This document shows, piece by piece, positions 1 to 64,000 of a DNA stretch of 64,000 nucleotides. The notes beneath the pieces were generated by a model that saw nothing but the letters and a program-made list of their open reading frames with translations, ran no database searches and was not told where the DNA came from. The translations under genes and the position numbers were made by a program. Location: the NCBI GenBank assembly GCA_947494565.1, contig CANLVG010000004.1, positions 186,001 through 250,000 on the forward strand. The letters run 5' to 3'. This stretch comes from an uncultured Flavobacteriaceae bacterium. Lineage in GTDB: Bacteria > Bacteroidota > Bacteroidia > Flavobacteriales > Flavobacteriaceae. How positions within the stretch are numbered: position 1 is the stretch's first letter; each line of letters starts with the position of its first letter.

Positions 1-469
1 CGTCGTAACGGTCTTTATATTCCGGTTTTACATCGAGAATGTACTGGTAGATTTCGCCCAAGCCGGTGGTAATCGGTCCCATTTCAGGTGTGCCGAATCC
101 TTCAGGTATTTTTTCTGCTGCGGATTTGATTTTTTCCGCCAGCAACTGTCTAGGCAAGTAGGTGCCCAAGTCATCCTCAAAGACTACGGTAACCACGGAA
201 AGTCCGAATTTCGAAACCGAGCGAATTTCTTTTACGCCCGGTAAGTTGGCCATCTCTAGTTCAACGGGATAGGTGATGAACTGCTCCATATCCTGTGTGG
301 AAAGGTTTCTTGAGGTAGTGAGTACCTGCACTTGATTATTGGTCACGTCGGGCACGGCTCCTATGGGAATCTGTGTCAACGAGTAGCTACCGAAACCAAT
401 GATAAATGCGGTAAACAGGAATACGACGAACTTATTACGTATACTGAAATTGATGATGTATGAAAGCAT
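1..469 (-). CDS. CusA/CzcA-type heavy-metal RND efflux pump, N-terminal part
   Basis: The reverse strand from an ATG at 469 reads without a stop to the window edge (about 156 codons), so the C-terminal majority of this normally ~1000-residue (or longer) protein is missing. The start is typical of the CusA/CzcA inner-membrane pump: a basic N-terminus, a first membrane helix (about residues 12-30), then the periplasmic porter segment with IPIGAVPDVTNNQVQV, followed by YPVELEMANLPGV and MGPITTGLGEIYQY. The family exports Cu(I)/Ag(I) or Co/Zn/Cd by proton antiport together with a periplasmic adaptor and an outer-membrane channel, which would lie outside the window. The metal cannot be told from this fragment. 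A small secreted protein and a Sco copper chaperone upstream favour copper. Confidence 0.93.
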   Translation of the reverse strand, partial: MLSYIINFSIRNKFVVFLFTAFIIGFGSYSLTQIPIGAVPDVTNNQVQVLTTSRNLSTQDMEQFITYPVELEMANLPGVKEIRSVSKFGLSVVTVVFEDDLGTYLPRQLLAEKIKSAAEKIPEGFGTPEMGPITTGLGEIYQYILDVKPEYKDRYD

Positions 470-540
470 AATCCATATAAATTGATTGTATAAACCACAG
501 TGCCTTAGGGCATGTGGCATTCAAAATTTAAAAAGTGGAA

Positions 541-939
541 TTATGCTTGCCGGGGCGGCTGAAGAAGACCTTCCTGTACGAGAGAGCGGTAGGAGGCCTG
601 ATAAAAGAAATTTGGATTGGGATCCACTGAAAAGTCCACTCCCAAGTTATTATCCGGGGTTTGGTAGAGTACATGGGCATACAATGTCAGGGTTTGACAT
701 TGATGTTGAAAGGGCAGTCGCTCGTGCTCTTCTTTTTCCTCTTGATGTTTTTTACTATGTTCCGCTTTCAATTCGCCATAATGCTTTGAGATAAAAACAA
801 AGAAATTATCCCCGTACTCCTCAGCATGAAATTGCGCGTGTTCGATAAGCTCATCCAATTCTACAAGATCATCGAAATGAACATTGAGGCTCTGGATCAA
901 AATGAGCATAGAAATCGCTATGGACGTGATTTTAAGCAT
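541..939 (-). CDS. Small secreted histidine-rich hypothetical protein
   Basis: A 132-residue protein with an N-terminal hydrophobic segment (about residues 2-20) that looks like a signal peptide. A charged middle region follows, rich in Glu, Lys and His (HAQFHAEEYGD, HYGELKAEHSKKHQEEKEEHE), then HQCQTLTLYAHVLYQ. It lies 71 bp upstream of the RND pump on the same strand, so co-transcription is likely. Small His-rich periplasmic proteins beside metal pumps may bind or sense metal, but I recognise no defined family and make no functional claim. The position and His content are the only support for a metal link. Confidence 0.75.
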   Translation of the reverse strand: MLKITSIAISMLILIQSLNVHFDDLVELDELIEHAQFHAEEYGDNFFVFISKHYGELKAEHSKKHQEEKEEHERLPFQHQCQTLTLYAHVLYQTPDNNLGVDFSVDPNPNFFYQASYRSLVQEGLLQPPRQA

Positions 940-944
940 AGTAT

Positions 945-962
945 CTTATCCCTAAAGATAAG
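945..962. promoter_or_regulatory. Short inverted repeat upstream of the efflux cluster, possible operator
   Basis: CTTATC and GATAAG form 6-bp arms separated by 6 nt, a few bases upstream of the start at 939. Such a dyad could bind a repressor. It is short enough to occur by chance and no regulator gene lies next to it. Confidence 0.25.
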
Positions 963-1015
963 AAATTTGACCACTATTGGGGTTTCTTTTGCACCAGAAT
1001 GTATTTCTTGGCGGC

Positions 1016-1711
1016 TTACCCCTCGCTTTTCAAGGTTTTGACGTCAGTAACCAATTGGGCAATGGATGCGCGATTCAACCCATTGTAGATACCGCGAATA
1101 TGTTTGTTCTTATCAATGAGCAAGAAGTTTTCCGTATGCAGAAAGTCATCGATATCCTTCGGGATACCTAAATCGTTTTCGACGAAATAATGGTTTCTTC
1201 CCAGGGTATAAATTTCCATTTTATCCCCAGTGACCAAATGCCATTTTTCATTGAGAATACCATTTTTCTCCGCATACTTTTTAAGCACCGGTATCGAATC
1301 AAGGGTCGGGGTCACCGAATGCGATAGCAATAATATATCGGGATCTTCCTTGAAGACCTCTTGTAGTTTTAGCATATTTCCGGTCATTTTAAGGCAAATG
1401 CCGGGGCAACTGGTAAAAAAGAAATCGGCAATGTATATTTTGTCATCAAAGGTTTTGTGGGAAACGGTATCGCCCAATTGATTGACCAACCTAAACTCTG
1501 GAATTGTATGAAACCCTTTCTCTTCTTCGCTATTTGGGGTCAACCAATGGGGCGTGAACGTCTCATCGGAATAGTAGGGCAGATACTCCACCCTACTCGT
1601 TTCCAATACTTCGGTGCGTTCTTTCTTTATTTCGTGTTTGCAACTTGTAAAAAGTGCGCCAAGAAACAGTACGAGCAGTACGCTTTTAGTTACTTCTGAC
1701 AACAATCTCAT
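1016..1711 (-). CDS. SCO1/SenC family copper chaperone lipoprotein
   Basis: A 231-residue thioredoxin-fold protein of the Sco family, which delivers copper to the CuA site of cytochrome oxidase or acts as a thiol reductase in the periplasm. A lipobox (FTSC, Cys24) ends the signal peptide. The copper-binding Cys pair sits in TSCPGIC (Cys102 and Cys106). The later HTENFLLIDKN segment carries the conserved histidine and the family's fLID strand. The start overlaps the end of the upstream MORN-repeat gene by 26 nt, indicating translational coupling. A paralogue lies at 28213-28881; the two share IYIADFFFT, LLSHSVTP, LVTGDK and HTENF blocks. The pump downstream suggests a copper-handling group. 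Confidence 0.93.
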   Translation of the reverse strand: MRLLSEVTKSVLLVLFLGALFTSCKHEIKKERTEVLETSRVEYLPYYSDETFTPHWLTPNSEEEKGFHTIPEFRLVNQLGDTVSHKTFDDKIYIADFFFTSCPGICLKMTGNMLKLQEVFKEDPDILLLSHSVTPTLDSIPVLKKYAEKNGILNEKWHLVTGDKMEIYTLGRNHYFVENDLGIPKDIDDFLHTENFLLIDKNKHIRGIYNGLNRASIAQLVTDVKTLKSEG

Positions 1712-2288
1712 CTTCTAATCGATAACATGAATTCGCGCGTCGCATTCCGAAAATACGTCCGTTTTTGGCCTCGTAATTAACGTACAACGTACCATTCTCT
1801 AGCCATGCTTTTTGCAATCCTTCCTCCCTGTCATTGGTCAATTGGCGTTCTTTGGCAAGTTGACCGGTAGCATACCACTTCTTTTCGACCCCATTCTTTT
1901 TTCCGTTCAAGTAGTGTACTTCATGACCGAGTTGTCCATTTTCCCACCAGCTCTTATAACTTCCCGTCAAACGGTTTTGTTTGTAGTGTGATTCCACGCG
2001 AAGCACACCGTTTTTAGACCAACGTTTTGCAATACCCTCTCGCTTCCCTTGATAAAAACCAAGCCTTTCTTGCAATACCCCATTCGTATGGTGTTTTACG
2101 GAATAACCATTGAACGGCCGATTGTTGAAATACCATTTCCCTTTGATTGGATCAAGTACCAGTTCACTTTTCAAGACTTCCACGCTATCGATCACTAGCA
2201 CTTTATCAACAAGGGTGTCGTTAACGGGCACCTCTTGTCGACAGCTCAAAATGAACAGCATAGTAATGAGTAGCGAATACGTTTTCAT
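1686..2288 (-). CDS. MORN-repeat (YwqK-type) lipoprotein
   Basis: I start the gene at the ATG at 2288, which gives 200 residues and a lipoprotein signal (MLFILSC). A longer open frame exists upstream but would run through the YHYH gene. The body is a run of about 20-24-residue repeats of the form NG.L..E..Y..G...G..K.W..NG (for example FYQGKREGIAKRWSKNG and YLNGKKNGVEKKWYATG). These match the MORN-type repeats of proteins annotated as YwqK antitoxin-like. No toxin gene is adjacent, and that label comes from automated transfer. The protein is probably surface- or membrane-attached. It begins 10 bp after the YHYH gene and runs into the Sco gene, so the three look like one operon. Confidence 0.85.
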   Translation of the reverse strand: MKTYSLLITMLFILSCRQEVPVNDTLVDKVLVIDSVEVLKSELVLDPIKGKWYFNNRPFNGYSVKHHTNGVLQERLGFYQGKREGIAKRWSKNGVLRVESHYKQNRLTGSYKSWWENGQLGHEVHYLNGKKNGVEKKWYATGQLAKERQLTNDREEGLQKAWLENGTLYVNYEAKNGRIFGMRRANSCYRLEDEIVVRSN

Positions 2289-2298
2289 CCGTCTGGTT

Positions 2299-3072
2299 TT
2301 AATAGCCTTGAAAAGGACCTGCAAAGGCAATATAGGATCCTGTGGTCGAATACAACTCGTTGATGATGTGATAGTGGTATTCCTCTTCACCATCGGAGTA
2401 TTGTGTGGCATGGGTATGCCCTCCGGAGCTATCCAAGTCAGTTGGGTAGGTTCCGGTGGAATTACACTTTCGTCCGTACAGAAAAACACCATCGAGAAGG
2501 ATACCCACCAGTTCGGCATCGTCATCGGTGAATGCCTTTGGTTCTAAGTGATAGTGATACACACTTGGTCCGATATGAGCTCCCGTCCAGTCCAAACTGC
2601 CTGCAGCCTGATCTAAAGCACCATTTCCTTCTTGATCATTAAAAATATACGACCCACTCACCGCGATACCGATGATACCTAATTCGGTGGAAACTGTATT
2701 TCCTGTTAAATCAGGACTTGCGTCAACAGTTATCGTTGCTGCCTGGTTGCGATCCGTAATTCTAGTCGGGGTGAGACGTACCTCTGGTTCCTCTTTGTAC
2801 AGGTCGCTGTCCTCTCCCCAATAAACGGTTTCGTGATCGGGGAGCCCCGTTGTTTCGATAACGACATCGGAACCATCTAGAAAAATCGTGACTGCATCTG
2901 CATTAAAGGCCTCGAACGCTGCATGTAATTCTGTTGGGGTATCGTCTTCAGCTTCTTCATCTGTACTAAGGTCGTCGGTTGCATCATTACTGCAGGCCAA
3001 AAAGGCCACGGCCGTTACAATTAAAATGAATGTAAGTTGTCCAGGTTGTTTCATTATGCTATACTTCTTCAT
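2299..3072 (-). CDS. YHYH domain lipoprotein
   Basis: A 257-residue protein with a lipoprotein signal (VAFLACS) followed by an acidic linker rich in Asp, Glu and Thr. The domain carries the diagnostic YHYH tetrapeptide twice (PSVYHYHLEPK and EEEYHYHIINE), plus GILLDGVFLYG and GGHTHATQYSDG, as in the YHYH family of secreted proteins of unknown function. The His clusters suggest metal binding, which is inference. In-frame ATGs at 3072 and seven codons later are both possible starts. The gene stands between CotH and the MORN protein on the same strand. YHYH and CotH genes are often found near each other in Bacteroidota. Confidence 0.9.
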   Translation of the reverse strand: MKKYSIMKQPGQLTFILIVTAVAFLACSNDATDDLSTDEEAEDDTPTELHAAFEAFNADAVTIFLDGSDVVIETTGLPDHETVYWGEDSDLYKEEPEVRLTPTRITDRNQAATITVDASPDLTGNTVSTELGIIGIAVSGSYIFNDQEGNGALDQAAGSLDWTGAHIGPSVYHYHLEPKAFTDDDAELVGILLDGVFLYGRKCNSTGTYPTDLDSSGGHTHATQYSDGEEEYHYHIINELYSTTGSYIAFAGPFQGY

Positions 3073-3109
3073 GTTTTCATTTTTTTAGGGATTATACTTT
3101 TGATTTTTA

Positions 3110-3145
3110 TGAAAGAGCTCCACAAGTATCCATGAAGCTCTTTTC
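3110..3145 (-). terminator. Stem-loop between the CotH and YHYH genes
   Basis: AAAGAGCT (3112-3119) pairs with AGCTCTTT (3136-3143) around a 16-nt loop in the gap after the CotH stop. There is no uridine tract on the minus-strand side, so it could be a weak terminator or an mRNA-processing hairpin. Confidence 0.35.
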
Positions 3146-3177
3146 ATCAAACTAAGAACCAATCAAAATTTTGTCGT

Positions 3178-4656
3178 TTAATTCGTTAAGTAATTAGCTG
3201 CAGCCGCAGTGCGTTGGGCAACATGGGCGTTCAATTCGCTTATGGCTGCCTGAAAATCAGAATTAGAGTTCAAGAACGTATATCCTGCTAATTCCGAAGT
3301 GGCATACGATTCGATCAATGATGCATAGGTTGCATAGGTCGATTGTAGCGTCGCTGTTTCAAAGGGCCCGTCAATGACTTGCTGTACATAATTATCATAA
3401 ATGGCCCTATATGCTTCATCTGCATACAGATACTCGATCAACGGCCACTCGCTTGAGTCCAAGTCCGAGAAATCAAGATCCAATGCGCCATTTCTATTTC
3501 CTTCTTGAAGGGCCTCATTATTATCCCAGGGAATCCATGTGAGTTTGTCGTTATCCGGATTATTGTACAGATAGTAGTTGTGCGGCATTCTACCATAGGT
3601 GTCCCAATTTTGTATAACCGTATTTACCGCGAGATAGTTCAAGAAAACATCGGTATCGAAAACAGCATCTAAATTAGAGCGCCATGTAGCGGGGTCCGTT
3701 GTTCGAATATCGTCATGTAAGGCATCGAACAAGGCTTCAATATCACTCCAATCAGCTTCGTCTTCGTTGGTCTTTTTCTCAAAGCCATCTTCATTGAACG
3801 TGCCGTACGCAAAGTTTGCCCCATCCTCTTCAGGCTTATAGAGATTGCCATCATCACTTGAGAATTGCGTGTCGAGTACGGTACCATCAACTTCTTCGAC
3901 TAAGGTGTATAATCCAAAATATTCCGGACCGTCGCCGTGATCTACGTACAGAGTATAAAAAGCGGTATTGGAAACCGCCAAGCCTGCATTTGCGAATACA
4001 TCGGCCGCTACTTTTTCCCTTAAGAAAGACCTATCGTTATAATTGTTTTTCAGACTGAATTTCTTAAAGCCGTAAAAACGTTGATTATCAATTTGCGGAT
4101 AATCATCCTCGTACTCGTCAAAATCCATTTTAAAGGCCAATTTTAAAATTCCAGCTCCCCATGCTCCGGCCAAACTGGAATTCCCCTTAAAGCGTAGGCC
4201 CACTTTGTACCATTCTTTGCCGTTGTAAAAAACGGATGCGGGTACAAAAATCGGATCCTCATCTGAAAAAGTGATTCCGCCACCAGGTCCTCCCGGGCCT
4301 CCGGGCCCGTTACCCGTGCTGCCAAAATCACCATATAAATCGGTCATATCGTTGAGCATAAGTTGCCAGTTCTCTTCGGAGATGACAAAATCGAAGCGTT
4401 TGACCGTAGTGTTGTCAAATACCTCCTCAAAGTTGGGATCAGCATCATTACTGTGGGTTTCCGTTGTCCAATCCGTGGCCACAAAGTCGGCGTCCTCAAC
4501 GGTATTGGCATCGTCATCTGTTTCAGAATCATCGACCACCGAAGAATCATCTTCAGCTTCTACTACGGGATCATCATCAGAACAACCCGTACATAAGAAG
4601 GTTGCCAGAACTAAAACACTTAAAGGGGCTATGGATTTGAATACTAACTTTTTCAT
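3178..4656 (-). CDS. CotH-type secreted protein kinase, lipoprotein
   Basis: A 492-residue lipoprotein (FLCTGCS) with an Asp/Glu-rich linker to about residue 60, then a CotH domain. CotH proteins have an atypical kinase fold and phosphorylate spore-coat proteins in Bacillus; in other bacteria they are secreted enzymes of unknown substrate. Family landmarks are FNGKEWY-like VFYNGKEWYKVGLRFKGNSS, RFYGFKKFSLKNNYNDRSFLREK, YFGLYTLVEEVDG and NYYLYNNPDNDKLTWIPWDNN, the last containing the presumed metal-binding Asp. A Gly/Pro-rich insertion (GNGPGGPGGPGGG, about residues 115-130) sits within the N-terminal part. An EF-hand lipoprotein lies immediately upstream and a YHYH protein downstream, so its targets may be local and its activity calcium-linked. 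The target is unknown. Confidence 0.92.
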   Translation of the reverse strand: MKKLVFKSIAPLSVLVLATFLCTGCSDDDPVVEAEDDSSVVDDSETDDDANTVEDADFVATDWTTETHSNDADPNFEEVFDNTTVKRFDFVISEENWQLMLNDMTDLYGDFGSTGNGPGGPGGPGGGITFSDEDPIFVPASVFYNGKEWYKVGLRFKGNSSLAGAWGAGILKLAFKMDFDEYEDDYPQIDNQRFYGFKKFSLKNNYNDRSFLREKVAADVFANAGLAVSNTAFYTLYVDHGDGPEYFGLYTLVEEVDGTVLDTQFSSDDGNLYKPEEDGANFAYGTFNEDGFEKKTNEDEADWSDIEALFDALHDDIRTTDPATWRSNLDAVFDTDVFLNYLAVNTVIQNWDTYGRMPHNYYLYNNPDNDKLTWIPWDNNEALQEGNRNGALDLDFSDLDSSEWPLIEYLYADEAYRAIYDNYVQQVIDGPFETATLQSTYATYASLIESYATSELAGYTFLNSNSDFQAAISELNAHVAQRTAAAANYLTN

Positions 4657-4685
4657 GATACTGCGTTTCTAGAATTGAAAATTGT

Positions 4686-4988
4686 CTATTGTTTCCCTTG
4701 CGGCCTTCCTTGACCTCGTTTCGGCTTGGGGGCCTTTTCCAATTCTTCCTTTGAAATGAAGCCATCTTCGTCCGTATCGATTTTTGCAAAATCGTTTTTC
4801 AGCGGTCCTTTTACTTCCTCTTTTGAAATAAGTCCATCTTCATCGGCATCCAAATCGGTAAAGACTTGCTCTATGGTGGGCCGTTCACGATTCTGCCTTC
4901 TTTGGTCAGATTGGCCAAAGGCATTACAAGATGTGAATAGAAAGAAGCCGCCTATCAGTATTCCAAATTTTAAACTGTTGTTTTTCAT
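4686..4988 (-). CDS. Small EF-hand lipoprotein
   Basis: A 100-residue protein with a signal peptide that contains a possible lipobox (LFTSC) and two consecutive EF-hand loops, DLDADEDGLISKEE and KIDTDEDGFISKEE. Each loop has Asp at positions 1, 3 and 5 and Glu at 12, so both should bind calcium. The tail is basic and rich in Pro, Gly and Gln (PKRGQGRPQGKQ). It lies 29 bp upstream of CotH on the same strand and is probably its partner or substrate. That idea comes from the gene order, not from the sequence itself. Confidence 0.88.
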   Translation of the reverse strand: MKNNSLKFGILIGGFFLFTSCNAFGQSDQRRQNRERPTIEQVFTDLDADEDGLISKEEVKGPLKNDFAKIDTDEDGFISKEELEKAPKPKRGQGRPQGKQ

Positions 4989-5179
4989 GTTTTTCGTGTA
5001 TTTCTGTTTCTACTTTGAGTGTAAATCTCCGTTTTAGTTTAATGCCGAATGGCTGATTTCAGTGAATGGGTGTTGGTTTTAAGCGGATGGCGGTTCTTGT
5101 TGGGCAAACTACTTTTTAAGCGTTGACGTCAACCCGATTTCCGGGAATCAAATGATTTTTATTTCCTTTTATTTGCAGT

Positions 5180-6250
5180 ATGAACCGACTCAAACGATTT
5201 CTTTTTCAGATAGCCTTGTGGCTCTTGATATGGCTGACTGCTTGGTTTTTTTTAGGGGAGGATATCCAATTTTTAAAGGAGAACGGCTTCGTGTTTCTCT
5301 TCCAGATTCTTGTCGTGGCCTTATTGATATTTTATACGGCTCCCGCACTTTTATTCAAAAAGAAATATGTACTGTTTATTACACTGTCGATAGGCCTTGT
5401 TTTGTTGTGTACGTTCCTCATTCCGAATGGGTCGGGAGTTCAAGGAGGTGGGGCACCTCCCGGATTTAGACCAGGGCCCGGTATTGGTCCGCCACCAGGG
5501 GCGGATATGGATCTGTCACGGCCCCCACAGCGGAAACCTCCTCCTAGATTTTTAATCAATGTGCTGATGCTATCCATTGCCTATATGGCCGCTACTTTCA
5601 TGGAAACGTTTCTATTTGCCCGAAAGAAGGAAGAAGAAATCGTTGTCAACAAGAGTGAGGCCCTACAGACCGAACTCAAGCTCCTCAAATCGCAGATCAA
5701 CCCTCATTTTTTATTCAATTCATTGAATAATATTTATGCGCTTTCGGTCATAGATTCGGGCAAAACGCAACAGAGTATCAGCTATCTTTCCGATATGCTC
5801 CGTTATGTATTGTACGAATGTGAACAAGAATTGGTTCCTTTGGAAAAAGAGGTCACCTATATCACCAATTATATCAAGCTCTTTTCTTTGAAGAGTAGCA
5901 AAACGTATCCGATCGAAAGCGATTTTCAAGTGTCAAACGGTGGGGTCAGAATCGCACCGATGCTCTTCATCCCCTTTGTCGAGAATGCACTAAAGCACAG
6001 TAACATTGAAAAAATAACGGATACGTTCATTCGCATGAACCTCAAGGCGGATGAGCACCGCATTCATTTCGAAATTGAGAATAGTGTTCCCAAAACCACT
6101 GTGATGAAAGATGAGGTGGGGGGTATCGGTATTGAAAATGTAAAAAAACGATTGGCTATCTTGTATCCCGGGCGGCATGAATTGGTGATCAATGAAACCT
6201 CCCTGGCATTTAAAGTGAACCTGAATATTGATGTGAATGGCAACAATTAA
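5180..6250 (+). CDS. LytS-type sensor histidine kinase
   Basis: A 356-residue membrane kinase of the LytS/YehU class. Four membrane helices (about residues 5-24, 33-55, 61-79 and 118-142) precede the dimerisation domain with SQINPHFLFNSLNNIY, phospho-acceptor His176. The C-terminal ATPase domain shows FIPFVENALKHS (N box) and GGIGIENVKKRL (G box). Between helices 3 and 4 is an unusual loop rich in Gly, Pro and Arg (about residues 81-115), predicted to face the periplasm. It overlaps the response regulator gene by 14 nt. It is divergent from the CotH/EF-hand/YHYH genes, so it may control them. The Pro/Gly loop resembles the Gly/Pro insertion in CotH in composition. Confidence 0.94.
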   Translation: MNRLKRFLFQIALWLLIWLTAWFFLGEDIQFLKENGFVFLFQILVVALLIFYTAPALLFKKKYVLFITLSIGLVLLCTFLIPNGSGVQGGGAPPGFRPGPGIGPPPGADMDLSRPPQRKPPPRFLINVLMLSIAYMAATFMETFLFARKKEEEIVVNKSEALQTELKLLKSQINPHFLFNSLNNIYALSVIDSGKTQQSISYLSDMLRYVLYECEQELVPLEKEVTYITNYIKLFSLKSSKTYPIESDFQVSNGGVRIAPMLFIPFVENALKHSNIEKITDTFIRMNLKADEHRIHFEIENSVPKTTVMKDEVGGIGIENVKKRLAILYPGRHELVINETSLAFKVNLNIDVNGNN

Positions 6251-6911
6251 GTGTGTGGTGGTCGATGACGAGGAATTGGCGCGAACGCTACTTTCGACCT
6301 ATATCGACAAATTGGATTTCTTGGAGCTGGTCGAATCGGCGGAAAACCCCTTGGAGGTGATACACCTCATGAAGGAAACCCCCGTGGACCTCTTGTTTTT
6401 GGACATACAGATGCCCGAATTGAAGGGAACCGATTTCGCCAAGACCGTGGGTTCCGACATCAAGATTATCTTCACTACGGCATATTCGGAATACGCATTG
6501 GAAGGATACGAACTCAATGCCTTGGATTATTTATTGAAACCGATCACCTTCGAACGCTTCTTAAAGGCGGTACAGAAATTTGAATTCCCATCCGAAAAAA
6601 AACCCCCGGATTCGTTTACCATAAAATCGGGCTACGATTTACACAAAGTGAGCTATTCCGAGATTCTGTATATGGAAAGCGATAGTGAATATGTGACCTA
6701 TCACCTTATCGATCGGAAAATCATGAGCAATCAACGTTTAAAGGTGCTGGAAAAAGAACTGCCCGCCCATCTTTTTATTCGGGTACATCGATCTTATATC
6801 GTGAACCGAAGCAAAGTCACCGGCCTAAAGAGTAGGGATCTATTGCTGGGGGAAGTTAAAATTCCCGTTAGTGATAGCTATTATGAAAAGGTAAAAGAGG
6901 AGTTGTTTTAG
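6237..6911 (+). CDS. LytTR-family response regulator
   Basis: A 224-residue regulator. The N-terminal receiver domain has the acidic pocket VVVDDEE (Asp10/Asp11), phospho-acceptor Asp56 in LFLDIQMP and the conserved Lys in YLLKPI. The C-terminal half is a LytTR DNA-binding domain (YSEILYMESDSEYVTYH, LFIRVHRSYIVN). Its start overlaps the kinase gene, so the two form a matched pair. LytTR regulators bind paired direct repeats near promoters; I did not find a convincing one in the 4988-5180 gap. Confidence 0.95.
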   Translation: MATIKCVVVDDEELARTLLSTYIDKLDFLELVESAENPLEVIHLMKETPVDLLFLDIQMPELKGTDFAKTVGSDIKIIFTTAYSEYALEGYELNALDYLLKPITFERFLKAVQKFEFPSEKKPPDSFTIKSGYDLHKVSYSEILYMESDSEYVTYHLIDRKIMSNQRLKVLEKELPAHLFIRVHRSYIVNRSKVTGLKSRDLLLGEVKIPVSDSYYEKVKEELF

Positions 6912-6965
6912 GGGTATTGCCTTCATTGTTTTTAGCCGTACCACCGCTTTTGATGGGAAGTGTAC

Positions 6966-8354
6966 TTATTTGGTACGCGCTATGTGTTTTAATAGTCCAT
7001 CTAGTATTTCGTCATTTTCGTCAATAAGATGGTCTTGGATGTAGATATCGGGAATTACGCCTTCTGCCTTCTTACTTCCATTCACACGAACAATGTAGCC
7101 TTTGGCTATTTTTACGTTAATTCCGGTATGCGGTAGGTCATAATTATATTGACTGGCATATAAACTCGGGAAATCCCCAGTTTCTTCGCCCACAATGGTG
7201 GCAAATTCGAAATCCTGAATTTGTGCAGCGGTTACTGCCGATTGTGAGTGGGATTGCCGGTTTACCAAAACAAACGTTTTACCCGCATATCTTTTGGTCT
7301 TTGGTTGCGGTTCATAGGCGTCGAATTCGTAAGGATAAATGCTGCCGTCTTTATGAGTTAGCACACTCTGCCAAAAGGGGTTGCTTGTGTCATATTTTTC
7401 CCGTACATGGGTTTTTAGAATTGCGCTTGTTTTCAAGGTGAATTCTGAATTCCATTGAAAAGGTCGGTCGGCAATATAGGAAACCAAGTAATCGCTAAAG
7501 GAGTCGTCTCCCCCTAAATTGTTTCTCAAATCAATGATAAGATGCGGTAGCTTCGTGTCGTTGATTTGCACAAAAGCGGAATCTATAAAGCGCTTGTATT
7601 CTTGTTCGTCACCACCAAAATTTCCAGGTCTTAAATAGGCGGTTTGATGAAGAAACTGCAATTCCCTTTTGGCATACCAGAGTTCATTTCTTTTCATTTC
7701 ATAGTCTTGAATGAGGTCTATTGATTGAAGTTGATATTGCTGGTTTTTGTTCTCTTTTTTGACTTCAATTTCAAAGCTCTTCTGCTCCCCAAATGCCTGC
7801 CAATAGAGTCTAGGAAAGGAAAAAAGCTCGATTTTGGCCAATTTAAAATACCGTCTTTCGGCTGATATTAAGGGGTATATGCGCTCTAGCACCTCATTTA
7901 TAGTCAGACCGTTAATACAAATTAGTTCAGTGCCACTATTCAGCGCTGAATTGCCGGACCAGTTTTTTCGAACAAGAGCTTTTCCATTTTCAAATGCAAT
8001 TTCCAAAGGAAAAAGTGTCCCGCCCGAATGGGCATATTCACGATAAACAGCTCCAGGAAAATTGATTTCAGTGTGTCCATTATTAGCTTTCGAAATTACC
8101 GCTTGAAATAAAGAGGTCACTTCAAGCAGCGAGAGGCTATCTTTGGTCACCGATAATTTCAATTCTTCGAAATTTTCATTGAATGCGGTTTTGGTGGTAT
8201 AGGCGTAGAGATTATAATGGGCCTTATCTAAAGACTCGTGCAAAAAGTCTAAATCTTCTAGTACTTTCTGTTGCGAAAACTTATTTTGTCCTACAGCGTT
8301 ACAAGCACATAGGAAGATCAATATCATTAGAGGTACTGTCAAAAATGCTTTCAT
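6966..8354 (-). CDS. S41 family (C-terminal processing) peptidase, exported
   Basis: A 462-residue secreted protein; the signal peptide (LMILIFLCACNAVGQ) contains a possible lipobox. The C-terminal half has the S41 fold: HLIIDLRNNLGGDDSF, the strand TFVLVNRQSHSQSAVTAAQIQDF with the nucleophile region, and IVGEETGD. The N-terminal part is a long helical region typical of Bacteroidota S41 proteins of unknown substrate. The usual Ser in S-A-S-A/S-E is replaced by an SHSQSA context, as in several members of this subgroup, so activity is probable but not certain. It is convergent with the response regulator and not obviously part of an operon. Confidence 0.88.
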   Translation of the reverse strand: MKAFLTVPLMILIFLCACNAVGQNKFSQQKVLEDLDFLHESLDKAHYNLYAYTTKTAFNENFEELKLSVTKDSLSLLEVTSLFQAVISKANNGHTEINFPGAVYREYAHSGGTLFPLEIAFENGKALVRKNWSGNSALNSGTELICINGLTINEVLERIYPLISAERRYFKLAKIELFSFPRLYWQAFGEQKSFEIEVKKENKNQQYQLQSIDLIQDYEMKRNELWYAKRELQFLHQTAYLRPGNFGGDEQEYKRFIDSAFVQINDTKLPHLIIDLRNNLGGDDSFSDYLVSYIADRPFQWNSEFTLKTSAILKTHVREKYDTSNPFWQSVLTHKDGSIYPYEFDAYEPQPKTKRYAGKTFVLVNRQSHSQSAVTAAQIQDFEFATIVGEETGDFPSLYASQYNYDLPHTGINVKIAKGYIVRVNGSKKAEGVIPDIYIQDHLIDENDEILDGLLKHIARTK

Positions 8355-8595
8355 ATGACGAAGACGAACGACGGTTGATTTCGTTACTCAGGTGGCCTTA
8401 GAAATTAAAATTTTGGGTGGCTAAGCACTTTCGAAATGGATAGTACGGCAGCGAATGCCAGTTTGCTTTTCGCCATGAAAATAACAAAATCTTTGTGCAG
8501 AATGGCACTTTAAAAATCCGAAAACCCTCAACTCGGCCCTGGGCCTTTATCGCTTGGCTTATAGGCCGTTTTTGAGGCAGAATAAATTTATGCAA

Positions 8596-8958
8596 CTATT
8601 TTCTAGCTGAAATCATGCACCCCTTCCAATGATCATCCTTTAGTGAAATGATAAGAAATTCAAAATCATCGGATGAACAGGAGCCTCTACTTTTGCCTCC
8701 CCGAACTCGCCAATGTTTTAATATGTCCCGATGCATCCCGTGAATAGTCAATGTTGATTGCTTTGTCAAAACGATGTAGCATAGCAATACGCGATTTTAA
8801 TTCCTCATCATTCATATCCTTGTTGATTCGAATAAGTATATCGACTTCCGAATCGGCCATGGCTTGGAATATACTTGTTGGTGAAATTTGTGTCGTACTA
8901 GTTTGTCCGAACACGTTTTGGAAACTGATGAATAGCATTGCCACACTACTAAATTCAT
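8596..8958 (-). pseudogene. Frameshifted small secreted protein resembling the C-terminal domain of M56/BlaR-type proteins
   Basis: One coherent protein is spread over shifted reading frames. From about 8944 the frame reads a hydrophobic signal end (AMLFISFQNVFGQ), then ISPTSIFQAMADSEVDIL and RINKDMNDEELKSRIAML, and stops in LASSGRQK at 8687. The next frame continues as GGKSRGSCSSDDFEFLIISL and HWKGCMISARK to 8596. Adding one G to the run TCGGGGAGG (near 8700) joins them as LASSGGGKSRGS. A second one-base shift near 8941-8946 would connect an ATG at 8958 (MNLVV) to the signal peptide. That ATG overlaps the DinB stop in the ATGA manner. The pattern of a mixed-strand end with a Gly/Ser-rich turn recalls the C-terminal extension of M56 metallopeptidases; this assignment is tentative. 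Sequencing error or phase variation is possible. Confidence 0.6.
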
Positions 8959-9509
8959 GACGTCTTTTTTAGATAGTTCTCTTTGATGATGTTTATATGG
9001 TGTCTTTCATGACCAATTATCGACTTGAGAAATTCTTCAAGTGTAATTTCATAGTGCCTTGCCTTGCCTTTCTTTTTCAGTTGCCGTTCCGATAAGGTAT
9101 CGATAAAACTCAATGATGCTTTTCGTACGCTCGAAATATCCGTTAGTAATTGTTCTAGACTCAGTTCATCAAAACGAGAATTGGCTACAAGAAGGTTTTG
9201 GTCATACCCCCATAGTTCAACCCTTTCATTTCTACTTAATTGAAATGCCCGAAACATTTTTATTCTTTCATGATCTGTTATATGCCCCACAATTTGTTTG
9301 ATACTCCATTTGGTAGGGGCATAGCGATACGTCGCTTTTTCTTCACCAATGGATTTCAAAAGAGTAACAGAGGACAATGAAGAAAACAGTGTATATAGGT
9401 CATCATTCTTTACTAAATCAAAATAATACGGAAAGCCTTGTGCTGGGTAAAAGCTCTTGTTTTGGAAATCGCTTTTCATTAGATCTATCGTTTTTGAAAA
9501 TGTCAACAT
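8955..9509 (-). CDS. DinB family (YfiT-like) putative metal-dependent protein
   Basis: A 184-residue protein of the DinB/YfiT four-helix superfamily. Conserved landmarks are WSIKQIVGHITDHERI (first His and partner), and LEEFLKSIIGHERHHINII near the C-terminus, which supply the three-His metal site. Members include thiol transferases and many uncharacterised proteins; the substrate here is unknown. An in-frame ATG ten codons later (9479, MKSDFQNKSF) is an equally good start. The stop overlaps the start of the frameshifted gene downstream. Confidence 0.88.
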   Translation of the reverse strand: MLTFSKTIDLMKSDFQNKSFYPAQGFPYYFDLVKNDDLYTLFSSLSSVTLLKSIGEEKATYRYAPTKWSIKQIVGHITDHERIKMFRAFQLSRNERVELWGYDQNLLVANSRFDELSLEQLLTDISSVRKASLSFIDTLSERQLKKKGKARHYEITLEEFLKSIIGHERHHINIIKENYLKKTS

Positions 9510-9667
9510 TTAGTATAAAAAGTGTAGTGTGCCGAATGGTGCTAGGTGCTGTGATTTAATATGCAGTGTTAGGCACTGGTATTTTCTTTATTTCCTCCAA
9601 ATTTTTTTCACAAGTTTTAAGACAGGAAGATTTGAAAAATCCAATTCCCCTTTGCCTAATTCTGCAC

Positions 9668-10393
9668 TTATTTGTTAGAAGCTACTTGACTATTAATATT
9701 TTCCTTTTCGGCTTTTTCTCTTTCCACCATTTCAATCTCCCATGATTCATCTTCGTCAGGTGGCTGAACCAAATCAGCTCCACCTTTATGAGGAAATTGA
9801 ACATAATTTTCAGGTGGCTTAGGCAAACTTTGTTCGCACTCTTTTGAGCAGAGATTTACAAGCATTGGAATTGTGTCAGTTCCAACTTGTTCTGTAATCC
9901 ACATTTGATTAGTTGTCTGGTTTGTTAGTTCCTTTTCGCAGACACTACATTTCATATTATCTTCAAAATACCTTACTGGATTATGGTCGAGTCTTGGAAA
10001 ACCCATTCGGGTTTTATAATTCCCAAAAAGTGCTCTTGTACTGATTCGGCTGTCTTTTAGTTTTTTACATTTAGAAATCTCAAATGGAAACCAATGCAAG
10101 TCGTACGAGGTATATGGGTCGAAATATTCAAGAGATTCCATTTGTCCAATTTCTGGTGGAATTCTCTTTAGATTACTTCCATAAAGTCCAATTTTTTTAA
10201 CTTTTTTAAGTTTTCGAATTGATTCTGGTAAAGTGAAAATTTGAGCAAATAATTCATTGCCAAGAGCTTCTCTCGGAACAAACTCGTCAGAACCATTTTC
10301 AGCAACTTCGTTAACATATTCACACAACTTTTTCCAAGCAACAGAATTTCTGTCTTGAACATCGTTTGGTATTTTTGAAATTCTTCTATTCAT
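9668..10393 (-). CDS. Leucine-rich-repeat protein with Cys-rich segment
   Basis: About 241 residues if started at the ATG at 10393 (a GTG at 10435 is possible). There is no signal peptide. A short leucine-rich segment (LPESIRKLKKVKKIGLYGSNLKRIPPEIGQMESLEYF, in two repeats) is followed by a segment with CSVCEKEL and LCSKECEQS, which could form a zinc site of the C-x2-C / C-x3-C type. The end is acidic and basic low-complexity sequence. The gene is visibly more AT-rich than its neighbours. Function unknown. It follows the S9 peptidase gene after about 80 bp on the same strand. Confidence 0.75.
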   Translation of the reverse strand: MNRRISKIPNDVQDRNSVAWKKLCEYVNEVAENGSDEFVPREALGNELFAQIFTLPESIRKLKKVKKIGLYGSNLKRIPPEIGQMESLEYFDPYTSYDLHWFPFEISKCKKLKDSRISTRALFGNYKTRMGFPRLDHNPVRYFEDNMKCSVCEKELTNQTTNQMWITEQVGTDTIPMLVNLCSKECEQSLPKPPENYVQFPHKGGADLVQPPDEDESWEIEMVEREKAEKENINSQVASNK

Positions 10394-10471
10394 TCTTTGG
10401 TTTTGCTTGTTCACAGCAATAGTATAAAGTAACACGACCCTATCCCTAATCGTAAAAAGGGTCCAAAACGA

Positions 10472-13255
10472 CTACTCCTTATCAAGAAGCTCTAACCCCT
10501 GATGGATTCCTTTTTCGATAGCGGGTACTCCGCGTTCCATCCAAACAGGTTTCGATGCCCCTTTGAGGTAGTAGTCGAAAAATTGTGCCATTCGAATATT
10601 GAAATCCGTACGATTCTGCAATTTTAAGGGCCAATGGGGTTCACCATTGTAATTCAAGAACCATGACGGTTTGCCCAATCTTCTGAGGCTTACGAAAAAT
10701 TCGATGCCCTGGTACCAAGGCACGTGTCCGTCGGCATCATTGTGCATAATGAGCAAAGGGGTATTGATCTTATCGATATTGAAAATCGGGGAGTTTTCGA
10801 TATAGCGCGCCGGATACTCCCAGGGCGTGCCCCCGATCCTACTTTGCGTATGTTCGTATTGAAACTGACGACTTAGGCCGGTCCACCAACGGATACCGCC
10901 ATAGGCACTGATCATATTGGGTACAGGAGCCCCGGATTCGGCCGCTTTGAATATATCGGTCTTGGTGACCAAGTAGGCAATTTGATACCCGCCCCAACTA
11001 TGGCCCTGAACCCCGATATTACCTTTATCGATGAACCCCTTTTCAATCAGCGAGGTGACGCCGGGGATCACACAGTCGTAGGCACTTTCCCCAGGATACC
11101 CCACACGATAGGCCACATCGGGATTAAAGATCACATACCCGCGACTGGTATAGAAACTATAATTGATCGAAGAGCGTTCCGCTCGTGGAATGCGGTGCCG
11201 GTGTAGTCCATCGGCACTGCGTTCGTAAAAATTGACCAGCATGGGATACTTTTTGTTCGGGTCAAAATTTTCGGGCTTTACCAAAAGACCGGTAAGGGCT
11301 TCCCCGTCTAGGGAGGTCCAGTTCATCAATTCAGCAGTACCCCAATTATATGTGGATTGTTGCGGATTCGCATTACTCAATACGGTAACCTTTTCAAAAT
11401 CAATATCGGCGGTTCGAAGGTCAGGAAACTCTTGAAAGGATTCCCTCGTAAACAGCAATTGATCACTTCGCTTCGCTTTTTTTGCATTGGCAAAACGATA
11501 AGGCCCTACTACCAATGTTGTGATTTTTTTACGCTTCGGATCGTACTGCACAAAACCGGAGTTCTTCGTGGTTTCGTCAAAAGAGCTTAGAAGCCATTTT
11601 GATTTGGGATTTAAAAAGCGTTCTTCCATATCAAGTTTGACATAGCGATATCGGGTTTTGTTTTCACGACCCTGGGTCAGGCGATTGCCCTCACCGGTTT
11701 TTGGATCGAATTCCCAAAGGTCATAACGATCATAGAGTACAAGTGACCGGTCGTCTTTAGTAAATCCGGCAAATCCATACGAATACGGATGATCCGGATA
11801 ATCGTGCCATTCACTAAAGAACACCTTGTTCTTGGTCAACGCTTTGCGCGTGCCTGAACGGGTATCAAAAGTAACCCAGGTGGTATCTTTTCGACTATAG
11901 CCAAAGGCGTATTTGGCTTTCGGACTAAGGCGCAAACGTTCCGTCTTTTTAATCGTGGTTTCGGTTGCTCCGGTCAAAGTATTCACAACCCGGTAGTCGT
12001 AGTCATTGTAGCCGGTCCATTGGCTTTGCAGTTCATAGGGTGTTTTTGTTCTGACCAATGCGACATTCGCATCGCCCTCATCGCCCAGTTCACCCTCTGG
12101 GTAGTTGCTATTGGCCAGAGGAACCAGTTTTTTATCCTTTAAATGAATTGCCGCAGCGTATGATCGTATGGTATCGTTTTTTAGTTGTAGTTCTTGTACG
12201 GTATACAGTTGGGGTTCATCATACGTCCATACCTCCACATTCACGATTTCTTCATCGGTCAGGGTGGTATCTTTAATTACGGGAGGCCTGCGCAGGCCGA
12301 AGTAGAGTTTTGATTCATCTTTGGAAAAATGCACCTTGCCATCAGCGGAAACCAAATAGCCTTTTGGGGCATTTTGAGAGTCGACCAGCGATGCCGCCTT
12401 TGATTGGCCTTCTTTCCAGTGGTAGAGCGCATTGGGGCGCACCTGTATTTTGGTCGTATCCGCATCCACCACAAAGGCCAGATGCTGCCCTGTCTCGCTC
12501 AAACCCAGCTGACTATAGGTGCCCTTTTTAACATTGTAGATCGTGTTCGATTCATTGGTTTTTAGGTTCATCACGACAACGCCTGAATCACTATCCTTAT
12601 CTTGACCGGTGGTAGCGTACGCAAAGTATTGACCCTTTTTGGCAAACGTATACTGGGTAACGAACTTAAGGGTATCTTCTTGTTTTGTTTCCAAATTCCG
12701 TAAGACGACATGATAGCCGTTCTTCTTACTGACTTTTTTGGCCTTTTTGTCTTTTTTATCACTAACCGAATCCTTCTCTTTTTCCTTCGAAGTTTTCTTC
12801 GGTTCTTCTAAGGTATATGCTAGGTAGCCAGACCATTCTTCCGGAATCTGAAACGATTTTACCCTAGAAATCTTGGTGAGTTCATTGGTACTTAGGCTCA
12901 AGATACCAAGGGAGTCTTTTGGAAGGTCTTTTTTCTTTACTTTCCTGCTTTTCATTGCCGTGATACTGTCTTTCCAAGGTTTGATGGTAAAGAACACATA
13001 ATCGGAGTTGTAATCGAATAGGCCTTTCGGACTTCGATCATGTTCAAAAATCGTAGTCCCGTCGACATTCATTACCTTTAAAAAACTATCCTTTTCCCCT
13101 TTTTCCAAAGAATACAATACCATCGTTCCGTTTGGGGCCAGCATCGGATGTTCAATGGTGTTCCATAGCGCATAGTCAGCGTGTTGCAATTCTTTTTTCT
13201 GGGCCGTGACATAGAGCGACAGTAGGCTCGCGAGCACTAAAATTGATTTTTTCAT
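10472..13255 (-). CDS. S9 prolyl-oligopeptidase-family exopeptidase, secreted
   Basis: A 927-residue exported enzyme with a signal peptide ending TAQ (about residue 19). A long beta-propeller-like N-terminal region contains a Lys-rich insertion (KEKEKDSVSDKKDKKAKK). The C-terminal alpha/beta-hydrolase domain has the nucleophile Ser753 in GHSWGGY, the acid Asp842 in NDADGHVPW and catalytic His874 in GEPHWPL, all in the order expected for S9 peptidases. S9 family members cleave peptides after Pro or remove dipeptides, usually from short substrates. It is likely periplasmic and used for protein scavenging. It appears monocistronic or leads into the LRR gene. Confidence 0.93.
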   Translation of the reverse strand: MKKSILVLASLLSLYVTAQKKELQHADYALWNTIEHPMLAPNGTMVLYSLEKGEKDSFLKVMNVDGTTIFEHDRSPKGLFDYNSDYVFFTIKPWKDSITAMKSRKVKKKDLPKDSLGILSLSTNELTKISRVKSFQIPEEWSGYLAYTLEEPKKTSKEKEKDSVSDKKDKKAKKVSKKNGYHVVLRNLETKQEDTLKFVTQYTFAKKGQYFAYATTGQDKDSDSGVVVMNLKTNESNTIYNVKKGTYSQLGLSETGQHLAFVVDADTTKIQVRPNALYHWKEGQSKAASLVDSQNAPKGYLVSADGKVHFSKDESKLYFGLRRPPVIKDTTLTDEEIVNVEVWTYDEPQLYTVQELQLKNDTIRSYAAAIHLKDKKLVPLANSNYPEGELGDEGDANVALVRTKTPYELQSQWTGYNDYDYRVVNTLTGATETTIKKTERLRLSPKAKYAFGYSRKDTTWVTFDTRSGTRKALTKNKVFFSEWHDYPDHPYSYGFAGFTKDDRSLVLYDRYDLWEFDPKTGEGNRLTQGRENKTRYRYVKLDMEERFLNPKSKWLLSSFDETTKNSGFVQYDPKRKKITTLVVGPYRFANAKKAKRSDQLLFTRESFQEFPDLRTADIDFEKVTVLSNANPQQSTYNWGTAELMNWTSLDGEALTGLLVKPENFDPNKKYPMLVNFYERSADGLHRHRIPRAERSSINYSFYTSRGYVIFNPDVAYRVGYPGESAYDCVIPGVTSLIEKGFIDKGNIGVQGHSWGGYQIAYLVTKTDIFKAAESGAPVPNMISAYGGIRWWTGLSRQFQYEHTQSRIGGTPWEYPARYIENSPIFNIDKINTPLLIMHNDADGHVPWYQGIEFFVSLRRLGKPSWFLNYNGEPHWPLKLQNRTDFNIRMAQFFDYYLKGASKPVWMERGVPAIEKGIHQGLELLDKE

Positions 13256-13365
13256 CGGTTTGTTTTATCCGATTAAATATAGGGCATAATCCGCTATGAT
13301 TTTTTGAAATCGGCTAGTGCCTATTTAATTAGTCTTACTTGGCAATAGTTCCGGCAAAGTACGCG

Positions 13366-13395
13366 TTATGGTTACAGGATGAAATTCTATCTTTG
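13366..13395 (+). promoter_or_regulatory. Flavobacterial-type promoter for the 13430 gene pair
   Basis: The -7 box TATCTTTG (13388-13395) matches TAnnTTTG. TTA at 13366-13368 lies 19 nt upstream, where TTG is expected. The ATG at 13430 follows 34 nt downstream of the box. Confidence 0.55.
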
Positions 13396-13429
13396 AATTC
13401 GGTCAAGCACCGTTCATTCCACATATTTA

Positions 13430-13864
13430 ATGGGGGTACAAAAAAGACATTGGCTTTGGAACATAGTGATCGTCATTACGGTCATCGCATGCTTAGGTGC
13501 ATTTGTTGCCCATTATAAGAACTGGATGCGAATGAAACCCGATGGCATGACTATTTTATCGGGCATTTATTATCATGAATTAGAATTCAAAAATGTAGAC
13601 CAACTGGAATGGGTCGAGAAAATCCCGCCCATGGTTCGTCTCAATGGGTTTTCGGCCTTTGAAAAAGGCAAAGGGGTATACCAGGAGTTCAAGGATACGC
13701 TTACCGATAAAAAGGTGTACGTCTTTGTCGATAATTTTGAGCAACAAAAAATTCGTCTGGTGCAGAAAGACTCCTCGCAGCTGTTCCTGAACTTAAAAGA
13801 TTCTTTGGATACCATAGATCTATTCGAACTCCTGAAAGGAAAAACCGAAGAAATTACTGAATAA
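13430..13864 (+). CDS. Membrane-anchored hypothetical protein
   Basis: A 144-residue protein with one N-terminal membrane helix (about residues 9-27, IVIVITVIACLGAFVA) and an outward-facing soluble domain. The domain has alternating strands and charged residues (VYVFVDNFEQQKIRLVQKDSSQLFLNL). I do not recognise a family. The TAA stop is directly followed by the ATG of the DUF2141 gene, so the two are co-transcribed. Confidence 0.78.
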   Translation: MGVQKRHWLWNIVIVITVIACLGAFVAHYKNWMRMKPDGMTILSGIYYHELEFKNVDQLEWVEKIPPMVRLNGFSAFEKGKGVYQEFKDTLTDKKVYVFVDNFEQQKIRLVQKDSSQLFLNLKDSLDTIDLFELLKGKTEEITE

Positions 13865-14299
13865 ATGAAATCACTTCTAAGACCTATCGCGAAACACGTG
13901 ATTTTCATTCTTTTGCTGTATCCTTTTTGTGGGAGTGCTCAACATACGTTGACTGTAACGGCAGATGGAATAAGCTCGTCAGAAGGGTTCATTGCCGTAG
14001 GTGTGTATAATACGGAGGACACTTTCCTAAAGGAGGGTAAGATTTTCGCGGGTTCTTTCGAACCCACGAAGATGGGCAAAACCAAGATTACGATTGCTGA
14101 CTTGCCGGAAGGTACATATGCTGTATCTATCTTTCACGACAAAAATGGCAATAAGGCACTCGACACCAATTTTATCGGTATTCCTAAAGAACCAGTTGCC
14201 TTTTATAAGGGGAAGATGAAAACCTTCGGCCCTCCCGATTTTGAAGAATGCGCGTTCGTATTTGATTCAGATACTGAAATCCATATTCCCTTTAGGTAA
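13865..14299 (+). CDS. DUF2141 secreted protein
   Basis: A 144-residue secreted protein with a signal peptide (FILLLYPFCGSAQ). The DUF2141 fold shows a small beta-sandwich with GFIAVGVYNTEDTFL, ITIADLPEGTYAVSIFHDKNGNKALDTNFIGIPKEP and FGPPDFEECAF; the DKNGNKALD segment is the family hallmark. Function is unknown. It starts immediately after the preceding stop codon. Confidence 0.92.
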   Translation: MKSLLRPIAKHVIFILLLYPFCGSAQHTLTVTADGISSSEGFIAVGVYNTEDTFLKEGKIFAGSFEPTKMGKTKITIADLPEGTYAVSIFHDKNGNKALDTNFIGIPKEPVAFYKGKMKTFGPPDFEECAFVFDSDTEIHIPFR

Positions 14300-14385
14300 C
14301 CGCTGGCCTCAAGAAGTTTGATTTTGATTGTATTTCAAACACCGATGTTGTAATTTACTGTTCTCAATCAATAAATTAAAATCAT

Positions 14386-14754
14386 ATGGAAACTAAGGAA
14401 ATTGCGGACAAATTGGTGCAATGGTGTAAAGAAGGAGACTTCGAGACCCCCTACCAGCATTTATATAGTCCGAACATTGTAAGCATCGAGAACGACGGAA
14501 AAGGTGAAAATGCGTTGGCCGAAGGCTTTGAAGCTCTCCAGAAAAAAGGAGAGTGGTGGCAAGAAAATTTTGAAATGCACAGCAGCAGTGTATCGGAGCC
14601 CATTGTGGCCGATAACTGGTTTTCCGTGCGCTTTGAGATGGATACGACCCATAAACCCTCAGGACACCGATCGACCATGTCGGAAATAGGCGTATACCAA
14701 GTGAAAGATGGAAAAATCGTTCGAGAACAGTTTTTCTACGACGAAGAAGTATAG
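14386..14754 (+). CDS. NTF2-like/SnoaL-like protein
   Basis: A 122-residue protein with no signal peptide and the cone-shaped NTF2-like fold: an N-terminal helix (ADKLVQWCKEGDFE), a middle sheet (WFSVRFEMDTTHK) and the C-terminal VYQVKDGKIVREQFFYDEEV strands. Proteins of this fold bind small ligands or act as isomerases or hydrolases; no active-site signature is specific enough to name a reaction. It is convergent with the plug-domain gene, leaving 3 bp between the stops. Confidence 0.85.
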   Translation: METKEIADKLVQWCKEGDFETPYQHLYSPNIVSIENDGKGENALAEGFEALQKKGEWWQENFEMHSSSVSEPIVADNWFSVRFEMDTTHKPSGHRSTMSEIGVYQVKDGKIVREQFFYDEEV

Positions 14755-14757
14755 TAC

Positions 14758-15162
14758 TTATTTGGTGGTGATGACAATTACCCCGTTTGAGCCTCTAGAC
14801 CCATAGAAGGATGCATCTGGCCCTTTTATGGGTTTGATTTTTTTGACATCCACCGCATTGACGACTTGATCTACCGAGGCAAATGAATTTCCAATTAGAT
14901 TACCATCTACCACATAAAGAGGTTCTGTGGTGCCCTCTACTGAATTGACCGCACCCGCAAATACTGGAACTCCTCCCGTACTTCGAATTCCTGGCAGGCG
15001 TACAATCTGATTGTAGAGCGGGAGTAAGATTCTGTTCTCCTCGGTAATTCCCGTTGTTTCAGGGTCATTATTAGCAACTGATTTCGTATTTCCGCAGGCT
15101 GCTACGAAACCTATAATCAGTAACATCCCTATTTGAGCGTATAGTTTCATTGGTCGTTCCAT
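14758..15162 (-). CDS. Small lipoprotein with a free-standing TonB plug domain
   Basis: About 134 residues from the ATG at 15162 (an alternative ATG is at 15150). The lipobox is VAACG. The body resembles the plug of SusC-like receptors: GIRSTGGVPVFAG, PLYVVDGNLIGNSFASVD, VDVKKIKPIKGPDASFYGSRGSNGVIVITTK. No barrel follows, so it cannot be a channel by itself. Such single plug proteins are common in Bacteroidota and may act as adaptor or decoy surface proteins; this is inference. Longer starts up to 15261 exist but lack a signal peptide. Confidence 0.85.
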   Translation of the reverse strand: MERPMKLYAQIGMLLIIGFVAACGNTKSVANNDPETTGITEENRILLPLYNQIVRLPGIRSTGGVPVFAGAVNSVEGTTEPLYVVDGNLIGNSFASVDQVVNAVDVKKIKPIKGPDASFYGSRGSNGVIVITTK

Positions 15163-15337
15163 TTGGTTAAAGTTAGGATTTCCCTCCGCGTTAGTGTCAA
15201 TCTTCTCACGGAGATGTTCCAAGATACAAATTTTAAAATTTAGTCGGTATGTCAGCGACATGCCGGATGTCGAATACGGTTGCTTCGGTTGATCAAATTG
15301 ATGAATTGAATACTTATCTTGGGCCTAAAATGATTTC

Positions 15338-15724
15338 ATGGTCTTACTAACTCATTTCATAGGGGCGCTTTTTGGGCTGCTATCGGTTATTTTTGGTGCA
15401 TTTGGTGCGCATGCTCTGAAAAAAAGGCTTTCCGAAGAACAACTTCGAAGTTTTGAAACAGGGGTAAAATATCAAATGTACCACGCGCTCTTACTCTTAG
15501 TGTTGGGCTTTAATCTGAATTTGGGTACGGCCCTTGAGCAGTATATGGTATACTGCTTTATGTTGGGAACGTTCCTCTTCTCCTTCAGTATTTACGGATT
15601 GACCTTGAGTGCCGCAAAGGGTAAAAAACTACGATTTTTAGGCCCGGTCACACCCCTTGGAGGCCTGCTCTTGGTCATAGGTTGGAGCTTATTGCTGTAT
15701 TCGTTTATCCAGAATATCCTTTAA
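15338..15724 (+). CDS. DUF423 membrane protein
   Basis: A 128-residue integral membrane protein with four predicted helices. The family signature FGAFGAHALKKRLSEEQLRSFETGVKYQMYHAL appears in the first half. Members (YgdD in Escherichia coli) are conserved and have no known activity. It is convergent with the DUF5916 gene, with 3 bp between the stops. Confidence 0.93.
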   Translation: MVLLTHFIGALFGLLSVIFGAFGAHALKKRLSEEQLRSFETGVKYQMYHALLLLVLGFNLNLGTALEQYMVYCFMLGTFLFSFSIYGLTLSAAKGKKLRFLGPVTPLGGLLLVIGWSLLLYSFIQNIL

Positions 15725-15727
15725 GGG

Positions 15728-18382
15728 TTACAGAACAAAACGATAGGTTGCTTTGATCAAAAAGATATTCTGGGGCTTTTCATCATTGAAAATACCATCA
15801 CCCAAATCTTGAAATAGGGCATTCTGTGGATCTCCGGATTGGGAGACATCTTGCGACCACACCAAGAATATTTCCGATCCGGGAATGTACTCCCAACGCA
15901 CCACGAGGTTCGATCGAAACTGTACAAAAGAGAAATCAGGATTGTCAAAGGTGAATTCAGCGGTTCCGTCCAAATCTTTATCTACCGAGAATACATCGTC
16001 TGCAAAGGAGATTTGATTCGAGCCATATGGGGCGATTCGGTCATTGAATGCAGCACCTAAAGGGTCGGCCACTTCTTTGAACTCGGAATAGCGCCCTCGC
16101 GAGATAAAAGGTTGCCCCCAATATTGAATGGTGAGATTCGGGTTAATGGTATAGTTCAGTCGAAATGACATACTCAGTGTTCGCTGCTCAACGGTTCCAT
16201 TGAGATAGGTGGTCTCTCCATCGACGTCGATATTGTCGATATACTGTAATTTGTCCATGTTGATGCCATACTCTGGGTTGGCCGATATGCTGAGTGCATT
16301 GAAAGGCTGGTAAGTCACCCCAAAATCGATGTTATAGGAACCATAGGAGTTGTCAGTTCCTTTTTCGCCTCTGTGAAAGACATTAAAGCGCAGTTTTTTT
16401 CTTCGGTCGGTGTTGTACCCATTAAAGAAGCCGATTTCTGAAGCCTGGCGTAATCGGGGCCCGCCACGTAGCGCAAAATTCGAGTACTGCTTTGGGGCGT
16501 AATTGAAGCCGATATTCGTAAACCAGTTGTTGTCCCAATTTTGCCAGCTGTTCGTATTGAACCGTAGGCTATTGTGATTGCCACCAAAATCCCAAACACT
16601 CCAATGGTTGTAGTTGATACCCACTCTTCGAAATGTTTCCGTTGGTTTCAAAGTTTGATAGCCGATCCACGTATAATGTCGAATATCGTCCGCTTGACGC
16701 TGAAAACCGATATCATTTAGCTCTAGCTCGGGGGAACGCCAGGTTCCTCCGGTTTCAAACCTCCAATTTCCATTTCCGATCTTCCCCAATTGTAAGTTGC
16801 CTCCGGTACCTGTTAAAGAAGTGCGGTCGGCATCGACCGATACATGGTCGGCGCCTACCCGTTGAAAAAGATGTGCGATGGATTCTTGCGTATTTTCTAT
16901 CGCTTCGGCACCTCCGTTTACTCGGCTGAAAATAAAGTTTCCGCCAACATACCAATCACGGTCATGCCATTGGTGCTTGACATCAACTCCACCGGTAAAG
17001 GCCGAATGGTGCAAAAAGTTCAATTCAGGAGTAAGCTGATCTCGATTGGTAGCGGTAAAAATGCCGCCAACAAAAGTATTCCGGTCATTAAAGTCTTTTT
17101 GAACACGACCTACGAAATAGTTGGTCAAAGGCTCGACCACCTCTTTTCGACGATCACCATTGTTATCGATAGTTGCATATTTCTTGGCCGTAACACTTTC
17201 GAGGACCCCGATAGACCATCCATTTTTGGTCTTTCCACTAAATTTGGCCGCTCCTAATATGGCGGTATTCTCGGGTTGTTCTACATATTCGTTGTCTTCG
17301 GTATCGGGAAACCCCTGCGGACTCCTTCCGATCCGTCTAGAATAGAATACATTATCAAATCCGAACGTATTTCCGGCTTCGGATTGACTTACGCGATAGT
17401 CAAAAATATTCTTGTTCTCTACAAAGAAGGGGCGTTGTTCCCTAAAGAATATTTGAAATCCGTCAAGGGCTATGGCCGAGGGGTCTGCCTCTACCTGACC
17501 AAAATCGGGGTTCACGGTCAAATCTAGGGTAAGGTCATTGGTTATTCCGATTTTTGCGTCCAATCCGCCGGTAATCTGACTGTCATTGCCATCCCGAAAT
17601 GGATTACCAGCTTCAGGCTCGAAAGTTTCCAGTTTAGCCACCGTATAGGGTTGAATTTCAAGCTGTTTTTGAGGTACTAGATCGATCAAGCCGTCTAGAA
17701 GGCCGAATTCGCTCACAAAACCCGGGGTGTCTTGTTTGATTCGTTGCCAGGCATAACGTTCTGCCCCCCTGAAGTATTGACGGTCTACTTGTATGCCCCA
17801 AACCTGTTCTTTGGCTTTGCCGAATTTTAGTTGACTAAAGGGTATTTTCATTTCGGCTGTCCAACCTTCTTCGTCGACATTCGTTTTGGTGTACCAAATT
17901 GGGTTCCAACTTTCATCTTCGTTATTCCCGTTTTCTGAGCTGAAAAAGTCTGCTTTGACTCCGGCAGCTGTGGTGATAAAACCGAAAGAGCTGCGCTTGT
18001 CATGGTAACTATCGATAAAAATACCGACCCAATCTCCTTGAAAGCCATCACGCCGTGACAGCCGCATTTCAATTTTGTCGGGGTCACTGTCATAGGCACG
18101 TATACCGACATACAAGAATTTTTCATCATAAACGATCTTGAATTTGGTGTCGTGGTCCGGTTGCGTGTTTTCATCGGGTCTTCGCTCGATAAAGTCACCA
18201 TCCCATTCAACGATGTCCCATCCGGCCTCATCAAGAAGACCATCTATTTCGGGGGAGGGTACCGCATCCAAAAATTTCGTGGTGTAGGTTCTTTTAACTA
18301 CAACGTCGGTCGAGTCTTGAGCAAAAAAAACTGTTTGTGCAAAAAAGCATAATGCACAAACAGTAATCCGGTTGATTTTCAT
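15728..18382 (-). CDS. DUF5916 protein: CBM9-like domain plus outer-membrane beta-barrel
   Basis: An 884-residue protein with a signal peptide ending FFAQ. The first ~220 residues form a carbohydrate-binding family 9-like domain (PEIDGLLDEAGWDIVEW, KFLYVGIRAYDSDPDKIEM, GWTAEMKIPFSQLKFG). The rest consists of many alternating aromatic strands ending in a terminal Leu (TYRFVL), as in outer-membrane barrels. DUF5916 proteins are widespread in Bacteroidota and uncharacterised. It is not obviously part of an operon. Confidence 0.9.
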   Translation of the reverse strand: MKINRITVCALCFFAQTVFFAQDSTDVVVKRTYTTKFLDAVPSPEIDGLLDEAGWDIVEWDGDFIERRPDENTQPDHDTKFKIVYDEKFLYVGIRAYDSDPDKIEMRLSRRDGFQGDWVGIFIDSYHDKRSSFGFITTAAGVKADFFSSENGNNEDESWNPIWYTKTNVDEEGWTAEMKIPFSQLKFGKAKEQVWGIQVDRQYFRGAERYAWQRIKQDTPGFVSEFGLLDGLIDLVPQKQLEIQPYTVAKLETFEPEAGNPFRDGNDSQITGGLDAKIGITNDLTLDLTVNPDFGQVEADPSAIALDGFQIFFREQRPFFVENKNIFDYRVSQSEAGNTFGFDNVFYSRRIGRSPQGFPDTEDNEYVEQPENTAILGAAKFSGKTKNGWSIGVLESVTAKKYATIDNNGDRRKEVVEPLTNYFVGRVQKDFNDRNTFVGGIFTATNRDQLTPELNFLHHSAFTGGVDVKHQWHDRDWYVGGNFIFSRVNGGAEAIENTQESIAHLFQRVGADHVSVDADRTSLTGTGGNLQLGKIGNGNWRFETGGTWRSPELELNDIGFQRQADDIRHYTWIGYQTLKPTETFRRVGINYNHWSVWDFGGNHNSLRFNTNSWQNWDNNWFTNIGFNYAPKQYSNFALRGGPRLRQASEIGFFNGYNTDRRKKLRFNVFHRGEKGTDNSYGSYNIDFGVTYQPFNALSISANPEYGINMDKLQYIDNIDVDGETTYLNGTVEQRTLSMSFRLNYTINPNLTIQYWGQPFISRGRYSEFKEVADPLGAAFNDRIAPYGSNQISFADDVFSVDKDLDGTAEFTFDNPDFSFVQFRSNLVVRWEYIPGSEIFLVWSQDVSQSGDPQNALFQDLGDGIFNDEKPQNIFLIKATYRFVL

Positions 18383-18478
18383 GTATTCGATTTATGATTG
18401 ATGTGACTTAAAGACTATGAAAATTTGAAGTAGTTACACTAAAACGTCTCTTTTTTTATTTGGGCCGTTTTTTATTGG

Positions 18479-20560
18479 CTATTGGGCAATCAGCTTTTTC
18501 AATTGTGCCTTACCGTAGTTGTTTTCAGGATTTAACGCGATCGATTTTCTATAGTTTTTGATGGCCGATTTTTTCTGTCCTACCGACATATACCCCTCTC
18601 CTAAGCTATCGTACACATTCCATGATTCTGGAAAGAGTTTGACATTCAACTCAAAAAAGGCAATGGCCTCCAGAGACTTGTCCAATCGTAGCAATAGATA
18701 CCCTACACTATTGATTTCGTTTTCGTCGATGACATATTTTTCGTCGGTTTTAATGGTTTCGACGTATTCCTTGGCCTTTGGAATGCCTTCTTCTAGCATC
18801 TTGATGAGCACTGCTAAGGATCCGTTTTTTGTGGCTTCCGAAGAATAGGCTGCTGCAAATTCGTAAAACTCGATCGCTTTATCGTATTCCTTTTTGTTGA
18901 TGAGCGCATAGGTGCCGTTCGTTAGGATATTTTCATCCATCGAGACCTTTCTTTCAGGAAAATGCTGTTGGAACAAGCGCAATACCGTTTGGGCCTCGTC
19001 GATTCTACCATCACCTGAAAAGGTGTGGACTACTTTTTCAAGTTCATCGGCATTTAAAGGTTCGTACCGCTCACTTTCTTTTTCTTTTTTGAACCAGGTC
19101 AATCCTTTCTTCGGACCTTGGTCGATTAAAATGTCCTGTAAACTATAGGCTAGTGATTTTTTTAGGGAAAATACTTTACCTCCCTTGATTATGGTCTTGT
19201 TGGAAAGCAGGTTTTCAGGCGTATCGAATGGATTTTTTTCAAAGAGCAGTATATCCGCTTTTTTACCCACTTCGATGGAGCCATAGTCTGCCTGTAAGTT
19301 CATGGCCTCGTATCCGTTGCGTGTGGCTATTTGCAGAATGTCTTCCATGGAGATTCCCGCTTCATGAAACAGAAGTAATTCGTGCAGCATGGCCTTCCCG
19401 CCATAGCGGCAATCCGTTCCCACACGTAGTTGAACACCTTTGTCATGCGCTTTTTTCACATAAAGCATCATGTAGTCGAATGCTTCGTTCAATTGCTTTT
19501 GCTGGGCTGCTGAATACGAGACCATGGGCGTTCTTCTAATCGGGAAGTATTCAAAGGATGTAAAAAAATCGGTCCTGCCAGCGGCAGATGCCAAGACATT
19601 GAGTGCCGTGCTCAGGGTTGCCCCTTTTGCTGCCATTCGGTCAAATAGTGCCATGAGTTTCGTCTCAAATTCAGGATGCTCCTTGATGTAACTGAAAAAG
19701 AAGGTCATATGGGCGGCAAACTCGTCGATGCTCGGAGACATCTGAATGCCATAGGCTGCATTCATGGCTTTCCAATGTTCATCATAATCAAGAATGCTCG
19801 GGGTAACCGTAAAAAAGTGTTCAAAGTTCCGTACCCCCATATCCATGGCTTCGTCAATGGTCATCACATTGTTATCGGTATGCGTATTGATCGTGATATC
19901 GTGTTTTTTGGCCTCATCGACCATGGCCTCAAAATCAGGCTTCTCAAGCTTTCGATATAATTTCATGTGTTTCAATCCCTTTTTGGCGTACTCCCGCACC
20001 TTTTTTCGACCATCTTCGGGGTTCATCACTTCTATATGATGTTGTGGTTGTCGATAGCTGGCGTCGGAAACGATTGACCCGCCACATATAAATAGATTGG
20101 GATATTCTGGTGAAGGGTGTTGCTGCCAGTTCAGTGTGACGTCGATCCAGGCTTCGGGTTGGCCCATATCGATAATCGTGGTAACACCGTGAGCCAAATA
20201 CATCCGTGTCATCAAACCCCTCGCCAAGTCGGATTTGTCTTCAGTAATGGTCTTCGGGGCGGAATGACCGCTACTCGTATAGTTTTGCATTAAGTGGGTA
20301 TGGGTATCGATGAGACCTGGCGTCATTAATCGATTATCGCCGTTAATGGTTTCTTTTGCGGAGTAGGAATCCGTTGCATCAACAATGGCCGCAATGGTAT
20401 CGGCGTTAATAAGTACCGTTCTATTTTCATGAACGGTTTTGTTTTTGCTGTCGAACAAGCGCACATTTTGTATGGCCAGATCATAGGTTGTCGTTGTGCA
20501 GCCCGTAAGGCTCAATACAAGGCATAGAATACCTATAGCCACGATTCTTTGATTTTTCAT
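18479..20560 (-). CDS. Amidohydrolase-TPR fusion lipoprotein
   Basis: A 693-residue exported lipoprotein (LVLSLTGC). Residues about 25-450 form an amidohydrolase-superfamily enzyme with the HxH pair in LIDTHTHLM, a metal-binding His in INTHTDN and the late Asp in VGTDCRYGG. Its C-terminal beta-sandwich is followed by a helical region of TPR-like repeats (about residues 500-690: AQTVLRLFQQHFPE, DKAIEFYEFAAAYS, SLEAIAFFELNVKLFPE, GQKKSAIKNYRKSIALNPE). The substrate is unknown. Secreted amidohydrolases of this subgroup resemble imidazolonepropionase or dipeptidase-like proteins. The C-terminal TPR tail is an uncommon addition. Confidence 0.9.
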   Translation of the reverse strand: MKNQRIVAIGILCLVLSLTGCTTTTYDLAIQNVRLFDSKNKTVHENRTVLINADTIAAIVDATDSYSAKETINGDNRLMTPGLIDTHTHLMQNYTSSGHSAPKTITEDKSDLARGLMTRMYLAHGVTTIIDMGQPEAWIDVTLNWQQHPSPEYPNLFICGGSIVSDASYRQPQHHIEVMNPEDGRKKVREYAKKGLKHMKLYRKLEKPDFEAMVDEAKKHDITINTHTDNNVMTIDEAMDMGVRNFEHFFTVTPSILDYDEHWKAMNAAYGIQMSPSIDEFAAHMTFFFSYIKEHPEFETKLMALFDRMAAKGATLSTALNVLASAAGRTDFFTSFEYFPIRRTPMVSYSAAQQKQLNEAFDYMMLYVKKAHDKGVQLRVGTDCRYGGKAMLHELLLFHEAGISMEDILQIATRNGYEAMNLQADYGSIEVGKKADILLFEKNPFDTPENLLSNKTIIKGGKVFSLKKSLAYSLQDILIDQGPKKGLTWFKKEKESERYEPLNADELEKVVHTFSGDGRIDEAQTVLRLFQQHFPERKVSMDENILTNGTYALINKKEYDKAIEFYEFAAAYSSEATKNGSLAVLIKMLEEGIPKAKEYVETIKTDEKYVIDENEINSVGYLLLRLDKSLEAIAFFELNVKLFPESWNVYDSLGEGYMSVGQKKSAIKNYRKSIALNPENNYGKAQLKKLIAQ

Positions 20561-20603
20561 GAGACTGTTGTTGAGGCGCTAAAAAGTGATATACGAGGTC
20601 CTA

Positions 20604-20672
20604 TTGAGCCTGTCGAGGTACACTGTCATACCTACAACCGACTATCGGTTTCGACAAGCCCAACCTGACAGC
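20604..20672. repeat. REP-like imperfect inverted repeat
   Basis: TTGAGCCTGTCGA (20604-20616) and TCGACAAGCCCAA (20651-20663) are imperfect inverted copies (two mismatches). They flank a 34-nt loop, followed by CCTGACAG. Short mobile palindromes of this composition (GAGCCTGTCGA / TCGACAAGC) are scattered in flavobacterial genomes between genes. It sits in the gap between the amidohydrolase-TPR gene and the first DUF4097 gene. Confidence 0.6.
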
Positions 20673-20735
20673 TTGGTGCTCGACTTTTTTAGACTACCTA
20701 GGGTTAGAATTTCTTTAAAAGCTGTTTCGGAAGGT

Positions 20736-21458
20736 TTACAACCTCAGATACATGTTACCGTTGATGGTATTCAGCCGAATTCGATTGGATGCCTTGCCCA
20801 AGGAACCACTTATTTTCTGCCCCACATGCCGATCCGTTGAATTGAATTTGAGTTTTGCATCGGCGTAGATATCCCCATGAATCGTTTCGGCGACCACGTC
20901 TGCATCTTGCATTCTTAGGTCTATTTCACCATTGATCGTACTTAATTCAAGGTCTCCAGCATATGTTGCGATTTCAATATTGCCATTGATGAGGTCCGCT
21001 TCGAAATTCCCTTCGATGACTTCTGATTTTAAATCGCCATTGATACTGCTTATTTTGAATCTGGCGTTTTTTGGTACATAGAGTACATAGTTGAATTCGG
21101 TCAAATTACCGGTGTTATAGCAATATCTTTTTCTATCCGGATTGTTTTTAAGACAATCTTCGCGATAGGCTTCAAAAACCGGTTCCGCCTTTGATTCAAT
21201 ACGGATTAGATTTGAGTTTGTGGTAAAATCGATTTTGTGCAAATCTTGAAATTTTGAATCTTCGGTAAAAATACTTGCCTTGAAGTATACACTATTTTTT
21301 TCCCAGGTCTTGACTTCAATATGGCTTGCAAATTTCACATCCAAATCGATAAACTGATTGTTGTATTTCAGGTCTTCTTCAACTATTTTCTGTGCGTTTA
21401 CCGTAAGGCTGATGAGGCACAGGGTGAAGGCTAATGCGATGGTTTTAAACTGTTTCAT
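20736..21458 (-). CDS. DUF4097-family secreted beta-helix protein
   Basis: About 240 residues from the ATG at 21458 (MKQFKTIAL), which gives a normal signal peptide ending VNAQ. The C-terminal half is a run of short strands with the repeating motif SSINGDLKS, LINGNIEIATYAGDLELSTINGEIDLRM, as in DUF4097/DUF4098 putative adhesins that fold as a beta-helix. An upstream extension to 21506 has no signal peptide and is not used. The gene ends the ECF-sigma operon and resembles its neighbour at 21560 in repeat type. Confidence 0.87.
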   Translation of the reverse strand: MKQFKTIALAFTLCLISLTVNAQKIVEEDLKYNNQFIDLDVKFASHIEVKTWEKNSVYFKASIFTEDSKFQDLHKIDFTTNSNLIRIESKAEPVFEAYREDCLKNNPDRKRYCYNTGNLTEFNYVLYVPKNARFKISSINGDLKSEVIEGNFEADLINGNIEIATYAGDLELSTINGEIDLRMQDADVVAETIHGDIYADAKLKFNSTDRHVGQKISGSLGKASNRIRLNTINGNMYLRL

Positions 21459-21559
21459 TTTGACTGTTTTTAAAGGTCGTGAAGGGTCCATCAATGATGA
21501 TTCCATGGAAACCGGAACGTCATCAGATACATTTCACGACCGTTCGTTTGATGATTTTT

Positions 21560-22312
21560 TTAATTTTTTCTCAGATAGATATTCCCGTTGGTGGATTTCA
21601 ATTTGATATTGACTCCGCCCCCGTTGACTTGACCATTGAACTTACTACTGCCGAAAGATTTCAGGCCTTCTTTCTCAGGGCGTTTCAAATCAAAATTGGT
21701 ATAGAGATCCCCGTTCCAAGAGCTTAATTCTAAATTTGCCGGAGTACTTCCGGGAAGTGTAACGTCGATTTCCCCATTCGTAGTTCGAATTACAACTGGA
21801 GAGTCTTGGTCGATTTTATCAAACGCCACTCGAACACTCTCATTCAAGGCATAAGCGGTTATAGGGCCTGAGACATTCACCAGGGATAGGCCACCGTTAA
21901 GATTGGCATTGGCCTCTACCTCACCAGTGAATCCTTCAATATAGATATCACCATCCCAAGAATTCGTGGCCGAAACGTTCTGCGACTTGGGAAGGTAGAT
22001 TTCTGCACCGCCAGATTTGCGTACGCTTTCAACAATAAGATCGCTCCCGGTCTGCACTACATTAAAACCTACATCCGTATTGTCTTCGCCACCTACACCC
22101 ACAAGTTTGAGTCCCTTGGCTTTTGAAGGCAGGGGTTTTAAGCCCTTGGCTTTGATCAATATTTCGTTTTTGTCGTGGGTTTTTATGATGATTTCGGATC
22201 TTGACTTGATTTTGACCCATTCGATGCCATCGAGGGATTTACTGTAATCCGATTGTGCTTGTAAATTTGCGGTGAATACGCAAATAATGATACATACTAT
22301 TAATTTCTTCAT
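21560..22312 (-). CDS. DUF4097-like secreted protein
   Basis: A 250-residue secreted protein (signal MKKLIVCIIICVFTANLQAQ). The same kind of NGD/NGG strand repeats is present: SWDGDIYIEGFTGEVEANANLNGGLSLVNVSG, TTNGEIDVTLPGS, SWNGDLYTNFD, STNGNIYLRKN. The shared C-terminus (NGNIYLR here, NGNMYLR in the next gene) suggests an old tandem duplication. It probably shares its role with 20736-21458, as a surface protein made under control of the neighbouring sigma factor. Confidence 0.85.
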   Translation of the reverse strand: MKKLIVCIIICVFTANLQAQSDYSKSLDGIEWVKIKSRSEIIIKTHDKNEILIKAKGLKPLPSKAKGLKLVGVGGEDNTDVGFNVVQTGSDLIVESVRKSGGAEIYLPKSQNVSATNSWDGDIYIEGFTGEVEANANLNGGLSLVNVSGPITAYALNESVRVAFDKIDQDSPVVIRTTNGEIDVTLPGSTPANLELSSWNGDLYTNFDLKRPEKEGLKSFGSSKFNGQVNGGGVNIKLKSTNGNIYLRKN

Positions 22313-22327
22313 GATTTTCGTTTTTTG

Positions 22328-22369
22328 ATGCTGCTACCCTGCCTGCCGGCAGGCAGGGTCGTTCAGCAT
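22328..22369. repeat. Palindromic intergenic repeat in the ECF operon
   Basis: A perfect 24-bp palindrome occupies 22336-22359 (core CCTGCCTGCC/GGCAGGCAGG). It is flanked by a further inverted pair, ATGCTG (22328-22333) and CAGCAT (22364-22369). It lies between the anti-sigma and DUF4097 genes and will form a strong hairpin in the transcript. A related GGCAGGCAGGG motif occurs at 44233-44266, so this is probably a dispersed element. Confidence 0.65.
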
Positions 22370-22374
22370 GGATT

Positions 22375-23172
22375 TTATATAATTGTTGTTAATATTGATT
22401 CGATCTGTTCTTTTACGAAAGGCTGTGTTTCCTCGTTTTTTAATAGCTCCCTCATAGGGGTGGCCGCTTTTTTCTCTTGGATGTCTCCCAATGTTTGAAT
22501 GATCATAATTTGAATACCGGGATCCTTTTCGGTTTTCAAAGCCTCGATAAATGCGTCTTTTACGGTTTCAGAGCTGGTATATTTAGCTAGCACTTCAACC
22601 GCCGCCGCCCTTACGTTGGTATTTTCATCAAGAAGCATACGATCCGTCAAGGCCTTTACTATTGGCGCATCTGGTTGCTTCAAGTCCTCCACGTAATTGA
22701 CACCTTGAATACGCCTGCTTGCTGATTTGTTCTCTAGTAACGACAGCATTGCCGTTTGTTTGAATACCATCTTTTCGTTTGTCAGTTGTGCAATTTCAGC
22801 TTTGTTGTCTTGTGATTGTTGCTGTTTTCCGAAAAAGTAAGCACCGAACAATAAGACCACGCTGGCCGCAATTTTCAAAAGATCGTTTGTCCAAGTATTC
22901 TTGCTTTTTACGTGTGCACGGTCTATGGACACTACTTGGGTCTCACCCTGTTTTTCAAGCTCTAGTTGCTCCAGAAATTTGAGCTGTACATTAGGCGAGG
23001 GTTCAAGCTGTTCTTCATTTTCGAAGGCCTTGAATAGTGCTTTGTACTCTTTCAACTCCTGGGTACAAGAAGCGCAGTTCTTGATATGTGACTCGAACTT
23101 CTCTTTTTGAACTGTGTCCAAAAGATTGTCCAAGTAATCCGGAATGAGCGCTATGATATGGTTCTTTTCCAT
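22375..23172 (-). CDS. Anti-sigma factor with zinc-binding domain and HEAT-repeat tail
   Basis: A 265-residue membrane protein. The N-terminal domain has the anti-sigma zinc motif (HIKNCASCTQE: His-x3-Cys-x2-Cys). A membrane helix follows (IAASVVLLFGAYFF, about residues 105-120), and then a periplasmic HEAT-like region (about residues 155-265: VNYVEDLKQPDAPIVKALTDRMLLDENTNVRAAAVEVLAKY; VKDAFIEALKTEKDPGIQIMIIQTLGDI). The ATG at 23172 sits 1 nt after the sigma-factor stop, consistent with coupled translation. It should hold the sigma factor inactive until a signal reaches the HEAT domain. Confidence 0.88.
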   Translation of the reverse strand: MEKNHIIALIPDYLDNLLDTVQKEKFESHIKNCASCTQELKEYKALFKAFENEEQLEPSPNVQLKFLEQLELEKQGETQVVSIDRAHVKSKNTWTNDLLKIAASVVLLFGAYFFGKQQQSQDNKAEIAQLTNEKMVFKQTAMLSLLENKSASRRIQGVNYVEDLKQPDAPIVKALTDRMLLDENTNVRAAAVEVLAKYTSSETVKDAFIEALKTEKDPGIQIMIIQTLGDIQEKKAATPMRELLKNEETQPFVKEQIESILTTII

Positions 23173-23173
23173 T

Positions 23174-23695
23174 TTAATTTGATTCAATGTAAATGGTCTT
23201 TAATTTTTTTAAGGCTCTACTGACCTTAGTTTTCACTGCTCCGGGCGTACTGCCAACGATTTGGGCGAGTTCCTCATATTTGATTTCCTGAAATCGATTC
23301 AAAATAACCAACTCTCGATCCGAAGGGTCCAATTTATTTATGGCCAAGTGCAAATCGGAATAGTCTTCTTTTTCCTCTTCCTGAATGACCAACTTATAAT
23401 CGATCGTATCCAAGTCCTCATAATTCTTCGAGACTCTTCTGAAATGGGTATTCATACTGTTTCTCGCTATAGTGAACAGCCATGAAATAAATTTTCCGTT
23501 ATTATATGAACTTCTATACTTCATCAATTTGTAAAAGACCTCTTGTGTCAAGTCTTCGCTAAGCATTTTATCGCCGCACATTTTGTGTAAAAAGTTAAAG
23601 ACATGTTTGTGGTGTCTATTAAATAGGATCTTAAGTATGTCTAAGTTTCCTTGGGCCACCTTTGCCATTAAAATTTCATCGGTCAACTGTTCCAA
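23174..23695 (-). CDS. ECF RNA polymerase sigma factor
   Basis: A 173-residue ECF sigma factor. Region 2 reads ILKILFNRHHKHVFNFLHKMCGDKMLSEDLTQEVFYKL; region 4 reads DRELVILNRFQEIKYEELAQIVGSTPGAVKTKVSRALKKL, with the helix-turn-helix for -35 recognition. No ATG lies in-frame before the TTG at 23695, since an upstream stop is present, so TTG is the likely start (ATG at 23668 would clip region 2). It heads an operon with its anti-sigma and two DUF4097 genes and is probably autoregulated. Confidence 0.94.
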   Translation of the reverse strand: MEQLTDEILMAKVAQGNLDILKILFNRHHKHVFNFLHKMCGDKMLSEDLTQEVFYKLMKYRSSYNNGKFISWLFTIARNSMNTHFRRVSKNYEDLDTIDYKLVIQEEEKEDYSDLHLAINKLDPSDRELVILNRFQEIKYEELAQIVGSTPGAVKTKVSRALKKLKTIYIESN

Positions 23696-23761
23696 AAGTG
23701 TTTTTTTAGTTGGTCTTCATTGCTATATAGTTCTGAAATTACAAAAGGTTACACCACGGGA

Positions 23762-23795
23762 TAAAAAAAATCGCATCAATGTGAGTTGATGCGAT
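23762..23795 (-). terminator. Rho-independent terminator of the 23820 gene
   Basis: ATCGCATCAA (23770-23779) and TTGATGCGAT (23786-23795) form a perfect 10-bp stem with a 6-nt loop. On the minus strand they are followed by a run of seven or eight T. It separates the carboxypeptidase-like gene from the ECF operon. Confidence 0.88.
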
Positions 23796-23819
23796 GAAAT
23801 CTTTAATGGAATAGGGGGG

Positions 23820-25352
23820 TTATTCTTCTGCTTCCCCGATGGAGGTAAATGTTTTGATCGCTTGATTCGGTTCAATAATATCGTGTCCCTTCCAAAACTC
23901 AGGGTTGTAGTTGGGCATATAGGTTGGAAGCACATCGTTTTTCTCCGTGAACGCATCGTACTGGGCATTGCTAATAGGGGTTTCATCGAAGACCACCAAT
24001 TCATATCTGTTGCGATTGCCAAATGCGGCATCGACTTTGAGCGAGAGCTCGTTCTGTTTTCTACGTCCTTTTACATTCTTGTTTTTCTCGATTATTTTTA
24101 GCGGCCTACGGAATCCGGCTTGAAGCCCTTTGTTAATGTCATAGTAGCTCAAGTGATATTTTAGGTCGTCACCCTTGGAGAAAATGATTTTACCTTTTGC
24201 CAAGTATTCTTTGAGAGACACACCCAACAGACTAAAATCGCGCAAAAGCTTTACATTTTCAAAATCCATTCGAATCAGGGCGAAATCGTCGGAATTGATA
24301 TAAAGCTTTCCTTTATAATCCTCAGATCTTTTAGGAGTAAAACGGATGACATATACCGCAGCATCACCCAAATAGGTAAAATCTTCAAGCTCGAGGTCGT
24401 ACCTGCCTGGCTTAAAGAGCACGTTATAGTCGGTGTCTTCGAACACGGGCAAGTTTTTATATAGGTTACCCATGGTTTCCCGTTTGTACTTGGCAAAGAA
24501 CTTTTTTCGGTCTTCCTTACTTTTTTTCTCCTCTTCCAATTTCTCGTTCAATGCGGCTACATCCGATGAGTCTACTTCTTTCTCGAACATTTCATCCGCA
24601 TCGACTTTGGTGCCGAACAAGCCTGATTTGATCTTGAAATACGAATCTGTTTTTACATTTTCCTTCATGATCTTATTGAACTTTTCTTCAAGTACCTCAA
24701 AATCAAGTTCGAGACTCTTGTCGTACAGTTCGGACGCTTTGATCAAGTCAAGCTTTTGTTCGTCGCTATCGCTTCCGCCGTATAGATCCCCGAGCGATTC
24801 ATTGTACACGGTGTTGTTTTTTGGGATCTGGCTGATGAGGTTATCGATGAAGGTCTTGTCAAATGCGTCTATGGTCGATTTCTTCAGTTTATAATCCGAC
24901 TTCAAGATCTGATTGCTATAGGTTTCCCTTAAAAACACACGCTTTTTGGCCAGATCGAGGTTATAGTTCCTGAGGATATTTTCCTCTACCAATTCAACAA
25001 TTTCCCGGGGAGTATAGTTCTTGTTGGTAACGATAACCGGATTCAAATCAATAGGCTTTGAGGCCAGTGCGATCTGTTTTTCTGTGAACTGTTGCAATGG
25101 CTTGGCTATGGATGCGTAACCGATGCACGAAATGAACAATGAATCGGTCGGTTGGATCGATTTGTTCAATTGAAAGGTAAACCGACCTTCTTCGTTGGTG
25201 ATGACCCCTTTATTTTTCAGCTGCACGGTAACATACGGAATGGGTTTTAGCGTGGCCGAATCAACAATGACCGAAGTAATTGTTTGGGCGTAAGTGTTCT
25301 GAATGGAATAAAGGAAAAAAAATAGAACGACTTTAAGAACGATTCTTGGCAT
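23820..25352 (-). CDS. Secreted protein with N-terminal carboxypeptidase-like regulatory domain
   Basis: A 510-residue exported protein (signal ending NTYAQ). Residues about 23-95 are a CarboxypepD_reg-like beta-sandwich (SVIVDSATLKPIPYVTVQLKNKGVITNEEGRFTF). The remainder resembles a DUF5686-like surface protein but lacks a clear barrel. It has a long charged coiled-coil-like stretch (about 255-300, EKLEEEKKSKEDRKKFF) and strands such as DFTYLGDAAVYVIRFTPKRSEDYKGKLYINSDDFALIRMDFEN. Function unknown. A strong terminator follows it. Confidence 0.85.
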   Translation of the reverse strand: MPRIVLKVVLFFFLYSIQNTYAQTITSVIVDSATLKPIPYVTVQLKNKGVITNEEGRFTFQLNKSIQPTDSLFISCIGYASIAKPLQQFTEKQIALASKPIDLNPVIVTNKNYTPREIVELVEENILRNYNLDLAKKRVFLRETYSNQILKSDYKLKKSTIDAFDKTFIDNLISQIPKNNTVYNESLGDLYGGSDSDEQKLDLIKASELYDKSLELDFEVLEEKFNKIMKENVKTDSYFKIKSGLFGTKVDADEMFEKEVDSSDVAALNEKLEEEKKSKEDRKKFFAKYKRETMGNLYKNLPVFEDTDYNVLFKPGRYDLELEDFTYLGDAAVYVIRFTPKRSEDYKGKLYINSDDFALIRMDFENVKLLRDFSLLGVSLKEYLAKGKIIFSKGDDLKYHLSYYDINKGLQAGFRRPLKIIEKNKNVKGRRKQNELSLKVDAAFGNRNRYELVVFDETPISNAQYDAFTEKNDVLPTYMPNYNPEFWKGHDIIEPNQAIKTFTSIGEAEE

Positions 25353-25501
25353 GAATACGATATAGTGGTTTTCAAAACAAAAAAAGGAATAGCATTTTAA
25401 CCGAGCACTTGGTTTTGCTTTTCGTTAAGAGCGATTTATTGTTTTTTTAACGTGTTTTGTATTGTAGACGGGAAATTAGGGCGTGGCGTTGCCTGATACG
25501 A

Positions 25502-25651
25502 TTAATGGCAACCACAATCATCTTGACCGCAGGCTTTGGTCTTGACCTTTTTGCCCGACAACACGGTTTTGGGGAGCAAGAATTTCCTCACCAGATAGCC
25601 GACAGCGATTGCGAGGGTGGCATATACTAGAAGTTGTTGAAGGATCTCCAT
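25502..25651 (-). CDS. Small Cys-rich membrane protein of the Feo system
   Basis: A 49-residue protein. One membrane helix (about residues 7-22, LLVYATLAIAVGYLV) is followed by a short basic linker and the Cys-rich tail KACGQDDCGCH, three Cys in nine residues. Small FeoB-associated Cys-rich proteins of this form occur downstream of feoB in many bacteria and may complete the transporter or bind iron. It starts 3 bp after the FeoB stop, which supports the assignment. Confidence 0.85.
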   Translation of the reverse strand: MEILQQLLVYATLAIAVGYLVRKFLLPKTVLSGKKVKTKACGQDDCGCH

Positions 25652-25654
25652 GGA

Positions 25655-27892
25655 TTATTTAATGATTTGATACGCAATAAGAGCTACAATATAGGCAAAA
25701 ACACTCATGAATACTAGTTGGGTCAGCGGCCATTTCCAAGAATTGGTCTCCCGCTTGACAATGGCCAAAGTGCTCGCGCACTGCATGGCAAAGGCATAGA
25801 ACAACAACAGTGAAATTCCCGAGGCGAGATTGAACAAGGGCTTTTTGGTACTCTCGTTGATTTCCGCGGCCATCCGGTTCTTAATGGTGTCTTGCTCGTC
25901 ACTACCGACACTGTATATGGTCGCCAAGGTACCTACAAAGACCTCTCGCGCAGCAAAAGAGGTGAGCACGGCAATGCCGATTTTCCAATCGTAGCCCAAA
26001 GGTTTCACCAAGGGCTCTATGGCTTTTCCAGCATAACCGATATACGAATGTTCTAGCTTATAGCTCGCGATTTCCTGTTCTACCAGTCGATTGTAAAGTG
26101 CCCCGTTCTTGGTGGTCAATGAGTCGCGTATTGCCGCTATATTGGCAACGGTACTTTGTTGCAAGGCCTCCTCCTTTAGGGTGAATTTGTATTCTTCTAC
26201 TTTTTGATCGATGTACCCCTCACTAAAGGTGGAAAACCCTTGAGCCTGGATCCGTGATTTGACAATTTCATCGGCATTGTTAAAATCATCGGAGAACCCA
26301 TTGGATCCCAAGAACCAAAGAATGATCGAAATCGCCAAAATAATCTTACCTGCCCCAAAGACAAAACTCTTGGTCTTTTCCCAAACAGTATAGGCTACAT
26401 TTTTGAATAGTGGCAATTTGTAGTTGGGCATTTCGACCACAAAGAACGAGCGACTTCTGATCTTGAGTATCTTGTTCAATACCATGGCCGACAAAATAGC
26501 CGCCCCGAAACCGATAAGATAGAGCAGCATGAGGGTCAGTGCTTGATAGCTTAATCCTAAAAATCGTCCTTCCGGAATCACAAGTGCGATGATAATCAAA
26601 TACACTGGCAAGCGCGCGGAACATGTTGTAAAAGGAGTTACTAGAATCGTGATGAGGCGTTCTTTCCAATTTTCGATATTTCGCGTAGCCATTACCGCAG
26701 GTATGGCACAAGCGGTACCCGAAATCAAGGGAACTACACTTTTTCCGCTCAATCCGAAAGGACGCATCAGGCGATCCATCAAAAAGACCACACGGCTCAT
26801 ATAGCCCGACTCTTCAAGAAGCGCTATAAAAAAGAAGAGAAAGGCTATCTGTGGAATAAAGATGACGATTCCACCGATACCTGCTAAAATTCCTTCGGCA
26901 ATCAAATCGGTAAAAGCCCCTTCGGGAAGTGTATTCTTTACCCACTCGCTTGCAGAGGCGAAAAATGCGTCAATGGCCTCCATGGGGTACTCGCTCCAAT
27001 CGTAAATGGCCTGAAAAATAGTCAACAGAATCATCCCAAAGATTACGTACCCAAATACCTTGTGTGTCAATACCTTGTCCAGATTGGCGCGAAATCCCTT
27101 GGCAGCGTTCGCATCGACCTTGTAGGTTTCCTTTAGAATGCCATTGATGAACTGGTACCTTAAAATAGTTTCTTTTTGTTGTAGACGCTTCAGTTCTGAT
27201 TTTGACTTCGTATCGAAAGAAGCACGGTCTTTTATCAACGCCTTTTCAATCGGCATGAAATTGACGTCTTGCGTAATCACGAGCCAAAGCTTATAAAGGT
27301 CTTCATTCGGAAAGGTCTTCCTCAACTGCTCAAAGTAGGGCGGGTCGATTACCGTAGTATCGACATTCGGTTTTGAGGAGAGGCTCTTATAGTCCATGAT
27401 AAGCTCCTTGAGATGGTCGATACCCATCCCTTTTCTGGTGCTTATCAATGCAATTTTGGTATTCAGTTTTTCCTGTAGGGTCTCTATATCCAAGGAGATG
27501 CCCTTGCGTGACATGCGATCGGCCATATTGATGACCAAAATCGCGGGAATCTTGAGGTCCTTGATCTGGGTGAACAAGAGCAGGTTCCTTTTCAGGTTTT
27601 CAACATCTGAGATGACCAGGGCCACATCGGGGTGGTCTTTGTCCTTTTTGTTCAGAAGCAATTCAACCGCAACACTCTCATCAAGGGAAGTCGTATTTAG
27701 GCTGTAGGTGCCGGGCAAATCAAGAATATGGGCTTTGACCCCGCGCGGTAGTTTGCAAATACCTTCCTTCTTTTCAACGGTTATCCCTGGGTAGTTCCCT
27801 ACTTTCTGGTTCAAACCGGTAAGCTGGTTGAATACGGAGGTTTTTCCGGTATTGGGGTTGCCAATGAGCGCTACATTGATTTGTTTGCTCAT
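25655..27892 (-). CDS. feoB: Ferrous iron transport protein B
   Basis: A 745-residue transporter. The N-terminal G domain has G1 GNPNTGKTSVFNQLTG, G2 in YPGITVEKKEG, G3 LDLPGTYSL and G4 as NMAD; FeoB uses GTP hydrolysis to gate Fe(II) uptake. The C-terminal part is polytopic, with the Gate domains (EESGYMSRVVFLMDRLMRPFGLSGKSVVPLISGTACAIPAVMATR; the second Gate CSARLPVYLI, and the conserved Cys residues). Between them lies a longer periplasmic insertion (about residues 515-600). Its start overlaps the stop of feoA by 4 nt (ATGA type). feoA, feoB and the Cys-rich gene form a single operon for Fe(II) uptake. Confidence 0.97.
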   Translation of the reverse strand: MSKQINVALIGNPNTGKTSVFNQLTGLNQKVGNYPGITVEKKEGICKLPRGVKAHILDLPGTYSLNTTSLDESVAVELLLNKKDKDHPDVALVISDVENLKRNLLLFTQIKDLKIPAILVINMADRMSRKGISLDIETLQEKLNTKIALISTRKGMGIDHLKELIMDYKSLSSKPNVDTTVIDPPYFEQLRKTFPNEDLYKLWLVITQDVNFMPIEKALIKDRASFDTKSKSELKRLQQKETILRYQFINGILKETYKVDANAAKGFRANLDKVLTHKVFGYVIFGMILLTIFQAIYDWSEYPMEAIDAFFASASEWVKNTLPEGAFTDLIAEGILAGIGGIVIFIPQIAFLFFFIALLEESGYMSRVVFLMDRLMRPFGLSGKSVVPLISGTACAIPAVMATRNIENWKERLITILVTPFTTCSARLPVYLIIIALVIPEGRFLGLSYQALTLMLLYLIGFGAAILSAMVLNKILKIRSRSFFVVEMPNYKLPLFKNVAYTVWEKTKSFVFGAGKIILAISIILWFLGSNGFSDDFNNADEIVKSRIQAQGFSTFSEGYIDQKVEEYKFTLKEEALQQSTVANIAAIRDSLTTKNGALYNRLVEQEIASYKLEHSYIGYAGKAIEPLVKPLGYDWKIGIAVLTSFAAREVFVGTLATIYSVGSDEQDTIKNRMAAEINESTKKPLFNLASGISLLLFYAFAMQCASTLAIVKRETNSWKWPLTQLVFMSVFAYIVALIAYQIIK

Positions 27893-28134
27893 AAGGCGCT
27901 GGCTTCTTCAATGATTTCAAGCCTGATATGTACCGCGGTAGACTTTCGAATAGCGATGTGCGAACCATTGATGTTCACATAAATGGGGTCTTTCAGCGGC
28001 GCAATTTGAATCAGCTCGACCTCGTTTCCAGGAAGGCAGCCAAGCTCCAATAACTTAATGGGCAAGAGGTCATCGGCGAATTCCTTGATAATACCTTTCT
28101 GCCCGTATTTTAAATCCGCGACTGTTACCTCCAA
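27889..28134 (-). CDS. feoA: Ferrous iron transport protein A
   Basis: An 81-residue SH3-like protein with the FeoA signature KGIIKEFADDLLPIKLLELGCLPGNEVELIQIAPLKDPIYVNINGSHIAIRKSTAVHI. It begins at a TTG (28134), because a TAA lies two codons upstream in-frame; the promoter at 28164-28193 fits that start. FeoA is a cytosolic partner that supports FeoB activity. The stop overlaps feoB. Confidence 0.93.
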   Translation of the reverse strand: MEVTVADLKYGQKGIIKEFADDLLPIKLLELGCLPGNEVELIQIAPLKDPIYVNINGSHIAIRKSTAVHIRLEIIEEASAL

Positions 28135-28163
28135 TTTTTATTTAGATTGATTTTAAGTAAGGG

Positions 28164-28193
28164 CAAAAATAAAGGAAAATATGCGAAACACAA
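28164..28193 (-). promoter_or_regulatory. Promoter of the feoAB operon
   Basis: On the minus strand TTG (28191-28193) is followed by exactly 19 nt and TATTTTTG (28164-28171), the flavobacterial consensus TTG-N19-TAnnTTTG. The 5' untranslated region would be about 23 nt. I did not find a clear Fur box overlapping it. Confidence 0.85.
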
Positions 28194-28212
28194 GCGGTTA
28201 TATCCAAAAGTT

Positions 28213-28881
28213 TTATTCGGAATAGGAAGCCTTTAATACCTCGAGGTCGTTTAACAATTGTTCCATATCCTCCGTTTTGGTTCCGTCATAAAAGCCTCGA
28301 ATACGCCTTTCTTTATCGACCAAGATGAAATTTTCGGTATGGATCATATCGTATGGCCCTCCGTCTCCATCGGTTTTTACTGCTAGGTATGATTTTCGGG
28401 CCAACTCGTAGATTTGCTTTTTATCGCCGGTCACCAGATTCCACTTGGTATCGTCGACCCCTTTTTCCAGGGCATATTTTTTCAGTTGTGCCACCGAATC
28501 GATATTTGGCGTAACCGAGTGTGATAACAGTAAGACCTCATCGCCGATCTTATCTTGTATCGAGGCCATATTCATGGTCATAATGGGGCAAATTGTCGGA
28601 CAGGTCGTAAAAAAGAAGTCCGCAATATAAATTTTTCCTTCGTACGTTTTCTGGGTAATGGTCTGACCGTTCTGGTTGGTCAGTGAAAAATCGCCGATGG
28701 TATGGTATTTTCTGATATATTGAAGGGTGCTGTCCACCAATTCAGGATTCACCATGGAAGGTTGGTAGATGGCTAACTTCTTCTGGGGCTGGAGCGCATT
28801 GTAGAATAGATAAATAATAACGACGGACAAGCAAAAAAGAACGCTGAAAAAGAGCTTGTATTTAGCGAAAAAGGCGCGCAT
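28213..28881 (-). CDS. SCO1/SenC family protein, membrane-anchored
   Basis: A 222-residue Sco-family copper chaperone, anchored by an N-terminal helix (about residues 9-29) instead of a lipid. The Cys pair lies in TTCPTIC (Cys94 and Cys98) and the HTENFILVDKERRIRGFYDGT segment carries the His and downstream strand. It shares long blocks with the lipoprotein at 1016-1711, so the genome has at least two Sco paralogues with different anchoring. It may be the one for cytochrome oxidase assembly, but no oxidase genes are in the window. It is divergent from rseP. Confidence 0.93.
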   Translation of the reverse strand: MRAFFAKYKLFFSVLFCLSVVIIYLFYNALQPQKKLAIYQPSMVNPELVDSTLQYIRKYHTIGDFSLTNQNGQTITQKTYEGKIYIADFFFTTCPTICPIMTMNMASIQDKIGDEVLLLSHSVTPNIDSVAQLKKYALEKGVDDTKWNLVTGDKKQIYELARKSYLAVKTDGDGGPYDMIHTENFILVDKERRIRGFYDGTKTEDMEQLLNDLEVLKASYSE

Positions 28882-29005
28882 TTATTTTTTTTCAAAGATA
28901 CGACGCCCTCGGGAAGTGTTCAAATATGATGCGTGTGGCGGTGCCAAATCTTTCTTAAAATTCGATACCTATCGGAGTTTCTTTTCATAAGACCCTGTAA
29001 AGGTG

Positions 29006-29013
29006 TATTTTTG
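29006..29013 (+). promoter_or_regulatory. -7 box of the rseP promoter
   Basis: TATTTTTG matches TAnnTTTG. TTC lies 19 nt upstream where TTG is expected. The box ends at a GTG codon that would be an in-frame start, which argues for the ATG at 29040 as the true start. Confidence 0.6.
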
Positions 29014-29039
29014 TGCGTTTAATTTTAGAATACACTTTA

Positions 29040-30356
29040 ATGACTATTGCTATTCAGATTGCTCAATTCGTATTAATCATCTCGATCTTGGTGATTCTGC
29101 ACGAGTTTGGTCATTTTCTTCCCGCCAAATGGTTTAAGATAAAAGTTGAGAAATTTTACCTGTTTTTCGATTGGAAGTTCTCTTTGTTCAAAAAGAAAAT
29201 CGGTGAGACCGAATGGGGTATCGGTTGGTTGCCTCTGGGGGGCTATGTCAAGATTGCCGGTATGATCGACGAGAGTATGGATACCGAGCAAATGAAACAA
29301 GAACCCAAAGAATGGGAGTTTCGTAGTAAACCCACATGGCAGCGTTTGATCGTTATGGTCGGCGGGGTTACGGTCAACTTCTTTTTGGCCTGGATCATTT
29401 ATTCGATGCTGCTCTTCAACAACGGGGACACCTATATACCATCTGACAATTTGAAGTACGGTATACAAGTTGATTCCGTAGGAGAGCGACTTGGGTTGAA
29501 GTCAGGGGATCAGATTATTTCGGTGGATGGTAAACCCACCAAAAAGTTTACGGATGCGCAACTACGTATCTTATTAGGTGATGAGGTAACGGTAAAAAGA
29601 GATGGAAGGGAATTATCGATACCCATATCGGATGAAGGCAAGAAACTAATTTTCGAAACCCAAGGGAAAGCCTTCTTGGGCTATCGCACTAAATCGGTAT
29701 TGGACGAAGTTGTGGTCGATTCGGAAGCCGATAAAGCCGGACTTAAAATAGGTGATGAACTGATTGAAGTAGAAGGCAAAAGTGTTTCGTACTGGTCAGA
29801 GTTTATGGATGTCATCGAGGCTTCACGGGGAAGTGACCTGAATTTAAAGATCAATAGAAACGGCGCGACCAAAGAAATGCAATTGAACATCCCTAAAGAA
29901 GGTATTGTAGGGGTGCGCCCGTATTCGGAAGATTTACTCGTTACGGATAATTACGGGTTTTTAGCGGCGATACCCGCTGGTTTTTCAAGAACCATTCAAG
30001 TATTGACCGACCAGATCATGCAGTTTAAGGTCGTCTTCAATACCAAGACAGGGGCCTATAAGCAGGTAAAAGGGCCGATCGGAATTGTAGAAATGATGCC
30101 CGAACGTTGGAATTGGACCTTTTTCTGGGGCTTTATGGCGATGTTCTCCGTGTGGTTGGCCTTTATTAACATCTTGCCCATACCGGCGCTTGATGGTGGA
30201 CATGTGATGTTCTTATTGTACGAAATGATTACAGGAAGGCCACCTAGTGAAAAAGTGCTGGAAACCGGCCAAATCATCGGTTTTGTGTTTCTTATGGGAC
30301 TTATGGCCGTAATCTTTGGGAATGATATCTGGAATATTATCAAAAGATTTCTGTAG
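29040..30356 (+). CDS. rseP: RIP metalloprotease RseP (site-2 protease)
   Basis: A 438-residue intramembrane zinc protease. The motif HEFGH occurs in the first membrane helix (VILHEFGHFLPAKWF), and the C-terminal NILPIPALDGGHVMF supplies the third zinc ligand. Two PDZ domains lie between them (ERLGLKSGDQIISVDGKP and ADKAGLKIGDELIEVEGKS). Site-2 proteases complete regulated intramembrane proteolysis of anti-sigma factors. Two membrane anti-sigma factors are encoded in this window (22375 and 36442), though a direct link is inference. I use the ATG at 29040; a GTG at 29013 overlaps the -7 box. Confidence 0.95.
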   Translation: MTIAIQIAQFVLIISILVILHEFGHFLPAKWFKIKVEKFYLFFDWKFSLFKKKIGETEWGIGWLPLGGYVKIAGMIDESMDTEQMKQEPKEWEFRSKPTWQRLIVMVGGVTVNFFLAWIIYSMLLFNNGDTYIPSDNLKYGIQVDSVGERLGLKSGDQIISVDGKPTKKFTDAQLRILLGDEVTVKRDGRELSIPISDEGKKLIFETQGKAFLGYRTKSVLDEVVVDSEADKAGLKIGDELIEVEGKSVSYWSEFMDVIEASRGSDLNLKINRNGATKEMQLNIPKEGIVGVRPYSEDLLVTDNYGFLAAIPAGFSRTIQVLTDQIMQFKVVFNTKTGAYKQVKGPIGIVEMMPERWNWTFFWGFMAMFSVWLAFINILPIPALDGGHVMFLLYEMITGRPPSEKVLETGQIIGFVFLMGLMAVIFGNDIWNIIKRFL

Positions 30357-30382
30357 GTACTGAAAATCGCGTTTTATTTTGT

Positions 30383-30412
30383 TTGCGGTATTTTAAAAAA
30401 CGATTATATTTG
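30383..30412 (+). promoter_or_regulatory. Promoter of the tRNA-Asn gene
   Basis: TTG (30383-30385), 19 nt, TATATTTG (30405-30412): a full match to the flavobacterial consensus. The tRNA starts 34 nt after the box. Confidence 0.85.
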
Positions 30413-30446
30413 CACCCGCTTTAAGGAATTAAAGTGGTATACACAC

Positions 30447-30520
30447 TCCTCCTTAGCTCAGTTGGTTAGAGCATCTGACTGTTAATCAGAGGGTCCTTGG
30501 TTCGAGCCCAAGAGGGGGAG
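30447..30520 (+). tRNA. tRNA-Asn (anticodon GTT)
   Basis: The 74-nt sequence folds as a complete cloverleaf. The acceptor 30447-30453 (TCCTCCT) pairs with 30513-30519 (AGGGGGA, one G-T). The D loop is AGCTCAGTTGGTTAGAGC and the anticodon arm is TCTGACTGTTAATCAGA with anticodon GTT. The T arm CTTGG-TTCGAGC-CCAAG and discriminator G are those expected for tRNA-Asn. CCA is not encoded (CAA follows). Confidence 0.97.
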
Positions 30521-30522
30521 CA

Positions 30523-30552
30523 AAGCCCAACCTAATATAGGTTGGGCTTTTT
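30523..30552 (+). terminator. Terminator of the tRNA-Asn gene
   Basis: AAGCCCAACCT (30523-30533) and AGGTTGGGCTT (30539-30549) form an 11-bp stem with loop AATAT, followed by TTTGTTT. Rho-independent, directly after the tRNA. Confidence 0.92.
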
Positions 30553-30653
30553 GTTTGAAATAGCGCTTTGATAGTAGATTTCTATTTGTTGTTCTGCCTA
30601 TTAATTTGATATTTTTGAGCTTATTCCCAATCCTTAATTCGTAAAAGAGAGTT

Positions 30654-31697
30654 TTGACCTTTAAAAACCGAAGACGCCTAAGAGTTATCCGTACCTTTTG
30701 TATTGGATGGACCTTGTCGTTACTATTTTTGACAATTATCAGAGGTGTCGGGGCCACGGAAGATGGGGCAATAGATTTTGATATTTCAACCAGCTTTTTA
30801 TATGCACTTACCATAGGACCGCTTTTTGGCGGTATTTCCGGATATGCACAAATCGTAACCGATGAACGGTTTTATAAGCGTACATCGGCCCGAAAACTTT
30901 TGGCAATTCGCATTTCGATGTCGCTGGCGTTCTTAATTACATTGATACTGGTTTCGTATCTGATCGTGCCTCCGCTTTTGGATGTCGATATTAGTCTGAT
31001 GGACTTTGCTTCCGATAAAGGGAGTTCCGCAATTTACTTTTATATCTTGTCCACCGATATTTTTATGGCGGCCCTATGGCAGGTCAATTTGATGTTCGGC
31101 GAAAACAAGTTATGGAAAATACTCATGGGAGCGTTTTACGAACCTCATGAAGAAGATCGGATCTTTATGTTTCTTGACCTGAAAGATTCCACACAGCATG
31201 CCGAAAGATTGGGCCATATTAAATATAGCAGGCTTATTCAAGATTGTTTCAATGATCTAGGTGTCGTTATAGAAAACGAAGCGGAGATTTACCAATATGT
31301 GGGCGATGAGGCGGTCCTGACGTGGCGCTTGCAAGATGGACTTCGAAATCAAAACTGCATCAATGCCTTTTATACGTTCAAAAGTAAACTACTCAAAAAG
31401 CAGCCATACTATTCCAAGAAGTATGATTGTGTTCCCCATTTCAAGGCCGGTTTGAATGAGGGTGTTATTACCGCCACGGAAGTAGGGAAATACAAAAAGG
31501 AAATCGCCTATCACGGCGATACGATAAACACGGCAGCAAGAATTCAAAAGAAGTGCAATGAATTCAATCAGGAACTACTGATTTCCGAAAACCTGAAAAA
31601 TAAAATAACAGGTAGTACCCATGAGTTTATACCATTGGGTGATATACCCTTGAAAGGTAAAGCCCAAAAGGTGGCGATTTTTGCAATACAACGGTAA
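30654..31697 (+). CDS. Membrane class III adenylate/guanylate cyclase
   Basis: A 347-residue protein with four N-terminal membrane helices (about residues 12-30, 44-63, 82-104 and 123-145) followed by a class III nucleotidyl cyclase domain (about residues 165-345). Metal-binding residues are Asp175 (FLDLKDST) and Asp218 (YVGDEAVLTW); the transition-state segment is YHGDTINTAARIQKKC, with the Asn/Arg of the family. It starts at TTG (30654), preceded by AAAAGAGA; no ATG occurs in the N-terminal part that would retain the membrane region. It synthesises a cyclic nucleotide, probably cAMP, in response to an unknown signal. It stands alone. Confidence 0.9.
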   Translation: MTFKNRRRLRVIRTFCIGWTLSLLFLTIIRGVGATEDGAIDFDISTSFLYALTIGPLFGGISGYAQIVTDERFYKRTSARKLLAIRISMSLAFLITLILVSYLIVPPLLDVDISLMDFASDKGSSAIYFYILSTDIFMAALWQVNLMFGENKLWKILMGAFYEPHEEDRIFMFLDLKDSTQHAERLGHIKYSRLIQDCFNDLGVVIENEAEIYQYVGDEAVLTWRLQDGLRNQNCINAFYTFKSKLLKKQPYYSKKYDCVPHFKAGLNEGVITATEVGKYKKEIAYHGDTINTAARIQKKCNEFNQELLISENLKNKITGSTHEFIPLGDIPLKGKAQKVAIFAIQR

Positions 31698-31764
31698 TTG
31701 TGTTTTGCAAATTATTTTCGTTTTGTTTCCGACCGAAATCGTAAGGAAATGAAATACCCAAACG

Positions 31765-31803
31765 AACAAAGGGGATACATTGATGAAGTGTATCCCCTTT
31801 GTT
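31765..31803. terminator. Bidirectional stem-loop terminator
   Basis: AACAAAGGGGATACA (31765-31779) and TGTATCCCCTTTGTT (31789-31803) form a perfect 15-bp stem with a 9-nt loop. It lies between the convergent cyclase gene (plus) and the small-peptide genes (minus), in the position of a shared terminator. No long T-run follows on either strand. Confidence 0.7.
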
Positions 31804-31824
31804 GGTGTGTTTTGGCAGAATTGA

Positions 31825-31935
31825 TTAGAGACTGCACTTGGGTTGTGACCAGCGGATCCGTATGCGGTCTTCCCGATTGAAAGGAAGGGCAAACTTTCGC
31901 GATTCCGTTGGATATTGATTGATGTGTGTGCTCAT
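31825..31935 (-). CDS. Small basic peptide (36 aa), third member of a tandem family
   Basis: An ATG at 31935 opens a 36-residue frame that ends at TAA, 22 bp before the stem-loop terminator. In ungapped alignment with the 37-residue twins upstream it shares Met1, Ile5, Thr10-Glu11-Ser12, Arg26, Trp29 and Gln31. Lys13/Arg13 and Ala30/Ser30 are conservative swaps. It is Arg-rich (RIRIRW near the C-terminus) and has one Cys near the end. The register-perfect match of TES and W-x-Q in such a short peptide supports homology. No function is known. It shares strand and probably transcript with the twins. Confidence 0.6.
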   Translation of the reverse strand: MSTHINQYPTESRKFALPFNREDRIRIRWSQPKCSL

Positions 31936-31966
31936 GACGTTGTTAGGGATTGATGTGTCGCCGTGA

Positions 31967-32080
31967 CTAACGATTAAAGTTTCTATACTGGGCCCACTGG
32001 GCTCTTTTGGTACCTCTAAAGGTTGAGAAGTACTGTCCTGTTTTTGATTCTGTTGCTGTTTTTGTGATTGATGCTTTCAT
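31967..32080 (-). CDS. Small basic peptide (37 aa), identical in sequence to the next copy
   Basis: ATG at 32080, TAG stop. The peptide begins MKASITKTATESKTGQYF, has STFRGTKRAQWAQY in the middle and ends RNFNR. It has eight Lys/Arg against one acidic residue and is rich in aromatic residues. The gene at 32216-32329 encodes exactly the same 37 residues, although seven codons differ in their third base and the stop codons differ. Such synonymous-only divergence indicates selection on the peptide. There is no signal peptide or membrane helix. The spacer to the next gene downstream is 31 bp. Function unknown; an RNA- or membrane-binding role would fit the composition. Confidence 0.82.
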   Translation of the reverse strand: MKASITKTATESKTGQYFSTFRGTKRAQWAQYRNFNR

Positions 32081-32215
32081 GATGTTTTATTTTTAATATT
32101 GTTTATTCGTTTATGATGGTACAAATATGCTTCAGTTAGTTTAGGAGCCGAAACTGTTGTTGCCGAATTGTCGTTTTATTGGTTTCAACTGTTCCTTTTC
32201 AGCTCCCAAGAAATC

Positions 32216-32329
32216 TTAACGATTAAAATTTCTGTACTGGGCCCATTGTGCTCTCTTGGTACCTCTAAAGGTTGAGAAGTACTGTCCTGTCTTTGATTCT
32301 GTAGCTGTTTTTGTGATTGATGCTTTCAT
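32216..32329 (-). CDS. Small basic peptide (37 aa), first copy of the tandem family
   Basis: ATG at 32329, TAA stop, encoding the same peptide as 31967-32080. All differences between the two coding sequences are silent (Ala9, Lys13, Lys25, Ala27, Gln28, Tyr32 and Asn34 codons), while the spacers upstream of the two genes show no obvious similarity. The leader is A-rich (AAAAACAACATATT) as in many Bacteroidota. No clear promoter of the TTG-N19-TAnnTTTG type was found upstream, so the start of the transcript is unknown. Confidence 0.82.
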   Translation of the reverse strand: MKASITKTATESKTGQYFSTFRGTKRAQWAQYRNFNR

Positions 32330-32582
32330 AATATGTTGTTTTTAGATGTTGTTATACGAGTTGTTTTTTAAACTTGCTTGCCGTTCTGCGGCTTGCAATA
32401 TGTCTAATAGACGACGCGGATTATATTTTGTTACAGTACTATGCATAAAAAGGTACTATATTATATAAAATTTAACATTTGTTAGGTTTCAAGAGAACTA
32501 CATGATTTATAAATAGCTAGTAATCAATAAGTTGTGATGAAGTCGAATTTTTGGTGATTTTACATTAAAGACTCCGCTTATC
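32330..32582. other. Intergenic, AT-rich, no gene seen
   Basis: About 250 bp between the first small-peptide gene (minus) and the promoter region of the DUF6797-like gene (plus). I see no open frame of note, no tRNA and no clear repeat. It must hold the promoter of the peptide genes. Confidence 0.6.
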
Positions 32583-32612
32583 TTAAAGCGTTACAGGTGC
32601 GGGCTACTTTTG
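32583..32612 (+). promoter_or_regulatory. Putative promoter of the 32721 gene
   Basis: TACTTTTG (32605-32612) matches TAnnTTTG, with TTA 19 nt upstream at 32583-32585. The start codon follows 108 nt further on, so a long leader is implied. Confidence 0.5.
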
Positions 32613-32720
32613 TAGGTATTTGGGATCCGAATAGTGGAAAGACCGACCCGGTTCATTGCTCGTTAGGTTTCGTCATCAGGTATTCGTTCGGGGACATTTA
32701 TTCCTTACATTTATAAGACT

Positions 32721-35700
32721 ATGCTACGCTCGAGATACCAACAGTACTTTAGACAGATGTTTCTGAGACTCCTTTGTCTTCGGAAAATACGCACCAAAGT
32801 GGTATCAAGTGGTCTCTTCTTGATACTCATTTTCGTGTGGGGTTGCCAACAAAGTACGCCTGAAGGTTCTTGGGACTATCAAATTGATTTTGGAGACTGG
32901 CAGTCTCAGGGAACGATGAAGCTCCAGAACGGCAATGATGGGGCGACCCTTGTTTTGGTGTCTTTAGAGGATGGAACGTTCAATTTCGAAAACCTGAAGG
33001 TCACCCGTACGAATTTATCGGGCGAGGCGGTTATGTTCGGAAATGAAGCGGTTTTGGAGGGTGTTTTTGACCAAGAAACTTTTGTGGGTACCCTCCGTAC
33101 TGAAGACGAACAATTTCCTTTTACGGCCAAGAGACAATCGGAGGAGTTGGTTAGCATTGACCGCTCCAATATTGCCTATGTTCTTTCCGTAGAAGATTTA
33201 GGCGAATTGGAACGGGATATTGACCATGCCGGAATCATCGCAACTATGGATCGCGAGGGGTACAAGCGTGGTGAACGTATTTATAGTTCCAATTGCATCA
33301 ATTGCCATGGCAATGAGGAAGTAGAAGGCTCCATTCCCCTTTCGACCAAGTTCTGGAACCAGGAATTGAAATCAGGTAGCGATGCCTATTCCATGTACCA
33401 GACCATAAGCCGAGGCTATGGTACCATGCCCCCGCAGCCCGTCTTGACGCCACAAGAAAAGTACGATGTCATTGGGTATATCCGTCAAAAATATATCAAG
33501 CCAAGGGAAGGGGAGGCTTTCATAGCCAATACTCGGGGCTATCTTTCCGGTTTGCCCAAGGGAACTTCCCAAGGTCCTGCGGCAAAGCCCTACCAGCCTT
33601 GGGCCGATATGGACTACGGCAACTTTTTCATTAATACCTATGAACTCGTCGACGAAGAGACCGGCATTGAGCGTTATCATTCCCCCCGCCCAGTACCTTA
33701 TCCTGATGAGGATTACCGCAAAAATAACTTTGCATATAAAGGCATTGCTATCCGTTTGGATAAAGGCGAAGGCGGAGTTTCGAAGGGAAAAGCATGGATG
33801 ATCTTTGATCACGACCTGATGCGGGTCGCCGGTGGGTGGACAGGTCAAGGTTTTATCGATTGGAACGGGATTCTGTTAAACGACCAGCATGAAACCTATC
33901 CACGGACTATAGGGAAGCTTCATTTTGAAACTCCCGTCGGCCCCGGATGGGCCAATCCTAAAACAGGCTCTTTTGAAGACCCACGATTCAGGGCCAGAGA
34001 TGGGCGTGCCTTTGGTCCCTTACCGAAGTCTTGGGCAAATTATAAAGGACTATACCATCACAATGACGAAATCGTGATTTCCTATTCCGTAGGAACCGCC
34101 GATATCTTGGAGAAATTCGGGATGGAAGGCCATGGGAACGACACGATATTTACCAGAACACTCAATATTTCTCCCTCGACTTCTTTATTGAAAATGCGGG
34201 TGGCTCCCGAGAATATTGGGGTTGTAATGGTGGGTGAAGGTGCGAGTTTGTCCAGAGAAGAAGGGTATACGATATTGAATGTAAAAGGTGTCAAGGGAGC
34301 GAAGATCAAATTGTTTATAGCCGATACAGATCGACAAGACTTTGCGAACCTTTCAACAAGTAAGATCGCACCTCAAGATTTACGCGAATATACCTTAGGT
34401 AAGAGTGAACCACACTATCCCGAAATTCTGAAAAGCACGATCACAAAAGGTTCGGATGACGGTTCTTTTGCCGTTGATCAACTGACACCGCCATTTGATA
34501 ACCCCTGGGCTTCTAGAATGAAGTTGAGTGGTATTGATTTCCTGAAAGACGCCAACCAAGCAGTAGTATGCACAACGGACGGTGACATTTGGCATATCAA
34601 AGGTCTCACGGACGATACGGGCGAATTGAGTTGGCAACGCATTGGTTCGGGACTTTTTCAGCCTCTGGGGATCAAAGTTTTGAACGATAATATCTATGTC
34701 ATCTGTCGAGATCAGTTGGTGTTATTGCGCGATTTGAACGGCGATATGGAAACCGATTTTTATGAGAGTTTTAACCATGACCACCAAGTGACCGATCACT
34801 TTCACGAGTTTGCCATGGGGCTGCAGGCCGATAAAGAGGGCAATCTGTTTTACGCCAAAAGTGGTCGCCATGCCCGTGAAGCCCTAGTACCCCAACACGG
34901 CACCTTGCTCAAAGTGAGCAAAGATGGGGCCAAGACAGAAATCATCGCGAAAGGGTTCAGGGCCGCTAACGGTGTTTGTATCAATCCCGATGGAAGTTTT
35001 TTGGTCACCGACCAACAGGGGTTTTGGAACCCGATGAATCGAATCAATTGGGTTGATGGTAAGGGGAAGTTTTATGGCAATATGTGGGGATATGATCCGC
35101 CTAAAGACAGCACTCGGATCGCTATGGAGCAGCCTATGGTCTGGTTGGATATGGAGTTCGACCGATCTCCTTCAGAGTTGTTGTGGGTAGCTAGCGAACA
35201 GTGGGGGCCCTTAAATGGTAGCTTATTGAGTTTTTCCTATGGTTTCGGAAAAATACAGCTGGTTCTGAATGAGCAAGTAAATGGGCAGATGCAAGGCGGG
35301 GTTGTCGACCTGCCCGGAATCAAGTTCTTGACCGGGGTCATGCGCGGAAGATTTAATCCGGTTGATGGACAGTTGTACGCTTGCGGTATGTCGGCCTGGG
35401 GAACAAATCAAATGTTACGTGGTGGCGGACTTTACCGCATTCGGTATACGGGAAAACCAATAACAACTCCCATCGCCCTAAAAACGACAACCTCCGGAAT
35501 CATTTTGGAATTTGATGCTCCGCTGGACCTGAAAACGGCAACGGACACGGATAACTATGTAATCCAAACTTGGAATTTAAAGCGAAGCAGCAAGTATGGT
35601 TCCGATCGTTATGATCGACTGACACTGCCAGTTGCTCAAGCGGTCGTTCAACCGGATGGAAAATCGATTCAGCTGTTCCTAAAGGATATAAAACCCGTAG

Positions 35701-35807
35701 ATGTGATGACGATTTCCTACGACCTGTTAAGCACGGACAAGCTTGTTCTCGAGGGTACGGTACAAAGCACGGTTCATCATCTGGGTGGTTCCAATGATTC
35801 CATGTAA
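32721..35807 (+). CDS. DUF6797-like cytochrome c lipoprotein
   Basis: A 1028-residue exported lipoprotein (LIFVWGC, after a long basic N-terminus). Residues about 45-140 form a small beta domain (SWDYQIDFGDW). A single c-type heme site CINCH lies near residue 193 (GERIYSSNCINCHGNEE), with the axial Met probably in YGTMPPQ. Next comes a large domain of DUF6797 type (NFFINTYELVDEETGIERYHSP, WMIFDHDLMRVAGGW, FTRTLNIS). A beta-propeller with FHEFAMGLQADKEGNLFYAKSG and GVCINPDGSFLVTDQQGFWNP and a C-terminal beta-sandwich complete it. Related planctomycete and Bacteroidota proteins are thought to oxidise sugars; the substrate is unknown. Confidence 0.88.
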   Translation: MLRSRYQQYFRQMFLRLLCLRKIRTKVVSSGLFLILIFVWGCQQSTPEGSWDYQIDFGDWQSQGTMKLQNGNDGATLVLVSLEDGTFNFENLKVTRTNLSGEAVMFGNEAVLEGVFDQETFVGTLRTEDEQFPFTAKRQSEELVSIDRSNIAYVLSVEDLGELERDIDHAGIIATMDREGYKRGERIYSSNCINCHGNEEVEGSIPLSTKFWNQELKSGSDAYSMYQTISRGYGTMPPQPVLTPQEKYDVIGYIRQKYIKPREGEAFIANTRGYLSGLPKGTSQGPAAKPYQPWADMDYGNFFINTYELVDEETGIERYHSPRPVPYPDEDYRKNNFAYKGIAIRLDKGEGGVSKGKAWMIFDHDLMRVAGGWTGQGFIDWNGILLNDQHETYPRTIGKLHFETPVGPGWANPKTGSFEDPRFRARDGRAFGPLPKSWANYKGLYHHNDEIVISYSVGTADILEKFGMEGHGNDTIFTRTLNISPSTSLLKMRVAPENIGVVMVGEGASLSREEGYTILNVKGVKGAKIKLFIADTDRQDFANLSTSKIAPQDLREYTLGKSEPHYPEILKSTITKGSDDGSFAVDQLTPPFDNPWASRMKLSGIDFLKDANQAVVCTTDGDIWHIKGLTDDTGELSWQRIGSGLFQPLGIKVLNDNIYVICRDQLVLLRDLNGDMETDFYESFNHDHQVTDHFHEFAMGLQADKEGNLFYAKSGRHAREALVPQHGTLLKVSKDGAKTEIIAKGFRAANGVCINPDGSFLVTDQQGFWNPMNRINWVDGKGKFYGNMWGYDPPKDSTRIAMEQPMVWLDMEFDRSPSELLWVASEQWGPLNGSLLSFSYGFGKIQLVLNEQVNGQMQGGVVDLPGIKFLTGVMRGRFNPVDGQLYACGMSAWGTNQMLRGGGLYRIRYTGKPITTPIALKTTTSGIILEFDAPLDLKTATDTDNYVIQTWNLKRSSKYGSDRYDRLTLPVAQAVVQPDGKSIQLFLKDIKPVDVMTISYDLLSTDKLVLEGTVQSTVHHLGGSNDSM

Positions 35808-35909
35808 ATCGCCGATACCTTCCCACCGGAAAGAAGATATAATTCTAGGGTTCGAATCCTGTAATTTCTTCCCTTTTGTCTATTTTTATACCTTAACCGG
35901 AACAATCAC

Positions 35910-36440
35910 ATGCAATTAGAGGCTTTAGTAGAACGCTTTCGTCAGAAGGACGTCTCGGCATTCGAGAAGTTGTATGATATGTATGCGGTGAATATCAGCG
36001 GTGCAATCAACACCATAGTGCGAGATGAAGACCTGGCTCAAGAGATCTGTCAAGATGTTTTTTTGAAGGTTTGGAACAAAGCAGAGCACTATAATAGTTC
36101 AAAGGGGCGGTTTTTTACCTGGGTATTGAACATTGCCCGTAATGCGGCCATCGATAAAGTGCGCTCTAAATCCCATAAAAACTCAAAAAAGAACCTTTCC
36201 GCGGATTACTTCGTAGGTATTTTAGCCTATGAGGAATCATCGGAGGGGACAATCGATACGGACCGTCTGAAGCGTCTGGTTAAAGGACTAAAGGCCAAGT
36301 GCATTGAAATTATCGAAATGCTTTATTTTAGGGGATACACCCAAAAAGAGGCCGCAGAGGAACTCGAAATCCCCGTGGGTACGGTAAAGACACGAAATAG
36401 AAGTTGTATTTCGCAATTGCGGGAAAACCTGAACTTATAA
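35910..36440 (+). CDS. ECF RNA polymerase sigma factor
   Basis: A 176-residue sigma factor with region 2 FEKLYDMYAVNISGAINTIVRDEDLAQEICQDVFLKVWNKA and region 4 KCIEIIEMLYFRGYTQKEAAEELEIPVGTVKTRNRSCISQLRENL. It ends 1 nt before the next gene, its membrane anti-sigma. It is a different subgroup from the one at 23174: the partner here is of RskA type. Confidence 0.95.
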   Translation: MQLEALVERFRQKDVSAFEKLYDMYAVNISGAINTIVRDEDLAQEICQDVFLKVWNKAEHYNSSKGRFFTWVLNIARNAAIDKVRSKSHKNSKKNLSADYFVGILAYEESSEGTIDTDRLKRLVKGLKAKCIEIIEMLYFRGYTQKEAAEELEIPVGTVKTRNRSCISQLRENLNL

Positions 36441-36441
36441 T

Positions 36442-37236
36442 ATGGATGTAAACGAGTACATAGCATCGGGTATTCTGGAACTATATGTTGCAGGACAGCT
36501 CTCCGAAAAAGAAAATTCGGAAGTGTACACGCTTGCTATGGAACATCCGGAAATCGCCGCAGAAATTGAATCCATCGAAGCGGCTGTGCTGGACCTGGCC
36601 AGAACTGCGGCTCCTTCCCAAAAACCTGAATTCGAGTCGCTTAAAAATCGCTTGCCACTGCAGGAGGACACCAAGGTGGTCACCATAGCTAAAAAGGACA
36701 CCAATTGGACAGCTTATTTGGGTTGGGCAGCTTCACTTCTATTGGCCCTTGGATTGTTTTGGGTTTACAATCAGAATAGTGAACTGAAGTCGCGAATTGA
36801 AGTTGCCAATCAAGAAAATAGGAAATTGGAACAGCAAATCGCCGAGTCGGATACTTCATTGGAAAAATCACGGACCCTGTTACAGACCATCCGGGATAAA
36901 GACATCACCGTCGTTCCTTTGGGCGGGCAGAAGGTATCCCCAGAATCCTATGCCAAGGCCTACTGGAACAAAAAAGAACAAAAGGTGTTTATTGATGCAC
37001 AGGGCCTACCCGACCCCCCCGATGGTATGGTCTATCAAGTGTGGTCTTTAAAAGTGGATCCGTTGACCCCTACGAGCATGGGAATTTTAGAGGATTTTGT
37101 CTCGGATGATAACAAGGTATTCGCACTGGCCAACCCAAATGATTCAGAGGCATTTGGCATCACCTTGGAGCCCGCGGGCGGTAGTGTGTCCCCTAATCTA
37201 GAGCAGTTGTATGCCTTGGGCGCTGTTTCTTCTTAA
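36442..37236 (+). CDS. RskA-type membrane anti-sigma factor
   Basis: A 264-residue protein with a cytoplasmic N-terminal domain (IASGILELYVAGQLSEKENSEVYTLAMEHPEIAAEIESIE). One membrane helix (about residues 93-111, YLGWAASLLLALGLFWVY) is followed by a coiled coil (residues about 112-155) and a C-terminal anti-sigma-K domain (KAYWNKKEQKVFIDAQGLPDPPDGMVYQVWSL, FGITLEPAGGS). It is paired with the ECF gene and should release it after periplasmic stress proteolysis. Its targets may include the neighbouring DUF4331 or cytochrome genes, but nothing in the sequence proves this. Confidence 0.93.
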   Translation: MDVNEYIASGILELYVAGQLSEKENSEVYTLAMEHPEIAAEIESIEAAVLDLARTAAPSQKPEFESLKNRLPLQEDTKVVTIAKKDTNWTAYLGWAASLLLALGLFWVYNQNSELKSRIEVANQENRKLEQQIAESDTSLEKSRTLLQTIRDKDITVVPLGGQKVSPESYAKAYWNKKEQKVFIDAQGLPDPPDGMVYQVWSLKVDPLTPTSMGILEDFVSDDNKVFALANPNDSEAFGITLEPAGGSVSPNLEQLYALGAVSS

Positions 37237-37325
37237 TTAAGATTTGGGTAGCTTCCGAATCGGAATAACCAATTTGATTTCCACGGGAATACCGGCATGA
37301 ACCTGAAGTTCCATAGACTTTTGAA

Positions 37326-38486
37326 TCAGCTCGATTTTAAGGCTTTTATTTTTCCTTTCAGCATTGTTGCCGCCTTGGTGTAGCCGCCCGCACCACCATC
37401 CACAAAATGGATATGGTCGGCTTTTCTATTGCGTACATAACATGAAATAATACTTTCCTCACTGAAATGTACGCCAAAAATCAGTCTCCCGTTTTTTTCT
37501 TCTTCCTCTAAATAATCGACCAAGAGTTTCCTGTTCTCGGATCGCCCTGAAATGACCATATTGATACGACCGTCCAACACAAAAATATCGGAAAGTTGAA
37601 CGAGCTCGGCCAAGTATTCCTGTCCCGATTTATGAGGAAGATACCCCACTTTTCCGATAAGCGTGTACATCCATTCCTTAAGTAACTCCATAAAACCGTA
37701 CCGAAGCTTTCGTGTACGTAGTTCCGTTCTGATTTTCTGTAGGCTGGTATTCAATTTTAATTTCGGTATTGAGATCGGGTTCCGATTTTGATGCGGACCA
37801 TAAATCGCATCTATCTTGTCGAGCGCCCCCTTGAATACCATGGCCTGTTCCGAACCGTGAATCGCATCGATCAATAAACAAATGACCTCATCGGAATGGG
37901 TGGGTGGCGGAATTTTGTTCCAGCGACATTCCATGCCCTCGAGACGTAACGCCATCTCGTTTTTGGTCGTCGTTTGAGGAGAACGGTACTTCGATTTAAT
38001 ATGACGCTCCGCCAGCTGTAGCCCATTGCCCAATACAACTGGAATCGAAAATAGGGCATTGACGTGTACTTTTGCGATTTTTAATTCGTTCGCCGCTTGG
38101 TATATGGCCGAGATCGGAAAGCTGCCCACTCGAAGCTCAATATCAAATTCGTCCTGTACGTTGGCCTGATGTGCTTCCAAGGCGGTCATGGTCTCTTCCA
38201 ATAGGGTCGAAGGAATGATTAGGGTAGCGCCATCTCCACCGAAGAAAAAGGGAATATCGACCTTTACTTCGGAAGCAATATTCAAAGCGGCAATAATACT
38301 GCCGGTAGCGATGAGATTGACTACTTGAGATAGGCCACTATCGATGGCTTTTGTAGAATCCTTGATGTCCGTAATAAGTATGTGCCAATCCGAAGGGATA
38401 CGTGTAAAAACTTCGGGTTGGCCCAGTAGGTCACTGACCGAGCCATCATAAACCGGCAATTGATTATAGAATAAAGTGTTTTCCAT
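37326..38486 (-). CDS. DUF3095 family protein, cyclase-like
   Basis: A 386-residue soluble protein of the DUF3095 family. The N-terminal part resembles a class III nucleotidyl cyclase: WHILITDIKDSTKAIDSG and FFFGGDGATLIIPSTLL are in the positions of the two metal-binding strands. The rest (RYGFMELLKEWMYTLIGKV, HFVDGGAGGYTKAATMLK) is family-specific. The catalytic pattern is not fully conserved, so activity is uncertain. It is convergent with the RskA gene. Confidence 0.88.
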   Translation of the reverse strand: MENTLFYNQLPVYDGSVSDLLGQPEVFTRIPSDWHILITDIKDSTKAIDSGLSQVVNLIATGSIIAALNIASEVKVDIPFFFGGDGATLIIPSTLLEETMTALEAHQANVQDEFDIELRVGSFPISAIYQAANELKIAKVHVNALFSIPVVLGNGLQLAERHIKSKYRSPQTTTKNEMALRLEGMECRWNKIPPPTHSDEVICLLIDAIHGSEQAMVFKGALDKIDAIYGPHQNRNPISIPKLKLNTSLQKIRTELRTRKLRYGFMELLKEWMYTLIGKVGYLPHKSGQEYLAELVQLSDIFVLDGRINMVISGRSENRKLLVDYLEEEEKNGRLIFGVHFSEESIISCYVRNRKADHIHFVDGGAGGYTKAATMLKGKIKALKSS

Positions 38487-38615
38487 GTACTATTGCTTTA
38501 TAGCGGCGCCATTCCTTTGGTAGTTTGTGGCCACAAAAGCCAACTGAGTTCAAAAACCAGGACACTAAGGTTCCTAAACTAGGGAAAAGGATTGACTTAG
38601 CGTGCCCTTGTTTCG

Positions 38616-38649
38616 AACAAAAAATGCCACAATCCGAAAATCATGGCAT
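38616..38649 (-). terminator. Terminator of the TPR lipoprotein gene
   Basis: On the minus strand ATGCCA and TGGCAT form a 6-bp stem (38624-38629 with 38644-38649). A T6 run follows, about 35 bp after the stop of the 38683 gene. Confidence 0.65.
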
Positions 38650-38682
38650 CGCTTTCAACCTAAAAACTGGAAATAGCATACA

Positions 38683-39960
38683 TCAGAGTTGTGTAATTTC
38701 ATGATGCAGTATCGGTCCCAATTCGTATGCTGCTTCCGAAAGCTCTTTTTTTAAGGCCAACACCTTATTTTTTAATCCGTTCGCCTTGTATATTTCAGCA
38801 GCACGATATAGTATGGCGGGTTCAAAGGTCTTATCGGCGATATGGTTCTGAACGAGGTCCAAGGCTTTCTCCTTGTCCCCTAGATGCAAGTAGGCTGTCG
38901 CTAACATGCCATAACTCTCAGGTGTCGGTCTATTGATTACTTCTTTCTTTGCTAATGCCAATGCCATCGGGTATTGTGCTGTCTCCTCCAAATAAAGATC
39001 CACATGGTAGGCGTTATACATATCACCATAATTTGGGTTTGCCGTGGCCTTGATATAGGCATCAAGATTCATGGCATATGCAAGGTCATCGCCCTTATAC
39101 CTGGCAATCTCCGCTTTTAAAATGTAGTAATCCGGTGCTTGGTAGTCTTTTGTTACCGAATCGAGAATACGCATCGCTTCTTCAGGGTTTTTTTCATGGG
39201 AGAAAACGATCCAAGCAATACCTTTTTTAGCATGGGCGTTTTGTGGGTCTATATCGAGCGCTTTCAAATAGTGTTGATATGAGTCTTCCAATCTTCCCGC
39301 ATGACCGTAATAATCAGCAAGATTGGTGTATGACCAAAGGATAAGGTTTTCGTTTTGCATTCCCTCGGCCTTGTATTTGGCCTGCTCCATCAAGGCAATG
39401 GTGTCCTCTAAATATCCTTGATGATTTTGCCATTTTGCTTTGCGTATGAGGTATCCGAAATCGGTATCGTTCGCTATGCTATCGAGATACTGTTTGGCCG
39501 TTCCATAATTGCCAAGCTCCATATGAACATCGAATAGCAGACTTTGGGTTTCTTTCAATCCGTTGCTTTTAACATAGGAGTCTTGCGCCAATTGCAAGGC
39601 TTCCTTAAAGCGGTGCTGTGAAATATAATTTCTGGCGAGCGCTCTACGCAAGGTAGGTTTTCCGACGGCAGCGATTTCCACGGCTTTTTTTAGGGCCTGC
39701 TCTGATTTTTTGAGGTAATCGATGTTTCCGGTCTGTTGAAAGTATCTATTGTATTCGCCCCCGACTACACTAAAACTGGTCAGTTGAATGCTATCGGGTT
39801 TGATTTTTGAGTTCCAGAGCTCGAAGTATTTTGAGGTCGTCTTTGCAGGCTTTGATGCGAGATAATGCTCATAATCCGAAGCTGAGGTGATTTGTTGTTC
39901 TGTTTTTTGGCTACAGGAAAGTAGTGCCAAAGACATTATTAGGATACTGAAGTATTTCAT
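38683..39960 (-). CDS. TPR-repeat lipoprotein
   Basis: A 425-residue lipoprotein (LALLSC). It consists almost wholly of TPR-like helix pairs (ARNYISQHRFKEALQLAQDSYVKSNGL, YTNLADYYGHAGRLEDSYQHYLKALDIDPQNAHAKKGIAWI, GMLATAYLHLGDKEKALDLVQNHI). TPR proteins hold partners together; the partner is unknown. It follows the two DUF4331-type genes, separated from them by a terminator, and this gene trio recurs in Bacteroidota. Confidence 0.88.
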   Translation of the reverse strand: MKYFSILIMSLALLSCSQKTEQQITSASDYEHYLASKPAKTTSKYFELWNSKIKPDSIQLTSFSVVGGEYNRYFQQTGNIDYLKKSEQALKKAVEIAAVGKPTLRRALARNYISQHRFKEALQLAQDSYVKSNGLKETQSLLFDVHMELGNYGTAKQYLDSIANDTDFGYLIRKAKWQNHQGYLEDTIALMEQAKYKAEGMQNENLILWSYTNLADYYGHAGRLEDSYQHYLKALDIDPQNAHAKKGIAWIVFSHEKNPEEAMRILDSVTKDYQAPDYYILKAEIARYKGDDLAYAMNLDAYIKATANPNYGDMYNAYHVDLYLEETAQYPMALALAKKEVINRPTPESYGMLATAYLHLGDKEKALDLVQNHIADKTFEPAILYRAAEIYKANGLKNKVLALKKELSEAAYELGPILHHEITQL

Positions 39961-39991
39961 GGGTTCTGTTTTTTAGGTTGAACAATGTGAT

Positions 39992-40019
39992 AAAAGAGGA
40001 GCGCGAGTCGCCGCGCTCC
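39992..40019 (-). terminator. Terminator after the DUF4331-type gene
   Basis: GGAGCGCG (39998-40005) and CGCGCTCC (40012-40019) form an 8-bp GC-rich stem with loop AGTCGC. On the minus strand TCTTTTA follows. It lies between the DUF4331 gene and the TPR gene, so the latter may be expressed only by read-through or from its own promoter. Confidence 0.8.
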
Positions 40020-40048
40020 CTATCATCCTTTTTCATAGATCAAATCAC

Positions 40049-40807
40049 TTATTCAGGAGCTCCGATATAAGGAAAGGTATCCGTAAAAGTGGCCGTAAGA
40101 CCGACACCATCGGAGGTCAATCGAGGTAGGTCAGCGGTACCATCCATATCCGTATCCTGACCACTGAAACGATCTCCGGTGGTTCCACCAAAAAGGAGGA
40201 TCAAGGAAACATCGATAATGTCGTCATCCAGTCTTCGTCCGGTCAGCGCTACCTCATCACCGTCAGGTACGAGCAGACTACCATCCATATCGGCATCCGT
40301 TCCAGGGTTGAAATAGGTGGTCGGCAGGTTGGGCGCGACTTCTAAAACATCAGCAGCCAGGTAGCCTGTCAAGGTAGGGGCATCCAAGCCCAAAATATTA
40401 TTCTCGTAGTTGACAGCTGTGGGATCTAAGCCTAACAGACCGGCATACACGTCGTGATATGCCTCAAGCCGGGCCTCATAGGCCGGTTGAAATGCGGCTG
40501 CCATTTCAGAAGGAATCGCAACGTTCTGGGCGTCCTTGTTGTCATCCGTTCCGAAGACGGTATTAATGCCTGGCCTGCCCATGAAATCGATTTGGCTATA
40601 GGTGCCGGCAAAATCGATTGTCATCATGCCGTCATCACAAGGTTCACAAGTGGTACCACCACAATCGATACCTGTTTCGTTACCGTTCATGATGCCGTCC
40701 GTACAGGTCGGCAATATGACAATGGGTGTATTATCATCATCACTACAGGAGGTTACAAGACCCATAGTGAGCAGCGAGAACATAATATATTTTGCACTAA
40801 TTTTCAT
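40049..40807 (-). CDS. DUF4331-type C-terminal domain lipoprotein
   Basis: A 252-residue lipoprotein (GLVTSC). A short Cys-rich segment (PTCTDGIMNGNETGIDCGGTTCEPCDDG) resembles DUF11-adjacent Cys-rich motifs found in Bacteroidota outer proteins. Then come GRPGINTVFGTDDNKDAQN and the strand set LTGRRLDDDIIDVSLILLFGG, TFTDTFPYIGAPE, which match the C-terminal part of DUF4331 proteins (GRP.VNTV, LTGR..DD.ID..L, F.YL..P). It works with the DUF4331 gene upstream, which encodes the first part of the fold. Function unknown. Confidence 0.82.
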   Translation of the reverse strand: MKISAKYIMFSLLTMGLVTSCSDDDNTPIVILPTCTDGIMNGNETGIDCGGTTCEPCDDGMMTIDFAGTYSQIDFMGRPGINTVFGTDDNKDAQNVAIPSEMAAAFQPAYEARLEAYHDVYAGLLGLDPTAVNYENNILGLDAPTLTGYLAADVLEVAPNLPTTYFNPGTDADMDGSLLVPDGDEVALTGRRLDDDIIDVSLILLFGGTTGDRFSGQDTDMDGTADLPRLTSDGVGLTATFTDTFPYIGAPE

Positions 40808-40834
40808 AATCTTTACGTTTTAAATTTTTTAGAA

Positions 40835-41515
40835 TTATTGTTTTACGTTCGTTGTCACCCAGGTTTTATATACTTCCAGGCCTAGGGCATTCGTGCCAGA
40901 GGTACTACCGAGCATGCTATTCGGAAGCTCGACGACAATGGAGAGTGTATTGGCGCCATCGAAAGTGTCTTCCGCCTCACCCGCTGGTTTGAATCCCCCT
41001 GGGGCCATTCCTCCTATTACCGCATTGAACTGAAAGAAATCGAAAAAGAAGGGATCTTGCCTTGGCCCCGCGAAGAGCTTTACGCCATCAGCGGTAGTTT
41101 CAATCACCGCAGTGGCTCCCGAAATAGTGACATCCCCTAAAGGTAAATCGGTCATCACCGTGCTGTTCAGTCCGGTTTGTGCCGGGGCAACAGGACCGAA
41201 GAAATACATTCTTCCATCCCTCGGAATAGCTTGGATGACGAGATCCTCCACCAAATCGTTATTGGTGTCGATATTGATCTCGGTCAGTACATTTTCATCG
41301 AATTCGCCATAGGCCAAATCCGGCAAAACGTTGGTCTGTAGGTCTACGACGAATACGGTGTTGTCCGAGCCTTCAGTAGGTTCGAAGGCGAAAAAGTCGG
41401 TTACATCGGCTGTTTGTCCGGTGGTGCTGAGAGCATCGATATGATCCGCTGCTATCAATACGATACCTGCCACGACCAAAGCGGACAGCCCTAAATACAT
41501 TTTTGTTTTCTTCAT
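40835..41515 (-). CDS. DUF4331 family exported protein
   Basis: A 226-residue exported protein (hydrophobic N-terminus, AADHIDA). It shows the family start (DHIDALSTTGQTADVTDFFAFEP) with strands such as VFVVDLQTNV and LSIVVELPNSML. DUF4331 proteins bind or modify an unknown substrate. Here the family is split between this gene and the next one, 27 bp downstream. Confidence 0.85.
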   Translation of the reverse strand: MKKTKMYLGLSALVVAGIVLIAADHIDALSTTGQTADVTDFFAFEPTEGSDNTVFVVDLQTNVLPDLAYGEFDENVLTEINIDTNNDLVEDLVIQAIPRDGRMYFFGPVAPAQTGLNSTVMTDLPLGDVTISGATAVIETTADGVKLFAGPRQDPFFFDFFQFNAVIGGMAPGGFKPAGEAEDTFDGANTLSIVVELPNSMLGSTSGTNALGLEVYKTWVTTNVKQ

Positions 41516-42200
41516 TTTACATTGTTTTTAGATTATTATTCGGGGGTATCTACGCGGTTTGGTTTTGCAGGTTTGGTTTTAAACGTTAAAAATTTGTTAA
41601 GTACGGATGTGTCGAGAGTCGTCCAGATTTTGGAACGATACAGTGGAATAGTTAGGGCCAAAATCCCGAGTTGACCAAATCGAGAAACCGGGACATCTTC
41701 ACCAAAATGATCGCAAAACCCAATTATGCCTCGATCGATCATCTTGATCTTGGAAGTAAGGGGGCAACCGAGATTAGCGCAAAAAAATTAGGGTGACATG
41801 GTAGTGTAACAAGGCCCCGCGTCACTGCCTGAAAGTAGAGTGTTGTGGTTTGGAAGGGGAGCGTTTTAGTGCCCTTTGCAGGGCATCTAAGGTTAAACTG
41901 GCTTTCTTCATGGAGTGGTCCTCACGGGCGTATTGCAATACCTTTGCCGGTGTTATAAAAAAACACGAATGTGGCTTCGGAGTACAACGCTATTCGTTGT
42001 CCGGTCGGAAGCGTCTAGAAGAACCATTTTGATCGTACAAACGATTACAGCTACTATAGGCCTGATGAGTTTCATCCGTTACAGGCTGGAAGCCGAGAAG
42101 CGGCCCGAGTGAGTGATCACCAACTCAGGGATAAAATGAAGTGTCGCCCTTCTTTAGGGTCGAACCCATCGGTTTTCGGCCAAGAGAAGAATCTCAGTCC
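41516..42200. other. Intergenic region, no supported gene
   Basis: About 685 bp between the DUF4331 gene and the ThuA gene. Short open frames exist on both strands (for example 41536-41742 minus and 41850-42112 plus) but none has a signal peptide, recognisable motif or consistent codon use. A stretch on the minus strand near 41850-41950 reads AREDHSMKKASLTLDALQRA before a TGA and could be a gene remnant. The promoter of the DUF4331 operon must lie here. Confidence 0.55.
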
Positions 42201-43313
42201 CTACTTTAAGCTCTCAATGGTTAGGTGCTTGTCGACCCAATAGCTGTCATCTTTGAACCCGTACGCAGAGGGTTGGTAATCGCCAACAAGATCTACTTTG
42301 GCCGATTCGGGAACGGGTGAGCCCAAGGCCCAGAAAACACCATTTACAAGCAGACGACGCACCCCTTCATTCAACATATCAGTTGCGGCACCAATTGTTG
42401 AGGCGAACGCTTTTCCTTCTTTTCCACCAGGAATTTGATAGCTTTTTGTCCAAGCGATGGGCATCAAAATAGTATTGACCTTTAGGCCCTCGTTGTTTTC
42501 AGTAGCCAGTTTGGAATCGGTCGGTTTCAGTCCGAAGAACAAGTCGTTTTCATCAAAGTCACCTTCTCGATCGATGACCTGACCTAAAATGATAGGTTGG
42601 CTATCTCCTGGAAGCGGAAGGCGAACCCCATAGACATCGGTTGGTCCCCAAATACTGCCACTTTCTATTCCGGAAGCTATCGGATGTTTTTCAGCTCCAT
42701 CCGCAATGATTCCCCTCGTACTTTGGTGCTTGTGGTGTCCGTGATGTGTATGCCATTTTTCACCCAAGACCAATCTGCCGAAACCGTCTGTCCATTCTTC
42801 CATCGCTCCAGAATAGGCATTACTATAATGCCCAAAGTTGGTTTCATCATCCGCTGCGAAATTAAAGGCGTGGGTGGCCGTTCGAATTCCGACTATCGGT
42901 TTTCCCGCCTTAAGATAGTCCTCAAAGTGCTGCATCTGAGCATCCGGTAAGGCCCGAAAACGCGTAAGTAGTACCATCATATCAGCGGAGTCGAGCACTT
43001 CAAGTCCAGGGATGTTCTTCACGTAATTCGCATCAACAATTCCGGGTTTCTCTGGGTTTTGCGCGAACAGCACGGTGCATTTGAAGCCATGATGGGTCGA
43101 TAGAATTTTGGCCAATTGTGGAAGCGCTTCTTCCGAGCGGTATTCTTCATCGCCTGAGACCAATACAATATGCTTGGCATTCGGTGTGGCGCCTTCAAAA
43201 ACGAGCCATTCTTCAGGAGCATCTACAACGGCTTGTTCGATAACTTCCTCTTTTTTTTGTTCTTTACAGGTGATAAAGGCCAAACAGACAAACACATAAA
43301 TCAAGTTTTTCAT
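42201..43313 (-). CDS. ThuA-domain lipoprotein
   Basis: A 370-residue exported lipoprotein (LAFITC). The ThuA domain, a glutamine-amidotransferase-like fold, shows HIVLVSGDEEYRSEEALPQLAKIL, MMVLLTRFRALPDAQMQHFEDYLKAGKPIVGIRTATHAFNF and a metal-like HTHHGHHKHQS segment. ThuA proteins are linked to trehalose or other disaccharide use in rhizobia, but the reaction is not fixed. It is the end of the minus-strand half of the catabolic island, after the epimerase and MFS genes. Confidence 0.9.
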   Translation of the reverse strand: MKNLIYVFVCLAFITCKEQKKEEVIEQAVVDAPEEWLVFEGATPNAKHIVLVSGDEEYRSEEALPQLAKILSTHHGFKCTVLFAQNPEKPGIVDANYVKNIPGLEVLDSADMMVLLTRFRALPDAQMQHFEDYLKAGKPIVGIRTATHAFNFAADDETNFGHYSNAYSGAMEEWTDGFGRLVLGEKWHTHHGHHKHQSTRGIIADGAEKHPIASGIESGSIWGPTDVYGVRLPLPGDSQPIILGQVIDREGDFDENDLFFGLKPTDSKLATENNEGLKVNTILMPIAWTKSYQIPGGKEGKAFASTIGAATDMLNEGVRRLLVNGVFWALGSPVPESAKVDLVGDYQPSAYGFKDDSYWVDKHLTIESLK

Positions 43314-43340
43314 TTTCGAATCGTTAACTGGTTAAAGGGG

Positions 43341-44177
43341 CTATTGAATGCCATTTTTGATAAATTCAAGTCCTTGGGTATAGATTTCGGTGGAAGGGGA
43401 ATAGTCGCGCCAGACATTGATGGCGTTGGCAAATTCGGGAATAAGGGTGCTGAATGCTTCAATGGTCAGCCAACCATCATAGCCGATCTCCTTCAGTGTA
43501 GGGAATACATCATCCCATTGCACCTGACCACTTCCGGGCGTGCCACGATCGTTCTCGCTGATATGAACGTGCCTTAAAACGGGCGCAATTGTACGCAGTG
43601 CGTCAGACTGACTTTTTTCCTCAATATTGCTATGATGTGTATCATACATAGCTCCCAAATTCGGATGGTCAACGGCTTCGACCAAGGTCTTTAGGTCTGC
43701 CATGGTGTTATAGAGATAGCACTCAAAGCGGTTCAATGCCTCAGGGCATAGTATGATATTGGCGGTTGCGGCATATTCTGCAGCTTTGCGAAGCATTTCG
43801 GCGCTTCTTTTTCGTTCATCTTGGGTAGGGGGCTGTCTGGTGAAGTATGCAAAACTGGAGTGTAACGGCCCGCATATATTATCGGCACCTAAGGCTTGGG
43901 CATTATCTATGGCCCATTTTAGACGATCAAGACCCGCCTGTTGAACTTGGGCATCGGCACTTGAAATATTCTCTTCTGGGGCCAGTCCAGTGACGGTGGT
44001 CACGCCGAGGCCCAAATCGGCAAAATGATTTCCGAGTAGGGTATAATGCGATACATCGCCCTCGCCCATATACAGCTCGATACCATCGTAACCTGTGGCT
44101 TTGAGTTCGTCTATAATGGGATAGTGTTCTTCAGTAACGTGATTCGTCCAAAGGAGCATGTTCATTCCTATTTTCAT
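43341..44177 (-). CDS. TIM-barrel ketose 3-epimerase-like sugar isomerase
   Basis: A 278-residue cytoplasmic TIM-barrel enzyme of the sugar phosphate isomerase/epimerase superfamily. The metal and substrate residues match D-psicose/D-tagatose 3-epimerases: the Glu of PEALNRFE, Asp of MYDTHHSN, His of HVHISENDRGTPGSGQVQW and Glu of LTIEAFS. Such enzymes epimerise C3 of ketohexoses with Mn or Mg. It starts with MKIGMNMLLWTNHV. An MFS gene precedes it and a ThuA gene follows on the same strand. Confidence 0.88.
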   Translation of the reverse strand: MKIGMNMLLWTNHVTEEHYPIIDELKATGYDGIELYMGEGDVSHYTLLGNHFADLGLGVTTVTGLAPEENISSADAQVQQAGLDRLKWAIDNAQALGADNICGPLHSSFAYFTRQPPTQDERKRSAEMLRKAAEYAATANIILCPEALNRFECYLYNTMADLKTLVEAVDHPNLGAMYDTHHSNIEEKSQSDALRTIAPVLRHVHISENDRGTPGSGQVQWDDVFPTLKEIGYDGWLTIEAFSTLIPEFANAINVWRDYSPSTEIYTQGLEFIKNGIQ

Positions 44178-44232
44178 AGCAATTGCGTTTAATGTTCGTT
44201 CTTGTAAGAGGGGGAAGCTTACCCCCTAAATA

Positions 44233-44266
44233 AACAACCCCCTCCTGAGGCAGGCAGGGGATTGTT
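44233..44266. repeat. Inverted repeat related to the 22328 palindrome
   Basis: AACAACCCCCT (44233-44243) and AGGGGATTGTT (44256-44266) form an 11-bp stem with one mismatch, enclosing GGCAGGC. It shares GGCAGGCAGGG with the 22336-22359 palindrome. On the minus strand it is followed by T-rich sequence and may also terminate the MFS transcript. Confidence 0.5.
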
Positions 44267-44282
44267 CAATATTTCATCTTAA

Positions 44283-45527
44283 TTAGTGAGCCGCTGCGGG
44301 TACGGCATCATCCGATTTTCTGTTCTTCAACCAAAAATAGAGTATGGTAAAAAGTATGATTAGAATGCCAGGAAATAATACCATTGTTCCTAATGTGGCT
44401 TGCCCCGAGACGAGTTCTAATTCATCACCGGTTAATCCATTCGCTTCGGCGACCGCTCGATCAGCATCGATCCATCCACCAATGATGGGTTGAAAAATGG
44501 TATTCGCGAACATCCCCACGGCGCCGATAATCGACATTCCCAGCGCTCCACTTTTTGGCACCTTAGTAGCGACCAAACCAATCATATTCGGCCAGAAATA
44601 GGCAATTCCTAAGGCAAATATGATAGCTGCCACGTAGGCCATGGCCCCGGTTTGCGTACTAAAAAGATAGACGCCGATGGTCGCCAATACCGCCGAGCCT
44701 AGAAGCACACCGGTCTGGTCGAATTTAGCCACCATGTCCCCGCCAAAATAACGAGCCACGGCCATGAGTCCGGCCGTTAATGCAAGAATGATCATGGGGT
44801 GGGCCCCACTTTTTGATAGAATCAAACTTACCCATTGGTTCGGACCAAATTCCGAAATGGCGGTTAAGGACATACACACGGCGATAAATAGAAATAAGGG
44901 GGTAATCATGGCTTTGACATTGCCTGTTAGTGTTGCCGCCTCTTGCACTTTTGCCCTTGGCCATGACTGTCCGAAAAACAAATAGGCATAGATAAATGTG
45001 GGAATCAACAATAACCAAACTTGGTTACGGCCCAATATTTCAAGATTATCGGTCATGAACCCTGAGAGTAGACTACCTACGGCAATACCTCCTGGAAACC
45101 ACATATGAAACCGATTCAGCATCTTACTCATCTTATTCCCCTCATAAGCATCCGCAATCATAGGGTTACAGGCCGCTTCGGTACATCCGTTTCCAAGCCC
45201 AATGAGTAAATTAGCAATCAACAGCCCTACATAACTTCCAGAGAAGATGAGCATTAAAATACCAATAGCATGGGCAAAAAAGGCGAATTGCATAATTACC
45301 TTTCCGCCGACTTTATGATAGATCAATCCACCGATAACCATGGATATCGGAAACCCTAAAAACCACATTGATGTCGCAATACCGGCCTGACTTGCGGTCA
45401 AACCAAGTTCTATTTTGAGTTGATCTAATATGCCCGCAGCAATAGCAAAGGAAAAAGCAGTTGTGATCAAGGCAAAACAACTACCATAAAAGAGTCTGTT
45501 GGCATTCGTTGAAGTATTCGTTTCCAT
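44283..45527 (-). CDS. MFS sugar-type transporter
   Basis: A 414-residue transporter with twelve predicted membrane helices. Family landmarks include GFPISMVIGGLIYHKVGGKVIMQ between helices 2 and 3, GLGNGCTEAACNPMIAD, and GALGMSIIGAVGMFANTIFQPIIGGWID in the second half. It resembles sugar MFS carriers of Bacteroidota that occur with Gfo/Idh and TIM-barrel isomerase genes. It is divergent from the TIM-barrel gene at 45772, so both are likely expressed from the shared 45528-45771 region. Confidence 0.9.
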   Translation of the reverse strand: METNTSTNANRLFYGSCFALITTAFSFAIAAGILDQLKIELGLTASQAGIATSMWFLGFPISMVIGGLIYHKVGGKVIMQFAFFAHAIGILMLIFSGSYVGLLIANLLIGLGNGCTEAACNPMIADAYEGNKMSKMLNRFHMWFPGGIAVGSLLSGFMTDNLEILGRNQVWLLLIPTFIYAYLFFGQSWPRAKVQEAATLTGNVKAMITPLFLFIAVCMSLTAISEFGPNQWVSLILSKSGAHPMIILALTAGLMAVARYFGGDMVAKFDQTGVLLGSAVLATIGVYLFSTQTGAMAYVAAIIFALGIAYFWPNMIGLVATKVPKSGALGMSIIGAVGMFANTIFQPIIGGWIDADRAVAEANGLTGDELELVSGQATLGTMVLFPGILIILFTILYFWLKNRKSDDAVPAAAH

Positions 45528-45771
45528 AATTTGAAAAAGTTTGTATAAACTGTTAGATTAATTGGTTGTAGTGCTTTTTGAGTCTATAAGTTTACTTACT
45601 TTTTTGTTATTATCATAATTAATTTGCTCAAGTCTTGTCGGTTTATCACAAAATAAGCGTCCCTTTTACAAAACCAACAGTTTTATCGGCCATAATAGTC
45701 GAATTTTAATTAAATTAGTTGTCTTTGTGCACGTACACGTTACAAACAAATACCACTAAATCACATTCACA
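45528..45771. promoter_or_regulatory. Divergent promoter region of the catabolic island
   Basis: A 244-bp AT-rich gap between the divergent MFS and isomerase genes. I found no full TTG-N19-TAnnTTTG match. A TTTGT/ACAAA pair flanks 13 nt just before the second gene (45724-45746), at a place where a regulator could bind. No regulator gene lies in the island. Confidence 0.35.
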
Positions 45772-46815
45772 ATGCAAAAAAACAACTACCCTAAATTACA
45801 CAATGCCTCCTGGCCCGGAGTGGTAGGCAAAGGTCCTGATTCCGAACCGCCGATCGATATCGACACTATGATCGAACTCACAGCAAATGCCGAGGTAAAC
45901 GGAGTCAAATTCGACGGATTCGATCTTTTTGTGGCCGACCCTCATCTGGATATCGATTCATCGGATGATGCTATCAAGATCATGGCCGATAAGGCACGGG
46001 CCAAAAACCTGGAAATCGGAAGCCTTGTGGCACCCATTTGGGCCGGCACCGGTGGAGGTTCCGCAATGGGCTCCGTCGAGGAGCGGAAGCAATTCGTCTC
46101 TCAAGTGCGAAAGGCCTGCGAGATCGGCAAGAAGTTGCGTGATATCGGGGTAAGGCCAAATGGCATTGTGCGCATCGACTCTTCTATAGACCCCGAAAGT
46201 TGGGCCAAAGATGAAGTCGGAAATACGAAATTGATAGCCCAAACCTTTCGTGAAGCTTGTGATGTAGCTGCTGATTATGGAGAATCACTCGCTGCCGAAG
46301 GTGAAATCTGCTGGGGGGGTATGCACGGGTGGAAAACCATGCTCAAGACCCTTGAGGCCGTTGACCGACCCAATATCGGATTTCAAGCAGACATGGCGCA
46401 TACCTTATTATATCTCCTAGGATACAATAAGGAAGATGAGCGTATACTGCCGAAAGACTTTGATTGGAATGATAGAGCGACTTTGTCCGAAGGTCTTAAA
46501 ACGTTAACTGCTGCCCTTCGACCGTGGACTATCGACTTTCATGTGGCTCAAAATGACGGCACCGTTTTCGGCTCGGGTTCCCACGATAAAACAGGAAGGC
46601 ATTGTCAGGCCTCAGATCCCAACGGAAAATTGGATATTGCCGTAGATGCCGGTCACTGGTTACGTGACGAAAACGGGGTGCTCACCAAAAAGTTCAGACA
46701 TATCTGTTGGGATGGCTGTATGTTTCCCAATGATGTCATGATGCAACCCAAGACCTGGAATGATATTTTGGGTGCTATGATCCAAGTGCGCGACTTGCAT
46801 GGCTGGTATGAATAG
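45772..46815 (+). CDS. TIM-barrel sugar isomerase/epimerase
   Basis: A 347-residue cytoplasmic TIM-barrel protein of the xylose-isomerase-like superfamily. Metal positions are likely Glu in [10 protein letters not shown], Asp in FQADMAHT and His in [15 protein letters not shown]. The start is an ATG after a long A-rich leader. The specific reaction is unknown; such enzymes near Gfo/Idh dehydrogenases often isomerise oxidised sugars. It is the first gene of the plus-strand operon of the island. Confidence 0.85.
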
Positions 46816-46884
46816 ATTAATAGAACTTCCGTGCTCTGGTAAAGGCCTTAGGGGACGAATTCTTCACGATAACACTTTTGAAAA

Positions 46885-48042
46885 ATGAGTAGTAAAAAAG
46901 AAATAAGAATAGGCTTGGTAGGATACGGATTTATGGGCCGTACACATTCCAATGCTTATAGACGCGTAGGGAACTTTTTCCCAGAATTAACACATACGCC
47001 TGTGTTGAAAGCCGTTTGTGCACGAAACGAAGATCGGCTAAAAGCATTTGCCGAACAATGGGGCTATGAATCGTATGAGACAGATTGGCGAAAACTGATC
47101 ACACGAGATGATATTGACGCTATTGATATCTGCACTCCGAATAACATGCATGCCGAAATTGCCATTGCGGCCGCCGAAGCCGGTAAGATGGTACTTTGCG
47201 AAAAACCGTTGGCCCGTACGGTGGCCGAGGCCCAACCGATGGTCGATGCTATTGAAAAGGCAGGGGTGCCAAATACGGTATATTTCAATTACCGACGCAT
47301 TCCCGCAGTCACTCTTGCCAAGCAGTTGATCGATTCAGGTAAACTAGGCAAGATCTTCCACTTCCGTTCCAACTTTTTGCAAGACTGGACCATAAGTCCT
47401 GAACTTCCACAAGGCGGGGAAGGACTTTGGCGACTCGACAATGCCGCGGCAGGCTCGGGAGTTACCGGTGATTTGCTAGCGCATTGTATCGATACTGCGA
47501 TGTGGCTGAATGGAGGAATAGCCGATGTGTCCGCCATGACAGAGACCTTTATTAAGGAGCGGGTACATACCGGAACCGGCGAAAAACAAAAAGTCGATAT
47601 CGATGATGCCTGTATTTTCCATTGCCATTTTGATAACGGGTCTCTCGGACTGTTCGAATCCACGCGCTACGCAAGAGGGCATAAGGCTTTGTTTACCTTC
47701 GAAATCAATGGGGAACATGCTTCGATTAAGTGGAACTTGCACGACCTAACCCGTCTAGAGTATTTCGACCATCGCGATGAGTCCATCGAAAGAGGCTGGC
47801 GTTCCATTCATGTAACTGATGGCGACCAGCCGTATATGGACAAATGGTGGGTGCCTGGATTATCCATTGGATATGAGCATAGCTTTGTGCATCAAGTAGC
47901 TGATTTCTTGAAATGTTTGGAGGATGGGAAACCCTGTTCGCCAACCTTCAAGGAAGCCCAAGAAACCCAGAAAGTCTGTGAGGCGGTCTTAGAATCCGCA
48001 AAGGCAAAAACTTGGAAAGATACTGGTGTCGAATGGTCGTGA
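46885..48042 (+). CDS. Gfo/Idh/MocA family oxidoreductase
   Basis: A 385-residue NAD(P)-dependent dehydrogenase. The N-terminal Rossmann domain carries [16 protein letters not shown] and the family's EKP motif ([14 protein letters not shown]). The C-terminal substrate domain contains [18 protein letters not shown], with the Asp/His pair used in hydride transfer. It probably oxidises a sugar or polyol at a secondary alcohol. It is followed by a zinc alcohol dehydrogenase on the same strand. Confidence 0.92.
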
Positions 48043-48142
48043 GCAACGTCCTTTCGAAGGAGGGCGTATCGGCAAAAGATACTCTCCGTAAATTTTGAAA
48101 CCATAAAACCAACAACATCCATAAAAAAACGACAACGAATAC

Positions 48143-49252
48143 ATGAGTGAATCAATACAAGGCTTTTGCCTTCAAGGAAAGGAAAAAATTTATCCGAATG
48201 CAGACGATGTAACCAAGAATACGGCAGTGGTACCGATGGAGCTGCCACCCTTAAAGGAGGGCGAATTATTAGCAAAGACACTCTATACCGGCATCTGTGG
48301 CTCTGACAACAGCGCTTCCATTGGCAAGGCAAATTTTGATTGGGTAGAAAGACCGCGTATTATCGGTCACGAATTTAGCGCCCAGGTGCTCGAATTAGGG
48401 CCAGGCGACCATGGCGATGTCAAGGTGGGCGATATCTTTACCCCCTTGGCCATGTTAGGATGTCAAGAAGAAGATTGCCCTGCCTGTAGTGTGGCCAAAT
48501 GGAATCTTTGTGCCAGAAAGCAGATTATCGGTTTTCATAGAAACGGCGGTTTTGGCCAACGCGTAGTGCTAGAATCGGATCGGGTCGTACCCTTAATGGA
48601 AGGATTGACACCGGCGCAAGGCGCTTTGGTCGAACCCCTGTCGATTATTACAAACGCCCTATACCGCAAATGTGATATCAAACCTGGTCAAGATGTGGTG
48701 GTGACCGGTTGTGGAATCATCGGTTTAATGTCTGCCGAGGTTGCTAGAGCGGCAGGTGCTCGGGTAGCAGTGACAGGTATTGCCCATGACCGAGACATTC
48801 GTTTGAGAAAAGCAAAGGAACGTGGGTTTATCACTTTGGAAGTATCCCCAGAAGATACACTGACCTCCCAATTGCAAAAAGGAATTGCGGATACTAACGG
48901 TATTCCGTTCGGGATTAATGGAAAGGTAGATTTGCTCATCGAATGTTCCGGAGTGCCAGCAGTACTTACCGAAGCCATAGATGTGGTTCGCCCTGAAGGG
49001 GATATCTGTGTCATCGCGACCTATGGACAAGAGGTGCCGATCAATGCCACCCACCTAACACGAACCTCCTTGAACTTGAGAGGGTCGATGGGGTCATGCC
49101 GCGAAGATTATATGTCCGCAATGAAATTGATGGTCACGGGTGTTTTTCCGGCCGAGCATTACACCGATCTCTATGAATTTGAACATGTTACCCAGGCTTT
49201 TGAAGATTCTATAAAAGCCCGTAATATGAAGGCAGTCGTAAAAATGAATTAG
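48143..49252 (+). CDS. Zinc-dependent alcohol/polyol dehydrogenase (MDR)
   Basis: A 369-residue medium-chain dehydrogenase. The catalytic zinc site includes Cys of TGICGSDN and His-Glu of GHEFSAQVLELG. The four-Cys structural zinc site is CQEEDCPACSVAKWNLC. The NAD-binding motif VVVTGCGIIGLMSAEVA (G-x-G-x-x-G) is in the second half. It resembles sorbitol or threonine dehydrogenase-like polyol oxidases. It belongs to the sugar-oxidation operon. Confidence 0.92.
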   Translation: MSESIQGFCLQGKEKIYPNADDVTKNTAVVPMELPPLKEGELLAKTLYTGICGSDNSASIGKANFDWVERPRIIGHEFSAQVLELGPGDHGDVKVGDIFTPLAMLGCQEEDCPACSVAKWNLCARKQIIGFHRNGGFGQRVVLESDRVVPLMEGLTPAQGALVEPLSIITNALYRKCDIKPGQDVVVTGCGIIGLMSAEVARAAGARVAVTGIAHDRDIRLRKAKERGFITLEVSPEDTLTSQLQKGIADTNGIPFGINGKVDLLIECSGVPAVLTEAIDVVRPEGDICVIATYGQEVPINATHLTRTSLNLRGSMGSCREDYMSAMKLMVTGVFPAEHYTDLYEFEHVTQAFEDSIKARNMKAVVKMN

Positions 49253-49396
49253 ATTTTTGCCGGTCGGGGCGCAATTTTTAAATCCTTCCGTCAGGACTAC
49301 CTACTAACAAAATAAAGAATACGACAGGTTCGCCACAGATTTAAATCACAATGTAACCCGTACAGCATAAAAGAAATAGCACAGAAGAACTAGTAC

Positions 49397-50416
49397 ATGA
49401 CAAAAATTTTTATCACAGGAGGAACAGGTTGTATCGGCTCCGTTACCATCTATAAATTACTGCAATCGGATCAGGTCGATAAAATCATTATTGCAACACG
49501 CTCCAATAATGCAGAGCCCTTAAAATTATGGTTAGGGGAAGCACTTGACCCGCGTCTTGAGTTCGTGACCTTGGATGTATCCAATTACCTCGAAATTGAA
49601 CGGGTATTGCTTGAAGTGAGCCCGACCCATATCATTCATTTGGGGGCGTATCAAAGTCCTGATTGTTCACGCGACCATATTGGTGGAATGGAAATCAATA
49701 CGGGGGGAACCATGGCCTTATTCGATGCTGCGGAAAAACTTCCTGCATTGGAGCGATTCGTATTTGCCAGTTCTGCCGCCGTCTACGGAATGCGATTGAT
49801 GTATCCGCAAGAAACCATTTCGGAAGAGGTTCCCTTGGCCCCGCCCAATCACTACGGAATATGGAAATTAGCCGGGGAACACTTGGCGCGCTTGTTTTAT
49901 GACAATACCAAGGTACCTACGGTATGCCTGCGGATCAACACGACCTATGGAAAAGGCCGTGACAAAGGCAAAACCTCCGCCCCGACCAATGCGTTGAAAG
50001 CCATCGTATTGGCCGCGATAAAAAATGAAAAAGCCTCGTTTGAAATGCCTTATCAGGGTCGTGAAAATTACCATTATGTCGAGGATGTCGGCGCACAGTT
50101 CGCTGCAGTATGTATCCAACCGTACAAGGGTTTCGGAGCTTTCAATATTCAGGGGGAAACCATTCCTATTGCATCTTTTTTAGAGCTTGCGGCCAATCAG
50201 GCTAAAGAATTGGGTATGGGTGATCTTACGTCCTTGTCCATTGTTGAAAATGCCCCGCCCAACTTGTTTATCTGTGACTTGGACCATAGTAAAATCAATA
50301 GTACGTTTTCAAATCTACCCCTTACCGATATTTCCATAGGCATTCGAAAATCACTTTTGGAATTCAAGGAAATGGCTGAAAAAGGAATACTCACCTATTC
50401 AACACCGGCTTCATGA
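49397..50416 (+). CDS. NAD-dependent epimerase/dehydratase family protein
   Basis: A 339-residue extended short-chain dehydrogenase. It has FITGGTGCIGSVTIYKLL (G-x-x-G-x-x-G), SSAAVYG and the catalytic YGIWK (Tyr-x3-Lys). Such enzymes modify sugars or sugar acids, for example uronate dehydrogenases or NDP-sugar epimerases; which one is not decided here. It shares 4 nt with the next gene, so the two are coupled. Confidence 0.9.
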   Translation: MTKIFITGGTGCIGSVTIYKLLQSDQVDKIIIATRSNNAEPLKLWLGEALDPRLEFVTLDVSNYLEIERVLLEVSPTHIIHLGAYQSPDCSRDHIGGMEINTGGTMALFDAAEKLPALERFVFASSAAVYGMRLMYPQETISEEVPLAPPNHYGIWKLAGEHLARLFYDNTKVPTVCLRINTTYGKGRDKGKTSAPTNALKAIVLAAIKNEKASFEMPYQGRENYHYVEDVGAQFAAVCIQPYKGFGAFNIQGETIPIASFLELAANQAKELGMGDLTSLSIVENAPPNLFICDLDHSKINSTFSNLPLTDISIGIRKSLLEFKEMAEKGILTYSTPAS

Positions 50417-51390
50417 AAACAATAGGAATCGGTTTTATTGGAGCAGGCGACATTGCCAATTTGCATGCAGAGGCGATCAATGAATTGCAAGGTGCCGAGT
50501 TGATCGGATTATGGAACCGTACCCATGGCAAAGGGGCTTCGAAGGCCCTTGTCTATGGTTGTAAGGTATATAATTCCGTGGAGGAGTTACTGAATGACCC
50601 CAAGATAGATGCGGTGTTTGTGTTGACTAACATGGAGACCCATTGCGAGTATACGATCCAGGCCGCCAAGGCTGGGAAACATGTGCTGGTAGAAAAACCT
50701 GCTGCATCAAGCATCGATGAATTGGAACGAATGAATGCTGCTATTCAAGAAGCCGGTGTCCAATGTATGCCTGTGCACAATTACATCTATGAACCCGCAA
50801 TTGAACGTGCGAGGGCGATGATAGAAAACGGCAAATTGGGGGCGATAACCCAGTTCTACATGATGTACAACATACACCATGCCGATGAGATTCGCGCTCG
50901 GTATCCCGGAGTGATTCGGCAGATATTGACGCACCATAGCTACACCATGCTGTATCTCGCAGGGGTGCCAAAAACGGTGTCCTGTTTAATGAATACAGTA
51001 GATGATACCCTTGCGCCTCAAGAGAACGTGGCTATGGCGAATATTCAAATGGAAAATGGAACCTTAAGTCACCTCTGTGCCAGTTTTGCCAATGATGACC
51101 ACTCCGGAGACCCATGGACATGCATGATCAAGGTCATCGGCACTAAGGGTAGCACCCGATACAGTTATCGCGATTTTGTCATCAATGATCGTAACGGGGC
51201 ACATTCGCAGACCTATCAGAACTATCCTGAATCCATAAAAAATACGGCGACCCACTTTATTGATCGTGTAGTACGATTAGGTGAAGAACCCCTATCGAGC
51301 ATAAAGGATGCGATTACGTGTCAACAGATTATAGAGGCGTGTGAGTTATCCGTAGAAAAGGGCATACATGTCACCCTAACCAAAAACTAA
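50413..51390 (+). CDS. Gfo/Idh/MocA family oxidoreductase, second copy
   Basis: A 325-residue NAD(P) dehydrogenase with FIGAGDIANLHAEAINEL and VEKPAASSIDELERM. It is clearly different from the one at 46885, so the two probably act on different positions or substrates. Overlap with the preceding gene is 4 nt. Nine nt separate it from the secreted cytochrome dehydrogenase gene. Confidence 0.9.
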   Translation: MKTIGIGFIGAGDIANLHAEAINELQGAELIGLWNRTHGKGASKALVYGCKVYNSVEELLNDPKIDAVFVLTNMETHCEYTIQAAKAGKHVLVEKPAASSIDELERMNAAIQEAGVQCMPVHNYIYEPAIERARAMIENGKLGAITQFYMMYNIHHADEIRARYPGVIRQILTHHSYTMLYLAGVPKTVSCLMNTVDDTLAPQENVAMANIQMENGTLSHLCASFANDDHSGDPWTCMIKVIGTKGSTRYSYRDFVINDRNGAHSQTYQNYPESIKNTATHFIDRVVRLGEEPLSSIKDAITCQQIIEACELSVEKGIHVTLTKN

Positions 51391-51398
51391 ACCCACAG

Positions 51399-54300
51399 AT
51401 GATGAATCGACTTTTACACAACAATCCAGTAACGATCGCCATACTTTTTTTGATGTTCGTATCGCTGATGGGATGTACTTCCAAGGAGGAGAGCGGAATT
51501 CCAGTTCGGAATCAGCAACATATCGTGCTTATCGGAAATAATCTGGCTTCTCGAATGCTGAATTTTGGACATTTCGAAACCGAGATGCATCTGAGGTATC
51601 CCGATAGCTCGTTATTTATACGAAACATGGCCGATCCAGGCAACACTGCCGGGTTTCGTCCCCATTCGTCCCGGAAATTGCCTTGGGCATTCCCTGGTGC
51701 GGAAGCGTTTTACCCAAATGAGTTGGGCAATACCTCGGGCAGCATCGGATTCTTTCCCTCGGAAGACGAATGGTTGACCAATTTGAAGGCAGATGTCGTT
51801 TTGGCTTTTTTCGGGTATAATGAATCTTTTGCCGGAGAAGCGGGATTGGAAAATTTCAAGAGGGAGCTACATGCCTTTGTGGCGCATACCAAAAATCAAA
51901 AATACAATGGTACAAGTGCACCGAAATTGGCCCTAGTGTCCCCGATCGCTTTTGAGGATCTTTCGGCCAAAATGGACTTGCCTAAAGGGCAAACCGAAAA
52001 TAAGAATCTGAAGCGGTATACTGAAGCGATGCGTGAAGTGGCCATTCAGGATAGCGTACTATTTGTGGACGCATTTACGCCAAGTTCGGAATGGTACGCT
52101 ACTGAGGAAAAACAGATTACCGCCGACGGATTTCAATTGAACGATTTCGGCTACCGGAAGTTCGCCACCCTATTGGCTGATGAAGTTTTCGGCAAGGGGA
52201 GCGTCCAAACAACGGTGAACCGTGATTTGGTCCACAATGCCGTTGTGGAAAAAAATTGGTTTTGGCATAATGAAATCAAGCTGCCCAATGGAGTGCACGC
52301 CTGGGGCAGGCGCTATGATCCTTTTGGCCCCGACAATTACCCCTACGAGAAAGAAAAGATCAATCAGATGACCGTCATTCGTGATAGTGCCATTTGGGCC
52401 GTTGTTGAAGGGGCTGATTTTGACGTCGCAGCTGCGGATGAAAAGACAAGAACACTTCCTCCTGTAAAATCGAATTACGATCCTGGGATGGGCAAGGTAG
52501 AAGACGGCTATAAATACGGTCAGGAAGCCCTTGATCGCATAAAGGCCGCTCCAGGGTATAAAGTAGAGCTATTCGCCTCGGAAAAAGAGTTTCCGGATCT
52601 GGCCAACCCCGTTCAGATGTCTTTTGATAATGAAGGTAGGCTTTGGGTAGGGGTGATGCCCTCCTATCCACACTATAAACCGGGCGACAAAAAGCCTAAA
52701 GACAAGCTTATCATTCTTGAAGACCTTGACAAAGACGGCAAGGCCGATAAGCAAACTACCTTTGTCGATGATTTGAATTTGACGATTGGTTTTGAATTTG
52801 CCCCAGAAGGAGTATATGTTTCCCAAGGAACCAATCTGGTCTTGTTAAAGGACACCGATGGTGATGACAAGGCCGATGAGAAGGAGATTATCTTAAGCGG
52901 ATTTGACGATCACGATACACACCATACTGCAGGTGCTTTCGCGGCAGATCCCTCTGGTGCCATATATATGGGGGAAGGCGTGTTTCTACATACCAACGTA
53001 GAAACGGCTTATGGTCCGGTTCGAGCTACTAATGGTGGGTTTTACAGGTACAGTCCACAACGGCATTATTTGGAGCGAACGGCCCAATTGCCCATACCAA
53101 ATCCTTGGGGAATTGCCTTTGATGACTGGGGACAACCCTTTTTCGCGCATACTTCCGGTCCTGATATGACCTGGATGACTCCAGGAACCATCAAATCACG
53201 ATATGGACAGGCCAATCCGCTGCCCAAGAATTTGATTGAGGAAGTACACCGGGTACGGCCGACCTCGGGACTTGAATTCATTTCAAGCCGCCATTTTCCG
53301 GATGAGGTGCAAGGCGATTTGATCATCAATAATACCATCGGCTTTTTGGGCACCAAACAACATACTATGGTTGACGACCCGGACAGTGCCGGATACCTCA
53401 GTAAACATAGATTGGATTTGATTACGTCAACGGATACCAATTTTCGTCCTGTGGATATGGAATTCGCTCCCGACGGTTCGCTCTATATCGTAGATTGGCA
53501 CAACGTTCTCGTCGGACACATGCAACACAATGCTCGCGACCCGTTACGAGATCATGTACATGGACGAATTTATAGAATTACCTACCCCGAGAGACCATTG
53601 GTCGAGCCGGCCAAGATCGTCGATGCGAGTATTGAAGAACTTTTAGAGAACCTCAAATTGCCCGAATTCCGAACCCGATATCGCACGAAACGCGAGCTAA
53701 GGGCGCGGGACTCGAAGGAAGTTTTAGCAACCTTGAAAAATTGGGTAGGCACCTTGGATAAAACCGATGCAGCCTATGAGCACTATCTTTTAGAAGCGCT
53801 ATGGGTCACCTGGGGTCTGAACCAAGTGGACGCCGATCTCTTGAATCAAGTGTTGAGCGCCAAGGATTTTCGGGCCAGGGCCGCCGCGGTCAAGGTATTA
53901 CGCTACGCCGGACATCAGATTGAAAATCAACCCGAATTATTGATGACAGCTGCCAAAGATGAACACCCGCGCGTACGATTGGAAGCCTTTGTAGCGGCAT
54001 CGTGGTTGACAAAGGAAGAAGGGTTACCCATTATCGAAGCAGCAGGTAAATTACCTATGGATACTTGGATGGAGAAACCCTATGAGGCAGCATTGGCCCA
54101 TATTCAAGGGGTCAACGTGGGGCAAGAGGTCGATGGGGGAACCAAGACCGATCTAGAAGGTGCCGACAAGAAGCTCTTTGTAATGGGCGAGGAAATCTAC
54201 AATCGAGAAGGTTTTTGTGTGACCTGTCACCAACCAGACGGTTTGGGATTGAGTGCATCGCAATTCCCCCCTCTGGCAAAATCTCCCTGGGTGACCGGCA

Positions 54301-54575
54301 ACGAAGAACGCTTGATCAAACTGACCTTGCATGGCCTTATGGGGCCATTGGAATTGATGGGGAAAACCTATCCGGGTCAAGTGCCTATGACCCCGTACGG
54401 AGGAATGCTAAACGATGAGGAAATCGCGGCGGTATTGACCTTTGTACGAAACGCTTTTGACAATAAAGCCTCGGTCATATCACCCGATTTAGTGAAGAAG
54501 GTTCGGGAGCAGACCAAGGACAAGGAAGGGTTTTATTCCCCAGCGGAACTATTGAAAGAACACCCCATGGAGTAG
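51399..54575 (+). CDS. Secreted PVC-type cytochrome c dehydrogenase with SGNH-like N-terminus
   Basis: A 1058-residue exported lipoprotein (SLMGC). Residues about 40-270 resemble an SGNH/GDSL hydrolase (IVLIGNNLASRML, VLAFFGYNESFAG, DGFQLNDFGYRKFATLLADE). About 370-760 are a PVC-type beta-propeller membrane dehydrogenase (GYKVELFASEKEFPDLANPVQMSFDNEGRLWV, RPVDMEFAPDGSLYIVDWHN). HEAT-like repeats lie at about 770-900. A c-type heme domain with CVTCH (about 943) is at the C-terminus. It should pass electrons from a sugar-like substrate to the respiratory chain in the periplasm. Two adjacent ATGs are possible starts. Confidence 0.9.
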   Translation: MMNRLLHNNPVTIAILFLMFVSLMGCTSKEESGIPVRNQQHIVLIGNNLASRMLNFGHFETEMHLRYPDSSLFIRNMADPGNTAGFRPHSSRKLPWAFPGAEAFYPNELGNTSGSIGFFPSEDEWLTNLKADVVLAFFGYNESFAGEAGLENFKRELHAFVAHTKNQKYNGTSAPKLALVSPIAFEDLSAKMDLPKGQTENKNLKRYTEAMREVAIQDSVLFVDAFTPSSEWYATEEKQITADGFQLNDFGYRKFATLLADEVFGKGSVQTTVNRDLVHNAVVEKNWFWHNEIKLPNGVHAWGRRYDPFGPDNYPYEKEKINQMTVIRDSAIWAVVEGADFDVAAADEKTRTLPPVKSNYDPGMGKVEDGYKYGQEALDRIKAAPGYKVELFASEKEFPDLANPVQMSFDNEGRLWVGVMPSYPHYKPGDKKPKDKLIILEDLDKDGKADKQTTFVDDLNLTIGFEFAPEGVYVSQGTNLVLLKDTDGDDKADEKEIILSGFDDHDTHHTAGAFAADPSGAIYMGEGVFLHTNVETAYGPVRATNGGFYRYSPQRHYLERTAQLPIPNPWGIAFDDWGQPFFAHTSGPDMTWMTPGTIKSRYGQANPLPKNLIEEVHRVRPTSGLEFISSRHFPDEVQGDLIINNTIGFLGTKQHTMVDDPDSAGYLSKHRLDLITSTDTNFRPVDMEFAPDGSLYIVDWHNVLVGHMQHNARDPLRDHVHGRIYRITYPERPLVEPAKIVDASIEELLENLKLPEFRTRYRTKRELRARDSKEVLATLKNWVGTLDKTDAAYEHYLLEALWVTWGLNQVDADLLNQVLSAKDFRARAAAVKVLRYAGHQIENQPELLMTAAKDEHPRVRLEAFVAASWLTKEEGLPIIEAAGKLPMDTWMEKPYEAALAHIQGVNVGQEVDGGTKTDLEGADKKLFVMGEEIYNREGFCVTCHQPDGLGLSASQFPPLAKSPWVTGNEERLIKLTLHGLMGPLELMGKTYPGQVPMTPYGGMLNDEEIAAVLTFVRNAFDNKASVISPDLVKKVREQTKDKEGFYSPAELLKEHPME

Positions 54576-54675
54576 AAGGGCAGCTGGGGCCAATAATACA
54601 AACGGTTTACGCATAACCCTATGTCTCAAGGACTCATGGTCTTTTTAGGGAAAAGGAACCGAAATGGTATAGTGT

Positions 54676-55419
54676 ATGCTTAAAAAAGCCGTTGGCATGA
54701 GATATTATGGAGTCATCTTATTTTTTATTCACCTTATTGGGTTTGGACAGACAACGATGGTAGATAACAAAGAATTGCATGTAGTTGAAATAGCGTTTTC
54801 TGGAGAAGCAAGCTTATCGAAAATTTCCGAACTCTTAGAGGCCAATGCCGAACTTCACTCAATCGATTTCATCAATTGGGAAGTTTTTCCGTACCGTCCT
54901 GAAGTTAAATTCAGAATAGCCCACCACGCAAATCAAATTTGGTTGAAGCTTTATGTGCAGGAGGAGAATGTCTTAGCCCAAAGAACAGAGACCAATAGTG
55001 CAACGCATCGGGATAGTTGTGTAGAGTTTTTTCTTGACCCTATAGGCGATGGCAACTACTACAACTTCGAATTTAATTGCATAGGAGTGACCCATTTGGC
55101 CTATGGACCCGATAGAAACGAACGAAAGTTTGTCGATCCTACAATTATTGAGGAAACGGTTCGGATCGAATCTTCGTTGGGGAGCAAAGCTTTCGAAGAG
55201 CGAAAAGGAGGCCACGAATGGGAAATGACGGTGGTCATTCCTGCAGAAGTACTAACCCATAACCAGGGCATCACCTTAAAAGACCTTAGGGCCAAGGCCA
55301 ATTTTTACAAATGTGCCGATGATACCTCAAAGCCACATTACCTGAGTTGGAATCCGGTCGGGACCGATAGCCCCGATTTTCATCAACCCTCTTTTTTCGG
55401 AAGCTTGATTTTTGATTAG
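54676..55419 (+). CDS. Secreted CBM9-like carbohydrate-binding protein
   Basis: A 247-residue secreted protein (hydrophobic N-terminus ending GFGQ). The fold is of carbohydrate-binding family 9-like type: IWLKLYVQEENVLAQ, DSCVEFFLDPIGDGNYYNFEFNCIGV, WEMTVVIPAEVL, FYKCADDTSKPHYLSWNPV, HQPSFFGSLIFD. It likely binds a substrate for the neighbouring dehydrogenases. It is preceded by a 100-bp gap. Confidence 0.85.
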   Translation: MLKKAVGMRYYGVILFFIHLIGFGQTTMVDNKELHVVEIAFSGEASLSKISELLEANAELHSIDFINWEVFPYRPEVKFRIAHHANQIWLKLYVQEENVLAQRTETNSATHRDSCVEFFLDPIGDGNYYNFEFNCIGVTHLAYGPDRNERKFVDPTIIEETVRIESSLGSKAFEERKGGHEWEMTVVIPAEVLTHNQGITLKDLRAKANFYKCADDTSKPHYLSWNPVGTDSPDFHQPSFFGSLIFD

Positions 55420-55625
55420 TAAAACACTTATATCCATAGTTGGTCAAAAAAATGTGCTCGTACACATTTTTTGAATATCCCTTGCTTCTTATTGAAAAGA
55501 ACGGTATCTTAAAGCTGTGGTTTTGTGACAGATACCGACCCGATATCACATCACTTTTTTTGTTCTTTCGACGTCCCCCTTCGAAGACGACCGCAACAAC
55601 CCTTACGAACCAAAAAACTACCATC

Positions 55626-57380
55626 TTGTCCAACCTAAAGAGATCGATATTCTTCTTCCTGATAACAGGATTTTTCGTTAGGTGTACTAGTGAGCCCCCC
55701 GATGGGGGACTGCTGCTTCCTGATGATTTCAAGTCCGTTGTTGTGGTCGATAGTGTTGCCGAAACCGTGCGGCATATGGCGGTTACCCAAGACAATATCC
55801 TCTATGCCAAACTGAGAAATGCCAATGAAAATGCGTCGGTGGTTGCACTGCAGGATGACAATGACGATGGCGTGGCCGATGTGGTCAAAAAATTCGGTGG
55901 AAACTCGCCGAAAAACAAATGGAGTTATGCTACGGCAATGCGTGTATATAACGACTATATTTATTTTAGCTCTGATTTGGTGGTGTATCGCTATAAGTTG
56001 AAACCTGGCACCCTGATTCCCGAAGGTGAGGCCGAGGTGGTTTTGACCGATGATCACGAGCATGGTAAACATGAACATATTGGTAAACCCATAGCCTTTG
56101 ATAATAAGGGGCATATGTTTGTGCCGTTTGGAGCTCCTTCGAATGCCTGTCAGGATCCGAAACGCACGCCCGGAGCACCCGGGCAAGATCCATGCCCACA
56201 ACTGGAAGACCATGCAGGTATTTGGCGTTTTGATGCCAACCAATTGGGACAGACCCAAAAGGATGGCTACAAATATGCCACAGGAATACGAAGTTTAGTC
56301 GCGATGAACTGGAACCCGGTAGATGAGGAATTATATGCCGTAATGCACGGGCGTGATGACTTGTTGCGCTTATGGCCCAACAAGTATTCTCCTCATGAAA
56401 GCGCCTTGCTCCCTTCAGAAGAGTTTATGCGCGTCACGGAGGGCTCCGATTTTGGTTGGCCTTATTGCTATTATGATCAGATAAAAGAAAAAAAGGTATT
56501 GGCGCCTGAATATGGTGGCGATGGCGATAGTATAGGAAGATGCGATCAATTTGAAGATCCCATCATGGGCTTCCCTGGTCATTGGGCACCCAACGACCTA
56601 GTGTTCTATGAAGGCGACCAATTTCCCGACCGCTACAAGAATGGAGCCTTTATCGCATTTCATGGATCTACGAATCGTGCCCCCTATCCGCAATCGGGCT
56701 ATATCGTGGCCTTTGTTCCTTTTAAGGATGGAAAACCCAGTGGCGCTTGGGAAGTATTTGCAGATGGCTTTGCCGGAGTTGACCCTATTGTCAGTGTGAC
56801 CGACGCGAAACACCGCCCAATGGGAATTGCTTTTGCCCCTGATGGGTCAATGTATATTTCCGATTCGGTCGAGGGCAAAATCTGGAAAGTGACCTATGAA
56901 GGCGAAAAGACCACTTTTGGCGAGAGGCAGTTGGCGGGCATGGAACAACGGAAAGCCATGTCACATGTTCGTACGCCCCATGTCATTGACGACAATCTGA
57001 TGAAAGATGAAGTCGTCGGAGGTGAAAACACCTACTATCGCTACTGTAGTGCTTGTCATCAACTCAATGGTAAAGGCGCAGGGGGTCGGTTTCCTCCACT
57101 TACCGGAACCGATTGGGTTACGGGCGATAAGGAACGGTTGATCAAGGTACTGCTCAACGGTATGGAAGGGAGTCTTGAAATTGAAGGAAAGGTGTACAAC
57201 GGCGTAATGCCACAGCATGCCTTCTTGAACGATAAAGAAATCGCGGAGGTCTTAACGTATATCCGATCCAATTTTGGAAACGAAGCGAGTGACATTCAAC
57301 CGGAAGAAGTACAAACGGTGCGCAAGGAACAAGAGCAAAATGATGAACCGATGACGCCGGTAGACGCCGCCGCAAAATAA
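55626..57380 (+). CDS. PQQ-type sugar dehydrogenase with C-terminal cytochrome c
   Basis: I start at the TTG at 55626, because it places a good lipoprotein signal (FFVRC) near the N-terminus. The frame runs open to 55440 but that leader is not coding-like. The main part is a beta-propeller of the soluble glucose-dehydrogenase class (GDSIGRCDQFED, MYISDSVEGKIWKVTYEGE, GRDDLLRLWPNKYS). A C-terminal cytochrome c domain follows (YCSACHQLNGKGAGG, heme at CSACH). It oxidises a sugar or alcohol in the periplasm; the cofactor assignment is by family. Confidence 0.85.
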   Translation: MSNLKRSIFFFLITGFFVRCTSEPPDGGLLLPDDFKSVVVVDSVAETVRHMAVTQDNILYAKLRNANENASVVALQDDNDDGVADVVKKFGGNSPKNKWSYATAMRVYNDYIYFSSDLVVYRYKLKPGTLIPEGEAEVVLTDDHEHGKHEHIGKPIAFDNKGHMFVPFGAPSNACQDPKRTPGAPGQDPCPQLEDHAGIWRFDANQLGQTQKDGYKYATGIRSLVAMNWNPVDEELYAVMHGRDDLLRLWPNKYSPHESALLPSEEFMRVTEGSDFGWPYCYYDQIKEKKVLAPEYGGDGDSIGRCDQFEDPIMGFPGHWAPNDLVFYEGDQFPDRYKNGAFIAFHGSTNRAPYPQSGYIVAFVPFKDGKPSGAWEVFADGFAGVDPIVSVTDAKHRPMGIAFAPDGSMYISDSVEGKIWKVTYEGEKTTFGERQLAGMEQRKAMSHVRTPHVIDDNLMKDEVVGGENTYYRYCSACHQLNGKGAGGRFPPLTGTDWVTGDKERLIKVLLNGMEGSLEIEGKVYNGVMPQHAFLNDKEIAEVLTYIRSNFGNEASDIQPEEVQTVRKEQEQNDEPMTPVDAAAK

Positions 57381-57397
57381 GATTCAAATCGAAAAAG

Positions 57398-58648
57398 ATG
57401 AAAAAGACGGTATGTTTTAATTTTCTGTTCGCAGCCTTTTATCTGTTTACCACGGTTGCGTTTGCCCAAGACTATGATATTCTTATTAAAAAGGGACACC
57501 TTATCGATGTCAAAAACGGTTTGGATAAGGTGATGGATATGGCCATCAAGGATGGTAAAATAGCAGCGGTCGGTGACAACATTTCGGCGCGCAAATCGAA
57601 AACCGTAATCAATGCGGAAGGCTTATTTGTATCTCCCGGACTCATTGACATACATGGCCATCATTTTTTCGGTACGGAGCCCAATGCCTATCTGAGCAAC
57701 AGTTTTACGGCGCTACCGCCGGATGGTTTTACCTTGAGAAGCGGTGTGACGACCGTAGTTGATGCTGGGGGGTCCGGGTGGCGTAATTTTCAGACCTTTA
57801 AAGAACAAACCATTGAACGGTCTAAAACAAGGGTACTCTGTTTTTTGAATATCGTAGGGTCCGGAATGAAAGGCGGTGCCACAGAGCAGAACCTCGGTGA
57901 TATGAACGCCAAGCTCACCGCTATGGTGGCACGACAGCATCCAGGAATTATCGTTGGAGTCAAATTGGCCCATTACAGCGGATTTGATTGGACCCCCACG
58001 GAGCGTGCGGTAGAAGCGGGTAATCTAGCCGATATTCCGGTCATGATCGATTTCGGGGGGAGCGAGCCGGAACTCTCATTGGAAACCCTTTTTATGGAAA
58101 AATTACGCCCTGGGGATATTTTCACACATGCGTATGCCCATGTGCAGCGAAGGACCCCCGTGGTCAATGCGAATGGAAAGGTGGAGGAGTTTGCACTTGC
58201 CGCGCAAAAAAGGGGAATTGTTTTCGACGTAGGTCATGGGGGCGGAAGTTTTTTGTTCGAGCAAGCCATACCTTCCATGCAGCAAGGGTTCAAACCAAAT
58301 ACCATTAGTACCGATCTTCATACGGGAAGTATGAACGGAGGGATGAAGGATATCGTCAATGTCATGTCTAAATTTTTGAACATGGAGATGCCCATGAACG
58401 AGCTTATTGCCACGGTAACTTTGAATGCCGCCCAGGCAATAAAACGTACTGATTTAGGGCATTTATCGGAAGGAGCTGTGGCCGATGTAACCCTTTTGAA
58501 CCTGAAGGAGGGCGATTTCGGATTTATCGATACCCGAGGCAAACGAATGAAGGGAACTAAAAAACTCGAATGCGAATTGACCATCCGCGACGGAAAGGTG
58601 GTCTACGATCTGAACGGGATATCAAAATCCGAATGGAACGAGAACTAA
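57398..58648 (+). CDS. Exported amidohydrolase/deacetylase family metallohydrolase
   Basis: A 416-residue enzyme with an N-terminal signal peptide (FYLFTTVAFAQ). Residues match the amidohydrolase/deacetylase group of the EF_0837/AHA_3915 kind: His86 and His88 in LIDIHGHH, Lys189 in GVKLAHYSG, probably carboxylated, THAYAHVQRR, and Asp306 in STDLHTGS. Cytoplasmic members of this group sit beside SelA-like lyases and aldolases in gluconate or glucosaminate-type operons. Here it is exported and likely removes an acyl group from an amino compound. Next is an RraA gene. Confidence 0.9.
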   Translation: MKKTVCFNFLFAAFYLFTTVAFAQDYDILIKKGHLIDVKNGLDKVMDMAIKDGKIAAVGDNISARKSKTVINAEGLFVSPGLIDIHGHHFFGTEPNAYLSNSFTALPPDGFTLRSGVTTVVDAGGSGWRNFQTFKEQTIERSKTRVLCFLNIVGSGMKGGATEQNLGDMNAKLTAMVARQHPGIIVGVKLAHYSGFDWTPTERAVEAGNLADIPVMIDFGGSEPELSLETLFMEKLRPGDIFTHAYAHVQRRTPVVNANGKVEEFALAAQKRGIVFDVGHGGGSFLFEQAIPSMQQGFKPNTISTDLHTGSMNGGMKDIVNVMSKFLNMEMPMNELIATVTLNAAQAIKRTDLGHLSEGAVADVTLLNLKEGDFGFIDTRGKRMKGTKKLECELTIRDGKVVYDLNGISKSEWNEN

Positions 58649-58679
58649 TGGATACAAAGTAACTAATACCGATACGCTC

Positions 58680-59597
58680 ATGAAATTATTGCATGCCATA
58701 CTCTTTATCATAGCGGCGGGGCATTTGACCCTGGCACAGACCGCCTCAAAAGAACAGCTTATTTTTCTTACCCCCGAATGGACGGGAGAACGATTTGAGG
58801 ACGGAAGGCCTAAAGTCGCCGATGATATCCTGAGGCGGATGAAATCTGTGGCCATTGAAGAGGCTTGGGGCGTATTGCGAAATGAGGGGTACCACAATCA
58901 GTTCGAAGGAGGTTGGCAACCCTTGCATGATGATGTTCCTGTGGTAGGAAGGGCGTTGACGGTACAATATATGCCTAACCGACCCGACGTTTCCGAACAA
59001 ATCAAAAAGAAAGGAACCGAAGAGGGACAAATAGGCAATACCAATTCTTGGCCGATCGACATGCTGCAACTGGGTGATGTATATGTTGCGGACGGATTTG
59101 GGAAAATAGTAGATGGTACCTTAATCGGGGATAATTTGGGCAATGCCATCTATGCCAAGTCGAAAACAGGAGTGGTTTTCAATGCCTCCAGTCGCGATCA
59201 AGAAGGACTTTCCAAAATCGAGGGTTTTAATGCTTTTGTTCGCGAATGGCACCCGTCGTTCCTAACGGAAGTGATGCTCTTGAGTATCAACTCACCCATT
59301 CGCATAGGGGCGGCTACTGTACTACCAGGTGATATTGTCCTGGGCAAGAAGGAAGGGGTGATGTTCATTCCCGCCCATCTGGCCGAGAAAGTGGTGGTCA
59401 CCTCTGAAGTGGTGCGCCTCCGTGATTTATTCGGAATCACTCGATTAAAGGAGGGAAAGTACACCCCGGGACAAATTGATAATAAATGGACCGCGGAAAT
59501 AGAACGGGATTTTTCAAAATGGTTGAACGATCATATCGATGAACTTCCCGTGCCAAAAGCACAAATACAGGAATTACTTAAAAAGCGAATGTGGTAA
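58680..59597 (+). CDS. Exported RraA family aldolase-like protein
   Basis: A 305-residue protein with a signal peptide ending LTLAQ. The RraA-type fold is shown by LQLGDVYVADGFGKIVDGTLIGDNLGNAIYAKSKTGVVFNASSRDQEGL, including the Gly-rich loop and the Arg-Asp pair used for metal and substrate binding. Enzymes of this fold are oxaloacetate decarboxylases and 4-hydroxy-4-methyl-2-oxoglutarate/4-carboxy-4-hydroxy-2-oxoadipate aldolases. A periplasmic copy is unusual. It is followed after 22 bp by a RidA gene. Confidence 0.88.
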   Translation: MKLLHAILFIIAAGHLTLAQTASKEQLIFLTPEWTGERFEDGRPKVADDILRRMKSVAIEEAWGVLRNEGYHNQFEGGWQPLHDDVPVVGRALTVQYMPNRPDVSEQIKKKGTEEGQIGNTNSWPIDMLQLGDVYVADGFGKIVDGTLIGDNLGNAIYAKSKTGVVFNASSRDQEGLSKIEGFNAFVREWHPSFLTEVMLLSINSPIRIGAATVLPGDIVLGKKEGVMFIPAHLAEKVVVTSEVVRLRDLFGITRLKEGKYTPGQIDNKWTAEIERDFSKWLNDHIDELPVPKAQIQELLKKRMW

Positions 59598-59619
59598 AAT
59601 AGGATTAAAAGTAAAACAT

Positions 59620-60093
59620 ATGGAAAATAAAACGACACGAAGGGGCTCCTTCAAAAAATTGGGAATGGGTATTGCCGCCTTATTCGGGGTAGGTACGGTT
59701 AGTGCAATGGCAACCAAATCAAAAATCAAAAAAGAGGTAGTAGGGGAAATCGTTACAGATCAAGACATACCGCTGTTTTCAGGAGCGGTAAAACATGGCA
59801 ATACCCTTTATATCGCGGGTAAAGGCGCCCATACGGAACCTTTTGAGATCAAGGCCCATACCGAAATAGTACTTCAAGAACTGCAAAAAGAATTGGAAAG
59901 AAACGGCTCGTCTATGGAGCAGGTATTGAAAGTGAATGTGTACTTGGCCGATCTCAATGATTATAAGGGTATGAACGAAGTTTTTCGCGGACGCTTCGGA
60001 AAAAATCCTCCAGTTCGAACCACCGTCGCTACCTATGGCGGAGTACCTGGAAAATCCCTTGTTGAGATGGATTGTATTGCAGCTGTCGACTAA
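59620..60093 (+). CDS. RidA family protein with Tat signal
   Basis: A 157-residue protein starting at ATG 59620 (the open frame reaches further back but overlaps the RraA gene). The N-terminus is a twin-Arg signal (TTRRGSFKK then a hydrophobic segment). The RidA fold is HGNTLYIAGKGAHTEPFEIKAHTEIVLQELQKELERNGSSMEQVLKVNVYLADLNDYKGMNEVF. The active-site Arg is retained in PPVRTTVATYGGVPGKSLVEMDCIAAV. RidA hydrolyses enamine/imine intermediates from PLP enzymes. The SelA-like PLP enzyme is the next gene, 17 bp away. Confidence 0.88.
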   Translation: MENKTTRRGSFKKLGMGIAALFGVGTVSAMATKSKIKKEVVGEIVTDQDIPLFSGAVKHGNTLYIAGKGAHTEPFEIKAHTEIVLQELQKELERNGSSMEQVLKVNVYLADLNDYKGMNEVFRGRFGKNPPVRTTVATYGGVPGKSLVEMDCIAAVD

Positions 60094-60110
60094 CATCAAA
60101 AAACAGAATT

Positions 60111-61325
60111 ATGAATACAAGAAGAAAAGCATTGAAAACCATCTCGGCCATTCCGTTTATCGGAGCCTTGATTGGTCCGAGTATAGTGACTGCCAAAGTC
60201 GCTGAGGAAGCTGTGATGAAACCCCTGGCACGGGATTTCTTTAAGGAGTTGGGCCTCCGAACGTTCATCAATGCGGCAGGCACCTACACCTCAATGACCG
60301 GATCTTTGATGCACAAAGAAGTTACGGAGGCCATAAGCTACGGCGCTACGGAATATGTGAATTTAGATGAATTACACGATAAGGTGGGCGAGCGCATCGC
60401 ACAACTGCTAGAATGTGAATATGCAACGGTATCCTCGGGGGCATTCGGCGCAATGACTATTGGTTTGGCCGGTGTCATGTGTGGCATGGACGAAAAAAAA
60501 GTGGCGCAACTGCCGAATACAGAAGGTCTCAAAGATGAGGTCATCGTGCAAAAAGGACATTCCATAGGGTATACCCACGCCCTGATCAATACGGGGGCAA
60601 AAATAGTGGAGGTAACCACCGCAAAAGAACTGGAAAAGGCCATCAACAAAAAGACCGCTATGTTATGGTTCTTAAATGCCAATACCGAAAAGGGAGAAAT
60701 CAAGTGGGAAGAGTTCGTGGCACTCGGCAAGAAACACGACGTTCCTACTTTTGTTGATTGCGCAGCCGACGTACCCCCAGTAGAAAACTTGTTCAAGTTC
60801 ACGAAAATGGGATTTGATCTGGTCTGTTTTTCCGGAGGGAAAGGCATTCGCGGCCCTCAAAGTGCGGGCTTGTTATTGGGGAGAAGAAAATATATCGAAG
60901 CGGCCCGATTGCATACACCCCCTCGCGGTACTACGATAGCAAGAGGAATGAAGGTCAATAAAGAAGAGGTACTGGGTATGTTGGTCGCCTTGGAGCTCTA
61001 TCTCGCGCGAGACCACAAAAAGGAATGGGCACTTTGGGAAAGTCAAATTCAACTCATAAGCGATAGTGCCTCGTCGGTCAATGGCGTGGAAACGGAAATT
61101 CATGTACCTCCCCATGCCAATCACGTACCCAGCCTCAAGATTAGATGGGATGAAAGCATTGTAAAGATCAGTAAGCCCGATTTTCGAAAACAACTGGTAA
61201 ATGGCCATCCATCCATAGAGACCGTAGGGAGCGAGAAGGAGGTCGGCATAACTACCTGGATGATGGAACCGGGGCAAGAACGAATTGTTGCACAAAGAGT
61301 TCGTGAGCTATTGGCAAATGCCTAA
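60111..61325 (+). CDS. Tat-exported SelA-like PLP-dependent lyase
   Basis: A 404-residue PLP enzyme started at ATG 60111, which gives a Tat-type signal (NTRRKALKTISAIPFIGALIG). It is a fold-type I enzyme of the SelA/D-glucosaminate-6-phosphate ammonia-lyase group. PLP-binding Lys244 lies in FSGGKGIRGPQSAGLLLG, with AGTYTSMTGSLMHKEV and CAADVPP upstream. The enzymes remove ammonia from amino-sugar acids or hydroxy amino acids to give keto acids. A PLP enzyme with a Tat signal is uncommon, because it must fold with its cofactor before export. It is followed by a second RidA. Confidence 0.9.
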   Translation: MNTRRKALKTISAIPFIGALIGPSIVTAKVAEEAVMKPLARDFFKELGLRTFINAAGTYTSMTGSLMHKEVTEAISYGATEYVNLDELHDKVGERIAQLLECEYATVSSGAFGAMTIGLAGVMCGMDEKKVAQLPNTEGLKDEVIVQKGHSIGYTHALINTGAKIVEVTTAKELEKAINKKTAMLWFLNANTEKGEIKWEEFVALGKKHDVPTFVDCAADVPPVENLFKFTKMGFDLVCFSGGKGIRGPQSAGLLLGRRKYIEAARLHTPPRGTTIARGMKVNKEEVLGMLVALELYLARDHKKEWALWESQIQLISDSASSVNGVETEIHVPPHANHVPSLKIRWDESIVKISKPDFRKQLVNGHPSIETVGSEKEVGITTWMMEPGQERIVAQRVRELLANA

Positions 61326-61351
61326 CTTTAAGGAATAAAATCCAACCGAAT

Positions 61352-61930
61352 ATGAAAAGTATTTTTTTAGCAGTAGCGTTCTTGACATTATGTGCGTGCC
61401 AGACAACGGTCGAAAATAAGGCGGAATCGAATCAAACCATGCCGGAAGTGGAGGCACCCCCTGCAGATTATGACCCAGAGGCCAAATTAAAGGAACTCGA
61501 AATCACCTTGAATACCCCTTCCGCTCCCGTGGCGAATTATGTCAATGCCGTACGCACAGGAAATCTGATTTTCTTGGCAGGTAAAGGACCCCGTAAGGCC
61601 GACGGGGAGAATATCACCGGAAAACTTGGAGATGATTTGACTATTGAACAAGGGTATGAGGCCGCACGCATTACCGGAATCAATCAACTTTCTGTGTTAA
61701 AGGCCGAACTTGGTAACTTGAACAAAGTCAAACGAATTGTCAAGGTCAAGGGAATGGTCAACTGCACGCCTGACTTTAAAGACCAGCCTAAGGTGGTCAA
61801 TGGCTATTCCGACCTTATGGTCGGGGTTTTTGGTGATAGGGGCAAACATGCCCGTGCCGCCGTCGGAATGGGTTCCCTTCCAAGCAATATTGCCATTGAA
61901 GTAGAGATGATCGTTGAGGTCTACGAATAA
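61352..61930 (+). CDS. RidA family lipoprotein
   Basis: A 192-residue lipoprotein (LTLCAC) of the RidA family: NLIFLAGKGPRKADG and INQLSVLKAELGNLNKVKRIVKVKGMVNCTPDF. The active-site Arg sits in KHARAAVGMGSLPSNIAIEVEMIVEVYE. It differs from the Tat-exported RidA at 59620, so two imine deaminases are delivered by two routes. Probably acts on the product of the neighbouring PLP lyase. Confidence 0.88.
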   Translation: MKSIFLAVAFLTLCACQTTVENKAESNQTMPEVEAPPADYDPEAKLKELEITLNTPSAPVANYVNAVRTGNLIFLAGKGPRKADGENITGKLGDDLTIEQGYEAARITGINQLSVLKAELGNLNKVKRIVKVKGMVNCTPDFKDQPKVVNGYSDLMVGVFGDRGKHARAAVGMGSLPSNIAIEVEMIVEVYE

Positions 61931-61966
61931 GATCGATAAGGAAATTTCCAACTAAAAACGTATCAA

Positions 61967-62488
61967 GTGAAACTAGTTTGGTTAAGACATGCCTTGCGGC
62001 TCTGCTTATTTTTATGGGTTGTACAAGGGTATTCCCAAACTCCGGATCATGACCCGAACCGAGTATATGAAGCTTTCGCCTTGGCGTATCTTGATATGAA
62101 TGCAAGTAATATTGATCAACTGTATGTCGAAGATGCCGTACTTTTAAATCTGTATGATTCGTCCAATCCAAGTTCCATCAGTGGGAATAAGGAGATTGCG
62201 AACTACTTTTCCGAGATGTTCGCGCGATTTGGAAAAACCGGACAAAAACTGGAACTTACTTTTAAAATCATCGACAGAAAGAAAATAGAGGATACCATTC
62301 TTGATAACGGTTTTTATGCCTTGACCATTCATGGTGATGACCAGGCAAAAAGAGTGTCCTACGGCAAACTGTCGACCATTTTAAAATTGGAGCAGGAGGG
62401 TTGGAAATTCATGATCGATGCCAACAGCAATACGGATGAAAGCGAGTATCATAATGCCGAGGGCAATGAAATACGCCGACCGCATTGA
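61967..62488 (+). CDS. Exported NTF2-like protein
   Basis: A 173-residue exported protein starting at GTG 61967 (signal ending QGYSQ). An NTF2-like domain (YEAFALAYLDMNASNIDQLYVEDAVLLNL, NKEIANYFSEMFARFGKTGQKLELTFKIID) of the DUF4440/SnoaL type. The role in the pathway is unknown; it might be an isomerase or binding protein. Confidence 0.85.
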   Translation: MKLVWLRHALRLCLFLWVVQGYSQTPDHDPNRVYEAFALAYLDMNASNIDQLYVEDAVLLNLYDSSNPSSISGNKEIANYFSEMFARFGKTGQKLELTFKIIDRKKIEDTILDNGFYALTIHGDDQAKRVSYGKLSTILKLEQEGWKFMIDANSNTDESEYHNAEGNEIRRPH

Positions 62489-62530
62489 ACACGAAGAGAT
62501 GCCTAAAAACCCCTAGAGCGTAGTTTTTCT

Positions 62531-63523
62531 ATGAAATATGTGATACTTCTTATGGCCTTCTTGTTGCTTGTGAACTGCAAGTCAACCGAACGCGAACCGG
62601 AATTCCTGTTTCGGACGGCGATTATCGTGAAGGAGGACCATACCTGGTACAAGGCGTTCGATTACTTCAAGCAACTCTTGGAGGAACGCTCCGAAGGCCG
62701 AATCAAAGTACTCTTGTACCCCTCGGAACAACTGGCCAAAGAAATCGAGGCCATTCGTTTGATACAGGCCGAAGTAATCGATATCACCACAACGGGCTCG
62801 ACCTTGACCAACTGGTTTGAGGTCGCGACTTTTTGTGAGTTGCCTTATTTGATGAAAGACTCTACCGATATGAATCTTTATATCAACGGGAGGGTCGGAA
62901 AATTGATGGAGACCGAGATGATTGAAAAGGCCGGAGTACGGGCCCTTTGCCATTTTGAACGCGGCCCCAGACATTTGACTTCAAATCGTCCGATTCGGCA
63001 TCCTGATGATTTAAACGGTCTCATACTGCGGGTGCCCAACGTTCCTTCGTTCGTAACCACATGGAGCGCCCTAGGGGCAAAACCGACACCAATGGCATTT
63101 TCCGAAGTTTTTACATCGCTGCAGCAGGGCACGATACAGGGACAGGAAAATCCGTTTGCCATGATCAACAATGGGGGGTTTGCCGAGGTTCAGAAGTATG
63201 TGAATCTTACCGGACACGTCATAAGTTGGGTCTACGCCGTAATTGGCGAAAAACAGTTCCAGAAGTTACCACCAGATCTTCAGGAAATGGTGGTGCAGGC
63301 CGGGAAAGAAATGCAAAAATATGAGCATGACCTTTTTTTGGAAAACGAAAAAAATATCCAGAAGGTACTAAAGGATAAGGGGATGGAATTAATCGAAGTA
63401 GATACTGAAGCATTTGCTAAAAAGTGTGAAAAGGCCATATATGATAGTCTATCCCCTGAAATGCAGGAAATCTATCACGAATTGAAACGCGAACAAGAAG
63501 CTCATGCGAAAAGGAATAGGTAA
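62531..63523 (+). CDS. dctP: TRAP transporter substrate-binding protein, lipoprotein
   Basis: A 330-residue DctP-type solute receptor for organic acids. It begins with a lipobox (LLLVNC) so it is lipid-anchored, which is less common for this family. Ligand-binding landmarks are SEGRIKVLLYPSEQLAKEIEAIRLIQ, LNGLILRVPNVPSFVTTWSALGAKPTPMAFSEVFTSLQQGTIQGQENP, with the conserved Arg in LRVP. It feeds the DctQ-DctM permease encoded next. Confidence 0.94.
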   Translation: MKYVILLMAFLLLVNCKSTEREPEFLFRTAIIVKEDHTWYKAFDYFKQLLEERSEGRIKVLLYPSEQLAKEIEAIRLIQAEVIDITTTGSTLTNWFEVATFCELPYLMKDSTDMNLYINGRVGKLMETEMIEKAGVRALCHFERGPRHLTSNRPIRHPDDLNGLILRVPNVPSFVTTWSALGAKPTPMAFSEVFTSLQQGTIQGQENPFAMINNGGFAEVQKYVNLTGHVISWVYAVIGEKQFQKLPPDLQEMVVQAGKEMQKYEHDLFLENEKNIQKVLKDKGMELIEVDTEAFAKKCEKAIYDSLSPEMQEIYHELKREQEAHAKRNR

Positions 63524-63965
63524 ACTACTTAAGATCGGCACTTTGATAAGTACATGGGGCCTGATTGCCATGGTCTTACTCCAGATTATTTGTCGTTTTT
63601 CATGGTTCGATACTCCCTCTTGGACCGAAGAGGCATCGCGAATTCTATTTATCTATGCGATTGCATTCGCCTCGGGTCTTGCTTTGAAATCCAACTACTA
63701 TGTGCATTTAGATGCTTTTTACAATAGGTTCGACCCGAAACTGAAAGTATTTTTAGATAAGTCCATACCCATTGTCATATTTATATTGTTCGCTGTTTTT
63801 GCCTTTTACTCCATTCAATTCATACGATTGGGAATGATTGAAAAATCGCCGAGTATGGGATTTAATATGGGTATTTCGTTCTGCAGCATGTTCATTATCG
63901 GGGCTGCCCTATGTTATTATGCTTGGCATAAAATAGTGCGCGTATTTAAAAGAAAAGACCCATGA
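63504..63965 (+). CDS. dctQ: TRAP transporter small permease DctQ
   Basis: A 153-residue membrane protein with four helices and the DctQ pattern (QIICRFSWFDTPSWTEEASRILFIYAIAFASGLALKSNYYVHLDAFYNRF). It overlaps dctP by 20 nt and dctM by 4 nt, so the three are coupled. Confidence 0.94.
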   Translation: MRKGIGKLLKIGTLISTWGLIAMVLLQIICRFSWFDTPSWTEEASRILFIYAIAFASGLALKSNYYVHLDAFYNRFDPKLKVFLDKSIPIVIFILFAVFAFYSIQFIRLGMIEKSPSMGFNMGISFCSMFIIGAALCYYAWHKIVRVFKRKDP

Positions 63966-64000
63966 TTTGGATACTGGTCATTGTATTTGTAGTTGCACTT
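63962..64000 (+). CDS. dctM: TRAP transporter large permease DctM, start only
   Basis: An ATG within the DctQ stop (ATGA) opens a hydrophobic frame, IWILVIVFVVAL, that leaves the window after 13 codons. Position and overlap identify the large permease subunit. The rest lies outside. Confidence 0.8.
   Translation, partial: MIWILVIVFVVAL

Follow-up and report, generated by a model that had tools for sequence, protein, structure and literature searches.

Tandem genes for very small basic proteins behind an ECF-sigma-type promoter in Flavobacteriaceae

Introduction

CcaF1 of Rhodobacter (71 aa) is a small RNA-binding protein of the DUF1127 type, and its operon carries an RpoHI/RpoHII promoter and, at the 3' end, a terminator (PMC10253847). 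In Agrobacterium, small DUF1127 proteins (SDPs) bind the sensor kinase PhoR (PMC12501420). As far as they are described in such reports, DUF1127 proteins (CcaF1, YjiS and the Agrobacterium SDPs) are often shorter than 50 aa, basic, and often present as several paralogues. The peptides described here are like them in these respects. They are encoded in a 64,000-nucleotide stretch of the genome of an uncultured Flavobacteriaceae bacterium (the window), and, like CcaF1, they are small and basic (net charge +7) and lie behind what reads as an alternative-sigma promoter. Judged from sequence, this likeness is not one of kinship, and the arrays would be a further case of small, basic proteins encoded downstream of an alternative-sigma promoter, analogous to DUF1127 and CcaF1 without detectable relatedness. 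Unlike DUF1127 proteins, the window peptides gave no match to Pfam DUF1127 at E values up to 10, nor did the 44 rows of our family profile A2 at E up to 1, and they are set apart by tandem identical copies, an ECF-type rather than RpoH promoter, and another core motif.

Within the Bacteroidota, the SM6 promoter class of F. psychrophilum has been ascribed to ECF sigma factors from mapped start sites, and which of seven ECF sigmas reads it was left open (PMC9723704). SM6 resembles the array promoter in having a CGT box in its -10 region. The selection of SM6 genes shown in that report includes an ECF/anti-sigma pair, the putative regulatory RNA Rfp11, and T9SS, Band-7, ABC-transporter and other genes, with no peptide array among them (PMC9723704). 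SigP of P. gingivalis is also a Bacteroidota ECF sigma, of the T9SS, and the motif suggested for it, C(T)AAA(G/C/T)A(T)A(C)T(A/G)A, is unlike the array sequence TGTAAC-N16-CGTC (PMC4800418). In Porphyromonas, PG_0214-0216 and PG_0985-0987 are annotated in the order sigma, hypothetical protein, DUF4252 (PMC10101095), as is the sigma locus described below (sigma, a 139-145 aa protein and a DUF4252 protein); this likeness is one of annotation order alone.

Results

Peptide genes of the window

Three peptide genes are located in tandem on the minus strand of the window. Gene 1 (32216-32329) and gene 2 (31967-32080) both translate to MKASITKTATESKTGQYFSTFRGTKRAQWAQYRNFNR, a 37-aa peptide that we designated class 1. 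The two genes differ at 7 positions, each the third of its codon, and none of the 7 changes alters a residue; the chance of seven silent changes out of seven was about 2.4e-5, given 21.9% silent sites and random changes. Their stop codons are also unlike, TAA and TAG. The third gene (31825-31935) encodes a divergent, 36-aa class 2 peptide. Translation and codon comparison confirmed what the initial annotation had reported for the three frames, namely an identical 37-residue product from two of them despite seven silent differences and differing stops, and M1, I5, T10-E11-S12, R26, W29 and Q31 shared by the third. Profile A2 matched the terminal gene at E 2.3e-14, the sequence itself being 1 of the 44 rows of that profile. 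A divergent terminal peptide followed the class 1 copies in 45 of 58 arrays, as scored with a loose pattern. Because of this recurrence in other arrays and the A2 match, the terminal gene is very probably a true relative of the 37-aa peptides.

The 135-bp spacer between genes 1 and 2 (32081-32215, minus strand) is kept between genomes and follows a copy in six other arrays; in the spacer alignment, 7 of the 10 rows represent this spacer, and the rows from L120, L138 and L142 represent another spacer and were not counted. A CATATTTGTACC box inside the spacer (32118-32130) may be an internal sigmaA promoter. The array does not start at 32329, as its promoter lies at 32408-32477. An ORF at 32342-32446 was considered as a leader peptide and rejected; with an ATG that precedes the ECF boxes, it would be off the ECF transcript. 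A search of 31600-32800 against Rfam returned only matches far below the gathering scores.

Distribution of the family and selection on its members

Class 1 is represented by five full copies in the same genome: besides the pair in the window, two lie at the end of contig C6 and one at the start of contig C17. The C17 start (L054 1-125) and the C6 end (L055 10676-10980) share 27 bases inside a copy, and the second array was therefore probably split by the assembly. In a search for relatives, 9 of 59 genomes matched, the source genome included, and 0 of 23 genomes from other families of the order did so. Among 397 genomes of the same family, at least 67 matched the class 1 profile A1 (E 0.01) and at least 60 matched the broader profile A2 (E 0.001), these counts being lower bounds, with part of the candidates scored per genome. 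A draw of 296 genomes from the phylum gave 3 matches, all in Flavobacteriaceae, the share of the draw outside that family not being visible. A scan of named genomes yielded 62 loci in Maribacter, Ulvibacterium, Arenibacter, Croceitalea, Pricia, Saonia, Allomuricauda and other Flavobacteriaceae. Carriers include Maribacter vaceletii DSM 25230 (L102, with its operator at L276 as judged from coordinates) and Maribacter algarum RZ26 (L117). The window peptide had no tblastn match at E 0.01 in phage and plasmid collections.

Pfam contained 0 families matching the four window ORFs at E up to 10, and no NCBIfam family matched the window peptides. Across the 44 A2 rows (E up to 1), Pfam gave only weak matches to DUF3528 (0.029) and DUF6968 (0.096), one each. 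Among the open-licence papers searched, none was found by title or opening of the abstract to treat these peptides or such arrays. The family appears to be undescribed in the libraries searched.

To describe the arrays, 73 loci were reduced to 62 distinct arrays in 60 loci, 8 loci being duplicates. The named loci L102, L111, L133, L137 and L148 missed the class 1 pattern and are outside the array counts. Class 1 copies numbered one in 14 arrays, two in 26, three in 15 and four in 7, and these are lower bounds that miss copies with other starts (as in L126, L134 and L139). Within arrays, pS was 0.323 and pN 0.042, a pN/pS of 0.13 (112 pairs, uncorrected); between the first copies of 61 arrays, pS was 0.588 and pN 0.119, a pN/pS of 0.20 (uncorrected). 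The net charge of class 1 peptides ranged from +5 to +8, and their N-terminal half was also conserved. In marine flavobacteria, there appear to be tandem genes for tiny basic proteins that evolution has kept nearly unchanged.

These values bear on what the initial annotation had inferred. Its proposal of selection on short peptides rich in Lys/Arg and aromatic residues was supported by the pN/pS within arrays, and its statement that they match no known family agreed with the Pfam and NCBIfam searches. The comparison of homologues and dN/dS that it had suggested yielded many tandem homologues with pN/pS well below 1. Stop-bearing copies, which it had counted against its reading, were seen among the matches listed in G381 and in one weak 41% match, both of which read through a stop, and in none of the rest. 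The interpretation as a whole was supported in part, as to selection and the absence of a known family, and the promoter, the ECF sigma and the wider superfamily lay beyond its scope.

The short size and tandem layout would also be seen if the frames were chance ORFs in a non-coding repeat. Against this, 137 of 139 class 1 copies were 37 aa long, though the pattern allowed 30-42, the copies kept start and stop at a pN/pS of 0.13, and the spacers diverged; we give chance ORFs practically no credence. Cationic, short peptides in tandem copies with small variations could likewise be secreted as antimicrobial or signalling peptides, or be precursors of modified peptides. Reading of the sequences, however, revealed neither a signal sequence nor a double-Gly leader, no recurrent modification, export or biosynthetic gene was noticed among the nearest ORFs of the 62 arrays (clustered by BLAST), and conservation extends to the N-terminal half of class 1; we regard secretion or modification as very improbable. 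The short hydrophobic membrane peptide of type I toxin-antitoxin systems was not found either, the window peptide having a charge of +7 and no hydrophobic run on reading.

Part of the arrays also hold a peptide of a further class, designated GFGW, of the type M-x-T-L-x-x-H...RPKIYFRIGFGWNTDR; one GFGW peptide matched DUF4421 at E 0.038, below the cut-off of that family. Single-copy relatives of the MKAKMSKAPTEVRKNSFFSNFKGSKRVLWTAYRNHR type were observed in L042 (2288-2398, minus strand) and L043 (4919-5029, plus strand). Both lie directly upstream of a gene for a secreted-looking protein and are without the array leader. The downstream protein in L043 matches DUF3244/Por_Secre_tail, and L043 retains only a GTACTGTAA-like stretch.

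The array promoter and its operator

Upstream of gene 1 on the minus strand, the sequence TGTAAC-N16-CGTCTA (32408-32435) is fused to a direct repeat, ATAGTAC-N10-ATAGTAC (32436-32459), and the whole reads as an ECF-sigma promoter with an array-specific operator. TGTAAC-N16-CGTCT[AT] was present in 53 of the 62 arrays, with exactly 16 bp between the boxes. These 53 promoters were chosen for alignment solely by that pattern, and the block upstream of it is thus unselected. Directly upstream of the ECF boxes, the unselected block ATAGTACCTTTTTATRCATAGTAC was near invariant, and AGTAC occupied both repeat places in 52 of the 53 promoters. When the repeat and the -35 box were searched together, with up to 3 mismatches, 3 sites were found in the source genome, each before short-peptide ORFs.

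TGTTAAA lies further up from ATAGTACCTTTTTATRCATAGTAC, and conservation fades beyond it. Both TGTTAAA and TAGTACCTTTT were conserved across the 53 array promoters. A sigmaA-type consensus, TAnnTTTG, has been described (PMC9723704), and TGTTAAA ... TACCTTTT (32448-32477, minus strand) would be, tentatively, a possible upstream promoter of this type.

Nine of the 62 arrays lacked the ECF motif by the pattern used. Two of these, L055 and L140, begin near a contig end, and the other 7 do not. Five arrays without the motif (L108, L109, L112, L113 and L134) share a regulator-like upstream neighbour of 683-685 aa, and four of the five also share a downstream neighbour. These five are probably under other control. 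In the window, a second GTAAC-N16-CGTC match was observed on the minus strand (8363-8387), just upstream of an ORF at 6966-8354; with 0.26 matches expected in the window, it could be another target or a chance occurrence.

The operator leads to a wider set of short peptides

The operator was used alone, with up to two mismatches, to search the 397 genomes of the family. There were 57 sites in 45 genomes and 0 for the reversed pattern, and 30 of the sites were fetched. All 30 were followed by short ORFs, one of them cut by a contig end, and 26 had the ECF boxes at 16 bp. The core S/T-x4-W-x3-R-x-Y/F/H/L was encoded at 27 of the 30 sites, in 48 of 84 ORFs, compared with 0 of 130 control ORFs and 0.3% after shuffling. 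Of the three exceptions, L253 has Cys in place of Ser, L268 has Gln in place of Arg, and L274 is cut. We define the superfamily here by this core together with the operator-ECF promoter, and 27 of the 30 operator sites belong to it by that definition.

Thirteen of the 45 operator genomes had no A2 match, and all 9 sites fetched from these led to core-bearing ORFs, mostly 28-aa peptides such as MRTLNSNQITERINTSKAYVWNNKRRYR. Profile comparison linked the 28-aa class to the GFGW class (E 4.8e-6, probability 86%) and, only weakly, to A2 (E 0.011, probability 3.9%). The 28-aa arrays L251, L259, L263, L264 and L278 close with a 44-aa ORF of another type, and for the 44-aa ORF of L259 a Pfam scan at E 1 gave no match.

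The -35 and -10 boxes of the arrays also precede an ECF sigma gene

TGTAACA-N15-CGTCTW was searched in 12 hand-picked genomes, most or all of them known peptide carriers, and gave 56 sites versus 2 for the reversed pattern. Among 30 fetched sites, 12 preceded peptide arrays, 4 an ECF sigma gene, 2 genes for DUF4870-like proteins and 12 other genes, several of which encode membrane or outer-membrane proteins by reading. One of the two DUF4870-like proteins was tested, and the other names of regulon and neighbour genes were mostly assigned by reading. Four further sites lie, by their coordinates, 50-51 bases upstream of the same sigma gene, which was preceded by the same -35 and -10 boxes in 8 of the 12 genomes. 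Three of the 12 (G061, G148 and G403) had no exact site at the sigma gene, and G007 lay outside this comparison.

The copy of this gene in the source genome (G000:C3:352997-353503) lies outside the window on a different contig, and its product contains Sigma70 r2 and r4 (Pfam). The gene is followed by one for a protein of 139-145 aa with one hydrophobic segment by reading, and then by one for a DUF4252 protein (Pfam, on L192). Its own promoter lacks the ATAGTAC repeat. At least 305 of the 397 same-family genomes carry the sigma (E 1e-60), and all 60 A2-positive genomes are among these 305 by comparison by eye (hypergeometric 2.9e-8, a value inflated by kinship). Because the same -35 and -10 boxes precede the arrays and one conserved ECF sigma gene, they point to that sigma as the likely controller of the arrays.

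A different ECF sigma gene, with an RskA-type anti-sigma, is located in the window itself (35910-37236), about 3.5 kb from the array promoter. This nearby sigma (35910-36440) was considered as the controller and rejected, the promoter-sharing sigma gene being on another contig.

A hairpin at the end of class 1 arrays

The window array ends, as the initial annotation had noted, at a 15-bp stem-loop (31765-31803, minus strand); its stem is perfect, and its loop, CTTCATCAA, has 9 nt. The hairpin is probably a terminator. A simple terminator scan scored it as terminator-like on the plus strand only, that of a convergent cyclase gene; on the minus strand, where the stem lacks a following T run, it was not so scored. 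Among the 58 class 1 arrays with enough sequence, 35 had a stem of at least 9 bp downstream and the other 23 had none of this length. TCATCA was in the loop of 24 of the 35 long hairpins and in 0 of 52 control hairpins. It was also missing from the hairpins found at class 2 loci (12 hairpins, 20 loci) and at other operator loci (10 hairpins, 14 loci), and the TCATCA loop is therefore a feature of class 1 arrays.

In an alignment of the window with 28 further rows (A7), stems covary around the loop CTTCATCAA. For 22 of these rows, 9 of 13 pairs covaried and 34 cells were changed on both sides, versus 8.3 in shuffles, the rows having been selected by their loop and 7 of the 29, in another register, left out. 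A covariance model of the hairpin had matches in 38 of 39 genomes (E 0.1), and it therefore picks up generic terminators; its 5 matches above 50 bits were all at class 1 arrays. Many starts of terminal ORFs contain the same letters as the loop, TTCATCAA.

The transcript might have a dual function, encoding peptides and also giving rise to a small 3' RNA at the terminal hairpin, in which the UUCAUCA loop would serve as the seed; this would account for the loop enrichment and the covarying stem. The 23 class 1 arrays without a long hairpin, and the lack of the loop at class 2 and other operator loci, argue against it, as does the choice of the covariation rows by loop, and an RNA role for the transcript body is at odds with the high synonymous divergence of its coding parts (pS 0.59). 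We consider such a small RNA improbable.

Predicted structure and proposed function

An AlphaFold2 model of low confidence (pLDDT 63) placed a helix at residues 25-35 and left the N-terminal half without structure. Such a helix could bring K25, W29 and R33 to one side, with S/T24 as its cap. A profile search of the PDB with A2 gave only non-significant matches. The first of these was to eL24 (E 0.32, over 19 positions), in which A2 aligned the SLF..+KNPRRIAWT part; this likeness is a lead at most and was given no weight.

The charge, the lack of a signal sequence on reading, the several copies and the stress-type promoter suggest that the peptide is abundant and cytoplasmic and would act by binding. 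The initial annotation had listed RNA-binding, regulatory and antimicrobial roles, and among these the apparent sigma control favours an intracellular stress or regulatory role. By analogy with CcaF1, RNA or the ribosome would be the first choice of target. Our preferred reading, held with somewhat less than even confidence, is that an ECF sigma governs a regulon whose output is many doses of small basic peptides, probably helical, with RNA or the ribosome as their target. When active, the sigma (G000:C3:352997-353503) would drive its own gene together with at least one unlinked array. The ATAGTAC repeat, which the sigma gene lacks, would bind an extra regulator or belong to an overlapping promoter, and so provide a second control. 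Each array, once expressed, would give several small cytoplasmic peptides of 28-44 aa, most of them basic; their shared C-terminal part, S/T-x4-W-x3-R-x-Y/F, would probably form a short helix. This part would most likely bind RNA or the ribosome, the peptides adjusting translation or RNA turnover under stress, probably of the envelope, and the tandem copies would supply dose. Sequence supports the regulatory part of this reading well, and it shows the genes, the selection on them, the superfamily core, the promoter and the boxes that the arrays have in common with the sigma gene. The molecular target is what we infer, as are expression, direct control by that sigma, the helix and the nature of the stress; one point against the reading is that binding to RNA or the ribosome is argued from charge, size and analogy.

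The peptides of the same ECF regulon may instead bind a protein, such as RNA polymerase, the sigma, its membrane partner or a sensor kinase, and act as modulators of feedback or output. This alternative is serious because small basic DUF1127 proteins of Agrobacterium bind PhoR (PMC12501420). The fixed C-terminal Trp/Arg motif suits a protein interface as well as RNA, and the sigma gene bears the same promoter boxes. However, the arrays have no regular neighbour that could encode a partner, the largest cluster of nearest neighbours having 10 members for 62 arrays. The sigma, moreover, is far commoner than the peptides (305 versus 60 of 397 genomes) and therefore does not need them. On balance, we regard protein binding as rather unlikely, though well worth weighing.

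Discussion

Judged from sequence, the arrays form a genuine and conserved system of small proteins, with a promoter that is well defined and a sigma that is likely; action on RNA or the ribosome is our proposal for it. In a bolder form, which we hold to be possible though doubtful, they would constitute an undescribed stress-output module of Flavobacteriaceae, in which an ECF sigma and the operator fire tandem operons of mini-proteins that modulate the ribosome or RNA by dose. That module would take in the 37-aa, 28-aa, GFGW and terminal types, most with the W-x3-R-x-Y/F helix, and perhaps an RNA from the 3' hairpin.

Few parts of bacterial genomes are annotated as poorly as small proteins, and little is known about how Flavobacteriaceae control stress responses. 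The promoter signature finds such genes without relying on peptide similarity and points to a sigma. Should RNA or the ribosome prove to be their target, the peptides would add a layer of post-transcriptional control that is driven by a sigma and was built without DUF1127, independently of it.
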